A DNA stretch of 53,754 bases from a virus, in IMG/VR virus record IMGVR_UViG_3300005290_000038, positions 1 through 53,754 of that record, one strand, 5' to 3'. Under the pieces are notes generated by a model. That model made no database searches, was not told the origin of the DNA, and was given only the letters and a program-made list of their open reading frames with translations. Shown here one piece after another: positions 1 through 53,754 of this stretch. Made by a program: the position numbers and the translations under genes. Within the stretch, counting starts at the first letter, position 1; every line of letters begins with the position of its first letter.

Positions 1-2050
1 TCGATGCCATATTAGTCAGGATGTTTTCTAATCCCTCTGCGAGGCGACGCAGAAATATGTCTTCGACAATTCGCAGGAGTCCTTGTCCCAGCCTCTCCAA
101 GCCAGCGTCTACGCCCTCAGTGAATCCGGTTCTCACACTGTCGGCCCAAATGCTCGTTAGTTCACCGCTTAAATCGCGCATCTGCTCGCGTATCATTGCC
201 AGCCGATCACGCATCACTTGCTCTTCTACTGTGGCGATCCGCGGCCTTGAGGTCGTTCCTGGTTCGCCGCCAACTGTTGAGCCGCCACCCAGATCGTCCC
301 ATGGCGGTCTATTTCTGCCAGTCTCAGTCGCCATTCGCTCGCGCGTGGACTTCAATACTTGGCGAACGCGGATTTGCTGCTTAACGAGATCGATTTCCTT
401 AAGCATCTGGATATTGCTCTCAATGCGCCGCTTCGTGTTGGCTTCGAGTTCAACTCCTTCCTCTTTAAGCGTGTCTACAAGGTCTTCGTACGCGCGATCC
501 CACTGATCGGTCGCAGAGGTTAGTCCTTGAATCTCGCGTTCCTGATCACGCATGAACTTTTCAATCTGATCAAGGATTCTGGCTCGTTCATCTAATACTC
601 GGTTGCGATTTTGCTCATGTGTCGTATTCTCGGCGGTGCGCTTGTTGGCGATTTCTAGTAGCGCAATATCCTTACCCTTCTTTAGTTTCTCAGCAGCTTT
701 TTGCTCAACGTCTAAACCGTCCATCACGGCTTGGTGACGACGGTTTTCTATCACCAAGTATTGAGTCGCGTAAGAGTTGAAGTCCTGTCGCCGCAAATCC
801 AATGAACGCTTATTAGCTTCGTCCTCGGCTCGCAACCCTGACACAACCGCCTCTAACTGAAGCGCCGCAATCCGTTGTGCGGTTTGAGCAGGATCGGGGC
901 CACCACCACCACCGCCACCTCCTCTTCGTCCTCCTCCGCCGCCGAGTCCCTTGAACTCAGTACCCGTTACTCTCCGCTGTGCCGCTTTCCATTCTGGCGT
1001 TCCCGGCAATGACGCGCGGCCACCCCGTCCCGCGCCACCTGGCCCAAAGAAATCTTCACTTGGTTTATCTACGCCAGAGCCAAGAGCACCTAAACCCTGA
1101 ACCACTAACCCCGAGAGCGAGAGCCATTTGACGCTGAACTCGGAGATGCGGCCGATCATCCGTCCGAGTTCGCTGTGAACTGCCACACTTAGACCACGCA
1201 GCACGTTTGCAATAGAGGTTCCCCACGCTGCCCACTCATCCTTGTTTGCCCTTAACCCCGCAGAGATACTTTGTAGCGCATCGGTAGCAACGGGTAGTAG
1301 CTCCATGCCGATGCTTCGCGTAACCGCCTCTAACTGTAGGGTTGTTTCTTCCAGCACATCGTTGAACTTATCACTGGCTGACGCGGCACCGGTGGAAATG
1401 ATCAACCCCATGTCAGTGTATTTCTTGGAAGCCGCGTCGAGGTTGCCGTTTGTTTCCTTGATGATCGCCAGAACGTCCTTACCCGAACGTCCAAACAATT
1501 GCATGGCGAGCGCGGTTTGCTGCGAGCCTTCGCGCATCTTGCCAAGCGCCGTGAATGCCTGACGTAGCGCCTTCTCATTGTCGCGAGTGTCAATACTGAG
1601 CGCACGAAACAAGCGGCCCTGCTTGCTTGAAGCGTCACTCGCCGCTTCCATATTCTTTTGAAAGATAACCAGTGAGGGGGAGAGTCCGTTGATGTCGGAG
1701 CCGGTTGTTTTGGCGACGATTGAAAGCGTTGAAAGCGTCTCAACTGTGATGCCTGTCTTCTGTGAGAGGTCAAACAACTCGCCGCCAGCCTTAGCGGCTG
1801 ATTTCGTAAGTTCAAATAATCCAACAGCAACCGCGCTGATCGCTGACGCCGCCACAACCGCGCCACCCGCCGCCAGCGCCAATGGACTCGCGAGCCCGGA
1901 TAGCGTTCCAATCGCAGATGACGCACTGCCACTGAGCCCGCGAAAGGAGCTATCAAGCGTGGAGACCTTGACAGCTACGCCACGGATACCGGAATCAAAC
2001 CGGCGTGTATCGGCGTCAAAGACTGCTGTTAATCTTCCAAGTTCAGACAT
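1..2050 (-). CDS. Tail tape measure protein (C-terminus off window)
   Basis: This frame is open from the ATG at 2050 to the left window edge with no in-frame stop, so at least 683 residues are present. The N-terminus (VFDADTRRFDSGIRG), a hydrophobic Ala/Gly-rich stretch at about residues 45-80 and the later motif TDMGLIISTGAASASDKF are typical of TP901-like tape measures. These proteins set siphovirus tail length and pass through the tail tube. A Gly/Arg-rich linker near residues 370-390 separates the N-terminal domain from a long charged, helical, coiled-coil-like region. The start lies one base from the stop of the frameshifted tail chaperone, the standard gene order. Confidence 0.9.
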   Translation of the reverse strand, partial: MSELGRLTAVFDADTRRFDSGIRGVAVKVSTLDSSFRGLSGSASSAIGTLSGLASPLALAAGGAVVAASAISAVAVGLFELTKSAAKAGGELFDLSQKTGITVETLSTLSIVAKTTGSDINGLSPSLVIFQKNMEAASDASSKQGRLFRALSIDTRDNEKALRQAFTALGKMREGSQQTALAMQLFGRSGKDVLAIIKETNGNLDAASKKYTDMGLIISTGAASASDKFNDVLEETTLQLEAVTRSIGMELLPVATDALQSISAGLRANKDEWAAWGTSIANVLRGLSVAVHSELGRMIGRISEFSVKWLSLSGLVVQGLGALGSGVDKPSEDFFGPGGAGRGGRASLPGTPEWKAAQRRVTGTEFKGLGGGGGRRGGGGGGGGPDPAQTAQRIAALQLEAVVSGLRAEDEANKRSLDLRRQDFNSYATQYLVIENRRHQAVMDGLDVEQKAAEKLKKGKDIALLEIANKRTAENTTHEQNRNRVLDERARILDQIEKFMRDQEREIQGLTSATDQWDRAYEDLVDTLKEEGVELEANTKRRIESNIQMLKEIDLVKQQIRVRQVLKSTRERMATETGRNRPPWDDLGGGSTVGGEPGTTSRPRIATVEEQVMRDRLAMIREQMRDLSGELTSIWADSVRTGFTEGVDAGLERLGQGLLRIVEDIFLRRLAEGLENILTNMAS

Positions 2051-2739
2051 CTAAAATTCTCGCAAGGCCACTGTACCCCCTCCGGCCATGCCCGATGCGC
2101 CCTTGCGGGTTAAGTGCAACCTCGCCTCATGTTGCGCTTCTAAAATAATGGCCGCCTCATCTATGTAATGAGCGGCCACCTGTGATAACTCCCAGACTCT
2201 GACGCCGAGAAAGCGGGCAATCATGTGATTTCTTACGTACCCTGGCCTACTACTCGCAGACCCGGCGAACCACCGTGAGCATTCTCCGTAGTCGCTGTGG
2301 AACTCTCGGCCCTTTTTTTTACCGTGTCCGCGTGGTCTAGCGAGAGACTCCAGATGTCCTTCACCAACAGCGGCGGTAGCATGAGAAGCGTTTCATACGT
2401 AACCTCAATCGGTGCGCCGTTATCATCAGTGATGTCCCAACCCCTCAGGATTCCAGCCGCCAGGAGCTCCGCGTGTATTTGTCGGCCAATCTCCAGCTTC
2501 TGAGCTTCCGACTCAAAGAACGCCAAAGCCTCATCGGCAGGAGTAGATGATTTCTCCTCGGATGGTTCCGATGCTTCATTGACTTGCTGTATTGAGACCA
2601 TCCGCGCCTCAAACTTCTTAGCCACTTGTCGGAAGAACTCTGGCGTGAAGGCGTCAATGTTTATCTCAAGATTGACAATCTCGCCTGATCGCTCATACGG
2701 GACCGTGATGATGTGCTCACTGAAGGACGATAGTTTCAT
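2051..2739 (-). CDS. Tail assembly chaperone gpGT-like, -1 frameshift product
   Basis: A -1 slip at the A_AAA_AAA heptamer (minus strand, 2320 to 2314) moves the ribosome into a frame that stays open to the TAG at 2051-2053, one base before the tape measure start. The extension is about 88 codons and ends GGGTVALREF. The extension frame has no stop between the slip site and 2051, and an internal ATG at 2225 lacks an obvious ribosome binding site. This is the conserved G/GT arrangement of long-tailed phages, in which the minor fusion product recruits tail tube protein. The frame and heptamer are seen directly; the slip frequency is unknown. Confidence 0.75.
2233..2739 (-). CDS. Tail assembly chaperone, gpG-like (zero-frame product)
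   Basis: This 168-residue protein sits between tail tube and tape measure, where lambda gpG-type chaperones are encoded. Such chaperones coat the tape measure during tail assembly and are absent from the virion. The sequence starts MKLSSFSEHIITVPY and contains an acidic middle (residues 60-90). Near the end it runs through an A8 tract encoding VKK, after which the zero frame continues about 26 codons to a stop. I infer function from position, size and the frameshift signal rather than from sequence similarity. Confidence 0.75.
   Translation of the reverse strand: MKLSSFSEHIITVPYERSGEIVNLEINIDAFTPEFFRQVAKKFEARMVSIQQVNEASEPSEEKSSTPADEALAFFESEAQKLEIGRQIHAELLAAGILRGWDITDDNGAPIEVTYETLLMLPPLLVKDIWSLSLDHADTVKKRAESSTATTENAHGGSPGLRVVGQGT
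2314..2320 (-). promoter_or_regulatory. Programmed -1 frameshift slippery heptamer
   Basis: The minus strand reads gta aaa aaa agg in the zero frame, giving the canonical heptamer A_AAA_AAA inside an A8 tract (T8 at 2313-2320 on the plus strand). Both tRNAs can re-pair perfectly after a -1 slip, and GC-rich sequence follows (gggccgag). Confidence 0.75.
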
Positions 2740-2742
2740 AAA

Positions 2743-3726
2743 TTACAGGGCCGTGATCGTATTCACCACCTCAATATCAAATATCTTGTTGCCAAAGGAT
2801 GAGTCGTAAACAGGATTAAGCACGTATTCGTAACCCCACACACTCTCAACATCCTGCTGATTCATGTCGATCACCTGTGCGGCAACGTCTAGCTGCAAAC
2901 TATAGGGGATCGCTCCCTCGATGATTGGACCAGTGGATTTCAGTCGGACATACTGCACTGGATTCGATGAAGGTGTCACGCCCGCAAATAAATTACGACT
3001 CTGTAGATTGTGCTCAGTAACAAAACCAGCTTGCAGCGTCGGCACAGCCTCAATGGACTCCTTGAACGACTGGTAGGTGGTGTTCAGGACACGCTTCTTT
3101 ACCTGTTTATTACCAATGCTGAAGTTGTAACTCAACGCATCGGATACCTTAGTAGTACCGATAGCGCCGAATGTAGGATCGATGTAAATGTCGATCTCGC
3201 GTGGGCCGATTGGTAACTGCGCGATCGTTGTCGGACTGCTTGTAAGCGTTACATTAGTCGGGGCGTAGCCAATCAGTGTTCCGGTAACATCTGCGCCTGA
3301 GTCGTTAACTGTCACGCCGAAGTCAGTCAGCAGCGAATAAGCCATCTGCACCGCTGCCGTCGTGTCGCCTTCCTGAATTGTGAGCGTCTTGAACGCATCG
3401 GTTCCTATGGCAGTAGGGGAGAACTTGTGTTTGCGAGAAAGAGTGCCGCCCACAGGAGTTGTAATCACACCCGTAACCAGAGTGTTGAGCAGGTAGATGA
3501 TCTCGCTGTAGTTAAGTGGCCCGGAGAGCGCCGCCCCGCCGTCAAAGTGGATTATCTTGTTCGCCGTTGAGATCTTGAATCCCTGACTCGGATAACTCTT
3601 GTTGTCAATCTCGGGACTGAGAGTGATGGACATAGACGGCAGAAGCTTGTTGGCGGCTACCGGAGTTCCCGGCGTGGTTTCAACGCCAACTTGTACTTGC
3701 CTGTTTACTGTTCCGCGTCCTGCCAT
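2743..3726 (-). CDS. Major tail tube protein
   Basis: This 327-residue protein lies directly upstream of the tail chaperones, the position of the tail tube gene. It opens with the tube-protein-like MAGRGTVNRQVQVGVETTPG ('phage tail tube' start with an early GVETTPGT turn) and is rich in beta-type Thr/Val/Ile segments without Cys. It would polymerise around the tape measure to form the non-contractile tail. Length fits two-domain tube proteins of siphoviruses. No sheath gene is adjacent, which supports a siphovirus. Confidence 0.8.
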   Translation of the reverse strand: MAGRGTVNRQVQVGVETTPGTPVAANKLLPSMSITLSPEIDNKSYPSQGFKISTANKIIHFDGGAALSGPLNYSEIIYLLNTLVTGVITTPVGGTLSRKHKFSPTAIGTDAFKTLTIQEGDTTAAVQMAYSLLTDFGVTVNDSGADVTGTLIGYAPTNVTLTSSPTTIAQLPIGPREIDIYIDPTFGAIGTTKVSDALSYNFSIGNKQVKKRVLNTTYQSFKESIEAVPTLQAGFVTEHNLQSRNLFAGVTPSSNPVQYVRLKSTGPIIEGAIPYSLQLDVAAQVIDMNQQDVESVWGYEYVLNPVYDSSFGNKIFDIEVVNTITAL

Positions 3727-3753
3727 AATGGTCGTCTCCTGGTCGGGTGATTA

Positions 3754-3939
3754 TTACCCGTTCTCGCCTTTGTTTTCTTCCGGCACGGGAGCAGGAATAA
3801 ACTCAAGCGGCTGCATCGGATCAATCTCCGTTCCGGGCGGAAGATACAACACCGTATTGACCCCTGCCTGATTGCTGATAAACACCTCAGTGCGAGCCGC
3901 GTCCTTGTTCACGCGGATGGTGCAGTTCTCAATTCTCAT
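3754..3939 (-). CDS. Small tail-module protein, unknown
   Basis: This 61-residue protein sits between the tail-completion and tail tube genes. Its ATG at 3939 overlaps the TGA of the upstream gene (ATGA), indicating translational coupling. The sequence has a beta-type N-terminus (MRIENCTIRV) and a Pro/Glu-rich C-terminus. I do not recognise a family. Confidence 0.6.
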   Translation of the reverse strand: MRIENCTIRVNKDAARTEVFISNQAGVNTVLYLPPGTEIDPMQPLEFIPAPVPEENKGENG

Positions 3940-4379
3940 GGTGTCCTTCCGATGTATAGTCTGAACAGTCCCCCGAGATTGTGATACTTAAGCCCGCTAG
4001 ACTGGTCTGTTTCAGGCCGATCAACCGGCTGCTCTCGTTCAGAGGAAAAGTAATAGTCTCCGCTTGGTTGGTTGGCAGCATTTTGCAAAATGTCGTCGAT
4101 ACGCTTGTCGATCTTTCGCGCAACTGTATCAGGTCTCCCTTGCGTGACCACCCGGACTTGAAAGAGCGGGACTGTGAGCAACCGCTGGCGACCCACGCCC
4201 TTACGGTCTGTACCGCCAAGAAAATCAAATACAATGTAAGGGTAAGTCCGATTAGCAGGAGGCTCAGGAACGTAGTCAGCATAGACGCGAGTAGAGACCG
4301 CCGCCGCAATGTCGGTATTCGCGACGAGTGAATCGTAGATCCACTTTTTAGCCTGCTGGATTTCAGTGATGTCTCCCAT
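3936..4379 (-). CDS. Tail completion / minor tail protein (DUF3168-like)
   Basis: This 147-residue protein starts with a helix (QAKKWIYDSLVANTDIAA) followed by a Y(A)DYVPEPP turn, a TYPYIVFDFLGG strand and a VPLFQVRVV strand. This pattern is typical of DUF3168/gpU-like tail terminators that cap the tail tube and join it to the head. Its place between the gp10-like protein and the tail tube matches that role. The assignment is a pattern judgement, not a database match. Confidence 0.6.
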   Translation of the reverse strand: MGDITEIQQAKKWIYDSLVANTDIAAAVSTRVYADYVPEPPANRTYPYIVFDFLGGTDRKGVGRQRLLTVPLFQVRVVTQGRPDTVARKIDKRIDDILQNAANQPSGDYYFSSEREQPVDRPETDQSSGLKYHNLGGLFRLYIGRTP

Positions 4380-4380
4380 G

Positions 4381-4512
4381 TCATTGCTTTATCTCAATCC
4401 GGAATCCCCAAGCCTTGCCGCTGCCCGTTGACACACTGCGCCAGAACGCCTCCAGTGCCTCTATCTGTTCCGTGGTTAACTCAACGTAAACAAGTTTCCA
4501 GTGCATCCCCAT
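4381..4512 (-). CDS. Tiny protein in head-tail module
   Basis: This 43-codon frame starts at an ATG overlapping the stop of the gp10-like gene (TAATG) and ends at TGA 4381-4383, just before the next gene. The product is compact and ordered-looking (MGMHWKLVYVELTTEQIEAL, then GKAWGFRIEIKQ). It fills what would otherwise be a 132-nt hole in a gapless operon. Function unknown. Confidence 0.6.
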   Translation of the reverse strand: MGMHWKLVYVELTTEQIEALEAFWRSVSTGSGKAWGFRIEIKQ

Positions 4513-4847
4513 TATTTCAAAGCTCTCAGCAAACCGTTGTTGACCTGTCTCCGTGCTGACTCAAAAGCGGGGGTCATAAACGGCTGAGCTTCCATGTTTA
4601 CCGTGCCGTACTCAACAAACGCAGAGTAATCTGCTGGCGATTCCATCGTGACTTTCAAGCGATCCGGTGTCGCCTCTTCCGTTTGCGCGATCGCTTCTTT
4701 CATCGCGCCTGTTCTCACCGGCGCTAGCTGCTTGGCAAGCGATACACAGGATTCGGCCCCGGAATTTAACTCGTCGGCAATGCTCTCTCTCACCCTTCGC
4801 GATAGAGCCATCATATTGAAGCCGGTCTTTTTGATTACTATGCTCAT
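4512..4847 (-). CDS. HK97 gp10-like head-tail joining / minor tail protein
   Basis: This 111-residue protein has the HK97 gp10 family signature: a helical N-terminus, then LAKQLAPVRTGAMKEAI, a strand, YSAFVEYGTVNMEAQPFM and a C-terminal helix. The family is found at the head-tail interface or tail terminator of siphoviruses. Its ATG overlaps the end of the upstream stopper gene by 4 nt, and the downstream tiny gene restarts at its stop. Confidence 0.8.
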   Translation of the reverse strand: MSIVIKKTGFNMMALSRRVRESIADELNSGAESCVSLAKQLAPVRTGAMKEAIAQTEEATPDRLKVTMESPADYSAFVEYGTVNMEAQPFMTPAFESARRQVNNGLLRALK

Positions 4848-5239
4848 TTGATCAACTCGGCAGCAACCATGACGATCGGCGCAAACGATCCATCCAGTGT
4901 AACGGGGTTTCTGAATACCATCTCAGGAACAAGCCTTGACGCAATCACGATCTTGTAGTGGTCTCTGATGGCCCTCGTCGTCGCAGTCGTCGCCTCCATC
5001 GTGATCCGATGCGTCTGAGTCGTTATCTGCGCTCCGCCCAGAGTCTTCATCGATTTACTAAGCGGCTCGTAGAGACATCTGACACCAGAAGCTACAGTGG
5101 TCTCAGTCTCAGTCGTGCCACCGAAACCGTCGGGAGTCCCCGTGCCCGGAACCCGCAGTGAGCATAAATCCGGGAACGCCTGCACGCCTATCGCCCCGGC
5201 TGCATTCGCTGCTCCTGTAATTGTTTCAGCTAGTCCCAT
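4844..5239 (-). CDS. Head-tail stopper / joining protein
   Basis: This 131-residue protein is encoded between the head-tail adaptor and the gp10-like protein, the usual slot of the head-tail stopper (SPP1 gp16 / lambda gpFII role). The middle has beta-type segments (CSLRVPGTG; HRITMEATT; HYKIVIASRL; APIVMVAAELIK). Function is inferred from order and size. Confidence 0.55.
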   Translation of the reverse strand: MGLAETITGAANAAGAIGVQAFPDLCSLRVPGTGTPDGFGGTTETETTVASGVRCLYEPLSKSMKTLGGAQITTQTHRITMEATTATTRAIRDHYKIVIASRLVPEMVFRNPVTLDGSFAPIVMVAAELIK

Positions 5240-5707
5240 TTAAGCAATCACCGGAATAACTCTCAGTCCCCGTAAGAGCCGTGCCACTTGGACCGGCAGC
5301 GATTCAAGCTGATTCACGCTGTCCTTCATCACCAAATTGACCGGCCCAACTCCCAACGAATGAAAGGGGGCCAGCTCTGGCGGCTCCAGAACGTTCGATC
5401 CCCCGAGACTCAACGCCAGTTCGCAGGTTGCATCCTTCACCTTCTGCGGGATTTCGTCATCCGCGAGTAGCAAGCCGTCCGAGTAGACTCCCGTGCGTGG
5501 CCACTTGAGCGCCTGTGTCTCCGATGCTCGCTGGCCCATAAACCCTTCTTGGTCCAGTCGCTGCGTAGCTGTAATCAGAGCCTTTGTCTGATCGTCTGCA
5601 TCATCCCACGCATCGGTATAGACCCGGTTGGCGAAATAGACCTGAGCATCCTCAAGCGTGATGTAGCTGTTGGCGTCTGCTGCTCCCGGTATTGCGATGA
5701 GTGCCAT
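5240..5707 (-). CDS. Head-tail adaptor (DnaT-like family / Ad1 type)
   Basis: This 155-residue protein begins with the recognisable SYITLEDAQVYFANRVYTDAW element. It continues with QTKALITATQRLDQEGFMGQ, then LKWPRTGVY and IPQKVKDATCELAL. This is the family often labelled 'putative DnaT-like ssDNA-binding' that structurally is a portal-bound head-tail adaptor. It directly precedes the stopper gene, which supports the adaptor role. Confidence 0.75.
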   Translation of the reverse strand: MALIAIPGAADANSYITLEDAQVYFANRVYTDAWDDADDQTKALITATQRLDQEGFMGQRASETQALKWPRTGVYSDGLLLADDEIPQKVKDATCELALSLGGSNVLEPPELAPFHSLGVGPVNLVMKDSVNQLESLPVQVARLLRGLRVIPVIA

Positions 5708-5917
5708 TTACGGACGTTCTACCGGTCTCTCGCTCTTGTCTTTCCCGGTTGCCGCTTCTGCCTCTTTCGCTTTGGCCTTCGCTTCAGCTTCGACAATCTC
5801 GGGCCGCAACTCCGGCTCGGTTGTTCCCGGTCGGTAGTAATAACGGTTCGTGTCCGTCTTCGGATCTACCGCTAGCTGATCCGCCGCCGTGCCAAGCTTG
5901 ATGTCCCTGTCAGCCAT
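5708..5917 (-). CDS. Small charged protein in capsid operon, unknown
   Basis: This 69-residue product starts MADRDIKLGTAADQLAVD and ends in a Lys/Glu/Ala-rich tail. I chose the ATG at 5917 because it overlaps the stop of the upstream gene (ATGGCTGA); a longer frame to 6040 would overlap that gene by 130 nt and has an unrelated Arg-rich extension. It has a YYYRPGTTEPELRPE middle. Function unknown. Confidence 0.65.
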   Translation of the reverse strand: MADRDIKLGTAADQLAVDPKTDTNRYYYRPGTTEPELRPEIVEAEAKAKAKEAEAATGKDKSERPVERP

Positions 5918-6293
5918 TGTCCTTGCCCTCCGGTTTCTCAGGCACCTTCTCCTGTGCGGGGGCGTTCTTCCCGTGAGTGCCGATTGCGCCCTGCTCGCCT
6001 GCGTCATCCTTGCGGATCGTCTCTGGACCACCCGCGCCATGATCCGGTTCTTTTTCTTTTGCCATCTTCTTTGGTCTCCCTCTGTTCTGTTTTACTGGTT
6101 CAAGGGGTGAGTCGGGGATCGGAATTGCTGTCTCCGTTGCATGAGGCTCTGCCGTCGCAGTCTCGATGCTTTGTTGGAAGTGCTGTAGCGACTCGCCAAG
6201 ATTCTCGAGGGCCGGTCCAACTTCTCGCGCCGCTTGGCCCATCTGAATGAGTCGCGGCTTTAGCTCTTCTCGTTTGATTTCAAGTAGTGGCAT
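5910..6293 (-). CDS. Hydrophilic protein, unknown
   Basis: This 127-residue protein has an N-terminal helical, coiled-coil-like half (IKREELKPRLIQMGQAAREV, about residues 6-50) and a disordered, Pro/Lys/Glu-rich second half. It lies between the possible decoration proteins and the head-tail adaptor. I do not recognise a family. Confidence 0.6.
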   Translation of the reverse strand: MPLLEIKREELKPRLIQMGQAAREVGPALENLGESLQHFQQSIETATAEPHATETAIPIPDSPLEPVKQNRGRPKKMAKEKEPDHGAGGPETIRKDDAGEQGAIGTHGKNAPAQEKVPEKPEGKDNG

Positions 6294-6800
6294 TTATTCC
6301 AGTGTCCAAGTCGGAACTAGGAGCGAGCCCGTGTTCCGGTAAATGTTCGTGTTCGTTGTATCTACTAACGTAGTGTTGACAGGAGCGCCGCGATAGTCAC
6401 CCTTTACCCCCGCCGTTGTGTTGGTCGAGGTTGCATTCGGGGTCAGGCCGGTACAAGTTCCGTTTGTGAACGCGATATTTAGCGTTGCGTCATTCGCGGC
6501 TGACTTCTTTGCGGTCAGAATTAAGTCTGCCGTACTCGACGTGGCCGTGAAATGCGCCGATACCGCAGCGTTAGCATTCAGAACTACGGCCGCTTTAGCA
6601 GCCACGATGGTCGGAGTATCGTCAACTAAGACCGGTACAGAGACAGCTAAGGGCGATCCGGTGACGAGTGCAGACGTGATCGTGAATGTAGCGTTACCAC
6701 CGCCGGTGATCGTGCCTACAATCGTAGCAGTCTCTACCTGGGCCACCCCGGACGTAGGAGCGCCAGCCTTCGATAACGCACCTGCCAAACCAAAGGACAT
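6294..6800 (-). CDS. Thr/Ala-rich virion protein, possible capsid decoration
   Basis: This 168-residue protein is very rich in Thr, Ala, Val and Asn with few charges. It contains VETATIVGTITGGGNATFTI and YRGAPVNTTLVDTTNTN, typical of beta-sandwich virion surface proteins. It abuts the next gene upstream and follows the capsid gene in transcription order, which suggests a capsid-associated or decoration role. That role is inference only. Confidence 0.55.
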   Translation of the reverse strand: MSFGLAGALSKAGAPTSGVAQVETATIVGTITGGGNATFTITSALVTGSPLAVSVPVLVDDTPTIVAAKAAVVLNANAAVSAHFTATSSTADLILTAKKSAANDATLNIAFTNGTCTGLTPNATSTNTTAGVKGDYRGAPVNTTLVDTTNTNIYRNTGSLLVPTWTLE

Positions 6801-7238
6801 TTACCGTGCTCCCATCACTTCGAGATAAAGCTGCACCTTGCCCGCCGTTAGATCCGCGCCCGAGATCACAAACAGAATGTTTCTCGCTTGCGTGGTTGCA
6901 AACGTTGAAGCCGCTTCCGGCGTGTTTCGTTTCGGCAAAATCGCCTTCTTGCCTGTCGTGGACCACGGAGCGCCAACTATCGCGGCGACCGCTACCACGT
7001 CACCCGCTGACTCCACCGTGATTCCGATCGAAGCACCGGCACCTACCGGGGCGGTCTCGACGTTCATGTACCCGCCAATTACGGAAATCCCTGAAGGAAC
7101 AGATCCGATGGCAATAGAGCCTTGTGCTCCGCCGTGTACCGCAAAACTGTATTCAGCGGAGATCCAGCGCGCCTGCCCGCCGCCCGTGAACACTCCGGTT
7201 CCAGAACCATCAAAGGCTCCACTCGATAGTTGACCCAT
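6801..7238 (-). CDS. Virion protein, possible capsid decoration
   Basis: This 145-residue Gly/Ala/Val-rich beta-type protein is the first gene after the major capsid protein in transcription order, where head decoration or fibre proteins are often encoded. A strong AAAGGAGAG ribosome binding site lies 8 nt before the ATG at 7238, consistent with high expression. It is separated from the capsid gene by a GC hairpin. I do not recognise the family. Confidence 0.6.
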   Translation of the reverse strand: MGQLSSGAFDGSGTGVFTGGGQARWISAEYSFAVHGGAQGSIAIGSVPSGISVIGGYMNVETAPVGAGASIGITVESAGDVVAVAAIVGAPWSTTGKKAILPKRNTPEAASTFATTQARNILFVISGADLTAGKVQLYLEVMGAR

Positions 7239-7259
7239 ATCAATTCTCTCCTTTAAGGT

Positions 7260-7286
7260 GGCGGGCTAGTCTTTCAACCGCCCGCC
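7260..7286 (-). terminator. GC hairpin after major capsid gene
   Basis: Perfect 7-bp arms (GGCGGGC at 7260-7266 and GCCCGCC at 7280-7286) enclose a 13-nt loop in the gap between the capsid and next gene. On the minus strand it is not followed by a U-tract (accttaaagg), so it may partially terminate or stabilise the capsid mRNA rather than act as a full intrinsic terminator. Confidence 0.5.
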
Positions 7287-7310
7287 GTAGCCTCGCTCAG
7301 GTTCTGTCAA

Positions 7311-8612
7311 TTACTGCAAGCCCGTGACCTTGCAGAACGCCGTCTGACGATAGATTGTCAGCGCCTCGCGGAACTCGCCCAGGATCGTGCGCTTGTTCTT
7401 GGTGAAATCATCGGAGTTGAGTCCGACCATCACCGTCATGCCCATCTTGCGCCAGATCTCGCTGAACTCGCGGAACGCTCCGACGAGTGCCGTGCCTGAA
7501 GTTGCGACTGGACTCTGGATCAGCACCTTGCCCCACAGTCGCACGATACCAGCGTTATCGACTGTAACGTCGAAGCCGTATTCGCCCGTAGTCGCCTTGT
7601 AAAGGGCGATCGGGGTGAAGTTGTCCGGGTGCATTACCACCGCATCCGGTTCTGCAAGTCCCGTTACACGAATTTGCTGAATCGCCTTGAATACCGCGTC
7701 GATATTCGTGTCGGTGCCGCGTGCCTGTGAGAGGACGGAAGAAGCAGCCGCGCCCTGAAAGCCAATCAACTGCGGCGGCGTGCCGGTACCGTTGAGCAGG
7801 AGATCCTCTTCCTTCAACCGGAGAAAGAGATCCATGCGGTTCTCGATGATGCCCTGAATACCCTCAACATCATCGAGTTGCTGAGTAGTGACAGGAAGCC
7901 ACGTACCAACTGTCTCGACGCCTGCCGAGCGAGCGGTGAAGGCCATCGCGTTCTCAAACTTGAGACTGCCTTCAGTGATCGACACCTGGGCATTCGTACC
8001 CGCAAACTGCGTGGTCTCTTCCATGTAGTTGATTGTGCGGAGATTCGTCTGCCGCACCGGAATGAGATCTGCTAATCGCGGCGTACGCTGCGCGAAGGGC
8101 ACCAGTACATCGGTACGAGGATTCGCTGGAGCATAACCCGCCCCGGTGGTCATGACCGTCTTCATGCCCGACTGAAACATAAAGTCGGGGAGGTTGAAGG
8201 TAAACGGCTGGCGCAGATTTTCCCACGAGCCGATTTCCTTGATCTCTTTTACGCTGGCAACCGCCTCGCCCAGACTTTTGGTTGCAGGTTGACTTCTGCC
8301 GTCAACGGCTTCTTTGGTTCCGCCGCCCCTGTTCTCAAACGGGACTTGACCGTCTGCTGGCGTGTCGAGTTCCTTCTTGAGATTGACAGTGCTCGTGTAG
8401 ATGTCTTCAACCTTCTGAAGGCTCTTTTGTTTGGCAACCATCTTTTCGAGTTCCTTGTTACGATTCTCAAAAATGGTTACGCGATCGTTGTCCCATCGTC
8501 CCTTGTTGGCATTGAAAAAGGTACGTTGCTCTTCTGCTTTCTCGGCAATGTGCAGGGATAGACCCTTGAGATCCATGCCCTCCCACTGCTCTTTCACCTG
8601 AACGTCGCTCAT
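7311..8612 (-). CDS. Major capsid protein (HK97 fold)
   Basis: This 433-residue protein has the HK97 major capsid layout. Residues about 10-75 form a charged coiled-coil delta domain. A cleavage-prone linker around residues 85-115 follows, then the core with LVPFAQRTPRLADLIPV, TWLPVTTQQLDD, a LLNGTGTPPQLIGF E-loop region and YGFDVTVDNA. The ATG at 8612 is preferred over an upstream in-frame ATG because GGAGG lies 8-10 nt before it and it overlaps the protease stop (ATGA). The protein forms the icosahedral shell after proteolytic maturation by the adjacent protease. Confidence 0.92.
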   Translation of the reverse strand: MSDVQVKEQWEGMDLKGLSLHIAEKAEEQRTFFNANKGRWDNDRVTIFENRNKELEKMVAKQKSLQKVEDIYTSTVNLKKELDTPADGQVPFENRGGGTKEAVDGRSQPATKSLGEAVASVKEIKEIGSWENLRQPFTFNLPDFMFQSGMKTVMTTGAGYAPANPRTDVLVPFAQRTPRLADLIPVRQTNLRTINYMEETTQFAGTNAQVSITEGSLKFENAMAFTARSAGVETVGTWLPVTTQQLDDVEGIQGIIENRMDLFLRLKEEDLLLNGTGTPPQLIGFQGAAASSVLSQARGTDTNIDAVFKAIQQIRVTGLAEPDAVVMHPDNFTPIALYKATTGEYGFDVTVDNAGIVRLWGKVLIQSPVATSGTALVGAFREFSEIWRKMGMTVMVGLNSDDFTKNKRTILGEFREALTIYRQTAFCKVTGLQ

Positions 8613-9913
8613 GTACTTAACTCCTCCGGCGTCGTGCCGCTGATTCGACAAAAGTTCCACAACTCAAGACGCGCCCTCTCATCCAATGCCTTCTGCTCTG
8701 TAATGGTCATTTCCGAGATGTGCTTGATGCCTGACAGAGCTTCTTTCACTGAAGTAAAGGCAAACTCAATCCTGCCGATTTCCGTCAGCAACTGATTAAC
8801 CTGTTGCACGGTTGCCGGATGGACCTCTCTGCCTTCCTTGAGAAAGCGATTCTCGGTACGTCTTACCAATCGGGAGGCGTAGGAATGAAATCCTTCACCC
8901 AACAACTTCCCGACGGTGTTGAACTCCTTCGTAGCGTCAACCGCCGCTTTGGAGCGTTCTGATCCGTCTTTCATACTGGTCGGTGAAACCACCTCGCAGA
9001 AATGCTTGATCGCCGGGATACCGTCGATCACAAATTGCTCATCGTACTGATCCTGCTCGACTTCCTTAACCACTGCATCAAAATCCAGCTCGTCATCATC
9101 GATGACAATTTCCTTCAGGGGCATAGCCGTTGTTCGGCCCTCAACCGGAGCCGGAGTTAAACTCGCTTCTCCGATCGGCCATGAGGTGATCTCAAATGAC
9201 TTGCCATTGGGATTCTTGGTCACGAGATGAGACATAGACCCGGAGGACCATCCCAACTTGCCCTTTTCCGCCAAACCGTAGATGGCTTTCTCGTACTTGT
9301 CCCGTAACTCCAGCTCGCCTTCGACAAATACACCCACCTCATCAATAGTAAGCTTGGCCTTTCCGAGTTTGCGAGACTTGATGACAGGATGAACACCGTG
9401 GCGGTAGAGAATTGGGCGCTGATCACCGCTGTCGATAAACAGGTCCGTGGCCTTGGTGAAGTAGTCGCCTTGCAGATCGGGATCATCAGCCCCGGAAAAC
9501 ATAATCAAGTAGCCGCCAACCTTGCCCCCGCCTAACGCTTTCACAGCGCCGCCTTGATACGCCAGCGTATCGGAACTCTCACTATTGACGCGCACCTGGT
9601 GTTGAGCTGGAGCGTAATGCTCCTCGATCTTTCTTAGCAGTGTGTCCATAGTTTGCGCCTTCAGGTAGAAAGGTTCCAGTGTGTCAGACTCGGCGTATTC
9701 GTTAATTTGCTCAATGATGGCAGGCTTGACTTCGGCAGCGTAATCGCTGACCAATTCGTCAACCTTTTTAGCAACGTCAACCTTTGTGCCGGTAACTTTT
9801 TCAGAACGCTTGGCGTTGGCAATCTTGCTAGCCGCCGTGCGAACCGCGTCCCACAACTCCCATGTACGCCTCTCCGATTGGCGTAAGGCGTCACTAAAGA
9901 GTGATTTAGTCAT
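8609..9913 (-). CDS. Prohead protease with N- and C-terminal extensions
   Basis: This 434-residue protein contains an HK97-type (U35/S78-like) protease core at about residues 130-260. The core has YRHGVHP (candidate catalytic His 172) and GWSSGSM (candidate catalytic Ser 223/224), followed by EASLTPAPVEGRTTA. The core is roughly 200 residues, so the extra ~120 N-terminal and ~170 C-terminal helical residues may provide scaffolding. It matures the capsid encoded immediately downstream (4-nt overlap). The ATG at 9913 has no clear ribosome binding site. Confidence 0.85.
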   Translation of the reverse strand: MTKSLFSDALRQSERRTWELWDAVRTAASKIANAKRSEKVTGTKVDVAKKVDELVSDYAAEVKPAIIEQINEYAESDTLEPFYLKAQTMDTLLRKIEEHYAPAQHQVRVNSESSDTLAYQGGAVKALGGGKVGGYLIMFSGADDPDLQGDYFTKATDLFIDSGDQRPILYRHGVHPVIKSRKLGKAKLTIDEVGVFVEGELELRDKYEKAIYGLAEKGKLGWSSGSMSHLVTKNPNGKSFEITSWPIGEASLTPAPVEGRTTAMPLKEIVIDDDELDFDAVVKEVEQDQYDEQFVIDGIPAIKHFCEVVSPTSMKDGSERSKAAVDATKEFNTVGKLLGEGFHSYASRLVRRTENRFLKEGREVHPATVQQVNQLLTEIGRIEFAFTSVKEALSGIKHISEMTITEQKALDERARLELWNFCRISGTTPEELST

Positions 9914-9946
9914 GTGGTTAAAACTTTTCCAAGATACATATAAGAC

Positions 9947-9983
9947 AAAAGCCCGCCGACTCCAGTTAAGGAATCAGGCGGGC
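9947..9983 (-). terminator. Intrinsic terminator candidate upstream of protease
   Basis: Arms GCCCGCC (9951-9957) and GGCGGGC (9977-9983) enclose a 19-nt loop; on the minus strand the hairpin is followed by TTTTGTCTT. This fits a factor-independent terminator for the upstream genes. Protease and capsid genes downstream would then need readthrough or a promoter of their own, which I could not identify. Confidence 0.55.
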
Positions 9984-10016
9984 GGAAACGGATTCTGATT
10001 ACCGTTCGCGGGCTCG

Positions 10017-10184
10017 CTAGGACGTTATCAATTCAGCGTTGCGTTGCTGTAACCGTTCCAGTCTGTCGATGGCGTTATAGAGAGTTCGCTTGATGCTCTC
10101 CAGTTCGTCGTGACGGCTCTGGCGCTCCCGTGGTTCAGGCTGCGCGGGTAACTTTACGTCAATTTCGTGGCGAGCCGTGCTCAT
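10017..10184 (-). CDS. Small helical protein, unknown
   Basis: This 55-codon frame lies in the gap between the CxxC protein and the protease gene. The product is basic at the start and predicted helical (HDELESIKRTLYNAIDRLERL), a likely short coiled coil. The ribosome binding site is weak, so the call rests on coding character and position. Confidence 0.5.
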   Translation of the reverse strand: MSTARHEIDVKLPAQPEPRERQSRHDELESIKRTLYNAIDRLERLQQRNAELITS

Positions 10185-10233
10185 CGGGATTAGTTTATAT
10201 CACACTCTCTAAGGTGTTAAGCAAGGTTTTTAG

Positions 10234-10440
10234 TTACGCTACCTCTCTCCCGTATCCGCCCACCACAACTGTTTTGGCTGTTTCCTGTGCTCCTGAGCAA
10301 CTGATATGCGGCACGCCGTAGTGATGAACACAAACCGAATCCGATGGGCCACCGTGCTCCGACGCGTCGATCGGTCTGTCTTCCGTGCAGTCGTAGACCT
10401 GTTTGCATTTGGGGCAATAATGACTGTGCGCCTCGCTCAC
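10234..10440 (-). CDS. Small CxxC protein, unknown
   Basis: This 68-residue protein starts at a GTG overlapping the stop of the MuF-like head gene (GTGA). It has one CPKC pair near residue 9 and later Cys/His residues (VCVHHYG, ISC) that could complete a zinc site. Role unknown. Confidence 0.55.
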   Translation of the reverse strand: MSEAHSHYCPKCKQVYDCTEDRPIDASEHGGPSDSVCVHHYGVPHISCSGAQETAKTVVVGGYGREVA

Positions 10441-11360
10441 TGCATCGCTACGCTCCCTCCGTAAGCATCCTGTCTACCAACCTCCGCCTGAAACACATCA
10501 GACGTAGCGAACTCAACACCTTCGAGTGACCATTCAAATTCGCATCTACAGTTATTTAGACAGGAGAGTGAGCCGATTTCATCTAGTTCATCCAGCGACA
10601 CGAACTCCTCGCTGTCTCTGGCTGCTCCTACGCACTCCTCACAGCTTACTTCATCCTCGGCGCAGATTCGTCTCCCTAAAGTTATCCCTGAATCAAACTC
10701 GCGGGCCATTACATTGTTTTGAAATGTCGCGTAAGCCGCATCTGCATACGTGGCCGCACGGTTGACAATCGTTCCGCCAATTAAACCCGACGCCAGACTC
10801 TCACTTATGGAAATAGATTCCGCGATTAATTCTAATCCCTCGTCTTCAACCGCTTTTTTCACGGCTCGCTTCACCTGGTGTTCAGCCTCAGATGGAGCCG
10901 AGTCCAGAAGGGCCATTCGTACCCGCTTCTTCACCCTGCTCTTTTGGGCAGGTGTTAATCGCAGAGACTTTAGCGGAGACACTTCAAGTTGTTCGACCAC
11001 AGCGGAAGCGATGCTACCGGCGGCAGCGAATGAGCGCTTGACCTGATCCTCGAAGTCTCTGAGAAACGCTTTCTCCGATTTAACCTTGACCGCTATCCGC
11101 GCTCTCCGCTCTCCATCAAGCTGCGCTTTGCCGCCGTAAGCTATGGAACCGGCAACGCTGTGCCACGCTTCCACCCGTGATCGCATGAAGAGAAAGAACG
11201 CGGATAGCGAGATCGTTTCGTTGAGTAACTTGTTAGCCTCACGTTTGGCTCGACCCTGCTCTTGCGCGATGTAGTTGATCACCTCTTTGCGCACTTGAGA
11301 CGGAGGGATAACGTGGCTGTCAGAATCGATGTAGCGACGAACTTTAGGGTCGAATCTCAT
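10437..11360 (-). CDS. MuF-like minor head protein
   Basis: This 307-residue protein is encoded shortly downstream of the portal, as phage head morphogenesis (Mu gpF / SPP1 gp7) proteins usually are. The C-terminal third has the typical layout: SGITLGRRICAEDEVSCEEC, then a Ser/Glu-rich loop and LNNCRCEFEW, resembling the CxxC...HxxCRC end of the MuF domain (His replaced by Asn). The N-terminal part is helical and basic. Proteins of this family bind the portal and may enter the head. Confidence 0.75.
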   Translation of the reverse strand: MRFDPKVRRYIDSDSHVIPPSQVRKEVINYIAQEQGRAKREANKLLNETISLSAFFLFMRSRVEAWHSVAGSIAYGGKAQLDGERRARIAVKVKSEKAFLRDFEDQVKRSFAAAGSIASAVVEQLEVSPLKSLRLTPAQKSRVKKRVRMALLDSAPSEAEHQVKRAVKKAVEDEGLELIAESISISESLASGLIGGTIVNRAATYADAAYATFQNNVMAREFDSGITLGRRICAEDEVSCEECVGAARDSEEFVSLDELDEIGSLSCLNNCRCEFEWSLEGVEFATSDVFQAEVGRQDAYGGSVAMQ

Positions 11361-11575
11361 CGGCGGGGTACATCTAGTCCCTTCTCTCTACATACGCGCT
11401 GCAAAACGCCGAGAATAAGCCCCTTCATCTCGACTGCCGCAGACCATCCGACCCACGCCGGATCACCTTTCACTGGTACGTTCTCAGCAGCCATTATAAG
11501 CTCCCACGCTAAATCGTATTTAGCCTGCGCCAATTCCTCCGCGAAGAACTGCTCATTCACTTCTGCGTTACTCAT
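11357..11575 (-). CDS. Small protein between portal and MuF-like gene, unknown
   Basis: This 72-residue, mostly helical protein starts MSNAEVNEQFFAEELAQAKY. It lies 18 nt after its upstream neighbour and overlaps the MuF-like gene start by 4 nt (ATGA). I recognise no family. Confidence 0.55.
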   Translation of the reverse strand: MSNAEVNEQFFAEELAQAKYDLAWELIMAAENVPVKGDPAWVGWSAAVEMKGLILGVLQRVCREKGLDVPRR

Positions 11576-11593
11576 TGCTCTCCTCGTCGAATC

Positions 11594-11851
11594 TCATTTA
11601 GGCAACTTAAGCCCCTTGAACGCTGCGCTTCTGCGATGCGCTGCCGTGCGTCGATTCTCACGCCTGACTGCAATACCAAGATTACCATTCTTCTCAACCG
11701 CGAAGGCTATTGAGTGAATCAAGCCACAGTCGCAACATGCCAAACGGAGAATTTGCCATGCCCGCTTGCTCCTGCCGCGTGGCTTAAGTTCAAAACTGTC
11801 ACCATCAAGGACTGCCGGATATTTCATTCCACCAACGCCTGCCCTTCTCAC
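11594..11851 (-). CDS. Small basic CxC protein, unknown
   Basis: This product of up to 85 residues starts at a GTG at 11851 overlapping the portal stop (GTGA); an ATG at 11827 (MKYPAVLDG) is the alternative start. It contains LACCDCGLIHSIAFAVEKNG, which resembles a short DNA- or zinc-binding element, and a strongly basic C-terminus. Function unknown. Confidence 0.5.
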   Translation of the reverse strand: MRRAGVGGMKYPAVLDGDSFELKPRGRSKRAWQILRLACCDCGLIHSIAFAVEKNGNLGIAVRRENRRTAAHRRSAAFKGLKLPK

Positions 11852-13365
11852 CTTGCAGAGTAAAGTTGCTTAATCGTCTCAGGCGCACCCTTCAGCAGTC
11901 CTGAATGCCGTCCCTTCACCAGTGCTATTTGCGGCCCTTGTCCCTGAGGCAGCGTTTGCGGCGGATTCTGCGTTGCTTCCATTGACGCGTCACGTTCAAT
12001 CTGTTCCTGCTCAATGGTAGCCGTCGCGCTTCCCGCCGGAACAAAGTACACATCATCCGATCCGTCTTCCGCGGGTTCATAGCCCATACCCCTCAGCGCG
12101 TCGCTGCGTTTCAGCACACAGTATTCCTTGTAAGCCTTGCCGTAGCGCTCAAACTTCGCGTTCTCATCTTCCTGAAGCGTTCCCACCTCACTAAGATCAA
12201 ACTCCATGAAGTGACTGGAATCCTGATCGAAGTCCGGCAGTAGCTGGACCGTCAACTCCTGCGCGATGTGCCACCACAAGGGTTGCAGGTAAGAATCAAT
12301 CGCGCGACGATCAGCCTCGCTCATATTGTTCCAGATAGAACGCTCCATGCCAGAGCCAAAGTTCAGCACGATAGCGGGGATGCCCGTTACGGCGGAGAAT
12401 ACCTCCTGGGCCATGTAGCGCGTGGTACGAAGGTCCATCTCTTCCGGTGTCAGACCAGTTCGATTAAACGTCGCCTTCGCGCTCAGCACTAATCCCTGAC
12501 CGGCATTCTTCCCAGTGGTCTGCTCGTTCAGTTTAGCCTTGATGTTGTCAAGGTCTTCCTGCGATAACAGCCCCTCTTTATCGTCTATGCCCACAACAAA
12601 GGGAATTACCCCGTTACCACCGAGCAAATTCGCAGCGTAAGACGCTACAGCGGAATCGCCGTAGATTTCCCGAAGAATTGTCTTTAAGCGCGAGAGTCCG
12701 TAGCGTCGATTGGCGGGATCTTCACCATCGCGAAAGTGCACAACGTCGGCCGGCTCGACTCGATACCTTCGATTGTCCCGGCGGAGTTCATAGTAGTTAA
12801 TGAATTGATTCAGGCGATCGTTCCGATCAATCAGCGGAACACTCGTTGAACGCGAGGCGTCAAGGTATTCGCCGTTCTGATCGTTCACCCACCGCGCCTT
12901 GACGTTCTCATGTGGCTCATTGCGAAGCTGAACCACCACGCCATTGTTATTCCGGTACTTCACCCAATAAGCATTGCCGTCAATGATCCACGAACGTGCA
13001 AATGCCCGCCAGAGGTTTGAGCCGGAAGTCTGCGGGTTAGGCCGTTGCAGGATCGAGTAGATCGGGTGTCGCTCGATTACATTGTCATCCTTCTTCTTTC
13101 CACCTTGCTTGCGTAGGAACTCTTTTCTGACTTGCAAGTCGGGTTCGGGGAGCGTTGAGCCAAGCCATGTATAACCAGCAGCCACTAACGAGGAAAGGCC
13201 CGGATCACTCGAAGGTTGCGTACCACCCGACAGAGACGCACTAATCGCATTCTGCCACGCATTCATGTCCGGGTAGATCGTGAACTGCGAGCCGCTTCCG
13301 GATTGAGGGAAGGGAACAGACTTGAGTGCCTTGTAAGCTGTTTGTAGTCGCTCGCGGAGAGTCAC
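11848..13365 (-). CDS. Portal protein (HK97 family)
   Basis: This 505-residue protein shows portal hallmarks: VIERHPIYSILQRPNPQTSG, SWIIDGNAYWVKYRN, VEPADVVHFRDGEDP, the long-helix region IPAIVLNFGSGMERSIWNN, and DSYLQPLWWHIAQELTVQLL. The portal dodecamer forms the DNA entry channel and docks terminase. It starts at a GTG without a Shine-Dalgarno sequence; a possible -10 box ends 8 nt upstream of the GTG. The C-terminal 60 residues are Gln/Pro-rich. Confidence 0.88.
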   Translation of the reverse strand: MTLRERLQTAYKALKSVPFPQSGSGSQFTIYPDMNAWQNAISASLSGGTQPSSDPGLSSLVAAGYTWLGSTLPEPDLQVRKEFLRKQGGKKKDDNVIERHPIYSILQRPNPQTSGSNLWRAFARSWIIDGNAYWVKYRNNNGVVVQLRNEPHENVKARWVNDQNGEYLDASRSTSVPLIDRNDRLNQFINYYELRRDNRRYRVEPADVVHFRDGEDPANRRYGLSRLKTILREIYGDSAVASYAANLLGGNGVIPFVVGIDDKEGLLSQEDLDNIKAKLNEQTTGKNAGQGLVLSAKATFNRTGLTPEEMDLRTTRYMAQEVFSAVTGIPAIVLNFGSGMERSIWNNMSEADRRAIDSYLQPLWWHIAQELTVQLLPDFDQDSSHFMEFDLSEVGTLQEDENAKFERYGKAYKEYCVLKRSDALRGMGYEPAEDGSDDVYFVPAGSATATIEQEQIERDASMEATQNPPQTLPQGQGPQIALVKGRHSGLLKGAPETIKQLYSAR

Positions 13366-13372
13366 GGTAGAG

Positions 13373-13402
13373 AAGATAGGTTAAACGCAGGGGTTAAGGC
13401 AA
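13373..13402 (-). promoter_or_regulatory. Possible promoter for portal gene
   Basis: On the minus strand TTGCCT (13402-13397) and TATCTT (13378-13373) are 18 nt apart, and the portal GTG begins 7 nt after the -10 box. This matches the near-leaderless layout seen at other loci here, but both boxes are only 4/6 matches. Confidence 0.35.
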
Positions 13403-13457
13403 GGTATTTAGTTGCAGGCTGCGCAAGGGAAGATAGATTATGTGGGAGGTTTAAGTT

Positions 13458-13820
13458 TTAGTTGGGGTTTCCAAATAGAAGATCGCGCTCTTCTTTGTCG
13501 AGCCACTCCGCGAGCCTCCGGCTTAGTTCCGCGTCCACATAAGCACGGATCGCCTCGGTATCCTCCAGCATCGTAGCGGTCGGCAGCGGAGTATTGAAGC
13601 ACAGCGGCTTCGCGTCAGGGTGCGCCGCCATGGCAGATTGATAATCGGCATAGTACTCCGGATTGTTTTGCGGGCTGATTTGCTGATAGCACATATCGCA
13701 AACCACGTCGCACTCTTCGAGCGGAACGCTCCCAAAGTCACGCTCTTTCTCCGCAATGGCTTCTTCCTCGGTCCATTGGGACTCGCAGACTGCCTTACAC
13801 ATTGAACAGGTGTATTCCAT
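13458..13820 (-). CDS. CxxC protein upstream of portal, unknown
   Basis: This 120-residue acidic protein has two Cys pairs typical of a zinc ribbon (CSMC near residue 5 and CDMC near residue 41) and ends in a helical tail (VDAELSRRLAEWLDKEERDL). It is a free-standing gene between terminase-proximal genes and the portal. Confidence 0.6.
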   Translation of the reverse strand: MEYTCSMCKAVCESQWTEEEAIAEKERDFGSVPLEECDVVCDMCYQQISPQNNPEYYADYQSAMAAHPDAKPLCFNTPLPTATMLEDTEAIRAYVDAELSRRLAEWLDKEERDLLFGNPN

Positions 13821-13845
13821 ACCCTGAATTATAACCTCTTACATC

Positions 13846-14094
13846 TTACGTGTAGAATTCCGGCATCCTGCCTTTAGCGTCTCGTAAACTACACGGTTGG
13901 CTACCCCAGTAGCGCAGAATGCGCGGAGATACGTGGTACTGGTATCCCATAAAACCATAGATAGCCTTAGCCGTTCCGTTCTCAGCATACGGATCGTGAA
14001 CAGCGATCTCTTCTCTCCATAAATCATCTCGGCCAACAATTTGCTTCCCGTGAAAAGGACCACCGCGCAATTCGTACACAAATCTACCGCTCAT
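13846..14094 (-). CDS. Small conserved-type phage protein (GGPFHG motif)
   Basis: This 82-residue protein begins with FVYELRGGPFHGKQIVGRDD, a beta-type motif widespread in short phage and bacterial proteins of unknown function. I preferred this frame to an overlapping one at 13839-14081 because of that motif and an ordered sequence (YGFMGYQYHVSPRI). Confidence 0.6.
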   Translation of the reverse strand: MSGRFVYELRGGPFHGKQIVGRDDLWREEIAVHDPYAENGTAKAIYGFMGYQYHVSPRILRYWGSQPCSLRDAKGRMPEFYT

Positions 14095-14138
14095 ATTTCA
14101 GCGCCTTTCTTCTCGCTTGGCTTTGATAGTGGAGGCTT

Positions 14139-14606
14139 TCACGCCGCACGAGACGTGAACCGCCTATAACTCGCGTCACGCTCCCGCAACTCTTCTTGAT
14201 CTGGCACGAAGCCCATTTCGATCAACGCTTCCGGGGCTTGCCATGTGGCTTCTTCTACGGTCAAGGGTTGATTGATCGTCTTCGTCTCCACAATCTTGTC
14301 ACAGACGGCCTCTACGCTAATGTGAACAACGATCTGTGTGCCCCCGCCGAAATCTCTGATCGCATCGAAGTCCGTACCAGAGTAAATGTGATCTGGCCGC
14401 AAGATTTCCACCTGTTTCCGAAACCAAGCGGCCTTACTTTGCTTGTCCTTCAGCTCACCGCGATTCTCATGCACCAGCGTACGCACCAAGCACTCGCCCA
14501 TACCCTCAGGTATGTCGAATTCTGGGTTAGCCTCAAGAAAGTCTATGATTGCTTTCAGCCCCTTGATCTGTTCATCGCGTGGGTAATCATGGTGTGATCT
14601 CCTCAT
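14139..14606 (-). CDS. Terminase-proximal protein, unknown
   Basis: This 155-residue protein has an N-terminal basic helix and a KGLKAIIDFLEANPEFDIPEG region, followed by beta-type segments (GGTQIVVHISVEAVCDKI). It overlaps the preceding gene by 4 nt. The family is not recognised; the small block between TerL and portal is a common location of accessory proteins. Confidence 0.6.
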   Translation of the reverse strand: MRRSHHDYPRDEQIKGLKAIIDFLEANPEFDIPEGMGECLVRTLVHENRGELKDKQSKAAWFRKQVEILRPDHIYSGTDFDAIRDFGGGTQIVVHISVEAVCDKIVETKTINQPLTVEEATWQAPEALIEMGFVPDQEELRERDASYRRFTSRAA

Positions 14607-14983
14607 CGGCTCTTATCCTCCTTCGGACGCGGCCCTCGCTTCCAAGTTTGTGAGGACTTTCGCGGCAATGGTTTCTCGGCATACTTGGCCGCAGATTGCG
14701 GGATGCTGACCGCCTTCCACGGATCACCCGTGGCCGCATACTCGCGCTCTTGCTCTTCGAGGGTTCGCGCAGCCTCGAATGCCGCCGCTATACCCTCATT
14801 GATCGTCCCATGCTTCTTGCCACGACTCTGACACTCTGCCCACACATCATCATCTAAACGTATCGGTCGGGCTTCGATATTCTCTTGGGCCGCGTGCTGC
14901 CGCTGTGGGCGATCAGCCTCGCTAGTGGTCGTTGCGTAATACTCCTGATGTCTGCGCGTTGCTTCCTCAAGACTTGGTTTCAC
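14603..14983 (-). CDS. Helical hydrophilic protein, unknown
   Basis: This 126-residue Ala/Glu/Arg-rich protein starts at GTG 14983 four bases after the upstream gene ends and overlaps the next by 4 nt. The central DDDVWAECQSRGKKHGTINEG resembles a ribbon-helix-helix or small DNA-binding helix pair, but this is weak evidence. Confidence 0.55.
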   Translation of the reverse strand: MKPSLEEATRRHQEYYATTTSEADRPQRQHAAQENIEARPIRLDDDVWAECQSRGKKHGTINEGIAAAFEAARTLEEQEREYAATGDPWKAVSIPQSAAKYAEKPLPRKSSQTWKRGPRPKEDKSR

Positions 14984-14987
14984 GTCT

Positions 14988-15248
14988 TCACCCTTTCTTC
15001 TTCTCAGAAGGCTTCAATAACGGAGCCTTGATCTGTCTCCACATTGGTACTTTAGGATCTTGATTCCCTCGGCCCTGATTTGTCAGACCGTCAACGACGG
15101 GCGGCGGCAGCACTCGCAATGCGGCGACAGCACGATCCACGGCCTCACCTTGCGAGCACTCCTGCCCCTTCAGCCACTCTCGCGTTGTGGGTAGCACCAA
15201 GCAATTCAAAGGCACCCGCTTGGCTTCATCAGGAACCTGTTTTGGCAT
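14988..15248 (-). CDS. Small protein near TerL, RHH-like
   Basis: This 86-residue protein contains KRVPLNCLVLPTTREWLKGQ followed by a helix (SQGEAVDRAVAALRVL). That strand-helix-helix order is reminiscent of ribbon-helix-helix proteins. It lies 38 nt downstream of TerL. Function unknown. Confidence 0.55.
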   Translation of the reverse strand: MPKQVPDEAKRVPLNCLVLPTTREWLKGQECSQGEAVDRAVAALRVLPPPVVDGLTNQGRGNQDPKVPMWRQIKAPLLKPSEKKKG

Positions 15249-15286
15249 GTAGAGATTATAACACGAGACCTGTAGAGGTTTGTGTT

Positions 15287-16915
15287 TTACGCTACTAGAA
15301 TCCTTCGGATGTGTGGCTCGTAAAACGCGAGGTTCGCGCCATCTGCCAAGTCAGGCGAGTAGCCTAATCGTTCCTTCATCTTGGCTTTATCTTCAACGAC
15401 CTTTTGCCCCGGTGCTTTGTATTTAGGTGCTGAAAACTCGCGCTCCAGCCGCTCGCGAATGTCTTTCCTCAAACGCGAGAGATCAAGGCGCTTCGTGCGT
15501 GCTCGCTCGCGCGTGTCAAACCACAACTCAGACCGGATGTTCTTATACTGCTCCTTGTCCTTCGCTTCTTTCGATGAATTAACATCAATCGCCTTGTATT
15601 CCCAGCTTCTAAGCGTATCGGCTGGGCCTGTGCCTAATCCGCCCGTAACGTCCACCTTGATACGAAAGGCTTTGGCGAGCGCCTCAATCTCTTCCTTTGT
15701 GCCGTTTGGCTTGACGTTTCGCGCCGCTTCTAGTGCTTCATCACGGCAAGCCGTGGCAACCTCAACCGTGTCCATTTTTCGGATCTCGCGGCCTTTCAGT
15801 AAGCACGGGCCACGGCGCACGAAAATGGTTGTGCGATCGTCACCAAACCTCGCCACGTCGCAGCCTAACTCGGTAACGTCCGTCTCGCTTATCGCCTGAA
15901 CTGGCTGAAACTTTAGCCATGCTTTCGGGATTACCTGCTGATCTGCCTGTGTTGGAAACTCCCCAAGTACGCGCCCCTGAAAATAAGCAGTCGGCATGTA
16001 GATCCACTTCTCGCTTAAATCTGCGGGCCTGCCTTCGAGTGCGTTCTTGATCTGCGGAAGCGAAACAAACTCAAAGGCATCCTCTGAAGCCGTCTCCACT
16101 ACCTCGCACTCCTTCTCGAACATCTCGTAGAGCCACAACAGGCGGACAGCATCAGGAAACGGCGGCTTTTCGCAGCGTAGTTCTGCTTGAATGTTCGGAT
16201 GGTTCAGCGCCGAAATGCTCATTGTGTGATAAAGCGGTGACTCGGCAGCAATACCAAACTCCGTCGCTTCATCCGTTGGGTTTCCAATAGCAAACACACG
16301 GCACAGCGGGTTGGTCATCAAGCCGCCGATAGCGTCCCAAATGTATTTAGGAACACCCACACCTTCCTCGATAACAATCAGGATCGGTGCCGAGTGCTCG
16401 CCCTGAAAGCCCTCGCCCCGTTCAGCGTTGAGCGCCTTAACATAGTGATCGCCCTCGCGGTTCTTGTCCGAGTCCTTTATGATTCTTTCGAGGATTATTC
16501 CCGGCAGGTTCTTGCTTCTACGGAGCGATTTTAATTGCTTGAACGTGAGCCCGAATGACTGATCCCAGGTTGGTGCTGTGATGTACCCGATGTGCCGGCC
16601 CCAGCAGTCAAACCACCAACTCTCAGCAAGGGCCGCCGTGAATGTCTTACCAACTGCGTGCGAGGCTTTTACGAGCGTGTAGCGATTGTCGAGAATGCTT
16701 TGCAGCATCTCATCCTGATCGGGTGTAAGAGTGACACCGAGAATGTCTTTCGAGTATGCCTGCGGTCGGAACTGGTACTTTTCGAGGCTGGGCTTACTGG
16801 ATTGTTTCTGAGTCGAGGCTATCTCGATCTGATCCGCTATCGGCCACAGATGACGCATTCGCAGAGAAGGTGGCAGCGAGTTTTGTAAGGTCGAGCTTGA
16901 CTCCATCTGTTTCAC
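15287..16915 (-). CDS. Terminase large subunit
   Basis: This 542-residue protein is the packaging motor. The N-terminal ATPase has a Walker A-like KASHAVGKT at about residues 83-91 and a Walker B strand ILIVIEE at about 178-184. The C-terminal RNase H-like nuclease has GCDVARFGDDRTT (Asp 353), VDVTGG (Asp 422) and a final DLADGANLAF (about residues 520-530), giving the expected acidic triad. The start is uncertain: GTG 16915, ATG 16906 or ATG 16858. Any of them leaves a large overlap with terS. Confidence 0.92.
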   Translation of the reverse strand: MKQMESSSTLQNSLPPSLRMRHLWPIADQIEIASTQKQSSKPSLEKYQFRPQAYSKDILGVTLTPDQDEMLQSILDNRYTLVKASHAVGKTFTAALAESWWFDCWGRHIGYITAPTWDQSFGLTFKQLKSLRRSKNLPGIILERIIKDSDKNREGDHYVKALNAERGEGFQGEHSAPILIVIEEGVGVPKYIWDAIGGLMTNPLCRVFAIGNPTDEATEFGIAAESPLYHTMSISALNHPNIQAELRCEKPPFPDAVRLLWLYEMFEKECEVVETASEDAFEFVSLPQIKNALEGRPADLSEKWIYMPTAYFQGRVLGEFPTQADQQVIPKAWLKFQPVQAISETDVTELGCDVARFGDDRTTIFVRRGPCLLKGREIRKMDTVEVATACRDEALEAARNVKPNGTKEEIEALAKAFRIKVDVTGGLGTGPADTLRSWEYKAIDVNSSKEAKDKEQYKNIRSELWFDTRERARTKRLDLSRLRKDIRERLEREFSAPKYKAPGQKVVEDKAKMKERLGYSPDLADGANLAFYEPHIRRILVA

Positions 16916-17207
16916 TTTGCGCGAACTTTATCCAATCCAACACATCTTTTTCGGTTTCAATAACGCTTCCGCTTACCTTTTGCCTGATTACACGATTGGC
17001 GAGCCTTAAACGCTCAGCGCGACTCGCTATGCCAATCATCAAGGATAGCCGATCAACTTCCGCTGCGAACCGTTCATCATTCAACCAGTTACGGATAGTA
17101 CGATCGCTGACACCGCACTCTGCTGCTACGGAGTCCTGCGTATGGCCTTCCGCGAGCATGACTGCGGCTTTGTTTCGCTCCTCTGTCCATTCAAAAGCGG
17201 AAATCAT
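16794..17207 (-). CDS. Terminase small subunit
   Basis: This 137-residue protein starts with an HTH (EERNKAAVMLAEGHTQDSVA then CGVSDRTIRNWLND) of the phBC6A51-like type used by small terminases to bind packaging sites. A helical oligomerisation region follows, and the acidic Ser/Asp-rich C-terminus overlaps the TerL start. Adjacency to TerL supports the role. Confidence 0.85.
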   Translation of the reverse strand: MISAFEWTEERNKAAVMLAEGHTQDSVAAECGVSDRTIRNWLNDERFAAEVDRLSLMIGIASRAERLRLANRVIRQKVSGSVIETEKDVLDWIKFAQSETDGVKLDLTKLAATFSANASSVADSGSDRDSLDSETIQ

Positions 17208-17228
17208 TCGGAACCGCTGCGTCCCTCC

Positions 17229-17396
17229 CTACCACGCTACCTTCCCCGCGTGACTTGCCACTGTCCAGAACAATCCGACGACGAATAGTATCTCACCCAC
17301 CCGTGCAACCCAGCCATCAGCTACCTTCTGCCACTTGGTAAAGATGAGCCAGATGAGCAGGCCGAGGAGGCAGATGATGAAGGGGATGGTGATCAT
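17229..17396 (-). CDS. Small two-helix membrane protein (holin-like size)
   Basis: This 55-codon gene has GGAGG 8 nt before the ATG at 17396. The product is two hydrophobic segments (IPFIICLLGLLIWLIF, about residues 4-19, and GEILFVVGLFWTVA, about 35-48) joined by a charged loop. Two short transmembrane helices and position at the head of the terminase genes allow a holin or other membrane role, but there is no adjacent lysis enzyme. Confidence 0.7.
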   Translation of the reverse strand: MITIPFIICLLGLLIWLIFTKWQKVADGWVARVGEILFVVGLFWTVASHAGKVAW

Positions 17397-17425
17397 TGAC
17401 TAGCCTCCGCTGCTTCTAACAGTCT

Positions 17426-18139
17426 TCATTTCCTCGTTGCCGCACTTTTAAGACCGCTCAGTCTGCGCTGCTCCGTTGTACGAGTACTACGCTTCTGGGC
17501 CAAGGCTATATTTGCTCTGTGTTCAGCGGTAAACGGACGACCTTTGTGAGATCGGGTTGCTTGGTGGATGACATAGGGGCCGCGCTTTCTTCCGAGATTA
17601 AAGGCACGTATCTTTTCCCGTGTCTCCGGTGACACAACCCTTCCCCGTAAAGCCTCAGCTACCTTCCGAATGTGCTCAGGAGTTTTGGGCTTGCGAATCG
17701 CAGCCTTACAGCTAACAGATAATTTAGCTCGGACCTCGGGGCGGTTCATTGCGGCCCGTCGAATTGCTATCGTCTCAGGACTCTGTTTCTTACCCCGCTT
17801 TGACGCGGCCATTTTCTGAACGTATTCAGGTGTTCGCTTTATCCCGAGGACCGTACCAGCGGTAGGGGATTTGTTGTACCCCTTGCTTATCACGTCAAAC
17901 GCATCAAGACATCGTTGCTCATAAAAATAGAGATCGTTCTTTGCGCAGAGCAACAACACACGGAATTGAAACGCTTCTGGTCCATACTTTCGCCATGCGC
18001 TTTGAAGGTGCGCGTTGTGATGCTCGCCGTGATCAAGAGAGCGCTTGTGAAGACGAATACGATCTCGCAAGTTCACCGCCGAGCCGATGTAAATCTTGCC
18101 GTTGATCGTGTTGGTAATCTGGTAAATTCCGGTGTTCAT
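17426..18139 (-). CDS. GIY-YIG homing endonuclease with NUMOD3 repeats
   Basis: This 237-residue protein opens with GIYQITN...KIYIGSAVNLRDR, the GIY-YIG catalytic core. Arg residues follow and the candidate metal-binding Glu lies in FYEQRC near residue 73. The remainder has at least three NUMOD3-like DNA-binding repeats (SPETREKIRAFNLGRKRG type). Free-standing enzymes of this class cut phage DNA near their own locus and spread by repair. It lies beside terS. Confidence 0.9.
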   Translation of the reverse strand: MNTGIYQITNTINGKIYIGSAVNLRDRIRLHKRSLDHGEHHNAHLQSAWRKYGPEAFQFRVLLLCAKNDLYFYEQRCLDAFDVISKGYNKSPTAGTVLGIKRTPEYVQKMAASKRGKKQSPETIAIRRAAMNRPEVRAKLSVSCKAAIRKPKTPEHIRKVAEALRGRVVSPETREKIRAFNLGRKRGPYVIHQATRSHKGRPFTAEHRANIALAQKRSTRTTEQRRLSGLKSAATRK

Positions 18140-18148
18140 ATTAGGCCA

Positions 18149-18154
18149 ACTATA
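18149..18154 (-). promoter_or_regulatory. Possible -10 box for GIY-YIG gene
   Basis: TATAGT on the minus strand ends 9 nt before the ATG at 18139. A TTGCGA 15 nt further upstream could be a -35 box, but the spacing is short. It resembles the near-leaderless arrangement of the HNH gene at 21387. Confidence 0.3.
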
Positions 18155-18160
18155 CCACGC

Positions 18161-18586
18161 TCAAGCTATTCGCAAAAGCGCGGCGGCGGCTGTATTTGCT
18201 GGCATTGTTAGACTTAGAGTGCCGGATGTAACGGTTTGAGATCCGAACGTCGCGACAAGTATCGACTTGTTGCTTTGTGTCGAGTTGTACAGCAGCACAC
18301 AATCAAACGCCGTGGCAAGTGTCACCGAGGTGTAGACGATTGATGCTGAAGGCGTCCAGATGCCGGTTGACGTATCAAGGCTGGGTGTGGTCCCATTCGT
18401 TACCGTCACCCCACCGGCTGAATATCCTGAACCTGACACCTCGCCCGTAGCCGTGTACGCTGCCGTGCTTGGGCTGATGGTCGCGGAGACAAGATACAAC
18501 GCCGCCTTAACCGTGTCGGTGGTTGGTGAGGTTAGTGACGTGCGCGAGACAAGCGTGGCCGCGCCAAGCTGGTGCTCACCGCGCAT
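18161..18586 (-). CDS. Virion surface protein (GYSAGGVTV type), start uncertain
   Basis: The 141-codon ATG frame encodes a small beta-type structural protein. GEVSGSGYSAGGVTVTNG and the following Trp-containing strand are typical of phage tail or head fibre-associated proteins. It shares the SAGGV element with the protein at 26243-26668. In-frame sequence continues upstream (IANSAGVAHNFKHEC) to a GGAGG at 18639-18643 but has no ATG, GTG or TTG there, so the true start may be a non-standard ATC near 18631. Confidence 0.6.
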   Translation of the reverse strand: MRGEHQLGAATLVSRTSLTSPTTDTVKAALYLVSATISPSTAAYTATGEVSGSGYSAGGVTVTNGTTPSLDTSTGIWTPSASIVYTSVTLATAFDCVLLYNSTQSNKSILVATFGSQTVTSGTLSLTMPANTAAAALLRIA

Positions 18587-18643
18587 ACATTCATGCTTGA
18601 AGTTGTGGGCTACGCCCGCGGAGTTTGCGATGGCTACACCTCC

Positions 18644-18889
18644 CTAACCGATTATCCCGACTTCGCTTGCGCTGAATGCGACTTTCTTCAACGTGACATT
18701 AACTGACCGATGAACGTGATGATTACAGAAATGTGACACAGAGTCCGGTTGCTGCGTGACGTGCGCCTGTCCGCTGCATCCCTTCAAACAGTACTCAACC
18801 GAGGTGGTGTGCTCATTGTCGTTGTCGGTAACGTCCTCGCGCTTAATCAGCGACGATTCATTCATTGGTCCAAGTGTCGTATTGATCAC
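18644..18889 (-). CDS. Small Cys/His-containing protein, unknown
   Basis: This 81-residue protein starts four bases inside the end of the upstream gene (ATGA) and has YCLKGCSGQAH and HFCNHHVHR, a possible zinc site. Role unknown. Confidence 0.5.
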   Translation of the reverse strand: MINTTLGPMNESSLIKREDVTDNDNEHTTSVEYCLKGCSGQAHVTQQPDSVSHFCNHHVHRSVNVTLKKVAFSASEVGIIG

Positions 18890-19083
18890 TGCTTTGCCGC
18901 CTCTTTCGCCTCTCGTTTAAGTGTCGCCTCGATGTCGGCTGGCTTCATCGGAATGAACTTCAGCTTTTCAATCTTGTTTGCGTGGGTGTCACATGCTGCG
19001 ATGAACCTCAGCCCGCTCACGCCCACCGGCGCTCGCCCGCCTGCCGTTGCTTCGTTTGGACACCAGGTACAGGTCACTGGCAA
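18886..19083 (-). CDS. Small zinc-ribbon protein, unknown
   Basis: This 65-residue protein has CTWC at residues 5-8 and CDTH near residue 31, a plausible zinc site, and a Lys/Glu-rich helical tail. It overlaps both neighbours in a tight minus-strand cluster. Confidence 0.55.
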   Translation of the reverse strand: MPVTCTWCPNEATAGGRAPVGVSGLRFIAACDTHANKIEKLKFIPMKPADIEATLKREAKEAAKQ

Positions 19084-19439
19084 ATAACCTCAGGCCAATG
19101 CATTGCTTCCACTTCAGCATGTATTCGATCACGTTCTGCCTCTTCTCGAATCAAGGCACGACAGCCCGTGCAGTACAAGTAGTCCCTTTCTCCCGTGGGC
19201 CGGGAAAAGAACAAGTCACAGCGAAAGCATTTCCCGCCAAAGATGTTTCGCCCGTGCGATTTCCAGTTACAACGATAGCACTGCATCCCAGCATCTATGC
19301 AGTCCTGAATTGATGGCGGCTCTGATTTTGTCCACCCAAGCATTAGGTAGCTATACAGTTCGTCCTCTTCGCACTGGGGGCAATAGGGCCATCCATCTTT
19401 GCGAAACTCTTTATAGGCGGGATTCACTATTACGCTCAT
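19074..19439 (-). CDS. Double zinc-ribbon protein, unknown
   Basis: This 121-residue protein has four Cys pairs in order: CPQC near residue 20, CYRC near 54, CFRC near 71 and CTGC near 90. This suggests two zinc ribbons. The C-terminus is a charged helix. It overlaps both the downstream gene and the next upstream ATG by a few bases. Confidence 0.6.
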   Translation of the reverse strand: MSVIVNPAYKEFRKDGWPYCPQCEEDELYSYLMLGWTKSEPPSIQDCIDAGMQCYRCNWKSHGRNIFGGKCFRCDLFFSRPTGERDYLYCTGCRALIREEAERDRIHAEVEAMHWPEVICQ

Positions 19440-19831
19440 GCTTCAACCACTATCTGCTCAACCACTGGCAACACGCCCTGCTCAAACTCATAAACCTTGC
19501 CCGCGCTGGTCCTAATCTCGATGCCGTAAGGGTTATTGACTGGCGCGGCGGGCGTGCCTCCGGTCAGTAAAAGAGAGTTCACTTTTGTAGCTTCAAATCG
19601 GATGATTGCGATTCCGTCCCCTGCTCCGGTGTCTTCAATCTGTCCCTGACCCGCTACCAGTGTCGATGTGATGTGCTTTTCAAATACCAGTGTTCCTCCG
19701 GTTGGAGCGTTGAATCTCAAATACGCGTCTGCAACTGTCTGCCCTGTGGGAATAATCGACACCGTGCGTGTAAAGTCAAGGTCATTACCTCTGACGTGCG
19801 GGGGACTGATGACAACTTGCAGGTCGGGCAT
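19436..19831 (-). CDS. Virion protein, beta-type, unknown
   Basis: This 131-residue protein starts MPDLQVVISPPHVRGNDLDF and consists mainly of beta-type segments with TRTVSIIPTGQTVADAYLRF. It directly follows the repeat-containing fibre gene with no gap, so it is probably a tail-fibre-associated or other virion component. Confidence 0.55.
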   Translation of the reverse strand: MPDLQVVISPPHVRGNDLDFTRTVSIIPTGQTVADAYLRFNAPTGGTLVFEKHITSTLVAGQGQIEDTGAGDGIAIIRFEATKVNSLLLTGGTPAAPVNNPYGIEIRTSAGKVYEFEQGVLPVVEQIVVEA

Positions 19832-21352
19832 CTAGGTATCGGTCCTCGTATCTTGATAGACGATTGACCGTGCGCTGGTGTTGGTAGTTGTCAGGGTCAT
19901 CGTACGCGCATCACCTGTTCTCAGTGTCCCGGTTCCAACATGCGTGGTGAATAATACACCAGTCCCGATGTTTTTAGATACAGAAAGTGCGTCTTCAGGT
20001 GCGAGGATGGCTATCGTGCCCACTGCGGAGGTGGCACTGACCCCGGTGAGTGAGACGGTTCGCGATGGTTCGAGCAGCCCGGTTGCTAAGATTGCAGCGA
20101 CTCCGGCGAGGGTGATGGCGCGCTGCGGGCTTAGTATTCCAGCCAAGGATGTAGCACTCATCCCGGTCAGTGCCTTGCTCATGGTTGGGGCCAGTGTGCC
20201 GACAGAGGCGATGGCCTGCACGCCAGTGAGAGCGACAGTGACAGTCAGGGTTGGAGTGACCGTGCCAACCGCGCTTGTTGCCGAAACACCTGTCAGCGCC
20301 GTTGAGCGACTTGAGCCGACACTACCCGCACTTGCGGTTGCAGAAACGCCCGTAAGCGCCACGGTGACGCCAATGACCGGGGTAAGCGTGCCTACTGCCG
20401 AGGTTGCACTGTTGCCTGATACCGAGACCGTTCGACTGGTGGTAAGAGAGCCGACTGATGCCGTGGCGCTTTGACCGGTGAGCGCGACAGTTGCAGTCGG
20501 CGCAACCAGACCCACCGCACTGGTAGCAAGATTGCCTGACAGCGCAATCAAGCGGGTTGGCGCGAGACTCCCTGTTGAGGATGTGACACTAGATCCAGTC
20601 AGCGCCGTGTCACGACCTACGCCCAAAGTCCCGGCGCTCGTTGACGATGACACCCCGGTTAGTCCGATTGTCACATCGGATGTAACCACCGGGGTGCGCA
20701 AGTTGAAGTCATCAAACTTGACTATGCCCGGGCTGGTGACGCTTGCTCCGGTGCCGCCTGACAGGTAGACGCTGACAGCGGTGATCGTTATCGGGCGAGC
20801 TAAGCGCCGCAACTCCGTCCACGTTGACCCATTCGAGCTGTATTCCCAGACAATTTCATCCGGTGTCGCATCATGGCGAATACGCCAGTAGGTGTGAGTG
20901 GCGAGGTTGAAGGTACCGTGACTCTGGTTCGTGTTCGACGCTGCCACACGGCTGCGCGTCTGAATGTTTCCCCCGGCCACCCAGATGCGGAAGTAGTTGT
21001 CAACATCGAGAGCCACAACTAACCATGCTTCCGTGTCAGTGGGAATAGCGATGATTTTTACTGATGCTTCCCGAGCAGTGAAGTCATAAGTATTCGCGCT
21101 CTTGTAGCCGTAGATTGCTGGGTTGGGTTCCAGAGAGAGGGGCGTGATCTCGACTTGCTGGTTAGCTTCAGCGACGCCTACCCCGGCGTTCTCAAATGCA
21201 ACTGACCCCAGCGTCCACTTGGCCGTGTCTCTGGAGTTGTCATTAAAGTCATCCTCAAGCAGTACCGGCCCGGCAGCCGCAGGTTGCGGTAACCAGCGCG
21301 AGCGCAATGGCACCGGGCGGCGATAGGGACGGCGATAGACGTAGTCAGACAT
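19832..21352 (-). CDS. Fibre-like virion protein with LamG-like domain and 20-residue repeats
   Basis: This 506-residue protein has a short Arg/Tyr-rich N-terminus. A concanavalin/LamG-like jelly-roll domain follows at about residues 32-220 (LLEDDFNDNSRDTAKW, AWLVVALDVDNYFRIWV, TYWRIRHD). Residues 229-450 hold about 11 tandem repeats of consensus VALTGVSATSAVGTLTPSRT. The C-terminal ~55 residues are Thr-rich. Such layout suggests a surface fibre or receptor-binding protein. The repeats probably form a beta-structured stalk. Confidence 0.75.
   Translation of the reverse strand: MSDYVYRRPYRRPVPLRSRWLPQPAAAGPVLLEDDFNDNSRDTAKWTLGSVAFENAGVGVAEANQQVEITPLSLEPNPAIYGYKSANTYDFTAREASVKIIAIPTDTEAWLVVALDVDNYFRIWVAGGNIQTRSRVAASNTNQSHGTFNLATHTYWRIRHDATPDEIVWEYSSNGSTWTELRRLARPITITAVSVYLSGGTGASVTSPGIVKFDDFNLRTPVVTSDVTIGLTGVSSSTSAGTLGVGRDTALTGSSVTSSTGSLAPTRLIALSGNLATSAVGLVAPTATVALTGQSATASVGSLTTSRTVSVSGNSATSAVGTLTPVIGVTVALTGVSATASAGSVGSSRSTALTGVSATSAVGTVTPTLTVTVALTGVQAIASVGTLAPTMSKALTGMSATSLAGILSPQRAITLAGVAAILATGLLEPSRTVSLTGVSATSAVGTIAILAPEDALSVSKNIGTGVLFTTHVGTGTLRTGDARTMTLTTTNTSARSIVYQDTRTDT
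20003..20668 (-). repeat. 11 tandem 60-nt (20-residue) repeats in fibre gene
   Basis: The frame encodes about 11 diverged units of 20 residues (two are 22) with a conserved LTGxSAT core and Gly 13-14 residues in. Divergence at the DNA level is substantial, so these are old protein repeats, not a recent tandem array. Confidence 0.75.
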
Positions 21353-21380
21353 TGCCTTCTAGGTCGCCTCCACCTACAAT
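21352..21380 (+). promoter_or_regulatory. Promoter for inserted HNH gene, near-leaderless
   Basis: TTGCCT (21352-21357) and TACAAT (21375-21380) are 17 nt apart and the HNH ATG begins 6 nt after the -10 box. The gene sits alone on the plus strand among minus-strand genes and therefore needs its own promoter. Confidence 0.55.
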
Positions 21381-21386
21381 GTACCT

Positions 21387-21944
21387 ATGCCCACCAAAAA
21401 GGTTGCTCACGATTGCCCTGTCTGCGGTGTTGTATTTATGGCCCGTAAAACCGGACAATTCTGTTCGCGAAGATGCAGCAAAATCCGTCCTGTCGAAGAT
21501 CGGTTTTGGGAGAAGGTTAACAAGGATGGAGATTGCTGGACGTGGACGGGTGGTAGGACCACAGACGGCTATGGATCTTTTAGTTTCAAGAAACCGATGA
21601 CCATGTTGGCACACCGTGTTTCTTACCTTTTGACCTACGGCGATCTCCCAGCGGGCCGTGAAGTTTGTCACACTTGTGATAATCCTCCATGTGTCCGACC
21701 TGATCATCTATTCCTCGGTACCCATCTTGAAAACATGCACGATTCCATGAGAAAGGGCCGCATGAAACGTAATGCTCGCCGGGGAGAATCAAACGCCAGT
21801 AATAGATACTCTACCGATACCATCCTAAGAATACGGCAATTAGCTGGAACTATGACCCAAGAAGCTATAGCCAACACAGTCGGCGTATCCCGGTCGCTGG
21901 TCTGGCAGGTAGTTAATCGTCACGCATGGAAGCATCTGCCTTAA
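21387..21944 (+). CDS. HNH homing endonuclease with N-terminal zinc motif and C-terminal HTH
   Basis: This 185-residue protein has an N-terminal CPVC...CSRRC zinc motif and an HNH_3-type core (VCHTCDNPPCVRPDHLFLG, about residues 95-113, followed by THLENM). A C-terminal resolvase/HTH-like helix pair (MTQEAIANTVGVSRSLVWQV) follows. It lies on the strand opposite to its neighbours, and its stop shares TTAA with the stop of the convergent virion gene. These are the signs of a free-standing homing gene inserted between two structural genes. Confidence 0.9.
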   Translation: MPTKKVAHDCPVCGVVFMARKTGQFCSRRCSKIRPVEDRFWEKVNKDGDCWTWTGGRTTDGYGSFSFKKPMTMLAHRVSYLLTYGDLPAGREVCHTCDNPPCVRPDHLFLGTHLENMHDSMRKGRMKRNARRGESNASNRYSTDTILRIRQLAGTMTQEAIANTVGVSRSLVWQVVNRHAWKHLP

Positions 21945-22414
21945 GCAAGCTCCTCGCACCAGATCGTGGCCCTTATCGTCAACGCATCCGTCGGCGCACC
22001 ACTGCGAATCACAATCAGCACGCCGTTGATGCACTCCGGACCCTCCTCTGGCGCGAACGCGAGGTCGTACCCAGCGCGCGTGTTCCACGCGTCTTCCACG
22101 AGATTGACTGGCGTGCCTGCCGAGGCGATAGTTGTGTTCATTGTCTCAGCGGTGTAACCTGCCGCTGCGTCTGAGGCCTTTAACGGTCCACCGTCAGGAG
22201 TTGTGTCACCACCTGACCCGCTGGTCGTGTGGCCGCGAATCACAGTGAGGGCCAGTTGCTCCTCTTCGGTGATTGGTTCGGAGGTCTGCGCGATGCGAAT
22301 GCGACGAATGCGTACCGGCTTGTTGGCGGCGGGACTAATCTCCAGTAAGTCAAACGCCGTCGCCGGGCTGGCAACGCCTGACACGGTCAATGTGTAAATA
22401 CGTCCTAGTGACAT
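21941..22414 (-). CDS. Virion protein, unknown
   Basis: This 157-residue beta-type protein (GRIYTLTVSGVASPATAFDLLE, later VRIRRIRIAQTSE) resembles phage head/tail surface proteins. It is encoded between two fibre-type genes and separated from the downstream one by the HNH insertion. Confidence 0.55.
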   Translation of the reverse strand: MSLGRIYTLTVSGVASPATAFDLLEISPAANKPVRIRRIRIAQTSEPITEEEQLALTVIRGHTTSGSGGDTTPDGGPLKASDAAAGYTAETMNTTIASAGTPVNLVEDAWNTRAGYDLAFAPEEGPECINGVLIVIRSGAPTDALTIRATIWCEELA

Positions 22415-22425
22415 AAGTTATCTCC

Positions 22426-23133
22426 TCATCTTCTCAACCTTGCGTCCTGCCCGAATGATCCGCGCTTGTGGACCAGCGCGAGGATAAACGGCGGCGTAGC
22501 GGAAATCATTGCCACCCACCTCACCCCACTGGTCGGTGACGCATCCTGATTCGCCAGCACCGTGCCTGATGCAGCCACATTCTGCTGCGACACGTTCAGC
22601 ACCAGGTTGCCGCTGATGATAATCTCCTGCGTCTGCGTATACCCCGTTTGCTCCGGCGCATTGGTAGCCGAGCGCGAGCAGTAGCAGATGGTCACCAGCA
22701 TGTCGGGGGTGACAGTGGTAATCGTCGCCGGACGGACAGGATTCGCGGTGCCGGTAGCCGTGGAGAACGCGGCCCACGCCGGAGCGGTGTACACGCCATC
22801 GATATTTGCGTCCCGTTCAATCCACGCGATTGCTCCACGGGTCACCGTAGCGCCAAGATTGCAAGTTGGACTGGTGAGCGGGAGCGTATCTCCGACTACT
22901 ACCCGATGATACAGGAGCGTTCCCACTGCACCTGTTGTTGAAGTGCCGGAACTGATGGTCTGCTGCCTCGTGGTCCAACCGGCAGGAGGTGACCAGGCAG
23001 CAATGCCCGTCTTGGCAACCCAAATCTTGATTATATCACCGACGACATGGCCGGTGGGCAGGGTCGGGATAATAGTCGAACCCGTACCACCGGGGTTCGT
23101 GACTACGGGCGCGACTATGGTTGCGAAGGCCAC
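22426..23133 (-). CDS. Virion protein, paralogue of the N-terminal domain of the large fibre
   Basis: This 235-residue protein has the pattern PTGHVVGDIIKIWVAKTG...PPAGWTTRQQ and a late VRWVAM strand. The same order (PQAGDRMYLFARW...VAGWTAV) occurs in the first 230 residues of the neighbouring 1002-residue protein, so the two probably share a fold. Likely a tail or fibre component. Confidence 0.6.
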   Translation of the reverse strand: MAFATIVAPVVTNPGGTGSTIIPTLPTGHVVGDIIKIWVAKTGIAAWSPPAGWTTRQQTISSGTSTTGAVGTLLYHRVVVGDTLPLTSPTCNLGATVTRGAIAWIERDANIDGVYTAPAWAAFSTATGTANPVRPATITTVTPDMLVTICYCSRSATNAPEQTGYTQTQEIIISGNLVLNVSQQNVAASGTVLANQDASPTSGVRWVAMISATPPFILALVHKRGSFGQDARLRR

Positions 23134-23134
23134 A

Positions 23135-26100
23135 TTAATCCACGTTCAAACGATGCCACAGCTCAATACTGATTGGACCACCCACTACTTCAAGATGGAT
23201 TTGTACTTCAACTCCAGCGAAGATGCGCGATCGGCCTCCGCCACCGTGCAGGACCATCGGCGACTCGGTTGTACCTACCTGTGGGTAAATATTTCCACCA
23301 TCATGATCCAGTGACGTGACAGTAATAAGTGCCGCTGCTGTCTCCGGGTCACTGGAGCGATAACAGAACTCGTAGCTGCTGGGCACGGCGGCGCGCAAGT
23401 CGTCAACAATGTCAAGGATAGTTCCCTCAGCAAGTTCCTGATAGGCAAGCAGACGGTTAGGGTTGGTGTTCGGGCCTCGATAAGCGACGACTGCACCACA
23501 CTCATAGAGATAGGTATCAGGCGCTTCATTACTGCCAGCCATGCCGATACCCGCAGGGTCGGAGGGGTAAGTGGACGAAGTGACGGCATGTCGCAGAAGC
23601 GAGACGGTTGGAGAAATCTGGTTTGTCCGATCCACGTCAGCACCGTTGACTACGAGGGCGAGATCCCAGAAATCGTCAAACTGCACCTTGGCCCATGCCC
23701 AGCCCATGTAACCTGCCACTGTTTCGCCGGAGATGTCTGTGTCGCCCGTATCCGCAGCCTGAAGCGTGTAGGTCTGTCGTGCAGTGGAGGTGAGCGTGTG
23801 CTTGACGTAGTTGGTAATGCTCAGCGGGCGCTCATCGACTGCCCCGGTGCCGACAGTGGTGGTCCACTCACCATCGTTGACGGCAGCCGGGAGTTTCGCG
23901 GTGCTGCGTATATCGCCGGGGTCGGAAAGATCGTCGCCAGCGTCAATGTAGAGTTGATCGAACCAGCAAACGTGGTCCACGCCGGGAGAAACCAGCCAGC
24001 CATAGTGAAGGCGGTTGACAGTCAGGATGCCGACACCAGCGGTAGAGACCTCGGTTAGCGAGAGCTCAAGTATGCCGTCAATGTAGAGTCTGGCGCTCAG
24101 GTCGTTGGTAGTGTTAAATGAATAGCTGAACGCCAGCCTGTACCATGTGTCAACCAGCAGATCGGTGATACCCTCAAAGGTATTTCCCGCGCCGTCCAGA
24201 AACTTCAGCCGCACTCCTGCGAGACTGGGCGTAATGGCGACTTGTGCGACCTCGAAATCCGAGCTTGTAGCAATAGCGAGAATGACAGTGGCCGGGTGAT
24301 AGACCACTGCTACCTTAACGTAGTCCCAACTCTGCGTGTGGGCCGTGTCGGTGTCGCCGCGACGCGCCTCAGCAATTACTTCAAACACCGGGCTGAGCAG
24401 GTCTTTTCGCTCCCACGGGCGATCTGCGGTGACATCGACTTCGACGACCGTATCCACCAATGGCATGTCGGTGTTGTCGTGATTCGGGCCTTCCTCGCCG
24501 TCGATGAGCCACTTGACGCGACTGACGGGCTCCGAGTCAACCGTGTCAACCTTCCACTCGTAGATGATCTTTACGGAGTCGATGATTGCGCCGGGAGGTA
24601 TCGCATCAAGCCCGAACGAGCCAAATACAGTTCCCTGTCCCTGGTTTTGGTCAGGCGTAGCGAGTCCGTAATCGCCGTTGTCACCAGTTTGCATCAGAAA
24701 CTGGTTTGTAAACCCTCCACCTGAATAGGCCGATGGACCAGTAGTGGCAAACCCGCTCGCGGTATGTGTCACATCCGGTACGGAGTCGTAATGAAAATAG
24801 CAACTGATGCGGCGCTGATCATCTAGTACACCAGCAACTTTCACGGCTGGATTTTCGTCTGCGCCGGAGTCAAACCGATAGGAGCCAACACCAGCGACTT
24901 TCCGGGTGGTATCAAAACCGGCGTCAGCGCCAAAGCCGAGTATTGGGGTATTAAAATGCCCGACTGCCTGCGTGGCATCACCACCCGGATCAAGGTAGAC
25001 GATGTTGAATGGCAGGACGGTTGGTTTGAATGTGGTGACGATCAGATTGAACGTGTCGGGAGTGACCGCTGAGGCGAGGTCAGGGGTGGACGTGCTGATG
25101 GTCAACAACTGCATATCCGGTGCGACTGAGCCTGCCAATGATGAAGTAAAGGTAGTAACCGTCAAACTCGCCATCGCTGGTGTCACGCGGGTGAGTGGCG
25201 ATGGTGTCAGCGACGTGATGCTGAGCAACGTTCGCGCTGGACTAACCGCAGTAGTGAGTAGCGGGCTGGTTATGGTGATGGTCAAGCCCGCACGAGATGG
25301 GCTCACCGAAGTTTGCAACAAGGGCATCAGCATCGTGCGGCTGAAGCTGGCAATCAGCGGCGCGACTGAGGCTCTCAGCGTTGAGGTAAGCGTGGTTAAC
25401 GCAAGAGACGCGCGGGCTGGAGTAACAGCTATTGTCGTACCCTGGACCACCCACAAGGCTGCGCCTGTTTCAGCGGCGGAGATGGTGCCCGTCATACGCA
25501 GCGTAACGCCCGCTGCGCCGGTGGTCACCAGCCGGTAGCCAAGATCTGCTGCTCCATCGTCACCAGTCGTGGTCGAGTGATGTGTAGCCGGTGACTCAAC
25601 ATAGTTCCCGTTCCATGTCACCAGCCCGCCCGAGTCGTCAATGCCGGTGGTGGGCCGGGTCATTGTCGCCGTATCGTCACGAATGCCAATGAGACCCATC
25701 ACCGCGCCACCTGCCGGGATAGTTGCTGTAGCACTGGCTGACACTGACTGTGAGCTTGTGGTCCACGTGGTCATCGCCGCGGTTACGGCGACCGGCGTGG
25801 CCCATACGTCATCAGCGCCCTTCTGCATGACCATGATGACGACGCTGGCTGTAGTGGGACTGGCAGAGAAGTCGATAGTCGGGTCGGTGTCACCTGATTG
25901 CCAGTCACGATACCAGCAACCGACTTTTACGGAGCCGGTGCCATTACCGGAACTGACCGCACCATCGGCAAACGGAGTACCCGACACGGCGGTCCAGCCC
26001 GCGACAGTCGCAGTGATCGCAAAGTCTTTCCACCTCGCAAACAGGTACATGCGATCCCCGGCCTGCGGAGTCGCCGGTATCGCCACGGTTCCGTCGGCGA

Positions 26101-26143
26101 CCAGCTCTGCCCAGCTACCTGTTGCTCGAAGTGAAACGGCCAT
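23135..26143 (-). CDS. Large tail fibre / receptor-binding-type protein
   Basis: At 1002 residues this is the largest complete protein in the window. Residues 1-235 form a beta-rich domain shared with the next protein downstream. Residues 240-380 carry seven 20-residue repeats (VTPARASLALTTLTSTLRAS type). The remaining two thirds contain LamG-like jelly-roll segments, for example AGVRLKFLDGAGNTFEGI and WYRLAFSYSFNTTNDLSARL followed by LYIDGILEL. It ends with a YEFCYRSSDP-containing domain. Host-surface recognition is inferred. Confidence 0.75.
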   Translation of the reverse strand: MAVSLRATGSWAELVADGTVAIPATPQAGDRMYLFARWKDFAITATVAGWTAVSGTPFADGAVSSGNGTGSVKVGCWYRDWQSGDTDPTIDFSASPTTASVVIMVMQKGADDVWATPVAVTAAMTTWTTSSQSVSASATATIPAGGAVMGLIGIRDDTATMTRPTTGIDDSGGLVTWNGNYVESPATHHSTTTGDDGAADLGYRLVTTGAAGVTLRMTGTISAAETGAALWVVQGTTIAVTPARASLALTTLTSTLRASVAPLIASFSRTMLMPLLQTSVSPSRAGLTITITSPLLTTAVSPARTLLSITSLTPSPLTRVTPAMASLTVTTFTSSLAGSVAPDMQLLTISTSTPDLASAVTPDTFNLIVTTFKPTVLPFNIVYLDPGGDATQAVGHFNTPILGFGADAGFDTTRKVAGVGSYRFDSGADENPAVKVAGVLDDQRRISCYFHYDSVPDVTHTASGFATTGPSAYSGGGFTNQFLMQTGDNGDYGLATPDQNQGQGTVFGSFGLDAIPPGAIIDSVKIIYEWKVDTVDSEPVSRVKWLIDGEEGPNHDNTDMPLVDTVVEVDVTADRPWERKDLLSPVFEVIAEARRGDTDTAHTQSWDYVKVAVVYHPATVILAIATSSDFEVAQVAITPSLAGVRLKFLDGAGNTFEGITDLLVDTWYRLAFSYSFNTTNDLSARLYIDGILELSLTEVSTAGVGILTVNRLHYGWLVSPGVDHVCWFDQLYIDAGDDLSDPGDIRSTAKLPAAVNDGEWTTTVGTGAVDERPLSITNYVKHTLTSTARQTYTLQAADTGDTDISGETVAGYMGWAWAKVQFDDFWDLALVVNGADVDRTNQISPTVSLLRHAVTSSTYPSDPAGIGMAGSNEAPDTYLYECGAVVAYRGPNTNPNRLLAYQELAEGTILDIVDDLRAAVPSSYEFCYRSSDPETAAALITVTSLDHDGGNIYPQVGTTESPMVLHGGGGRSRIFAGVEVQIHLEVVGGPISIELWHRLNVD
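25004..25426 (-). repeat. Seven tandem 20-residue repeats in large fibre gene
   Basis: Units share V(T/S/A)P at the start, a hydrophobic (L/F)xx(T/S) centre and a P/T-S-x-L end. The 60-nt period is the same as in the fibre gene at 19832-21352, although the consensus sequences differ. Confidence 0.7.
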
Positions 26144-26183
26144 CGGTTCAACGCGTTCTCGTCAGTCTTATAAACCAAAGGGC

Positions 26184-26223
26184 CTCGCAGGAGGCGTTTC
26201 CCTCTCACGCGAAGCCCTGCGAG
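26184..26223 (-). terminator. Stem-loop between virion genes
   Basis: CTCGCAGG (26184-26191) pairs perfectly with CCTGCGAG (26216-26223) around a 24-nt loop. On the minus strand it is followed by gccctttggttt, a poor U-tract, so termination would be weak. It lies in the 100-nt gap before the large fibre gene. Confidence 0.4.
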
Positions 26224-26242
26224 CATTGAATGAAGCGCGACT

Positions 26243-26668
26243 CTACGCCGGGGCGATCTGAAATACTCCAGTCGGAATACGTACCTCGAATGTCTCTCCA
26301 GTGGGTACGGTCTTGTCGGCGGGAGTGGCGTCCAGCGTACAGAACGCCAGCACGTTGCCGCCAACTTCGTAGATAGCGGCAAACCTGGCAACGATAGAAC
26401 CGCCTGACGCGGTGAATGATGCGTCGCTAAAATCAACCGTTACAGTCGTCGTGCCCGACAACGAACAGGTGATCGCCACACCACCGGCTGAGTAACCATT
26501 AGCAGCAGCGTGTTCGTTGGTAACGCCCGCGAAGGTGGTTGACCCTACACCGAGATTCGACGTGCTCAGAAACAACGCCAGCTTCCATGTGTCGCTGTCG
26601 AAATCGAAGCCTCCGTTGAGTGCGTTGGTTAAAGCTGAGTTTACGAGCGTCCAGGGAGATGCGGCCAT
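26243..26668 (-). CDS. Virion surface protein (NGYSAGGVAI type)
   Basis: This 141-residue protein is typical of a small phage structural family: DSDTWKLALFLSTSN, then NEHAAANGYSAGGVAITC, a VDFSDASFTASGG strand and an RFAAIYEVGG segment. AAGGAG 10-12 nt before the ATG supports the start at 26668. It is paralogous in layout to the protein at 18161-18586. Confidence 0.65.
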   Translation of the reverse strand: MAASPWTLVNSALTNALNGGFDFDSDTWKLALFLSTSNLGVGSTTFAGVTNEHAAANGYSAGGVAITCSLSGTTTVTVDFSDASFTASGGSIVARFAAIYEVGGNVLAFCTLDATPADKTVPTGETFEVRIPTGVFQIAPA

Positions 26669-26775
26669 AAGCTGTGACTCCTTCTCTACTGACCAGTGGT
26701 GAGTCTACGCTTAATGGTAGGCGGGGTCAAAATAATTCTACTGGTAGGTGAAGGTGACGAGGATGAATAGTTCGA
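26669..26775. other. Short non-coding gap upstream of virion genes
   Basis: No supported gene lies here. It separates the regulatory pair at 26776-27248 from the virion genes and would be expected to hold a late promoter, but I see no convincing -35/-10 pair. Confidence 0.4.
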
Positions 26776-27054
26776 TCATGGTTGCGCTTCACCTTGAAAC
26801 GCTAACCGTTTTTGTTTCTCTCGCCGATTATGTTCGCCTTCGATCCAGTGCCTAACCCACATTCGATACCAGCCTCGTGGATCTGTGCTGCTTAAGCCAT
26901 AGCGAAACTTCGCATTCTCTCTGTAGACGCTCTCAGTCCGTTGCTCAACGTAGTCAATCAGCGTCGGGTCGTTGATACCAAGCTCACGGAGTACGTCTTC
27001 AGTTACGATCGCTGGCAATAGTCCCGTTGACTCGAAGTCTGCGTTTTCACTCAT
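26776..27054 (-). CDS. Helical protein coupled to HTH regulator, unknown
   Basis: This 92-residue acidic, helical protein (VLRELGINDPTLIDYVEQRT, later YRMWVRHWIEGEHNRREKQK) overlaps the end of the HTH gene by 4 nt (ATGA). The two form a short minus-strand operon at the junction of early and late regions. A regulatory or packaging-linked role is possible but unproven. Confidence 0.6.
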   Translation of the reverse strand: MSENADFESTGLLPAIVTEDVLRELGINDPTLIDYVEQRTESVYRENAKFRYGLSSTDPRGWYRMWVRHWIEGEHNRREKQKRLAFQGEAQP

Positions 27055-27248
27055 CCTCGCTCTCCCTTCGTCTTGCGTGGTGGACGGCCATTGGGTCGCG
27101 GCAGCTTTGCAAACCGCTTTAGCTCAACCTCACTGATTAGCACCCGCCCAAACTGTTCCCGGCGCTGAATACGACCATCCGCAATCAGCCGGTAGATTCG
27201 CTTCGAGCTAAGCCCTAACCTCATTGCCGCTTCGTTTACCGTCACCAT
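27051..27248 (-). CDS. Excisionase/MerR-like HTH regulator
   Basis: This 65-residue protein has the HTH_17-type layout: VTVNEAAMRLGLSSKRIYRL, then IADGRIQRREQFGRVLISEVEL, and a basic Pro-rich tail (PNGRPPRKTKGERG). The ATG at 27248 is chosen because a good promoter would start transcription at that base. A GTG nine bases upstream is possible but would fall inside the promoter. It sits divergently from the first early gene and is a candidate switch regulator. Confidence 0.8.
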   Translation of the reverse strand: MVTVNEAAMRLGLSSKRIYRLIADGRIQRREQFGRVLISEVELKRFAKLPRPNGRPPRKTKGERG

Positions 27249-27255
27249 GACCAGC

Positions 27256-27284
27256 ACTGTAACCTAACCCGCGAAGGTTGTCAA
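27256..27284 (-). promoter_or_regulatory. Leftward promoter for HTH regulator, leaderless
   Basis: TTGACA (27284-27279 on minus) is separated by 17 nt from TACAGT (27261-27256). The ATG at 27248 starts 7 nt after the -10 box, where transcription should begin. No Shine-Dalgarno precedes the ATG. Confidence 0.65.
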
Positions 27285-27304
27285 TAATAAAGTTGAGAAA
27301 AGTG

Positions 27305-27333
27305 TTGACAAGCTTCTACAGTTCGTGTAGGAT
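27305..27333 (+). promoter_or_regulatory. Rightward early promoter, leaderless
   Basis: A perfect TTGACA (27305-27310), 17-nt spacer and TAGGAT (27328-27333). The first early ATG is at 27343, 9 nt after the -10 box, so the mRNA has almost no leader. A dyad CTACAGTTCGTGTAG (27316-27330) overlaps the spacer and -10 start and is a candidate operator. The -35 boxes of the divergent promoters form the inverted repeat TTGTCAA/TTGACAA. Confidence 0.75.
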
Positions 27334-27342
27334 GGCTTCACT

Positions 27343-27639
27343 ATGACGACGACGAATACAACGACACACGAACTACCGGAGATAATCAAGCGGGCATTAA
27401 CTCAGACAGTGACAGACATCGGCCAACTGTCCACTCAGGAGAGACGAACTTTAGCAAGCTACGTGAGACGCGGTCACTTGAGCAAGGGCAAGGGTGGGCC
27501 GTACCCAATGATTAAAACAGTATACGCAGTATCCGGTTTTGACTTTGCGGCTCATAGACAAGCGCACGTTAACTACATGATGCACCTTGCGGAACTTGAC
27601 CGGCAGGAACTTGGCAAGCGCTTGTCGCCGCTGAAGTAG
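27343..27639 (+). CDS. First early gene, unknown
   Basis: This 98-residue protein starts with a Thr-rich tract and continues with helical segments (LPEIIKRALTQTVTDIGQLS; TLASYVRRGHLSKGKGGPYP). Being the first gene of the early operon behind a strong promoter suggests early expression. No family recognised. Confidence 0.7.
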   Translation: MTTTNTTTHELPEIIKRALTQTVTDIGQLSTQERRTLASYVRRGHLSKGKGGPYPMIKTVYAVSGFDFAAHRQAHVNYMMHLAELDRQELGKRLSPLK

Positions 27640-27680
27640 TCAGCGCTCACCTTGAACGAGAGGAGAGGAGAATCGCAACG

Positions 27681-27884
27681 ATGAAAGAGATGACAATTGA
27701 CGAATTTACCGAACTAACCGGAGGCTTACCAGAACGCGATGACTTGGAACGTGTCAACTGCGCGGTGGCTGGAACGCTTGGGCACAGCCAATGCGGACTG
27801 TGTGAGCACTGCGGCTATCCACGGTTTATGCCAAAGTTGAAAGATGGAAAACTGGTTTGCGCACATGTCAAGACTGATAATTAG
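27681..27884 (+). CDS. Small zinc-ribbon protein, unknown
   Basis: This 67-residue protein has CGLCEHCGYPRF near residue 38 and a further Cys-His pair (VCAHVK), a likely zinc site. A strong GAGGAGAGGAGA ribosome binding site precedes the ATG. Confidence 0.65.
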   Translation: MKEMTIDEFTELTGGLPERDDLERVNCAVAGTLGHSQCGLCEHCGYPRFMPKLKDGKLVCAHVKTDN

Positions 27885-28007
27885 CCGCCCCGTAGCCGAT
27901 TTCCCCTGCGCCGTGGTCAGGGAAGGAATAAAAACCAGCGAGCGGGGCTGTGAGGCTCAGCAATGGTGCTTCCAGTGACATGCAACCAGCAACCAAAGGA
28001 GTGAAGA

Positions 28008-28187
28008 ATGGCAATGAGCACGAATATTATTGCAAACATCAGGGAGAGCGAGCTAATCACATTGCCCAGCGGTCAGATTGTCGGATCGCCAATGACCCGG
28101 CGAGAGTTGAAGATCCGGCTCTGGCAGGCGAAACGAGAACGACGGGCTGCGTTCAGGCGGGAGAAGCGGGAGGCGAGGAAGCGATGA
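28008..28187 (+). CDS. Small basic protein, unknown
   Basis: This 59-codon gene is preceded by AAAGGAG 6-8 nt upstream. The N-terminus is moderately hydrophobic (MAMSTNIIANIRESELITLP) and the C-terminus is a very basic helix (RRELKIRLWQAKRERR and on). Its stop overlaps the next ATG (ATGA). A longer frame on the same strand covering this interval is a shadow. Confidence 0.65.
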   Translation: MAMSTNIIANIRESELITLPSGQIVGSPMTRRELKIRLWQAKRERRAAFRREKREARKR

Positions 28188-28375
28188 AGGAGAGCGAAAT
28201 ACCCGAAACACTGGTAACAATGGCACTGGCGTCAGCAGCAACGCTGAGCGGAATTGCAGACAGTCAGAAACGCCGGGGAAGCATGGATAGTCCTCCCGGA
28301 ACGCGACGCAAACGTCACAAGGTCAAACAGCGACGACAACAGGCCAAGGCGTCGAGAAAGAGGAATAGGCGATGA
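28184..28375 (+). CDS. Small protein with very basic tail, unknown
   Basis: This 63-residue product starts MKESEIPETLVTMALASAAT and ends in a Lys/Arg/Gln-rich tail suited to nucleic-acid binding. The start is chosen because of the ATGA coupling with the upstream gene; a longer frame from 27950 would run over that gene out of phase. Confidence 0.6.
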   Translation: MKESEIPETLVTMALASAATLSGIADSQKRRGSMDSPPGTRRKRHKVKQRRQQAKASRKRNRR

Positions 28376-28833
28376 GCAGCACAGGCTACGGACCATGCGG
28401 ATGCGAGACGGGCGCTTGGCCAAGATCAATGTGTCCGACTCATGCAGGGAGTGGAACAACTTCGACGGCTATAGTTGAAGACGACCAACTCCGCGCCCGC
28501 GTCTCCGCGCTCATCGACCAGATTCACGAGCTGAAACGTGCTCGCCGGGAGGAACAGAAGCTTTGCGCCGAAGTACTTGACGCGTCTCAGGAGATAGCCG
28601 ATGCGATTCTCAAGGGTGCACCATCGGCGGGCATCGTGCGGATACTGGCGACGAGGTTGAGTCACGAGTTGAACCACTACTACAAAGCGAAACAGGCGGC
28701 GAATGAAGCGGGACACCTTCCGCCCGAGAAGCCGGTTGACGTACACGAACATTGTCGCAGGCAACTGGAGATTGCGATCAGTGAGCGCAATGCTTTGCGT
28801 AAGGCGCGGAAGGGAAGGACGGAGAAGCGATGA
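28372..28833 (+). CDS. Cys-containing coiled-coil protein, unknown
   Basis: This 153-residue protein has an N-terminal CGCETGAWPRSMCPTH motif. A long helical, coiled-coil-like region follows (residues 35-150; LRARVSALIDQIHELKRARR and ISERNALRKARKG). It overlaps both neighbours by 4 nt. Function unknown. Confidence 0.65.
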   Translation: MSSTGYGPCGCETGAWPRSMCPTHAGSGTTSTAIVEDDQLRARVSALIDQIHELKRARREEQKLCAEVLDASQEIADAILKGAPSAGIVRILATRLSHELNHYYKAKQAANEAGHLPPEKPVDVHEHCRRQLEIAISERNALRKARKGRTEKR

Positions 28834-29045
28834 CTACCAGCTACGACAACAAGTGCCGCCAGTGCGACGACGGTATATTACGCGGGGAGGATGGCGAGGA
28901 AACCATTTGTAACGTCTGTGATGGTTACGGCTACCTGCTCACGTTTGAGGGTCATGCGCTACTGGAATTTCTCAAGCGCCGTGGCTACGGGGAACCGATG
29001 AGCCCACGCGCCGAAGAAGACCTGGCGAACATGCTTGGAGACTGA
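28830..29045 (+). CDS. Zinc-ribbon protein, member of a tandem pair
   Basis: This 71-residue protein contains CRQCDDGI and CNVCDGYGY (one zinc ribbon, DnaJ-like CxxCxGxG spacing) followed by a helix (HALLEFLKRRGYG). The next gene is a shorter paralogue. Confidence 0.65.
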   Translation: MTTSYDNKCRQCDDGILRGEDGEETICNVCDGYGYLLTFEGHALLEFLKRRGYGEPMSPRAEEDLANMLGD

Positions 29046-29061
29046 TCGAAAGGGTGAAGCT

Positions 29062-29271
29062 ATGACTTTCAGTGAAGATGAGGTGTCCGCGATTATCGGA
29101 CAGCTGGATGAGCCCCGCTGGAACTGCGTACAGGGAAAGATCAACTCCGCGTTTCGGACCAAAGACGGAGAATGCCAGGTCTGCGACGGCAGCGGCTACA
29201 CGCTAGCCGAAGCAGGAGCCGCGCTGCTGGAGTTCATCAGACGACACGCCCAAAGGACCACGCAATCATGA
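29062..29271 (+). CDS. Zinc-knuckle protein, paralogue of upstream gene
   Basis: This 69-residue product includes CQVCDGSGYTLAEAGAALLE, clearly related to the second half of the preceding protein. The ATG at 29062 is preferred to one at 29035 because AGGGTGA lies just upstream and the extension overlaps the previous gene. Confidence 0.65.
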   Translation: MTFSEDEVSAIIGQLDEPRWNCVQGKINSAFRTKDGECQVCDGSGYTLAEAGAALLEFIRRHAQRTTQS

Positions 29272-29897
29272 CTCATCAGACTGCTCGGCTTCGTGTCTTG
29301 ATCGGGTGCGAGTTCTCGGGAATCGTGAGGGACGCGTTTATTAGCCGTGGCTGCGACGCGGTTTCCTGCGACCTGCTACCCACCGAACGCCCCGGCCCGC
29401 ATCTGCAATGCGACGTGCTGAGCGTACTTGACGACGGCTGGGATCTGCTCCTCGCCTTTCCGCCATGCACGCACCTGGCCGTCAGCGGCGCAAGGTGGTT
29501 CAAGGGCAAGCGCGACGAGCAACTGGCGGCGATTCAGTTTGTCGAGAGATTATGGAACGCTCCTGTACCACGAATCGCTATCGAGAATCCGATTGGCGTG
29601 CTGTCCACGCGGAGCGGCCTAGGAAGACCATCACAGATCGTGCAACCGTGGCAGCACGGACACGGCGAAGTCAAGGCTACCTGTCTCTGGCTGAAGAATC
29701 TGCCGTTGTTGCGGTCAACTAACATTGTCAGTGGCCGTCATGCCCGCGTCCACCGTGAGCCGCCGTCACCGAACAGGTGGAAGAATCGCAGTCGGACGCT
29801 GTCGGGAATTGCAGAAGCGTTGGCAGATCAGTACGGACTATTTATCAGCGATCGTCCGCGATACATGGAGAAATATGGACAATCCACACTTGGTTAA
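29268..29897 (+). CDS. C5 cytosine methyltransferase-like protein
   Basis: This 209-residue protein has a motif I-like VLIGCEFSG (about residues 9-17), motif IV FPPCTHLAVSG with the candidate catalytic Cys, and a motif VI-like RIAIENPIGVL (IENP instead of ENV). It would transfer a methyl group from S-adenosylmethionine to cytosine in DNA. It is short and lacks a clear target-recognition domain, so modified-base or non-catalytic roles are possible. The ATG overlaps the previous stop (ATGA). The last ~18 codons overlap or abut the HNH gene and may not be original. Confidence 0.7.
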   Translation: MTHQTARLRVLIGCEFSGIVRDAFISRGCDAVSCDLLPTERPGPHLQCDVLSVLDDGWDLLLAFPPCTHLAVSGARWFKGKRDEQLAAIQFVERLWNAPVPRIAIENPIGVLSTRSGLGRPSQIVQPWQHGHGEVKATCLWLKNLPLLRSTNIVSGRHARVHREPPSPNRWKNRSRTLSGIAEALADQYGLFISDRPRYMEKYGQSTLG

Positions 29898-30447
29898 AAC
29901 CGGAGATGTGTTCCAGCGCCTGACAGTCTTGGGTTTCTCACACAAAGACAAGCGATCCCGGCGACATTACCGGGTAAGGTGTGAATGCGGCACGATCAAA
30001 ACAGTCCAAGGGACACTAATGCGAACTGGCAATACTAAAAGTTGTGGATGCTGGAGCAGGGAAATCGCCGGAACACGCAACAAAATTCCCAACAATGGAG
30101 CAATTGTTAACTTTCTGATTCTCCAGTACAAGCGACATGCCCGTGATAGGGGTATAGAGTTTCTTCTAAAACGGGAGGAGGTGGATTGGTTAGTACGCCA
30201 ACCCTGCCACTACTGCGGAATTGACGCAGGAAATATTACCCGCATAAAGAACTGTCGTCAGGGGTTTCGCTACAACGGAATCGACAGAGTGGACTCAAGA
30301 CAGCCGTACACCTCGGGGAACGTTGTGCCATGTTGCGGCTTGTGTAATAAAGCAAAGCGAGACATGCCGCGTGATGTATTCATTGCGTGGGCCATTAGAG
30401 TCGCTCGCCACCAAGAGGCCTTCGCCGCGCAATGGAGCAGCCTATGA
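29875..30447 (+). CDS. HNH endonuclease, free-standing
   Basis: This 190-residue protein starts at ATG 29875 (GGAG just upstream), inside the last 23 nt of the methyltransferase gene. It has an N-terminal zinc-binding region (YRVRCECGTIKTVQ, SCGCWSRE). The C-terminal HNH core is CHYCGID...NGIDRVDSRQPYTSGNVVPCC...CNKAKRDM. This GIDRVD type is common in phage homing enzymes. It ends in an ATGA overlap with the next gene. Confidence 0.88.
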   Translation: MDNPHLVKTGDVFQRLTVLGFSHKDKRSRRHYRVRCECGTIKTVQGTLMRTGNTKSCGCWSREIAGTRNKIPNNGAIVNFLILQYKRHARDRGIEFLLKREEVDWLVRQPCHYCGIDAGNITRIKNCRQGFRYNGIDRVDSRQPYTSGNVVPCCGLCNKAKRDMPRDVFIAWAIRVARHQEAFAAQWSSL

Positions 30448-30659
30448 CTCGTCAGACTGTCCCCGACGCCAAGCCCCGCACACTCACCGTCACCGTTGAC
30501 GACATCACCCAGACGCGCTACGGCTCCACTGGCACGCGAATGCACTGGCCGGTTGATCCAGAGACGACAGCCAGGCTCAAACGCATCATCAAACTCGACA
30601 CCACCACGCCCCTGACTCGAACGAGGAGACTCCTACGATGGCTGAAGCGAATCAGATAA
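30444..30659 (+). CDS. Small protein, unknown
   Basis: This 71-residue protein (MTRQTVPDAKPRTLTVTVDD then a basic Arg-rich C-terminus) starts in an ATGA overlap with the HNH gene. Its first 16 bases match the start of the methyltransferase gene at 29268 at 15 positions. Confidence 0.55.
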   Translation: MTRQTVPDAKPRTLTVTVDDITQTRYGSTGTRMHWPVDPETTARLKRIIKLDTTTPLTRTRRLLRWLKRIR

Positions 30660-31036
30660 CCGTCACCTGTCCCTACTGCAATCGTCAGGCGCGGCTAGTC
30701 AACGGTTCGCAGCTTTATCCTCATCGGCCTGATCTGCACAGCAAGCAATTCTACGCATGTCTGTCCTGCGATGCTTACGTCGGCTGTCACCCGGATACCA
30801 CGCGCCCACTTGGACGGCTCGCTAACGCTGAACTGCGCGCGGCGAAGATTGCCGCTCACGCCGCATTTGACCCACTCTGGCGCTCCGGCCCAATGAAACG
30901 CTCTCACGCCTACGACTGGCTGGCTACGGCGCTCGGCATTCCCCGGCACAAGTGTCATATCGGTGGCTTCAACGTCGAGGAGTGCAAGCGAGTGGTAGAA
31001 GTTTGTCAGGCTTACGCAAAGGAGACTGCATCGTGA
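30638..31036 (+). CDS. DUF3268-type zinc-finger protein
   Basis: This 132-residue protein has the DUF3268 layout: VTCPYCNRQARLVNG, HSKQFYACLSCDAYVGCH, RPLGRLANAELRAAK, and a C-terminal RSHAYDWLATALGIPRHKCH helix pair. The family is frequent in phages; its function is not established. A GAGGAG site precedes the start. Confidence 0.8.
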   Translation: MAEANQITVTCPYCNRQARLVNGSQLYPHRPDLHSKQFYACLSCDAYVGCHPDTTRPLGRLANAELRAAKIAAHAAFDPLWRSGPMKRSHAYDWLATALGIPRHKCHIGGFNVEECKRVVEVCQAYAKETAS

Positions 31037-31242
31037 TTCAGACCAGCGACACCATCCCCACCAACTACCCCATCGCCACGGTGCGCCGCGCTCAACCAGA
31101 CGAGACCTGCGCCACCTGCCACGATGAAGACAACCTGTTTGTTCATCTTCAGCTCGGCACCCACGTAGCCCTGCTCTGTGTCGACTGTGCCGACGAGGTT
31201 CAGCAGCTACTTCGCGCCGTGGTGGAGGAGCCGACTGATTGA
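31033..31242 (+). CDS. Small zinc-ribbon protein, unknown
   Basis: This 69-residue product starts at a GTG overlapping the upstream stop (GTGA). It carries CATCHDEDNL and LLCVDCADEV, one complete zinc ribbon. It is the last gene before the convergent RHH gene; only 9 nt separate the two stops. Confidence 0.65.
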   Translation: MIQTSDTIPTNYPIATVRRAQPDETCATCHDEDNLFVHLQLGTHVALLCVDCADEVQQLLRAVVEEPTD

Positions 31243-31251
31243 CGGCATAAT

Positions 31252-31446
31252 TTACCCGTCGCCGTGCAACACTTCGTAAACCGCTGGCATTGACTCCTCA
31301 ACCTCCTCGGCTCGTTTGCGGATCACCAGTTCAAGCACCGCAGTCTTGGAAATTCCCTGCTCAACAGCCAGCGCGTCAAGTAGTTGTATGGCCTTTGCGC
31401 TGAGTCTGAATGACAATAGCCTCTTATTTGTATTACTCTGCACCAT
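31252..31446 (-). CDS. Ribbon-helix-helix regulator
   Basis: This 64-residue protein has a clear RHH: strand RLLSFRLSAKAIQLLDALA then EQGISKTAVLELVIRKRAEE. RHH dimers bind dyad operators and often repress their own gene. The gene has its own promoter with a -10 box ending 6 nt before the ATG and dyads across the -35 box. Confidence 0.75.
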   Translation of the reverse strand: MVQSNTNKRLLSFRLSAKAIQLLDALAVEQGISKTAVLELVIRKRAEEVEESMPAVYEVLHGDG

Positions 31447-31627
31447 TGCTGTATGTTAGCCCGTTCGGTCAATGTCGTCAAGTGACATACAAATTCTGAC
31501 CGATTAACAGAGTGTTGTACAGCTTAGCGGGTGGTGAAGTGCGAATTTGCTGAGGAAATCCGCGAATGAGCATAACCTTTTACTATCCAAACTTTTCATG
31601 CCGCGATGATATAGGAAAAGGTTTGTG
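31447..31627. other. Dyad-rich non-coding region, candidate control region or origin
   Basis: No gene lies in these 181 nt. It holds nested dyads: CGGTCA/TGACCG (31466-31471, 31497-31502) and ATGTC/GACAT. It also holds a 13-nt inverted repeat with one mismatch, AACCTTTTACTAT (31574-31586) with ATAGGAAAAGGTT (31611-31623). The last repeat abuts the stop of the D5-like helicase gene and could be its terminator. Origin function is inference from the neighbouring initiator-type helicase. Confidence 0.4.
31453..31481 (-). promoter_or_regulatory. Leaderless promoter of RHH gene
   Basis: TTGACG (31481-31476) and TAACAT (31458-31453) are 17 nt apart on the minus strand, with the ATG at 31446 after 6 nt. 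An ATGTC-N7-GACAT dyad (31472-31488) is centred on the -35 box and is a candidate autoregulatory operator. Confidence 0.6.
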
Positions 31628-32674
31628 CTAGTCCACGCTGATTTCATGGTCTTTTGGCACCAGTTTGAGCACGTGGGCTGATTCGACAGGCTTGACGAAG
31701 TGGCCGCGCGCTTGCAATCGCTCCAGTCCTTCGAGTGCCCAGTTGAAAATCGCCTGCCCGGAGAGCTTGATTTGCCGCTTGATGTTCTCGTCCTGTTTGG
31801 TTTCTTCCATCGGCGGGAACTGAATCACGACCACGCGGCGGGTCAGGCCGATGCCGCTTTTGGGTATGTCCGGTATCTCGTTCATTGCCCAGAGAAACTT
31901 GGCCCGGCAGAACATCTCAAACGGGTCATGGTATTTACGATCTACGACCACGCCCTCGCCGGAGATGAGCTGGTTGAGAATCTGTGCTTGTCGAACGCTG
32001 GCAGGCTGCTCGGCAGCAATGGCTAAGGTTTTCCCTGACAAGTGGCTCAGGCCAAACCGGGCTTCGAGGTTAGCGATACTGAACGTCGTCACTCGGTTGC
32101 CAAACGCTGCTCGTAGTCCGTCGAGAAAGGTTGACTTGCCGCACCCCGATGGCCCGTAGAGCCACACGGCTGTCTCTTTCATCGTGTCGGTGGTTAAGGC
32201 GTACCCGGCAAACTCCTGAAGAAACGAGAGGCAGTCTGAGGGGATTACGGCATCCAGGTAGTACTCCCACACGTCGGAGCGCACTGCCGGGTCGTAGTCA
32301 AAGGGAAAGGTTGAGGTCAGGTAGTGCTTCCAGTCATGCGGCTTGCGTTGGCGGGTGCTGATTTCCAGCGTGCAGTCGTTGAACGTGATCAAGTCTGCAT
32401 TGCTGTCCATCAAGCCGTCGGGCTTGGAGCACTTCACGCGGATTAGTTCAACGATACTGGAAAGCGTGGGTGCGGTAGCGGTAATCTGCAACTTGCTATC
32501 CTTGTCGATTATCGCTTGCGCTTCCTGAGCAACCTGAAACTCCGGTATCTGCTGCCAGAGCTTGCCGTTGAAGCGAAACCACTGACCCGAGGTGAAGACG
32601 GTCTGCCGGTGAAGACGAAGCAGCGTATCGCGAACAAACACGTGTGGCCTGCTTCTGGGGGATTTTCCTGCCAT
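31628..32674 (-). CDS. D5-like SF3 replicative helicase
   Basis: This 348-residue protein has a D5_N-type N-terminal half (FTSGQWFRFNGKLWQ; DLITFNDCTLEI; FPFDYDP). The SF3 helicase core follows, with Walker A GPSGCGKST at about residues 174-182 and a later KFLWAMNEIPDIPKSGIGLTRR. Such proteins load at phage origins and unwind DNA. There is no primase domain, so priming must come from elsewhere. It follows the HTH gene by 10 nt on the minus strand, away from the plus-strand replication genes. Confidence 0.85.
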   Translation of the reverse strand: MAGKSPRSRPHVFVRDTLLRLHRQTVFTSGQWFRFNGKLWQQIPEFQVAQEAQAIIDKDSKLQITATAPTLSSIVELIRVKCSKPDGLMDSNADLITFNDCTLEISTRQRKPHDWKHYLTSTFPFDYDPAVRSDVWEYYLDAVIPSDCLSFLQEFAGYALTTDTMKETAVWLYGPSGCGKSTFLDGLRAAFGNRVTTFSIANLEARFGLSHLSGKTLAIAAEQPASVRQAQILNQLISGEGVVVDRKYHDPFEMFCRAKFLWAMNEIPDIPKSGIGLTRRVVVIQFPPMEETKQDENIKRQIKLSGQAIFNWALEGLERLQARGHFVKPVESAHVLKLVPKDHEISVD

Positions 32675-32683
32675 TGTAGGCGG

Positions 32684-32893
32684 TTACTTGTGGCCGTTGC
32701 TGTTGGATTGCGCTGGTTTAGGACCGGGCTTGCGCTTGTCGGCCAGCACTCGCTCTGCCTGACGAAGCGTGAGCAGGAACACTGTACCCGCACGAATCGG
32801 CTGGATCTTCAACCGCTTGATGCGCTTCTGAATAGTCCGCTGCCCGATACCTGCCTGCTTTGAGATTTCCAGCGTAGTGACAAGATTAGTCAT
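32684..32893 (-). CDS. HTH regulator upstream of D5-like helicase
   Basis: This 69-residue protein has an HTH (LVTTLEISKQAGIGQRTIQK then RIKRLKIQPIRAGTVFLL) and a basic Pro/Lys-rich tail, similar in layout to the regulators at 27051 and 41626. It is transcribed from a promoter with a perfect TATAAT, divergently from the gene at 33010. Confidence 0.75.
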   Translation of the reverse strand: MTNLVTTLEISKQAGIGQRTIQKRIKRLKIQPIRAGTVFLLTLRQAERVLADKRKPGPKPAQSNSNGHK

Positions 32894-32902
32894 CGCCCGC
32901 CG

Positions 32903-32930
32903 ATTATACCCGCATTCGCGGGCGCGTCAA
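32903..32930 (-). promoter_or_regulatory. Leftward promoter with perfect -10 and flanking dyad
   Basis: TTGACG (32930-32925), 16-nt spacer and TATAAT (32908-32903) on the minus strand; the ATG at 32893 follows after 9 nt. A perfect 7-bp inverted repeat CGCCCGC (32894-32900) / GCGGGCG (32918-32924) brackets the -10 box, a likely repressor site. Confidence 0.7.
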
Positions 32931-32948
32931 GAAAATTAAAAATAGGTG

Positions 32949-32977
32949 TTGACAATTCGTTCGCGCGGGCGTACTGT
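32949..32977 (+). promoter_or_regulatory. Rightward promoter for second early block
   Basis: A perfect TTGACA (32949-32954) and TACTGT (32972-32977) with a 17-nt spacer. The first gene starts at 33010 with GAAGGAG upstream, so this transcript has a normal leader. Confidence 0.6.
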
Positions 32978-33009
32978 GTGCTTACCTTGAAAATCGAAGG
33001 AGCCAAACG

Positions 33010-33210
33010 ATGGAAGTTAAATACCCAAATATTCAAGTGCGATTATCGGAGCAGGATGGGAACGCTTTCTCCATCATCAGCAGAGTACGACGGGCGATGC
33101 TGAAAAGCGGCGTTCCGCCTGATGAAATTGAGGAGTTCTCGACAGAGGCAATGAGCGGTGACTATGACCACTTGCTTCAGACGGCGATGAAGTGGGTCAA
33201 CGTGGTCTAG
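33010..33210 (+). CDS. Conserved-type small phage protein, unknown
   Basis: This 66-residue protein (YPNIQVRLSEQDGNAFSIIS, MLKSGVPPDEIEEF, SGDYDHLLQTAMKWVNV) has the look of a widespread phage/bacterial family of unknown function. It is first in its transcription unit with a good ribosome binding site. Confidence 0.7.
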   Translation: MEVKYPNIQVRLSEQDGNAFSIISRVRRAMLKSGVPPDEIEEFSTEAMSGDYDHLLQTAMKWVNVV

Positions 33211-33244
33211 CCTCCTGCTCACGATGAAACGGGACAGGAGAGGG

Positions 33245-33508
33245 ATGATGGATGACGTGATCTGTGAGACTTGTTTCAAGCCGATTGGCTCACTGCCGTT
33301 CTATGCGGTGCATGTGGAGTGTTGTTCAGACAGTGACGGCGTGTCGCTGGACGGTCAAGAGTTCTATGAATTGATGCAAGCCTATCGCCATGCACCCCTG
33401 AACGACCAGAGCGGAGTTGTAGCAGCGTTTGAGGCGGTCAAGACGTTCATTCGTGACTCGTCACACTCATCTGACAACCCCGACGAAGGAGACGAAGATG
33501 GGCGCTGA
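33245..33508 (+). CDS. Small CxxC protein, unknown
   Basis: This 87-residue product starts MMDDVICETCFKPIGSLPFY. The AGGAGAGGG site lies just before ATG 33245/33248; an earlier in-frame ATG at 33224 lies before that site and is less likely. It has an acidic C-terminus overlapping the next start. Confidence 0.6.
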   Translation: MMDDVICETCFKPIGSLPFYAVHVECCSDSDGVSLDGQEFYELMQAYRHAPLNDQSGVVAAFEAVKTFIRDSSHSSDNPDEGDEDGR

Positions 33509-33854
33509 TAACTGGGCAATCTGCCCAAAATGCCGAGTAGCTGCAATCAAGGTCAGAGAGAAGCTTTATAGCAAGGCCGAGAAAGCCTATGGCTCCAAGT
33601 CCGCCGATGAGTACCTTGCCCTACGAGCCGAGGCGGAGAAGCCGTTAGCAATGGAGCAAACGCTCCGCGAGGATTATGGGCTTGGTGTTGGTATTGACGG
33701 GGTTTTTGGAGTGGGCTACCGAGCGCGGTGTACGACCTGCGGGTTTAGTTACGAGTACCAGCATAACGAGACGGCGATAACGGTTGACGACCGCTACACT
33801 GAAGACGCGACTGCTGATGATCCGTATGGTTACAACTACCGAAGGAGCGCGTAG
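33498..33854 (+). CDS. Zinc-ribbon protein, unknown
   Basis: This 118-residue protein has CPKC near residue 9 and CTTC near residue 85, flanking a helical insert, which suggests one zinc ribbon. The start MGADNWAICPKC is preceded by AAGGAGACGAAG. Confidence 0.65.
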   Translation: MGADNWAICPKCRVAAIKVREKLYSKAEKAYGSKSADEYLALRAEAEKPLAMEQTLREDYGLGVGIDGVFGVGYRARCTTCGFSYEYQHNETAITVDDRYTEDATADDPYGYNYRRSA

Positions 33855-33900
33855 CCGGACAAGCACCCACCGCTGAAACCGGGGGAGAGGGAGGTGGATG

Positions 33901-34167
33901 ATGGCGAGTGATAGTGATAACCAGTGGCGACCGATAGCTACGGCCCCAAGAGATGGGACGCGCGTACTGGTCTACTTCAAGGGCAAAGGAGTACGTGAGG
34001 TTCACTGGACTTCCCGGTGGTCTGATAATCCCGTGGAAGACGGACTCTGGCACGTTGACGACGATAAACATGGTCCGTATCCGCTTCGTGGCTACTGCGA
34101 CGGCGACGATACCCACTGGATGCCGCTCCCCGCACCACCCGTAACGAAACCGGAGGATGAGGGATGA
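33901..34167 (+). CDS. DUF551 family protein
   Basis: This 88-residue protein has the DUF551 signature: QWRPIATAPRDGTRVLVYF at the start and DDTHWMPLPAPP at the end. The family is common in phage early regions and its function is unknown. GGAGG lies 6 nt before ATG 33901. Confidence 0.8.
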   Translation: MASDSDNQWRPIATAPRDGTRVLVYFKGKGVREVHWTSRWSDNPVEDGLWHVDDDKHGPYPLRGYCDGDDTHWMPLPAPPVTKPEDEG

Positions 34168-34565
34168 GCGAGGGGGCGGTGACAACGGAGATTATTAACA
34201 CCTACGACCAGTTGAAGACGGCGCTGGATTCCGGCTTCGATAAGCGCAAGGCCATTGCAATCAGTTACCACGCGCCTGACAGGTCTAACAGTCGTGATAT
34301 TTCTGTTCAGCAATGGTCCGTCTGGTCGCCGCTGTTTCAGACTGACCCTCACGCCCACTGGTCAGACCGTGGCGCTAAGACGTTTTCTCTGCATAGCCAC
34401 GGCGGTAACGGATCACACAAAGACCGTAAGGACGCCGCGCTTCAAGTGGCAATGAAGTGGGCCGAGGAAAGGTACGGCGTCATTGAGTGGGCCAAGAATC
34501 GGCAAGGTGACTACGTTGCAAAGAAAATCAACGACAGGTTTCCGGTGAGAAAGAGGCAACGATGA
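34164..34565 (+). CDS. Early protein, unknown
   Basis: This 133-residue protein has EIINTYDQLKTALDSGFDKR then a Ser/His/Trp-rich centre (QQWSVWSPLF; AHWSDRGAKTFSLHSHGG) and a basic tail. It is coupled to both neighbours by 4-nt overlaps. Confidence 0.6.
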   Translation: MSEGAVTTEIINTYDQLKTALDSGFDKRKAIAISYHAPDRSNSRDISVQQWSVWSPLFQTDPHAHWSDRGAKTFSLHSHGGNGSHKDRKDAALQVAMKWAEERYGVIEWAKNRQGDYVAKKINDRFPVRKRQR

Positions 34566-34783
34566 CCACCGGCAACAACGAGCGTGATGAGAGATTGAGT
34601 TACGGGACGCAGACACTGCCATCTCCTGACGGCTACTCCGTCCCTTGCCGTTGCGGCACGACCTTGACATGGCACGTTGGTAATCACGGACAGAACGCCG
34701 CTGATTGTCCATGCGGCATGTCCTACTACGCAACCGACGAAGCAACGGTGAAGATTGAAGGGTACGACAGGAACGCGCTATGA
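34562..34783 (+). CDS. Small zinc-ribbon protein, unknown
   Basis: This 73-residue protein contains VPCRCGTTLTWHVGNHG and CPCGMSYYA, a compact zinc ribbon of the kind found in transcription-factor-like phage proteins. Confidence 0.65.
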   Translation: MTTGNNERDERLSYGTQTLPSPDGYSVPCRCGTTLTWHVGNHGQNAADCPCGMSYYATDEATVKIEGYDRNAL

Positions 34784-35172
34784 CAACTGATAACAATCAG
34801 ACAGTGACTGGCGTACACGATTCAGCAACCTGCAAGTGCGAGTTCTGCGCTTGGACCAACCAGACAGCAGCACTGGACAGAGCTGATCTGTTAACCGAAG
34901 TCAAGCAACACGGTCAGTACGCATCACTGGCAACGGTGCGCTGTGCCGTGGCGGACGTGCTTGACACCTACCCGCCTGCGAACGTTGGCAGCAGAGCCTC
35001 GTGGCAGTTTTGGCCGGGCGACGAAAGTGAGACGGAGACGCTGACACGGGTAGCGTTCATCGACGCCGTAACTCAACGTGTTGCTCAACTACAAGCCCCG
35101 CCACACAACTTTGACGCGGGGTTGCGGAAGTCGGTTGAGAAGGAAAGGAGAGACGATGAAGCCACCGCTTAG
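34780..35172 (+). CDS. CxC/CxxC early protein, unknown
   Basis: This 130-residue protein has an N-terminal CKCEFCAWTN and a central helical region (LATVRCAVADVLDTYPP) with FWPGDESETETLTRVAF. No family recognised. Confidence 0.6.
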   Translation: MTTDNNQTVTGVHDSATCKCEFCAWTNQTAALDRADLLTEVKQHGQYASLATVRCAVADVLDTYPPANVGSRASWQFWPGDESETETLTRVAFIDAVTQRVAQLQAPPHNFDAGLRKSVEKERRDDEATA

Positions 35173-35353
35173 AATACGGGAATTTCAGACTAGCTGTAAT
35201 CACTGCTGGCATCGGAGACGCGGGCCGATAATGATGGTTATCCCTGATGGTCACACGGTTCAGGAGTGTTGCAAGTGTCATCAGACGCGAACGGTTCACG
35301 CTGACCATGTGTGGTCGCAGCCGGATTGCGGCTACACGGAGCAACCACGATGA
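35156..35353 (+). CDS. Zinc-ribbon protein, unknown
   Basis: This 65-residue product starts MKPPLRIREFQTSCNHCWHR and has CCKCHQTRTVHADH, a full zinc ribbon. AAGGAAAGGAG precedes the ATG, which is why it is preferred to a longer frame beginning at 35078. Confidence 0.65.
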   Translation: MKPPLRIREFQTSCNHCWHRRRGPIMMVIPDGHTVQECCKCHQTRTVHADHVWSQPDCGYTEQPR

Positions 35354-35565
35354 TTAACCCAGACACCCTGCTGGAGAGACTGCGGGAACGGGTGATGGAG
35401 CCTGACGACTACTACCGTGGGTACTGCGGCAACTGTAACGCGCAACTGACCACAGCCGACGTTGACGCTGATGAGTGCAGCAACTGCCACTCTCAACTAA
35501 GCGACCCTGAAGAGGAATACGCATGGTACAACGCTAACGGGCTGTTCAACGACGACGCTGACTAA
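35350..35565 (+). CDS. Zinc-ribbon protein, unknown
   Basis: This 71-residue protein (ATGA-coupled start) has YCGNCNAQL and CSNCHSQL, a zinc ribbon, and an acidic C-terminus with EEYAWYNANGLF. Confidence 0.65.
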   Translation: MINPDTLLERLRERVMEPDDYYRGYCGNCNAQLTTADVDADECSNCHSQLSDPEEEYAWYNANGLFNDDAD

Positions 35566-35595
35566 CCCAGCCCGCCGGTGAAGGAGAAGAAGTCT

Positions 35596-35893
35596 ATGAG
35601 CACGACACCTGATTACATTTTAGAAACCGACGCGCGACTTAAAGAAGCGTTTGATAACACCGCCCCGCAAACCCGCGCCGGATGCTGAGGGAGATGGCCC
35701 GCATCGTTATCTACGTTCGGAGATTCAGCACTTGGTGGAAACACAAACGAAGCTAATCGCGGCGTGCGAACTGGCGCGAAGAACATTAATCGCGTTCGCC
35801 GAAGAAGACGGCATAGAGAACCCCGAAGAGATAATCGCCGTGCGACAGATTGACGCTGCTTTAGCTTCGGCTCAGATACAGGAGAACCAGTGA
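35596..35893 (+). pseudogene. Frameshifted small early gene (or sequence error)
   Basis: An ATG at 35596 with a good AAGGAGAAG site opens a 30-codon frame (MSTTPDYILETDARLKEAFD) that hits TGA at 35686. The +1 frame continues with a plausible protein body (GDGPHRYLRSEIQHLVETQT and on to IQENQ) but has no ATG or GTG start of its own. Removing one base in the CAAACCC area (AAA to AA) joins them into one protein of about 98 residues. The downstream part could alternatively start at TTG 35651. Confidence 0.55.
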
Positions 35894-36180
35894 TGGCCCA
35901 ACCGAAGCCCGATGATAATTACAAGGACGCCTATCAAGGTCTTGTGCGCACGTTAGAGGAAGAAGCTGCGGCTATCGAGAAACTGGTTGCCGATGAGGAT
36001 TCATCATGTCCCGCACGTGAACTCAGACGCGAACGCGCCGCAACGCTGCGGTGGGTTATCGCGCTTGCTGACAATCTTGGAGCGGTGGACGTGGTGAGCA
36101 GTACTCAGACAGATAGCGGAGAAGGGAAAGTAACGATGGCTGACGAATACACGGTTGCCGCTAAAGGGGTTGAAGGATGA
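35893..36180 (+). CDS. Helical early protein, unknown
   Basis: This 95-residue acidic, helical protein (YKDAYQGLVRTLEEEAAAIE; ATLRWVIALADNLGAVDV) starts at an ATG that overlaps the previous TGA by one base. No family recognised. Confidence 0.55.
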   Translation: MAQPKPDDNYKDAYQGLVRTLEEEAAAIEKLVADEDSSCPARELRRERAATLRWVIALADNLGAVDVVSSTQTDSGEGKVTMADEYTVAAKGVEG

Positions 36181-36396
36181 GCACGGGATATTTCAACGAA
36201 GAACAAGAGGCGCACATGAAAGTATCTAGCCACGGTGCCGCGCAATCAACGATGCGCGTCCGGCTGGCATGTCGTCGCGACCGACCGCTGCGACTGTGGG
36301 CCATATAGGCCATGCGCGGTTAGCAGTTGCTTGTACTCCTGTCATTACACATCAGATCAGCATTGCTACGACCATCTGCGGGAGCAACAACCATGA
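36177..36396 (+). pseudogene. Frameshifted Cys-rich early gene (or sequence error)
   Basis: The ATG at 36177 (ATGA coupling) begins MSTGYFNEEQEAHMK and runs to TAG 36306. The +1 frame, open from 36220 to the TGA at 36394-36396, encodes a Cys/His-rich domain (SGWHVVATDRCDCGPYRPC, then SCLYSCHYTSDQHCYDHL). It ends in an ATGA overlap with the next gene, as a real gene here would. Reducing AAA at 36219-36221 to AA joins both into one ~72-residue protein. Confidence 0.6.
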
Positions 36397-36833
36397 CTAA
36401 ACCATCTACTACTACTCAGGAGACGCGGGAACTGGAACCGTGTCCGTTCTGCCCCGATGGAGCCGTACAGACTTGTTTCAGGGAAGCCAAGATCGGCGCA
36501 CACTCTGACGAGGTTGTGTTCCATTGGGTTGAATGCGACTGCGGCGCGCGCGGCCCTGAAGACCGCGACAAAGCTGAGGCGGAAAGACTCTGGAACACCC
36601 GCGCTCTTACTGACGAAGTAACCCGACTAAGAGAGGCGCTGGAGCTGGAACCGCACAAGAAAATCAACCTGCTAACTGTTCTTGAGCATCAGGTACATCG
36701 CAACCATGAATACCATCCTGACCAGTGCGCAGAGTGTTCGTTGACACAGACCATCGCGGAACGGATGCGCGACGAGTTGGGATTAACCACTCGCGCCGCT
36801 CTACAACCAAAGGCTGAAGAGGAGCAGAAATGA
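36393..36833 (+). CDS. Lar-like restriction alleviation / zinc-ribbon protein
   Basis: This 146-residue protein has the Lar-type N-terminal fold: ELEPCPFCPDGAVQT, then FHWVECDCGARGPEDRDKAE and AERLWNTRA. Lar-family proteins counter type I restriction in some phages. The C-terminal half (EHQVHRNHEYHPDQCAECSL) is an extra Cys/His-containing region. The homology is to the family; anti-restriction activity here is inference. Confidence 0.7.
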   Translation: MTKPSTTTQETRELEPCPFCPDGAVQTCFREAKIGAHSDEVVFHWVECDCGARGPEDRDKAEAERLWNTRALTDEVTRLREALELEPHKKINLLTVLEHQVHRNHEYHPDQCAECSLTQTIAERMRDELGLTTRAALQPKAEEEQK

Positions 36834-37039
36834 ACACGCCACACGGATTCGCTGAGACGCCGCCGATACTGCAAGACGCTGGCCCACAGATGGAAGATTA
36901 TCCCGATTGGGATTCGTGGTACTTCGCCCGTCAGATGTGGGTCATGGAGCGCATGACTGGCAGCGTCGATCCGCGCATGAAAGCAGCAGCCGAAAGAATG
37001 CGCATCCGCCGCGACTCTACCGGAGAGGAAGGAAGCTGA
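36830..37039 (+). CDS. Small early protein, unknown
   Basis: This 69-residue protein (acidic, Trp/Tyr-rich DYPDWDSWYFARQMWVMERM) starts in an ATGA overlap. Its frame continues open beyond its TGA into the next coding region, but that is more likely coincidence with the frameshifted gene than readthrough. Confidence 0.6.
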   Translation: MNTPHGFAETPPILQDAGPQMEDYPDWDSWYFARQMWVMERMTGSVDPRMKAAAERMRIRRDSTGEEGS

Positions 37040-37040
37040 G

Positions 37041-37303
37041 ATGCCGCAACTGAGAACCGATGCGATGTCGCCTTAGAAGCCGTTGAATACATCCGCAACG
37101 ATGAGGCTTATGTAGCAGCGCGGGCGTGGCTTCAGCAAGTCCGCGAAGTGCTGGACGGCCTGCGTGGCCGATACGTCAAGGACTGCTGGTGCGATGCTGG
37201 CGACGACGCGGAGCATTACGTTTCATGTAAACGTGCCCGCGCTCTCTACCAGCGACTTCGCGTAGACGGCGGAAAGGACACAAACAATGCCACTGAAGGA
37301 TGA
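37041..37303 (+). pseudogene. Early gene missing one base after its start codon (or sequence error)
   Basis: The ATG at 37041 leads to a stop after 11 codons. The -1 frame is open to TGA 37301 and encodes a convincing protein (ENRCDVALEAVEYIRNDEAY, YVKDCWCDAGDDAEHYVSCK). That frame contains no start codon in its first part. Adding a G after ATG gives M-AATENRCDVAL..., a clean start. The end overlaps the next gene start, as elsewhere in the operon. Confidence 0.65.
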
Positions 37304-37616
37304 AACACTAAAGGCAATGAAAGAAGCGGCGGAGAAGGCGCTGCACGCTGGCTGCTCGACTGTTCCTAATGCGGTGAAATGGGAAGCGGCTACCGAGTTT
37401 CTGACGTTCACCGAACACGTCTCCGCTCTCATTGCCGACTATGAACGGCAGTTTACGCGCGGGTACGTGTGCGCGGCGGCTGAGATCATGCGAACGCACG
37501 GCAATAAGCAGATCGCGCGTGACGTTCTGCGCAGCGCGGGGAAGGTTGATTGGAACGACATCAACGAAGCAGATCGTGAAGCGTTGGGTGACTTGGCCCA
37601 CAGCAAAGGGAAGTGA
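37287..37616 (+). CDS. Helical early protein, unknown
   Basis: This 109-residue protein is helical throughout (TLKAMKEAAEKALHAGCSTV; WEAATEFLTFTEHVSALIAD; NDINEADREALGDLAHS). GGAAAGGA lies before the ATG. No family recognised. Confidence 0.65.
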   Translation: MPLKDETLKAMKEAAEKALHAGCSTVPNAVKWEAATEFLTFTEHVSALIADYERQFTRGYVCAAAEIMRTHGNKQIARDVLRSAGKVDWNDINEADREALGDLAHSKGK

Positions 37617-37626
37617 AGGGAGAGGG

Positions 37627-37860
37627 ATGGGCGAGAGGTTGACGGTTGAATCCATGATGGCCCAAATACAGGAGACCTTTCCACGGTGCAAATATTTTGC
37701 CATTACGGAATCCGTCGGATCTCCCCGAAAGCGCTATTGGCTGAAATTTGGTCCTGCGTTCTATAGCCCCGATGTCATAAGCGTGTGGGGCGATACCTTA
37801 GACGAAGTGATGGCACAGGTTCATAAGTGGGTGGCAGCACGAGGTAAAAGGCAGCTATGA
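37627..37860 (+). CDS. Small alpha/beta early protein, unknown
   Basis: This 77-residue product (MGERLTVESMMAQIQETFPR; YFAITESVGSPRKRYWLKFG; DEVMAQVHKWVAAR) starts just after GGGAGAGGG. The order suggests a small mixed alpha/beta fold. A longer frame upstream is a shadow of the previous gene. Confidence 0.65.
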   Translation: MGERLTVESMMAQIQETFPRCKYFAITESVGSPRKRYWLKFGPAFYSPDVISVWGDTLDEVMAQVHKWVAARGKRQL

Positions 37861-38030
37861 AACATAAACTTCTCTACCTGTTAATCGCCCTGCTGACCTT
37901 CATCTTTGGCCTGTGGCTGACTCCGCGCTACACGAGGTTTAGATGCGTGGTCCATGAGCCGGTACAGTCGGGAGAGTTTGACTCCAGTAAGAGCTTGCTG
38001 GAGATAGTAAAGGGTGGTGAATCGGAGTGA
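37857..38030 (+). CDS. Small membrane-anchored or secreted protein
   Basis: This 57-codon gene is coupled on both sides (ATGA at 37857, GTGA at 38027). The product has an N-terminal transmembrane or signal segment (KLLYLLIALLTFIFGLWL, residues 4-21) and a ~35-residue hydrophilic tail with one Cys. Topology and role unknown. Confidence 0.6.
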   Translation: MKHKLLYLLIALLTFIFGLWLTPRYTRFRCVVHEPVQSGEFDSSKSLLEIVKGGESE

Positions 38031-38230
38031 GCACTGGAGAGAAGCCAACTACGATCACGCTTGAGCCACCGTGGTGGCGTTGTAAAAACGGGACTGAGTT
38101 TCGCTGTGGCCCAAACAGGCCCGCGCGGTGCCCGGTATGTCGAAGCGAAAACATCGAGATGGTCACTGATGTTGATCCGTTACTTCGATCACGTCCCGGC
38201 GACGCTACTCCTGTTCCAAGGAAACAGTGA
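38027..38230 (+). CDS. Small zinc-ribbon protein, unknown
   Basis: This 67-residue protein starts at GTG overlapping the previous stop. It has WRCKNGTEFRCGPNRPARCP followed by VCRSENIEMV, a four-Cys zinc-binding pattern. It is the last gene before a terminator-like structure. Confidence 0.65.
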   Translation: MSTGEKPTTITLEPPWWRCKNGTEFRCGPNRPARCPVCRSENIEMVTDVDPLLRSRPGDATPVPRKQ

Positions 38231-38256
38231 CGCGAAAGTTTATGTGAACAGGTAAG

Positions 38257-38302
38257 CGCCGCTCCTGTTTACCGAACGACACAACCAGCGGCGTTTCTTT
38301 TT
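38257..38302 (+). terminator. Terminator-like hairpin with competing upstream stem
   Basis: CGCCGCT (38257-38263) pairs with AGCGGCG (38287-38293), followed by TTTCTTTTT (38294-38302), an intrinsic terminator pattern. An upstream AACAGG can pair with CCTGTT, which lies inside the terminator loop, so the two stems exclude each other. The U-tract overlaps the ribosome binding site of the next gene. Confidence 0.5.
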
Positions 38303-38318
38303 GGAGGTAGAACCCAAG

Positions 38319-38495
38319 ATGAACGATCAACTGAGAGTAGACGTGACCGAACAGGTGAAATCACTGGTAGCAAAAGCGGAGAAAGCCGAGAAGGCCGACG
38401 ACGCTTTGAAGTTCTCGCAAGCTGCGTGTAATGCGGCGAACGCAGCCTGTGCCACCAATGCCGCGAACCGGATGCTCCATCCGTCGGATAGTTAG
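38319..38495 (+). CDS. Small helical Ala-rich protein, unknown
   Basis: This 58-residue protein is one continuous amphipathic Ala/Lys helix pattern (VKSLVAKAEKAEKADDALKF) with two Cys. TGGAGG lies 11-12 nt before the ATG. Function unknown. Confidence 0.6.
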   Translation: MNDQLRVDVTEQVKSLVAKAEKAEKADDALKFSQAACNAANAACATNAANRMLHPSDS

Positions 38496-38568
38496 CTAGC
38501 GTCAGCGAGGGGGTCGTCCGTCACGGGATGGCCCGCTCGCGCCGCTCTACAACCCAAAGGGAGTGATA

Positions 38569-38781
38569 ATGACTAACGATCAATCTGAGCCACGACTATC
38601 CGAGGCTGACAGGCATGCGCTGTCGCGGTTACCTGATAACGGATGGTTCTGCGTAGGGGACGTTTCCTATATGGTTCGCAATCCGCGCTATCGCTGTGAT
38701 CGGCTCGTTGAAAAGGGAGCGCTGGAGGATCGAGTTGTAGGCGAGATTCCGCATCTGCACACGGAGTACAGGAAATTATGA
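38569..38781 (+). CDS. Winged-helix-like small protein
   Basis: This 70-residue protein (SEADRHALSRLPDNGWFCVG, then YRCDRLVEKGALEDRVVG) has the helix-helix-turn-wing rhythm of small winged-helix DNA-binding proteins. AAAGGGAG precedes ATG 38569. The family assignment is tentative. Confidence 0.6.
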   Translation: MTNDQSEPRLSEADRHALSRLPDNGWFCVGDVSYMVRNPRYRCDRLVEKGALEDRVVGEIPHLHTEYRKL

Positions 38782-39752
38782 CTAATCAATCTCAACCACC
38801 ACTGGAGAAGCGGCTGGAGGCATCAGAGCACCTATCGTGCCCGATCACGAAACGAGAATGGTTCATGGATCTTGAGCATCCCGAACTTGGCATCGTACCG
38901 ACCTACGGTGGGCCGTTCGACAGCTACACGGTGCCAGAAGTAGACGAAGACGGGCATCTACGCTGTGAGCGATACGATCACGACGCGGGCGCGTGGGTCG
39001 AAGGCGGTGAGCCGCTTAATGTCTACCTAACCACAGAGCAACCGTGTAACCACGATCTGCCGCGATGGATCGATCGACACCGCGAACCGGAAATCGCCTG
39101 TCCGCATGAAGCCGCCGATCTACTCCCGCAACCTGCCAGCGAGCGAGAGCGGATACTTCGCGAAGCTCTCAACGCCATCATCGTTCGCTGCACGGACGGT
39201 GCGCGGGACTACGACTGGCGACCGGTTATCCGGGACATTGCGCAAAGAGCAATCGATCAAGTTCCCGACAACGCGATCCACAATGTCGCGGCCACTGGCG
39301 CAGGCGAGGAAGCGCAGCCAGATGATCAAGCGCGGCTGGCTGCGTACCAACAGGAGTATGAGCGTCTCTTCAACTGGCGCGACCTTTGGAATCGCCTGTC
39401 CAACTCCAAGCGATTCAAGCTTGCTTCACAAAATGACGGAATTGAAGAGAAGGCCGCACGCGCCAATAGGCTGATCGGAAAATTGATCGCAGACTACGAC
39501 GCCGCCACCCCACCCGCACCTTCAGCCGCAGCGGAAGCGCAACTGGCAGAGCTTGATAACCGCATCAACACCAACGTAGCGCGAATGGAAGAATCGCAGA
39601 AGGTGTCACAGTCAGAGTTGAACAGCATCGAATTCTCCGCTCCCACTACAGGACCAGCAGAGGCTCCGCAGGGAGTGGATTACACAACGCACATGCAGCA
39701 ACAGTTATCGAGACTTGATGCGCTGCTCGACCCGGTAGACGAAGATGAGTGA
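38778..39752 (+). CDS. Large early protein, unknown
   Basis: This 324-residue hydrophilic protein has an N-terminal region with several Cys/His residues (CDH/CPHEAADLL-type) and RILREALNAIIVRC. The C-terminal half is helical and coiled-coil-like (ARLAAYQQEYERLFNWRDLW; AEAQLAELDNRINTNVARME). No catalytic motif is seen. Confidence 0.6.
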   Translation: MTNQSQPPLEKRLEASEHLSCPITKREWFMDLEHPELGIVPTYGGPFDSYTVPEVDEDGHLRCERYDHDAGAWVEGGEPLNVYLTTEQPCNHDLPRWIDRHREPEIACPHEAADLLPQPASERERILREALNAIIVRCTDGARDYDWRPVIRDIAQRAIDQVPDNAIHNVAATGAGEEAQPDDQARLAAYQQEYERLFNWRDLWNRLSNSKRFKLASQNDGIEEKAARANRLIGKLIADYDAATPPAPSAAAEAQLAELDNRINTNVARMEESQKVSQSELNSIEFSAPTTGPAEAPQGVDYTTHMQQQLSRLDALLDPVDEDE

Positions 39753-40539
39753 AACGATCACCCGCAAAGCCTTAATAGCATGGGCCGTGAATGAGATTGC
39801 GCCGTACCTAAAACGTGGTTACACCCGTTATGTTCAGGAAGTTATTAGTTCCGTGATCATGAAGGCGCGCAACGAATTTCCGGGCATCGAAATGGATGCC
39901 AACGACCCCGACATTCCCGCACACGTCCGACATTCAAGGTCGAGCACCACCACTACCAGCGCCAGCGAAGCAGCACGGGCCAACTGCGGCAACTGCGGCA
40001 ACTGCGGCAAGCCGATTCATAAGACCGACGACAAGTGGTATCACGACGACTCGGACTTTGCGGGCTGCGGCATGATGGCAGCGGCGATGCCTGTACCTGA
40101 TGCTGGAGAAATCGATCACCTCCGCTCCGAATCATGGAATGCTAAGCGTGTAATCGAATGGATGGACGATCCGAATCGCAAGCCAGCTATTCACGCCTTC
40201 ACTGCCGGAAACGAAAGACAGATTGCGTACAGGTTTGAACGCGTTGTTGCTGACGCTGAAGAAGTCGGGCGGCTACGTGGTGAAGTCTCGTGGCTGCGTA
40301 AGCAGGCCGTAAACCTCCAGGAAGAAGTACGCAAAGAAGCAGCGGCAGTGATCGACGCCCGCGCCAAAGCTATCAGAGAAGCAGCAAGTAAGGTAGACCA
40401 GCTTCATTGCGACTGGAACCGATGCGTAGAAATAACTCCACAGCAAAGGGATCTGATAATGGAGGCGATGAATGAAGCGGTCGCCGCCCTGCAATCTCTA
40501 GCAGATAAGAAAGAGGGAGAAGATGTCGATATTTCTTGA
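39745..40539 (+). CDS. CGNCGNCG-containing coiled-coil protein, unknown
   Basis: This 264-residue protein has an N-terminal helical domain and a Cys cluster NCGNCGNCGKPIHKTDDKWYH (written here as the key run; residues about 80-100) resembling a zinc knuckle. The second half is a long coiled-coil (VSWLRKQAVNLQEEVRKEAA; ARAKAIREAASKVDQL). The Cys cluster is encoded by a perfect 9-nt triplication. Confidence 0.6.
   Translation: MSETITRKALIAWAVNEIAPYLKRGYTRYVQEVISSVIMKARNEFPGIEMDANDPDIPAHVRHSRSSTTTTSASEAARANCGNCGNCGKPIHKTDDKWYHDDSDFAGCGMMAAAMPVPDAGEIDHLRSESWNAKRVIEWMDDPNRKPAIHAFTAGNERQIAYRFERVVADAEEVGRLRGEVSWLRKQAVNLQEEVRKEAAAVIDARAKAIREAASKVDQLHCDWNRCVEITPQQRDLIMEAMNEAVAALQSLADKKEGEDVDIS
39982..40008 (+). 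repeat. Three perfect 9-nt repeats in a coding frame
   Basis: AACTGCGGC is repeated three times in tandem, encoding three NCG units. Such perfect short repeats are prone to slippage and could vary between isolates. Confidence 0.8.
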
Positions 40540-40750
40540 TCCTGACGATTTTAGTCCGGGGCCGTTAGTTGCGGTTCCGCGTATTGAAAATCCTGATGGC
40601 AGCGTTCAGCATGTCTATTGTGACGGCGCGCGGTTCCACGTTCTTAGCTGGTCCACTGAGGGCACACATTGCTCTGAGCCAAACTGCGAAATCAACATCG
40701 AGCGAAAGAAGCGACTGACCACCACGCATAAAGGGGAGAAGGTGAAGTGA
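40523..40750 (+). CDS. Small early protein, unknown
   Basis: This 75-residue protein (MSIFLDPDDFSPGPLVAVPR; FHVLSWSTEGTHCSEPNCEI) overlaps the upstream gene end by 17 nt. Two Cys are near the C-terminus, followed by a basic tail. No family recognised. Confidence 0.55.
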   Translation: MSIFLDPDDFSPGPLVAVPRIENPDGSVQHVYCDGARFHVLSWSTEGTHCSEPNCEINIERKKRLTTTHKGEKVK

Positions 40751-41181
40751 TGGGTGAGACTGTCATTGCCGGTTCGCGCCGTGTTGAGGATTACGACGTT
40801 GTTGAACGGGTCATTGCGGCATCTGGGTTCGTAATCACAAGGGTTATTGAAGGCGGACAGCGAAGTTATAAGGGCCATCCGAAAGCAAGGCCAGTGGGCG
40901 GGGTTGATTACCACGCAAACCAATGGGCCAAGCAGCATGGTATTGAGTGCCACACGGAGTATGCGCTTTGGGACGTATACGGGAAACGTGCGGGACCAAT
41001 TCGCAACCGCCGCATGGCGCTCATGGGCGAACAGCTAATTGCGATTCTCGACGAAGAAAGCACCGGAACGCTGGACATGATCAAAGCAGCACGTGAGGCA
41101 GGTTACCCGCCAGAGCGAATCTACATTTACCGACTGAACGACGGAGATAGCCATGAGCGAGCAAAAGAGAAAGCCACTTAA
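40750..41181 (+). CDS. SLOG-family protein (YspA/DUF2493-like)
   Basis: This 143-residue protein has the SLOG layout: ETVIAGSRRVEDYDVVERVI at the start, then VIEGGQRSYKGHPKARPVGG and VDYHANQWAKQHGIECHTEY. AGPIRNRRMALMGEQLIAIL and ESTGTLDMIKAAREAG complete it. SLOG proteins are Rossmannoid nucleotide-derivative binders, and phages carry them with unknown purpose. The usual GGARGVD loop carries an unusual insertion of about ten residues. Confidence 0.8.
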   Translation: MGETVIAGSRRVEDYDVVERVIAASGFVITRVIEGGQRSYKGHPKARPVGGVDYHANQWAKQHGIECHTEYALWDVYGKRAGPIRNRRMALMGEQLIAILDEESTGTLDMIKAAREAGYPPERIYIYRLNDGDSHERAKEKAT

Positions 41182-41569
41182 CCCTGCGGTCAAGATTAGC
41201 GCGAACGGGCGTCCGTACCTTAACCGTGATGAGGCCGTAAGGCGCATGATGGCGCGCGACAAAACCAACATCCCTGTATCTCAACCATCTGTAGAAGCGC
41301 CGGAGTCGCTATGGCCTACCGACTTGGCACGTTGTCTGATCTGCCACAGTGACATCGCGCGGGAGGAATGCGGTACGCACGGACTTAATCGCGCAACACT
41401 GGAATTGTTATGCCCAACTGTCTGTACCTTCCCGCTTCCCTCTCCCGACGACATAGCAGAGAAAGTGGAGCGAGTGACGACTATGATCATCGGACGCGAA
41501 CGGCTGGACTACGACTGGGTGCGCGACATCATCGTAGCTGAGTTTGGTGGTGGTGAAAATAAATCGTGA
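41153..41569 (+). CDS. CxxC early protein, unknown
   Basis: This 138-residue protein overlaps the SLOG gene by 29 nt. It has CLICHSDIAREECGTHG and LLCPTVC, a possible zinc site, and a C-terminal YDWVRDIIVAEFGGG helix. No family recognised. Confidence 0.6.
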   Translation: MSEQKRKPLNPAVKISANGRPYLNRDEAVRRMMARDKTNIPVSQPSVEAPESLWPTDLARCLICHSDIAREECGTHGLNRATLELLCPTVCTFPLPSPDDIAEKVERVTTMIIGRERLDYDWVRDIIVAEFGGGENKS

Positions 41570-41586
41570 ATCGGTCAAGCTGACTC

Positions 41587-41613
41587 TTGCAATTATTCCC
41601 AACCTCGTATAGA
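41587..41613 (+). promoter_or_regulatory. Possible promoter for HTH gene
   Basis: TTGCAA (41587-41592) and TATAGA (41608-41613) with a short 15-nt spacer. The ATGs at 41626 and 41632 lie 12 and 18 nt after the -10 box and have no Shine-Dalgarno, again suggesting a very short leader. Confidence 0.4.
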
Positions 41614-41625
41614 TTGTTCGCCGCA

Positions 41626-41811
41626 ATGACAATGGTAACGATTCAGCAAGCCGCGACGAGGTTGGGGGTGAGCCACTGGCGAGTCAGGCAGGTGTACAAA
41701 GCTATGAAGATTTTACCAGTCGGTTATTATCGTAGCAGCCCGCTATTCAGTCTTGCCCAAGTGAGACAGATGCAAAAGCGAAACACTAAACCGGGGCCGC
41801 AACCGCGATGA
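41626..41811 (+). CDS. Excisionase/MerR-like HTH protein
   Basis: This 61-residue protein (MTMVTIQQAATRLGVSHWRV, RQVYKAMKILPVG, then a basic Pro-rich tail) matches the layout of the regulators at 27051 and 32684. It heads the replication module and may regulate it. ATG 41632 is an alternative start. Confidence 0.7.
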   Translation: MTMVTIQQAATRLGVSHWRVRQVYKAMKILPVGYYRSSPLFSLAQVRQMQKRNTKPGPQPR

Positions 41812-42830
41812 GTAATTTTTCCCATTCCATGCTGTCTCTCTATCGTAGCTGTCCGCTGAAATTCAGGTATCGCTACGAGGAACATCTAGCACCACTACAG
41901 CCACCGTCGCGACACGACATGGACTACGGGGCCGCGATTGATGCAGCGCTCAACGTTCTCTACAGTGAGAACGGAAGTATAAAGGCAGCTCACGAGGCGT
42001 TTGCTACGACGTACCCCGCCGACAGGTTTCCGAACCCGCTGCCGCTATGGTCGCAGGGCAAGTCATTCGCTAACGCCCTTGCTGCGATTCGCGGCTATGC
42101 CCAGCGTTGGCATGAGGAAGACCGTCACTGGAAAGTGTTGTTCATCCAAGACTACGTAAAGGAAGAAGGGGAGGACGCCCGCTCGGTCAAGCTGGACCTG
42201 ATAGTAGAAGACCAACGCGACGGACAGGTGTGGGCCGTGGACAACAAGACCACTGGCAAGTACTTGGATGCAAACTACTGGTCCGGGTTTGAGCCTGACA
42301 GTCAGATTCGTACCTATGTAGATCATACAAAACGCCGGTTCGGCCACTGTGGCGGCTTCATCATCAACGCCATCAGCTTTAAACACCGGAGCAAGGCTTA
42401 CACGCCCCGGCAGGGGCCAAACAAGGGTATCCAGCAGCCTGCCGGCGACTGGTACGACTTTGGCCGCGTAGCCTTCAATCCCAACAGCGAATGCCTGAAG
42501 CTGGAAACCGATAACGAAGCTTACTGGATAGCTCGTATTAAGCAGGACCGGGAGTCGGGCCTGTGGGGCTACAACACAGATCAATGCCGTCGCGGAGGAG
42601 TGGAATGCGAATACCTGAAACTATGTGAGGCGGGCTATTCGCTGCCGACTGACGAGGAGTTAATACTCTCCTACTATCGCCGCCAGTGTCCGAGAGTCCT
42701 TGAGGCCGGGCGCTGCTTGCTGGACATAGACCACGAGGGCCAGTGCGACCCGGTAGACCATACTGTCAAAACTGATTACATCGTCAGAACCGACGACGAG
42801 GAAGAAATCGAAAATGCCATCAGCGACTAA
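41808..42830 (+). CDS. PD-(D/E)XK nuclease, RecB/Cas4-like
   Basis: This 340-residue protein begins FSHSMLSLYRSCPLKFRYRY, the usual start of RecB-family phage nucleases. Catalytic elements are SVKLDLIV (Asp 130), VWAVDNKTTG (Asp 145, Lys 147) and QIRTY (Gln 166). The C-terminal CRRGGVECEYLKLC, with Cys 15, could hold an iron-sulfur cluster. It overlaps the Sak4-like gene, and such pairs act in phage recombination. Confidence 0.88.
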   Translation: MSNFSHSMLSLYRSCPLKFRYRYEEHLAPLQPPSRHDMDYGAAIDAALNVLYSENGSIKAAHEAFATTYPADRFPNPLPLWSQGKSFANALAAIRGYAQRWHEEDRHWKVLFIQDYVKEEGEDARSVKLDLIVEDQRDGQVWAVDNKTTGKYLDANYWSGFEPDSQIRTYVDHTKRRFGHCGGFIINAISFKHRSKAYTPRQGPNKGIQQPAGDWYDFGRVAFNPNSECLKLETDNEAYWIARIKQDRESGLWGYNTDQCRRGGVECEYLKLCEAGYSLPTDEELILSYYRRQCPRVLEAGRCLLDIDHEGQCDPVDHTVKTDYIVRTDDEEEIENAISD

Positions 42831-43755
42831 CCTAACAAAACCCAACTACGCCATCATTTTCATCGGCCCTCCCGGCAGCGGTAAGACGCGCTGTGGCCTG
42901 TCGTTCCCGAAGGTTATGGCTATTACTTTTGACCCGGTAGGACTGGAGATTATCTTTGACCCGGCGAATGAGAAACTGCGCGAAAATCTGGTCTGGACCG
43001 TGCCGATGAACGGGTTGCCACTGGAGCAGGTATTTCGCGTCACCGATGAGCCGAGTGAAGACAGCCTCTACGGCGCTATCGCCCTCGCCAAAAAGATGCG
43101 CCAAGAGGGCAAGGTGGAAACCGTCCTGCTTGACGGAACCAGCTACCTTGCCGATCTCAAGCAGGAGCATGTAGCTGACGACCGGGACACACGGGCCATG
43201 TATCGCCAACTGGGCGGATACTTGTCACAGTTCTTTCTTCAGAACTTTCTCCCGCTTGCTGTGCGGCACAATCTAAACGTGATTATGACCTGTCATCTTC
43301 AGCGGGAGAGCAATGAGGCGGTGGAAGGGATCAGCGACCCGTCGCGCAAGGAATACGGCACCAGTAAGCCGCTGATCAATCAGAACAGCAATCTCAGCGC
43401 ACAGATAGTTGGCGGCTTCCGTCACAAAATCAGCGGAATGCCGAGTGCGGTTGTCTATCTCAACCATCGGCTCGAAGCGGCGACGGCAAAAGATGTTGAG
43501 ACTGCGAAGAAAAATGGGCAAGCACTAGCCGAAGGCGCTGAAATCCTCAACTACTACGCCTACTGCCAGAAAACCTACGTGAAAGAGTGGGAGTCTGAGG
43601 TAGACGCAAAGAATCGCTATGGACTTGGGCCGCGCATCAAGATGACCAACGGCAACTTTTACAAAACGCTCCTGAGTAAACTGCCCAAGTCCAACGACAA
43701 CAACGGAGCACAACCTGGCGCTGAGGCGCAACTAACTGCTAAAGGAGCTAAGTAA
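42814..43755 (+). CDS. Sak4-like RecA-type ATPase (AAA_24)
   Basis: This 313-residue protein has a Walker A GPPGSGKT at residues 18-25 and a Walker B-like VETVLLDGTSYL near residues 100-111. A NVIMTCHLQ sensor strand near residue 155 follows. This matches phage single-strand annealing or recombination ATPases. It is encoded between a RecB-like nuclease and a probable SSB, as usual for Sak4. Confidence 0.85.
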   Translation: MPSATNLTKPNYAIIFIGPPGSGKTRCGLSFPKVMAITFDPVGLEIIFDPANEKLRENLVWTVPMNGLPLEQVFRVTDEPSEDSLYGAIALAKKMRQEGKVETVLLDGTSYLADLKQEHVADDRDTRAMYRQLGGYLSQFFLQNFLPLAVRHNLNVIMTCHLQRESNEAVEGISDPSRKEYGTSKPLINQNSNLSAQIVGGFRHKISGMPSAVVYLNHRLEAATAKDVETAKKNGQALAEGAEILNYYAYCQKTYVKEWESEVDAKNRYGLGPRIKMTNGNFYKTLLSKLPKSNDNNGAQPGAEAQLTAKGAK

Positions 43756-44426
43756 TGCCATACACAGACGAAGAAATTGGTGAAGACGTTGATGATACTC
43801 CGGCGTTTGTTAGGGAGGGAACCGAAGACGACGATATCGTGGTCCAGGGCGAGGACGTATCCGGCGCTCAGCCTGCAATGGGCAACGAGGACTGGATGGA
43901 GCCAGCAAAAGGTGTCACTTTTGAGATCGTGAAAGCGGTACTTGACACTTATACACCTGACGGCGAGCGAGAATGGAAGTCCCACTCGCTGAAGTTGCAG
44001 GTACAGATCACGAAAGAGGGCATCGACGGCAAGGGACGCTATGCTCGCAAGACATTCTTCCCCGGCAGGAACGGACGGATTCTCATAGCCGTCAACCGCA
44101 AGGCTTACGACTTTACCGTCAACTCAAAGGGCGAGAAAAGCGATTGGTATCAAGCCGGTACAGGTGGTGCCTTTGGTGACTACAACGAATGGCTGACCGC
44201 GCTGGGCCTGCCGACCGGTCCTGCTCCAAACAACGACAAAGCGTTTCGCGCATCCCTGGTGGGCCGCAAAGTCATCGCGGACATCACCAAAGAGAAGCGT
44301 GAAGTCTACGATAAGGCGACGAAAAAATCCGTCAAAGTGGACGGCGAGTACGAGAATCATTTGCGTAACGTCCGCCCCGTGAAAAAGGCGGCAACGACAG
44401 AAACAGCAGAGGCAGCGGCCAGCTAA
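43755..44426 (+). CDS. Probable single-stranded DNA-binding protein
   Basis: This 223-residue protein has an acidic N-terminus, a beta-type core (GVTFEIVKAVLDTYTPDG; SHSLKLQVQITKEG) and an Ala/Lys/Glu-rich C-terminal tail. It lies between Sak4-like and RusA genes where phage SSBs are encoded. I identify it by context; no unambiguous OB signature can be read. Confidence 0.6.
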   Translation: MPYTDEEIGEDVDDTPAFVREGTEDDDIVVQGEDVSGAQPAMGNEDWMEPAKGVTFEIVKAVLDTYTPDGEREWKSHSLKLQVQITKEGIDGKGRYARKTFFPGRNGRILIAVNRKAYDFTVNSKGEKSDWYQAGTGGAFGDYNEWLTALGLPTGPAPNNDKAFRASLVGRKVIADITKEKREVYDKATKKSVKVDGEYENHLRNVRPVKKAATTETAEAAAS

Positions 44427-44878
44427 TGCTTGCGGCACCGGAACAGAAGGCAGGGGGAAACGAGGTCCGCTTCGTGCTGCCTTCTTTACCCGGTAGCGTC
44501 AATGAGATTTACGAGATCAATCGCCCAGATAGCGGGCTACCGAGACGCCGGTTGAAAGCTGAGTGGGCTATCTGGGCTACGAAGATGATGCCGCACGTAT
44601 TACCCTTCAAGATTCAGCCGATGAGCATCGTGCGCGTAGACCGCTGGTACTACTATCCGTGGTTTTACAAAAACGGCAAGTGGCGTGTAGCTGACGTGGC
44701 AAACATGGACAAGCTGTTATTCGACACATTGGCAAAGAAGCTGGGCATCAATGACCTGCTATTCAAGCAGGGCTGGATGGGGAGCAGGGATTCGGTTGAT
44801 GGCAAGGTGATTGTCAGGCTCAGGGAAATACCGGAGATACAGTGGAGGGCGGCGAACAATGGCAATCGTAATGACTAA
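44426..44878 (+). CDS. RusA-like Holliday junction resolvase
   Basis: This 150-residue protein has the RusA catalytic region RVADVANMDKLLFDTLAKKL (acidic residues near 90 and 95, Lys 96) followed by GINDLLF and VDGKVIVRLRE. RusA dimers cut four-way junctions during phage recombination and before packaging. The N-terminal strand (VRFVLPSLPGSVNEIY) fits the family. Confidence 0.82.
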   Translation: MLAAPEQKAGGNEVRFVLPSLPGSVNEIYEINRPDSGLPRRRLKAEWAIWATKMMPHVLPFKIQPMSIVRVDRWYYYPWFYKNGKWRVADVANMDKLLFDTLAKKLGINDLLFKQGWMGSRDSVDGKVIVRLREIPEIQWRAANNGNRND

Positions 44879-45146
44879 AGACGGTCATGTTAGACCATTG
44901 CAGCCATCTGATCTAAAAGAAGTAGCTGGGCGTGATGAACGCATCCGCCAACTGGAACGTCAGTGCGCCGTATTAAGCACGCACGTAGACCGTCAGGGCC
45001 GGGTCGTAGAGGCGGCAATTGCGTGGGCCGACTGGTTACGTGAGCGGCCTGTGTGGGATGAGCCGGAGTCGGTACTGGAATACGCGGTGAGAGGTTACGT
45101 GCGGAAGATTGCTGAATTGACAGAGGAGAAACGACATGGAGATTGA
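44859..45146 (+). CDS. Helical early protein, unknown
   Basis: This 95-residue protein (MAIVMTKDGHVRPLQPSDLK, then IRQLERQCAVLSTHVDRQGR) starts at ATG 44859 after GGAGGGCGG. An earlier in-frame ATG would add residues overlapping RusA. Likely coiled coil; function unknown. Confidence 0.6.
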   Translation: MAIVMTKDGHVRPLQPSDLKEVAGRDERIRQLERQCAVLSTHVDRQGRVVEAAIAWADWLRERPVWDEPESVLEYAVRGYVRKIAELTEEKRHGD

Positions 45147-45405
45147 CTTATACGAACTGGCAACCAACGCACGGCTCAACCATTGGCCTCCGCATCTGGG
45201 CGTGACCACTAACGCGGAGAAGATCGAGTATCTGGCGCAGCGGTTACAAGAGGCTGGTGATGTGGTCCAAAACGATGACTTGCTAGACCGGCAGACAGCC
45301 ATGCAAGAAGAGATCGCCATGCACGAGCAAACGATTGAAGGGCTGCGAGCTGAGATCTTCGACCTTAACGAAGTGATCAAGAAGCTAGAGACCAAGCAGC
45401 AATGA
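45136..45405 (+). CDS. Coiled-coil early protein, unknown
   Basis: This 89-residue protein has a short N-terminal domain and a long coiled coil (QEEIAMHEQTIEGLRAEIFD). It ends KKLETKQQ in a 4-nt overlap with the beta clamp gene. GAGGAGA precedes its start. Confidence 0.6.
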   Translation: MEIDLYELATNARLNHWPPHLGVTTNAEKIEYLAQRLQEAGDVVQNDDLLDRQTAMQEEIAMHEQTIEGLRAEIFDLNEVIKKLETKQQ

Positions 45406-46538
45406 TCACCGTCTCCCGCGCCGAACTCTCCGCCGAGCTAACCTTGCTGCAAAGTGTTGTCAGCAAGTACGCAACAATGCCGATACTTGATACCGTGCGA
45501 TTCGAGGCGAGCGATAAACTACGACTCACGGCTTCATCGATCGATGTAACGCTGACTACCGAGATCGCGCTGCCGGGTTTAGTGAACGAGTCTGAATCGT
45601 GGTGTGTGCCGATTAAGCCTCTAGTCCGACTGGTATCGCTGTTTGAGAAAGACGAAGTAGCGCTTGAACAGGTTGAGAACGGCCGGGTGCGCGTGCAGTG
45701 CGGACGATCAAAACACCTGTTGCCACTGCTTCCCGTTGCCGAGTTCCCTGAACCTGATGCGGTAGAAGCCGAGATGATTACAGTCAAAGGCAGGCTTCTT
45801 GCGGCGATTCTGAGCCATACGGCCTTTGCGGTGCTACCTCAGGCCGGGGACTTACGGCAGGGTGATCAAAAGTTTACCGGCTTACATCTGACACTGGCGA
45901 GTGGCACTCTGACCGTCGCGGCAACGAACAAACTGCGGCTGGCAATTGCACGAACGCGGCTTACAGGCAGCGACTTTGCCGTGATTCTGCCGCAATCGGT
46001 CATCGCCCCGCTGAAACGGTTTAATGATGATGACATACAGTTGGGGGTGTCAGCTAACGGCAATCTAATGACTGTCCGGGCTGGCAGTCGGCAGCTTACC
46101 GCACGGCTGATGGTGGACAAACCGCTTGACTGGTCCAGCCTGTTTCCTAAGTCTTACACGCACTCGATAGAGATTGATAGCGAGACTCTAAGTGGATCGC
46201 TGAAACGGGTGCTTGTGACCAGTGATGATCGGCCCTCATTCGTAGTTAACGGACTCAAATTTACGCTGGCTAACGACGAATTGAAGATCGAATCCCGTGA
46301 CGGCGACTACGGAAAATCAGATGAGTCCTTGCCGATCACGTGTCCATCGCTAAACGGTGAGCCGGTCTATGTCGGTGTTAATGGGCCACAGGTAGTTGAC
46401 TATCTGGCACTGGACATTGCCGGTGAGAAAACAAAGCTGGAAATCACCCCTGACATTCATGTGTTTCGGTTATCTCCGGTAACGCTGAAAGAGTTCGACT
46501 ACGAGTATCTGGTGAACACGATCAAGCTAAAATGGTAA
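45402..46538 (+). CDS. dnaN: DNA polymerase III beta sliding clamp
   Basis: This 378-residue protein has full bacterial clamp length (three domains). Clamp landmarks include LLQSVVSKYATMPILDTVRF, CGRSKHLLPLLPVAEFP, HTAFAVLPQAGDLRQGDQKF, GLHLTLASGTLTVAATNKLR, SRQLTARLMVDKPLDWSSLF and a final ITPDIHVFRLSPV. The clamp encircles DNA and tethers polymerase and repair enzymes. A phage-owned clamp without a phage DNA polymerase in the window suggests that it redirects the host replisome. The usual C-terminal MPM(R/K) is replaced by a divergent end (VNTIKLKW). Confidence 0.9.
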   Translation: MITVSRAELSAELTLLQSVVSKYATMPILDTVRFEASDKLRLTASSIDVTLTTEIALPGLVNESESWCVPIKPLVRLVSLFEKDEVALEQVENGRVRVQCGRSKHLLPLLPVAEFPEPDAVEAEMITVKGRLLAAILSHTAFAVLPQAGDLRQGDQKFTGLHLTLASGTLTVAATNKLRLAIARTRLTGSDFAVILPQSVIAPLKRFNDDDIQLGVSANGNLMTVRAGSRQLTARLMVDKPLDWSSLFPKSYTHSIEIDSETLSGSLKRVLVTSDDRPSFVVNGLKFTLANDELKIESRDGDYGKSDESLPITCPSLNGEPVYVGVNGPQVVDYLALDIAGEKTKLEITPDIHVFRLSPVTLKEFDYEYLVNTIKLKW

Positions 46539-46696
46539 GACCGCGCCTTTACATTGTTGCTCAACGCTTCCCCTGCCACGACGGCTCAAGGCCCTTGAGC
46601 TTTGCGATCTACTGTGGCCGGACGTTTCTGGCTTACTCGTGGTCACTCAGCGGAGCGTGGATTGCTCTCCAGTGGATACGGCGAGGATTACAATGA
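46532..46696 (+). CDS. Small protein between clamp and helicase, unknown
   Basis: This 54-codon frame starts inside the last codons of the clamp gene and ends in an ATGA overlap with the helicase-methyltransferase. The product is basic with aromatic residues (MVRPRLYIVAQRFPCHDGSR; SLSGAWIALQWIRRGLQ). Coupling on both sides supports translation. Confidence 0.55.
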   Translation: MVRPRLYIVAQRFPCHDGSRPLSFAIYCGRTFLAYSWSLSGAWIALQWIRRGLQ

Positions 46697-48927
46697 CCAC
46701 CAGCTATACAGACTTTCTCAACAACAAGCGCATCACGGTTGCTCCGTCTGGCTTCGACGTGGACACGCTCAACTCGATGCTGTTTGAGTTCCAGCGGGAC
46801 ATTGCTGAGTGGTCACTGCGACGTGGGAAATCTGCGATATTTGCTGACTGCGGGTTAGGCAAGACCCCAATGCAGTTAGCCTGGGCCGATCAGGTGGTAC
46901 CACGGTTAAACAAACCAGTGTTGATTCTTGCGCCACTAGCGGTGTCGCATCAAACGGTGAGAGAGGCAGACAAGTTTGGCATCGAGGCGTCGGTGGCCGT
47001 ATCAGGCGCCGATGTAAAAGGTGCCGGTATCTACGTGACCAACTATGAGAAGCTCCACCACTTTGATCCGTCTGTATTCGGCGGCGTGGTGCTGGATGAG
47101 TCATCGATCCTCAAGTCCTACAGCGGCGCTACCCGTAACGCGTTGGTCCAATCGTTTACCGCTACTCCGATGCGCCTTTGTGCCACAGCCACCCCTGCGC
47201 CAAACGATTACATGGAACTTGGCAATCACAGTGAGTTTCTAAGCATGTTGACCCGCACTGAAATGCTCTCTACGTTCTTTGTGCACGATGGCGGCGACAC
47301 GTCCAAGTGGCGGCTTAAGGGCCATGCCGAGGAAGAATACTGGAAGTGGGTTTGCGGTTGGGCGGTGATGCTGCGCAGACCATCAGATCTTGGCTACTCC
47401 GACGATGGATTTGCGCTGCCGCCACTCAACATGATCCATCACATTGTCAAGTCCGACAAACAGCCTGACGGATTCCTGTTCACGGTTGAGGCGAACACGC
47501 TTACTGAACGCCGGGACGCACGCCGTGATTCATTACGTGAACGGGTAGAGATGGCGGCACAGATCGTTGCCACAAAATCGGACGAGCCGTGGATGGTGTG
47601 GTGTGACCTGAACGCCGAGGCCGATCTGGCTGAGAGGTTAATACCCGGCGCATTGCAGGTTAGTGGGTCACAAAAGGATGAGGTTAAAGAGGAGCGCATG
47701 TTAGCGTTCTCATCCGGCGAACTGCACACGCTGGTCAGCAAGCCAAGTATCGCAGGTTACGGAATGAACTGGCAGCATTGTGCCAACGTGGCCTATGTGG
47801 GCCTGAGCGACAGTTACGAAAAGTTCTACCAGTCAATCCGCCGCTTCTGGCGCTTTGGACAAACACAGCCAGTCAACTGCCATGTGGTTACCGCAGAAGC
47901 CGAAGGGGCGGTGGTGCGCAACATCGAGCGCAAGGAAGCCGACGCGATGAACATGGCGCGAGAGATGGTGAAACACATGAGCGTGTACAACAAGGAGGCA
48001 TTGTGTGGAATGGGCCAGCACCGTGACGGCTACAAACAACAAGTAGAGCGCGGTGAAAACTGGACGCTGCATTTAGGTGACTGCGTAGATGTTACCCGAG
48101 AGCTTGAATCTGATTCCGTTCACTACTCAGTGTTCAGCCCGCCGTTTGCCTCGCTCTATACCTACTCGGCTTCGGAGCGCGACATGGGAAACGCTCGCAC
48201 TCACGCCGAGTTCTATCAGCATTTCGAGTTTCTGATTGCTGAACTGTATCGGATACTCATGCCGGGACGCTTACTCTCATTCCACTGCATGAACCTGCCA
48301 TCAAGCAAGGAGCGTGATGGGGTGATTGGCATCCACGACTTTCGCGGCGATCTGATTCGCATGTTCCGTGCGGCAGGGTTCATCTATCACAGCGAAGTGG
48401 TAATCTGGAAAGACCCGGTGACCGCGATGCAACGGACAAAGGCGTTGGGGTTGCTACATAAGCAGTTGAAGAAAGATAGCTGTATGTCACGGCAGGGCAT
48501 ACCCGATTACCTCGTCACCATGCGTAAGGCCGGCGAGAATCCTGAACGAGTGACGCATACCAATGAGTCGTTCCCTGTGTCGCTGTGGCAGCGTTACGCA
48601 TCCCCGGTCTGGCATGACATTAACCCGTCTGACACGTTACAGCGTGAATCAGCGCGAGAGGATAAGGACGAGCGCCACATCTGCCCGCTACAGCTGCAGG
48701 TGATCGAGCGGGCGATTGATCTATGGACCAACCCCGGCGATCTGGTGCTCAGTGCTTTCGCCGGTATCGGCAGCGAAGGCTACGTGGCCCTGCAGCGAGG
48801 GCGGCGGTTCATCGGCATAGAGCTAAAGGAGTCATATTTCAAGCAGGCCTGTGCGAACCTAGCTAACGCTGAAGCAGCAATGGGACAAACGACATTGTTC
48901 AGCGGGGTAGTAGCATGCAGCAGGTGA
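46693..48927 (+). CDS. SNF2-type helicase fused to DNA methyltransferase
   Basis: This 744-residue fusion protein starts at ATG 46693 (ATGA with the upstream gene); a longer frame from 46639 is spurious. Residues 25-440 form an SF2/SNF2 helicase: FQRDIAEWSLRRGKSAIFAD, Walker A GLGKT (54-58), DESS box (135-138), TATPAPNDYMELGNHSEFL, and a late IRRFWRFGQTQPVNCH motif VI. The C-terminal domain has HLGDCVDV, SPPF (about 481) and, later, LSAFAGIGSEG (about 688). Motif IV before motif I indicates a beta-class N4/N6 methyltransferase. QTTLF near the C-terminus resembles a beta-clamp-binding motif. Confidence 0.88.
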   Translation: MTTSYTDFLNNKRITVAPSGFDVDTLNSMLFEFQRDIAEWSLRRGKSAIFADCGLGKTPMQLAWADQVVPRLNKPVLILAPLAVSHQTVREADKFGIEASVAVSGADVKGAGIYVTNYEKLHHFDPSVFGGVVLDESSILKSYSGATRNALVQSFTATPMRLCATATPAPNDYMELGNHSEFLSMLTRTEMLSTFFVHDGGDTSKWRLKGHAEEEYWKWVCGWAVMLRRPSDLGYSDDGFALPPLNMIHHIVKSDKQPDGFLFTVEANTLTERRDARRDSLRERVEMAAQIVATKSDEPWMVWCDLNAEADLAERLIPGALQVSGSQKDEVKEERMLAFSSGELHTLVSKPSIAGYGMNWQHCANVAYVGLSDSYEKFYQSIRRFWRFGQTQPVNCHVVTAEAEGAVVRNIERKEADAMNMAREMVKHMSVYNKEALCGMGQHRDGYKQQVERGENWTLHLGDCVDVTRELESDSVHYSVFSPPFASLYTYSASERDMGNARTHAEFYQHFEFLIAELYRILMPGRLLSFHCMNLPSSKERDGVIGIHDFRGDLIRMFRAAGFIYHSEVVIWKDPVTAMQRTKALGLLHKQLKKDSCMSRQGIPDYLVTMRKAGENPERVTHTNESFPVSLWQRYASPVWHDINPSDTLQRESAREDKDERHICPLQLQVIERAIDLWTNPGDLVLSAFAGIGSEGYVALQRGRRFIGIELKESYFKQACANLANAEAAMGQTTLFSGVVACSR
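48886..48900 (+). other. Candidate beta-clamp-binding pentapeptide
   Basis: These codons encode QTTLF about ten residues before the C-terminus of the helicase-methyltransferase. The sequence fits the clamp-binding pattern Q-x-x-L-F, and the phage encodes its own clamp two genes upstream. Confidence 0.5.
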
Positions 48928-49066
48928 TAAGGCCAATGAGACGATTGCCAGTGCGACTTGCGAGGATCGTGGCGAAGGACTCAAGCCCCGGCATGTGTAT
49001 CTCGACAATAGCGGGCGTTGCGTCTGTGGCAAGGGGCCGGATTTAAGTGAGAGGCGGATGAGATGA
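48915..49066 (+). pseudogene. Small zinc-ribbon gene missing one base after its start (or sequence error)
   Basis: The ATG at 48915 reads into a 43-codon frame of poor coding character. The -1 frame, open to TGA 49064, encodes ETIASATCEDRGEGLKPRHV and CVCGKGPDLSERRMR, and ends in ATGA coupling with the next gene. That frame lacks a usable start. One added G after ATG would give MAAGDKANETIASATCEDRG. This is the same defect as in the gene at 37041. Confidence 0.55.
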
Positions 49067-49146
49067 GTCCGCTAGTTATGTTCGGGCTTGGGTTCATCGC
49101 AGGGATATTAGCAATGATGATATTGATCGAAAGAAGCAAGAAGTGA
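49063..49146 (+). CDS. Single-span micro-membrane protein (27 aa)
   Basis: This tiny gene is coupled on both sides (ATGA at 49063, GTGA at 49143). The product is one transmembrane segment (MFGLGFIAGILAMMILI) with a short basic tail (ERSKK), predicting N-out/C-in insertion. Role unknown. Confidence 0.6.
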   Translation: MSPLVMFGLGFIAGILAMMILIERSKK

Positions 49147-49370
49147 TCCACTGCTCCAAACACCGTCACAAGTCCAAGGGTGCTGCTGAGGCACAGAAGC
49201 GGGCGTTAGTAGCGCGTGGAGGGGATTTGATGAACCCGGACACTCTTTGCACGTACCTCTGTCACCTCTGCGGGTTCTGGCACACAGGCCACAACGAGAT
49301 GCGGATTCGCCCTGAGCCAATGGTAGTGCTGCCGAAGTTGAGACGCGGGCCGGGACTGAGGAGAAAGTGA
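49143..49370 (+). CDS. Small zinc-ribbon protein, unknown
   Basis: This 75-residue protein starts at GTG in a 4-nt overlap. It has IHCSKHRHKSKGAAEAQKRA and YLCHLCGFWHTGHN, a Cys/His zinc pattern, and a basic C-terminus. Confidence 0.6.
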   Translation: MIHCSKHRHKSKGAAEAQKRALVARGGDLMNPDTLCTYLCHLCGFWHTGHNEMRIRPEPMVVLPKLRRGPGLRRK

Positions 49371-49585
49371 TGCCCGTCAAAACACCGCGCAGATTCAGCA
49401 TTGTTAGACCACGGCAGGCGATTGTGATTCCACTTGATGACTTGCGCCGTTTGATGCGCGAATTTATCAACGAGCATGAGACTGATGAAGACTTGAAAAC
49501 ATCATTGGACTGGACTTTTGAACTGTTCCTCCAGTGGTTGAGAAAGAAGAAGGAGCAAGAAAATGGCACGAAGCCCACTAACTGA
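49370..49585 (+). CDS. Small helical protein, unknown
   Basis: This 71-residue protein (MPVKTPRRFSIVRPRQAIVI, then LDDLRRLMREFINEHETDED and FELFLQWLRKKKEQ) starts at ATG 49370 one base inside the previous stop. The next gene begins 23 nt before its end. Confidence 0.6.
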   Translation: MPVKTPRRFSIVRPRQAIVIPLDDLRRLMREFINEHETDEDLKTSLDWTFELFLQWLRKKKEQENGTKPTN

Positions 49586-50069
49586 CACCATCACGCGCGT
49601 ACAGGGGATGATTACCTACGTGCGCGAGAACTTAAGCGACGAGGAGTGGAACCTGTTTCTGGATCTGGTTGCACCCGAGACGGTAGCGCCACCGAAAACG
49701 ACACGCAAGCGCAAGGCGACGAAGAAACCAGCATCCACCAACGGGAACAGTCGGCGAGGGTTGCCACACGCTGGGCCACGCTGTGTCTTTATGATGAACG
49801 ACGGGGAGCCGTGTACCGACGGTGAGCACAGTCCAATTCATAAGGAGAGCTTTGGCGATAGCTGGCACTCTTTTACGCCTGCCGCACCGACCATTGCACC
49901 TCGGGCGCACGGCCAATCGTCACGGAATGGACAGCGAGCGACTTGTAGTCAGTGCGGTGCCGATGTGAACGATAGCGCGCACGTTGACGCCGAGCGTGAC
50001 GACTTCCACCTCTTTACGATGTCGGTTGCGCCTGACAACGCTGCTGCTACCACTGCTTCAGGAGGTTAG
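49563..50069 (+). CDS. CxxC early protein, unknown
   Basis: This 168-residue protein has a helical N-terminus (TDTITRVQGMITYVRENLSD), a basic Lys/Arg/Thr linker, and CVFMMNDGEPCTDGEHSPIH. A late CSQCGADV completes a probable zinc-binding set. AAGGAGC precedes the ATG. Confidence 0.6.
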   Translation: MARSPLTDTITRVQGMITYVRENLSDEEWNLFLDLVAPETVAPPKTTRKRKATKKPASTNGNSRRGLPHAGPRCVFMMNDGEPCTDGEHSPIHKESFGDSWHSFTPAAPTIAPRAHGQSSRNGQRATCSQCGADVNDSAHVDAERDDFHLFTMSVAPDNAAATTASGG

Positions 50070-50073
50070 GACG

Positions 50074-50277
50074 ATGGCTAGAGTAACTGTGCGTGAAGAC
50101 CCACTTGGGGAGCAAATCGAGGCTGACTGGCAGACTTGCAGAGGTACTGCCTACGGTATGAGCAAGGCGAGTTTTGACCTCGGCTTTCGCATGGGCTGGC
50201 ATGCTCATAAGAAGGCAAAGAGACAGCGGCAGGCTAACACCAAGGAGCACGACGATGGAACCGACGACATTAGTTGA
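50074..50277 (+). CDS. Small early protein, unknown
   Basis: This 67-residue protein (MARVTVREDPLGEQIEADWQ; SFDLGFRMGWHAHKKAKR) starts after a strong GGAGG. It ends inside the next gene start region. No family recognised. Confidence 0.6.
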   Translation: MARVTVREDPLGEQIEADWQTCRGTAYGMSKASFDLGFRMGWHAHKKAKRQRQANTKEHDDGTDDIS

Positions 50278-50554
50278 TCCGTTGAAGCGCTGGTACGTGG
50301 TCACGCCCGAGTACGGTATCGTTATCCCCGTGCTCGACTTCGGACAAGGGCCGATTGAATACGGGCGTGACGTGATTGAAGTCGAAGCTGCCAACGCGCG
50401 TGACGCTGTTGCGCTAGGTGTTAAAGAGATGCTGCGCCACCGGTATGGAGTTCCAGCGCTACAGGATAAGTACGAGTGGTGCAAGATGGCCCAAGGTGAC
50501 GGCAGTAATCCGTTCGCGGGCGTGTTTGCCCAACCAGCAGGAGAATCACTATGA
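50255..50554 (+). CDS. Early protein, unknown
   Basis: This 99-residue protein has a beta-type N-terminus (KRWYVVTPEYGIVIPVLDFG), a DVIEVEAANARDAVALGVKE helix and KYEWCKMAQGDGSNPFAGVF. The ATG at 50255 follows AAGGAG; the longer frame from 50174 overlaps the previous gene. Confidence 0.6.
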   Translation: MEPTTLVDPLKRWYVVTPEYGIVIPVLDFGQGPIEYGRDVIEVEAANARDAVALGVKEMLRHRYGVPALQDKYEWCKMAQGDGSNPFAGVFAQPAGESL

Positions 50555-50742
50555 CGACTACCGACTACGTTGACCCCTACCCGCAACCTTTCGACTGGCC
50601 CAATGACTGGCCCCACGAGTACCCGGAACACTGGGCCACCGATGACGCGGCTGGACCGGTGTGCATCTGCGAGGATTCGTGGCTCCCGCTCCCCGACGGC
50701 AGGGCGATTAAGTGTCATGTGTGTGGAGCGGGGGAATGCTGA
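50551..50742 (+). CDS. Small zinc-ribbon protein, Trp/Pro-rich
   Basis: This 63-residue protein has a Pro/Trp/Tyr-rich N-terminus (YPQPFDWPNDWPHEYPEHW) followed by CIC and CHVCGAGEC, a probable zinc ribbon. Its start is ATGA-coupled. Confidence 0.6.
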   Translation: MTTTDYVDPYPQPFDWPNDWPHEYPEHWATDDAAGPVCICEDSWLPLPDGRAIKCHVCGAGEC

Positions 50743-50963
50743 GCAACGAGCAACCGCTGCCTGTCGCTAACGACTCTACACCTGTCTGGGAGCTGGTCAT
50801 TGCTGACATGCGTGAGCGTGACCACGTAGGCCGACAGCGATACGGAACGCCACTACAGACAAACAACGGACGCGATGCTTTGATTGACGCTTACCAAGAA
50901 GCACTGGATCTGGTGGTCTATCTTCGACAAGCGATTGAGGAGCGAAATGCAGGTACTCGATAA
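50736..50963 (+). CDS. MazG-like protein
   Basis: This 75-residue protein has VWELVIADMRERDHVGRQRY, then GRDALIDAYQEALDLVVYLR. This acidic helix pattern (ExxD within DAYQEALDLVVY) matches short MazG-like nucleotide pyrophosphohydrolase relatives often found beside ThyX in phages. It may adjust dNTP pools. It overlaps the thyX start. Confidence 0.65.
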   Translation: MLSNEQPLPVANDSTPVWELVIADMRERDHVGRQRYGTPLQTNNGRDALIDAYQEALDLVVYLRQAIEERNAGTR

Positions 50964-51639
50964 CGGATACGTCGAACTAGTTGAATCGTGGGGCAGTGAT
51001 GAACGGATCATTGAAGCCGCACGGATGAGCACGCAACAGGGGTTCAAAGGCTGGGGAACTACCGAGCAACCCGGTGATGAAAAGTTGCTGCGCTACCTCT
51101 GGATGCACAAGCACGCCACGCCGTTTGAGATGGCGGGAATGACGATTGAAGTTAAAGCTCCGATCTTCGTCTTCCGTGAGTGGCATCGCCATCGTACACA
51201 GTCGTACAACGAGATGAGCGCTCGCTATGCCCCGCTTCCCAACGAGAATTACGTTCCGAGCGTTGAGCGAATCGTAGACGGCGCAGCGTTGGCAGGAAAG
51301 AACAAACAGGCCGCCGCTGTTAACCACGCCGCAACTAGCGCCGACGCTCAACAGTGGCTCGCGGAGTTAAAGGTTCTCTATAGGCACGCGCAGCAAGTCT
51401 ACGATCTGGGGCTGGAATTAGGAGTACCGAAAGAAATTGCGCGGCTGCCCTGTCCTGTCGCTCGCTACAGTAAAATGCGGGCAAGTGCAAATCTACGTAA
51501 CTGGTTGCAGTTTCTAACGCTGCGAATGGATGTTGCGGCGCAGTGGGAGATTCGGCAATACGCCAACGCTGTTGGGGAGTTGATTATGCAGGCGTTTCCG
51601 AGAACGTGGACGCTGTTTATCGAGGGCCGTACCACCTGA
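50947..51639 (+). CDS. thyX: Flavin-dependent thymidylate synthase
   Basis: This 230-residue protein carries the ThyX signature RHRTQSYNEMSARY (residues 81-94) plus WMHKHATPFEMAGMTIEVKA. The late RASANLRNWLQFLTLR substrate-binding region is also present. It makes dTMP from dUMP using methylene-tetrahydrofolate, FAD and NADPH. The start MQVLDNGYVELVESWGSDER at 50947 is preferred to a longer frame from 50884 because the latter runs out of phase through the MazG-like gene. Confidence 0.95.
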   Translation: MQVLDNGYVELVESWGSDERIIEAARMSTQQGFKGWGTTEQPGDEKLLRYLWMHKHATPFEMAGMTIEVKAPIFVFREWHRHRTQSYNEMSARYAPLPNENYVPSVERIVDGAALAGKNKQAAAVNHAATSADAQQWLAELKVLYRHAQQVYDLGLELGVPKEIARLPCPVARYSKMRASANLRNWLQFLTLRMDVAAQWEIRQYANAVGELIMQAFPRTWTLFIEGRTT

Positions 51640-51663
51640 CCGAAAGGAGCATCGTCATCCCCC

Positions 51664-51852
51664 GTGACCACTTGCCGCAACTGTGACCACACCATCCCCG
51701 ACTACGCCGAGTGTCCATACTGCGCGCTGGCTCACGACGAGCTATTGGAACGCCTGCAAGACCGGGACGGCACAGCGACGATTGCCGAGGTTAGCGGTTG
51801 GGTGTGCTTCGGAGTTAGCGAGCCGTGTAGACCAGCGTGGAGAATCGCATGA
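51664..51852 (+). CDS. Small zinc-ribbon protein, unknown
   Basis: This 62-residue protein starts at GTG and has CRNCDHTIPDYAECPYC, a compact zinc ribbon at residues 4-20. AAAGGAG lies 15 nt upstream, which is far. Its stop overlaps the ATG of the next (frameshifted) gene. Confidence 0.6.
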   Translation: MTTCRNCDHTIPDYAECPYCALAHDELLERLQDRDGTATIAEVSGWVCFGVSEPCRPAWRIA

Positions 51853-52038
51853 TCTTTCAACTTCTCGGGCCACCGCGTAGAGGCGGTCACCGTGTGGTAC
51901 GGTCCCACTCTCAAGCAGGCGGTGACGGAACTGGTGGCTCGTGAGCCAGTGATTAACAGACCCCGGACCGTTGGACCAGTGTTTTCCGGCCCCCGGTACC
52001 CCGCCACCCTTCCTCGCAGGCCGTTCGCGTTACTTTGA
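51849..52038 (+). pseudogene. Frameshifted small gene after thyX (or sequence error)
   Basis: The ATG at 51849 (ATGA) reads ATG ATC TTT then stops after 31 poor codons. The +1 frame is open to TGA 52036 and encodes NFSGHRVEAVTVWYGPTLKQ, AVTELVAREPV and a Pro/Arg-rich end. Dropping one T from the TTT at 51855-51857 gives a clean protein of about 62 residues beginning MIFNFSGHRVEAV. Confidence 0.6.
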
Positions 52039-52294
52039 CAGGTTTCACGACGGTCTGCCGGTGGTGGGGTGATGGTGATAACGATCGGAGTTGTATTTGA
52101 GAATACTAAACAGTGCCCTTGCGAACACGCGATTGCCAGATATATATCAACGTAGAGAATCTGGTTTCATGCCTGTCCTGCGATAAACCGTGGAGGTTAC
52201 AGGCTAGAATTATCGAAGACAGCCCGTGAGGAGAACAATAACCAGCACACCTCGCAATCAACCCAACCCTCAACCTCTGAAAGGAGAAACTTTA
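52039..52294. other. Non-coding stretch before Cys-rich secreted protein
   Basis: I see no convincing gene. A 27-codon frame at 52072-52155 (with QCPCEHA) has only a weak ribosome binding site. The stretch contains a promoter candidate at 52119-52146 and would give a leader of about 140 nt. Confidence 0.45.
52119..52146 (+). promoter_or_regulatory. Promoter candidate for Cys-rich secreted protein
   Basis: TTGCGA (52119-52124), 16-nt spacer and TATATA (52141-52146). The surrounding TATATAT tract is the most AT-rich spot in this end of the early region. Confidence 0.45.
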
Positions 52295-52588
52295 ATGATT
52301 CGTTCGGTTCTAACCTTAACCATCGCTCTTGTATTCGTAGCCGCACTGGCCTTGTCCTCGCCTGTGTCGTCCGTGACCAGCGCGAGGGATCAACAGCTCA
52401 AGTCGTCACCTGTCGTTACTGCTCCGGCAAGCTGTGGCAGTGTGTGCTTGCAGAATTTCAACTCGTGCAAGCTGGCTTGCGGCGGCAACTCGGCCTGTAT
52501 TGCCCAGTGTCAGTCGGAGTACGACTGTTGCCTGATTCAGTGTCATGGCGGCAGTTGTCGCGTGGCCAGTGTGAAACAAAACAAATGA
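52295..52588 (+). CDS. Secreted Cys-rich protein with repeated CxxxC motifs
   Basis: This 97-residue protein has a signal peptide (basic MIR, hydrophobic SVLTLTIALVFVAALALS, likely cleavage near residues 21-27), a Ser/Thr-rich linker, and a 45-residue domain with ten Cys. Four CxxxC pairs are evident (CGSVC, CKLAC, CIAQC, CLIQC), spacing that would staple helical hairpins by disulfides outside the cytoplasm. AAAGGAG precedes the ATG. It has its own promoter region and is unlike the replication genes, so it may be an accessory (moron-type) gene acting at the cell envelope; that role is inference. Confidence 0.75.
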   Translation: MIRSVLTLTIALVFVAALALSSPVSSVTSARDQQLKSSPVVTAPASCGSVCLQNFNSCKLACGGNSACIAQCQSEYDCCLIQCHGGSCRVASVKQNK

Positions 52589-52715
52589 CCCCGACGCTCT
52601 ACCATTTCAATCAAAGGAGGACATGCTGAAGGATATAGTTTGAGATCGATGTGAAGCGCTGGCGGCGGGTGAGGCGGTGATGAATCGAAGCCCGCTGTTG
52701 GTGTGTTTAGGTAGG
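52589..52715. other. Convergent gap with strong RBS before a 6-codon frame
   Basis: A very strong AAAGGAGG precedes ATG 52623, but the frame ends after 6 codons. Reducing TTT (52639-52641) by one T would extend it to 18 codons (MLKDIVEIDVKRWRRVRR). No clear terminator is visible between the convergent genes. Confidence 0.4.
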
Positions 52716-53141
52716 CTATTCGTCAGAGTCGCCAATACGCGGCCTGTCGATCTCGGAGTAGCTGATACTATGAACGTCCAGCAGTCCCTTGAGCCGCTTC
52801 ATCTGGTACTCATGTAGCCTCAGGCGAATGTCCTTTTCGTTGTTGGCATTGCGCGAGTCCTCCAAATCCAGTATCAGGTCAGTCGCCTTGCGCTCCCAGT
52901 GATCGCGCTCATCTTGCAGACGCTCTGCTTTACTAAGCGCAGTAGTCGCGGCCTGAATGAGCGATACATCGGTGTTGATATTAATCTGCCGCGTCTCGGC
53001 GTGAAGTTTGGCAATCTCTACCGGCTCCCGCTTTCGCTTAAACCACACTGCGGTTAGCGTTGTGGCAACTGTAAGGAATGCTGTAAGCGCATTTGAGAGA
53101 AGCAGCCAGACGTGAGGAGTAGTAGAGGTTTCAGTCTGCAT
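52716..53141 (-). CDS. Membrane-anchored coiled-coil protein (spanin/holin-like layout)
   Basis: This 141-residue protein has one N-terminal transmembrane segment (WLLLSNALTAFLTVATTLTA, about residues 12-33), a basic KRKR stop and a long coiled coil (residues 40-120; LQDERDHWERKATDLILDLE). An inner-membrane spanin or other lysis-associated protein has this layout, and it is the last gene of the late minus-strand operon at this edge. No endolysin is visible to confirm. Confidence 0.55.
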   Translation of the reverse strand: MQTETSTTPHVWLLLSNALTAFLTVATTLTAVWFKRKREPVEIAKLHAETRQININTDVSLIQAATTALSKAERLQDERDHWERKATDLILDLEDSRNANNEKDIRLRLHEYQMKRLKGLLDVHSISYSEIDRPRIGDSDE

Positions 53142-53142
53142 C

Positions 53143-53622
53143 TCATCGGTCCAGTACCTGATTTAACTCTGCCAGCGTTTGGGCCAGTCGTTGCCGCTCG
53201 CGATCGTCTTCCTTGCGCGGCTTGATGATCATCTCCAGTATTGGATTAGCGCGTTTGCGTGGCCGGGCAGCACGAGGAAAGATGGTTGAACCGAGGCACT
53301 GGGCACTGTCTACTGGAAACGCCCGCCCGTAAGTCACTTGCTGGTAGCTGTAACGATCGGTGAGACAGGCGATGTCGGCTTCATCTTCAGAGGCGAAGAA
53401 TCCGGCATCTTCCAGCCATGTGAAGGTAACCTTGCTGCCGTCGATAGTTACCGAGGTGGCCGGTGGAATCTTGACCACCTTCAGGGAGAACTCGTTGAAT
53501 GGCTTGTAAACGAATCGGTGAAACAGCTTTTGCCACCACTTGGCGTTTGGGTCGAGCGTAGTCTTCCATTGCCTGACGGCGTAGATACATTCATCTACTT
53601 CCGGCAATCGCTGGGCGCTCAT
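53143..53622 (-). CDS. Late-region protein, unknown
   Basis: This 159-residue protein (IYAVRQWKTTLDPNAKWWQK; LFHRFVYKPFNEFSLKVVKI; GSKVTFTWLEDAGFFASEDE) has a basic helical C-terminus. Its ATG overlaps the stop of the upstream partial gene (TAATG). Probably tail- or lysis-associated by position only. Confidence 0.55.
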   Translation of the reverse strand: MSAQRLPEVDECIYAVRQWKTTLDPNAKWWQKLFHRFVYKPFNEFSLKVVKIPPATSVTIDGSKVTFTWLEDAGFFASEDEADIACLTDRYSYQQVTYGRAFPVDSAQCLGSTIFPRAARPRKRANPILEMIIKPRKEDDRERQRLAQTLAELNQVLDR

Positions 53623-53754
53623 TAGCCACCTCCTCCACCAGCGGGAGGATCGACGGGAGGAATCGGCACATTACCCGGGTCTGGATCACTTGGCCCCGGC
53701 TGTCCGGGCGGTGTTGACGGTGGACCAGTGGGCGTCTCCGGCGGCGGCGTGGTT
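53622..53754 (-). CDS. C-terminus of a Pro/Gly-rich late protein (partial)
   Basis: Only the last ~43 codons are in the window. They encode a Pro-rich tail (TPPGQPGPSDPDPGNVPIPP) ending in five Gly. Such tails occur on phage tail-tip or fibre proteins. The gene enters from beyond the right edge. Confidence 0.55.
   Translation of the reverse strand, partial: TTPPPETPTGPPSTPPGQPGPSDPDPGNVPIPPVDPPAGGGGG

Follow-up and report, generated by a model that had tools for sequence, protein, structure and literature searches.

The question raised by this locus is whether a phage DNA methyltransferase fused to a helicase-like motor could be held at replicating DNA by a sliding clamp. The window, i.e., the whole stretch of DNA that was analyzed, is the linear virus record IMGVR_UViG_3300005290_000038 of 53,754 bases, possibly a fragment. 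Its plus strand encodes, in this order, a PDDEXK exonuclease, a Sak4-like AAA protein, a beta sliding clamp, and a helicase-methyltransferase. These genes, and the elements within the last of them, are located as follows.

41808-42830, plus strand: PDDEXK (Cas4-like) exonuclease, from domain and PHROG profile matches
42814-43755, plus strand: Sak4-like AAA protein, from domain and PHROG profile matches
45402-46538, plus strand: beta sliding clamp of the phage, 378 aa (beta subunit of DNA polymerase III), from Pfam, PHROG, and a structure model
46693-48927, plus strand: helicase-methyltransferase, 744 aa, ATG start, from N6_N4_Mtase and phrog_16
46804-47859, plus strand: SNF2-type ATPase motor with motifs GLGKT, LDESS, and YQSIRRFWRFGQ, from the Pfam SNF2-rel_dom and Helicase_C ranges
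48121-48849, plus strand: beta-class N6/N4 methyltransferase domain (PF01555, E 8.5e-18)
48136-48147, plus strand: catalytic motif IV, SPPF, from sequence, invariant in 21 homologues
48757-48774, plus strand: AdoMet motif I, FAGIGS, with F, G, I, G, and S invariant in alignment A4
48886-48900, plus strand: QTTLF, predicted sliding-clamp-binding motif, residues 732-736 of 744, from sequence, enrichment, and conservation

The coordinates given in the initial annotation for the clamp, for the end of the helicase-methyltransferase (48927), and for QTTLF (48886-48900) were all correct. The methylase had been placed two genes after the clamp; it is in fact the next sizeable gene, on the same strand and separated by a gap of 154 bp. 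It sits among replication genes, away from structural genes. The open reading frame, which PHROG 16 (phrog_16) spans nearly whole (residues 23-755), was listed with a GTG start at 46639, but the ATG at 46693 fits better with the aligned starts of 20 homologues. Among the Pfam profiles, N6_N4_Mtase scored above the cut-off, and the SNF2 and Helicase_C matches were weak but consistent. The model of the SNF2 motor matched structures of CSB, CHD1, Rad54, and RapA, and that of the methyltransferase domain matched the structure of the TTHA0409 methylase. AdoMet motif I comes after motif IV, which is the beta-class order. The GxGK, DES, RxxR, SPPF, and GIGS columns were invariant in alignment A4, leaving both the ATPase and the methylase motifs intact. 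No nuclease domain, as would point to a restriction-modification enzyme (Type I, Type III, or ISP), was found by Pfam in this chain, which matched only SNF2, Helicase_C, and N6_N4_Mtase.

That the phage encodes a complete beta clamp was borne out. All three Pfam domains (DNA_pol3_beta, DNA_pol3_beta_2, and DNA_pol3_beta_3) scored above cut-off, and phrog_947 was matched with an E value of 1.2e-48. The AlphaFold model (pLDDT 85; structure predictions were of single chains only) aligned with E. coli beta at a TM score of 0.87 in Foldseek and displayed the full beta fold with three clamp domains. At positions that we take to form the partner-binding pocket, T172, L177, and N320 of E. coli beta are kept, and five residues are changed (Y323 to Q, M362 to N, P363 to T, H175 to L, and P242 to L). 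As the pocket is partly altered, binding of QTTLF to the phage's own clamp cannot be assumed. Searches for relatives with the window clamp alone or with one broad clamp alignment returned nothing usable; narrower clamp alignments recovered them. The clamps of Rhizobium phages 16-3 and RHph_TM3_3_14B are flanked by a similar replication/recombination module.

DNA polymerases of families A, B, and C were not found in the window or its long relatives, nor did any clamp loader match exceed the cut-off in this set. The window may be incomplete, but polymerase and clamp loader were also absent from relatives of 62-74 kb. Without a recognizable phage polymerase or clamp loader, a phage clamp would need the host replisome for its loading and its work. 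The Thermus Lalka phages are a published example of a clamp without a polymerase (PMC11437467).

The initial annotation described the helicase-methyltransferase as ending with QTTLF. The motif is present, but it is followed by SGVVACSR, so that 8 residues separate it from the C terminus. Residues 733-744 had a pLDDT below 50, and the motif is predicted to lie in a disordered, flexible tail. The proposed fit to the clamp-binding pattern stood up: QTTLF agrees with the beta-clamp-binding consensus, which has Q at P1, S/T/D at P3, and L-F at P4-P5. The published bacterial consensus is QL(S/D)LF (PMC4549789, PMC9690074), of which Qxx[LM]F tails are, judged by sequence, a relaxed form.

Conservation of the motif was evaluated in 79 viral loci, of which 74 full tails were read. 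Qxx[LM]F was present in 46 of these tails, where shuffled tails averaged 1.1 and never exceeded 6 in 2000 trials, and the bodies of the viral homologue proteins contained 3 occurrences in 31,264 residues. The set was enlarged to 183 homologues from phages, prophages, and MAGs by adding cultured phages and 80 bacterial/archaeal genome loci of many phyla; the motif was found in 94 tails (shuffled mean 2.4, maximum 7). Dereplication at 80% identity left 44/109 (shuffled mean 1.3), and the persisting enrichment therefore does not reflect one clone counted repeatedly. The initial annotation had named absence of the motif from close homologues carrying the clamp as the result that would speak against it; every close clamp-bearing homologue examined had it, as QTTLF, QDTLF, or QTGLF.

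Among 124 unique tails having [LMI]F, Q occupied P1 in 80 against a background of 7%, and P3 was T, S, or D in two thirds, with P2 being free. Only positions 1, 4, and 5, the clamp-contact positions, were strongly conserved. Both the linker from the fold to Q (13-22 residues) and the distance from the motif to the C terminus (0-18 residues) were variable. Such position-specific conservation combined with variable spacing has the properties expected of a docking peptide. Variant tails included a 6-mer, QLSLGF, and a W form, QMTIW. The canonical Q motif was missing in about half of the homologues (50/110 dereplicated rows), and one clade has MPSLF in its place, in two cases adjoining its own clamp. 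Arthrobacter and Mycobacterium phages are among those with MPSLF tails.

Other methylases served as controls. No motif was found in a small set of other cellular PF01555 methylases of the same bacterial genomes (0/18), and it occurred in 3/72 members of a phage methylase family of approximately 480 aa that are related to a protein of Microcystis phage Mae-JY04. The count was 24/56 in a family of small CcrM-like phage methylases related to one from Rhizobium phage RHph_TM3_3_14B; most of these motifs were Q[PG]DMF, which resembles QADMF, the motif of Pol III alpha. A within-locus control of other methylases gave 3/5; it had only 5 members, and the larger controls followed. From these counts, clamp-type tails are neither a property of the fold nor confined to the helicase fusion.

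As a separate observation, a second phage methylase family, the small CcrM-like one, also bears clamp-type tails. The idea that the motif follows the type of host clamp, with a PIP-box in archaea, was rejected, as it applied to at most three lineages. The tails QTQLQTFL (L155), QASLFTF (L117), QASLLSF (L228), and NSKLNDF (L164) were suggestive, compared with QxxLxxF in 12/182 elsewhere. A scan of 394 genomes of the archaeal phylum added one genome, L228, a close relative of L117 (77-85%).

Using the clamp profile, a clamp gene was detected in the fetched flank of 14 of the 110 dereplicated homologues, mostly directly adjacent. It lies upstream of the methylase in the window, in loci L003, L004, and L112, and in Paracoccus phage Pthi1, and downstream in L045 and in marine contigs such as L118. 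In Arthrobacter phage Anekin, it is also downstream but one gene farther away. The clamp is located between separate methylase and helicase genes in L101 and in Alteromonas phage XX1924, the methylase of the latter ending in QTELF. The homologue tree shows 12 changes in clamp presence. Other phages, e.g., Aurantimonas phage AmM-1 and Rhizobium phage 16-3, carry a clamp with no helicase-methylase nearby; the pairing is thus frequent but not obligatory. Erythrobacter phage R6L, in which a methylase was reported beside a "beta clamp," was not used as evidence: the methylase has a ParB-like N terminus and no helicase fusion, and its 151-aa neighbor is unlike a full clamp.

The suggested coupling to the phage's own clamp is consistent with this repeated neighborhood, but it does not hold generally. 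A recognizable phage clamp was present in only 12 of 46 virus records, many of the others being fragments, and no dependence of the motif on a phage clamp was detected (10/14 with a clamp versus 48/96 without; Fisher p = 0.16). An independent-pairs test on the tree likewise gave no motif-clamp association (median p 0.25). Since a phage clamp is out of reach for most homologues and the motif is independent of one, the predicted target of the tail is probably any sliding clamp, host or phage. Phage clamps being few, most copies of the motif would have to bind the host clamp. Two marine phages, L056 and L118, have identical clamps (327/327) and methylases that are 40% identical, both ending in QxxLF. 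Within a soil group, the tail is Q[TD]TLF or QTGLF where a clamp is present and QEGLF where it is missing, across two methylase-core types. The helicase backbones of this group sort in the same way as the tail variants, and common descent therefore explains the pattern as well as co-adaptation.

Relatives also differed in which part of the protein had diverged. Between L002 and L006, the helicase part is 95% and the methylase core 69% identical, and the tail is the same; L003 and L004 display the same pattern of a close helicase, a diverged core, and a kept tail. The methylase core has been exchanged between relatives, with motor and tail retained. Such a pattern would be expected if target specificity were under pressure and delivery were constant.

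The domains, the intact catalytic motifs, the conservation of the motif, the repeated clamp-gene neighborhood, and the retention of the tail through core exchange are shown, and one reading joins them best. We consider it best, with a probability of roughly 0.6, to regard the protein as an SNF2 translocase-methyltransferase whose flexible C-terminal peptide docks in a sliding clamp, resulting in replication-coupled methylation. The peptide would occupy the hydrophobic pocket of the clamp, and the clamp (the host's or, in the window phage, its own) would keep the enzyme on double-stranded DNA that has just been replicated. The SNF2 motor would move the enzyme along the DNA, and the methylase would mark sites soon after the fork, ahead of host restriction at unmodified sites. 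We infer the physical binding, the identity of the bound clamp, the timing relative to the fork, and the protection against restriction. Going further, a private phage clamp and a clamp-tethered methylase might mark phage DNA and not host DNA, and tethering might be a general strategy of phage methyltransferases, clamp-type tails being present in at least two separate families, the helicase-fused and the small CcrM-like; we hold this extension only tentatively and regard it as rather doubtful.

Even if the tail binds a clamp, the main job of the protein could be replication or repair, such as fork remodeling or protein clearing by the SNF2 motor, with methylation being secondary. The position of the gene in a replication/recombination module with the exonuclease and the Sak4-like protein would suit this role, and handling of the host replisome matters for phages without a recognizable polymerase. 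We nevertheless consider it unlikely, given that the catalytic methylase motifs are invariant, that the core is exchanged as if specificity were selected, and that in split genes the motif is on the methylase, not the helicase. Likewise unlikely is docking or anchoring of the tail to a partner other than a clamp, e.g., the helicase domain of the same chain or a different phage protein. Variable linker length and low model confidence speak against internal docking, clamp genes are recurrent neighbors, and the residues at P1 (Q), P3 (S/T/D), and P4-P5 (L-F) match QL(S/D)LF (PMC4549789, PMC9690074). What speaks for such a partner is that a hydrophobic xxLF core is common in Q-less tails (146/183 versus 40 shuffled) and that the MPSLF/VPTLF forms fall outside the classical consensus.

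The tail might also be aimed at the host clamp, where it would compete with or obstruct the replication proteins of the host. The toxin SocB acts in this way, inhibiting replication via the same clamp pocket (PMC9690074). Most homologue records lack a phage clamp, in keeping with a host target. However, phages without a recognizable polymerase would need the host replisome, and a short peptide with this function would not require an intact methylase-helicase, making this explanation quite improbable. A pentapeptide arising by chance, conceivable for a motif this short and degenerate, has a negligible probability; it is refuted by conservation, considering the large enrichment, the position-specific conservation, and the rarity of the motif in two of the three control sets.

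Replication-coupled methylation through a clamp-bound tail, if true, would help explain how replicating phage DNA keeps ahead of restriction. It would also provide a function for clamp genes in phages without recognizable polymerases and a simple sequence mark for spotting replication-coupled modification enzymes. Peptides and cultured phages, e.g., Alteromonas phage XX1924 (QTELF), would allow a direct test of the prediction.

The components of this system are each already known. In phages and mobile elements, the DNA methylase-helicase dyad (PHROG 16, with DarB of P1 and its relatives) has been described (PMC5512222): a SWI2/SNF2 ATPase is coupled to a DNA methylase, either within a single chain or through neighboring genes. 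PHROG 16 spans nearly all of the window protein. However, that paper has no mention of a clamp, whereas the window protein has a clamp-type tail; DarB is a large virion protein, and the window protein has 744 aa and is encoded in the replication region. Bacterial beta-clamp binders (Pol III alpha with QADMF, MutS, TnsE, and transposases) likewise have a short Qxx(L/M)F peptide within a flexible end of the chain. That mobile elements can make use of the host clamp has a precedent in transposases (PMC4549789). The plasmid methylases M.EcoGIX and M.BceJIII are, similarly, mobile-element methylases linked to replication, and their authors speculate that a host protein, e.g., the sliding clamp, acts as an intermediary (PMC7736820). 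Unlike the window protein, they are single-strand specific and work with Pol I, and the portion of that text searched reports no clamp-binding motif in them.

The initial annotation was aware of helicase-methylase fusions and of phage clamps, but not of their coupling. Within the open-access literature searched, this was upheld for phages and prokaryotes: no prokaryotic methylase was found to be reported as carrying a clamp-binding motif, nor was any DNA methyltransferase found among bacterial clamp-binding proteins. In eukaryotes, however, such a tether is known. DNMT1 is a DNA methyltransferase that is tethered to the sliding clamp PCNA by a short peptide and marks newly replicated DNA (PMC9690074). 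Being a cytosine-5 maintenance enzyme of another methylase class, with no SNF2 motor in its chain, it may be taken, by analogy only, as the closest functional analogue of the proposed system. If the tail binds a clamp, the phage enzyme would be a prokaryotic counterpart of DNMT1-PCNA, with methylation timed to replication and not left to diffusion.

MPSLFD-type tails were observed at the same position in a deep sister clade of the helicase-methylases (L109-L115), which derives from phages of Pseudomonas, Mycobacterium, Paracoccus, Arthrobacter, Flavobacterium, and Rhizobium. In two of these phages, Pthi1 (Paracoccus) and Anekin (Arthrobacter), the gene for the enzyme with the MPSLFD-type tail lies near the phage's own clamp gene. 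Helicase-methylases from archaeal contexts, representing few independent lineages, carry tails that resemble the PCNA PIP box: QTQLQTFL (L155), QASLFTF (L117), QASLLSF (L228), and NSKLNDF (L164).

Between close relatives (L002/L006 and L003/L004), the methylase core was swapped, with helicase and tail retained; this exchange resembles specificity swapping. A C-terminus of the P-x-[WF]-L type is common on helicases that are encoded as a separate gene, as represented by MPCFL, VPSWL, and KPKFL among the split helicases of L101 (Alteromonas phage XX1924), L107, and L108.

Two further genes of the window are considered here:
29172-29897, second DNA methyltransferase (phrog_757), with QYGLF 17 residues from its C-terminus
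45402-46538, sliding clamp

The usual clamp C-terminal end, MPMRL, forms part of the partner pocket. The clamps of the soil phages (the window and its relatives L081 and L005) differ from it, ending in LVNTIKLKW or YINTVSLKNW.

For the small CcrM-like phage methylases gathered with the query L140:16309-17103 (L311-L389), the relaxed clamp-binding pattern Qxx[LM]F was present in 24 of 56 unique tails. Their frequent C-terminal end, AYxQ[PG]DMF, is a near match to QADMF, the clamp motif of Pol III alpha.
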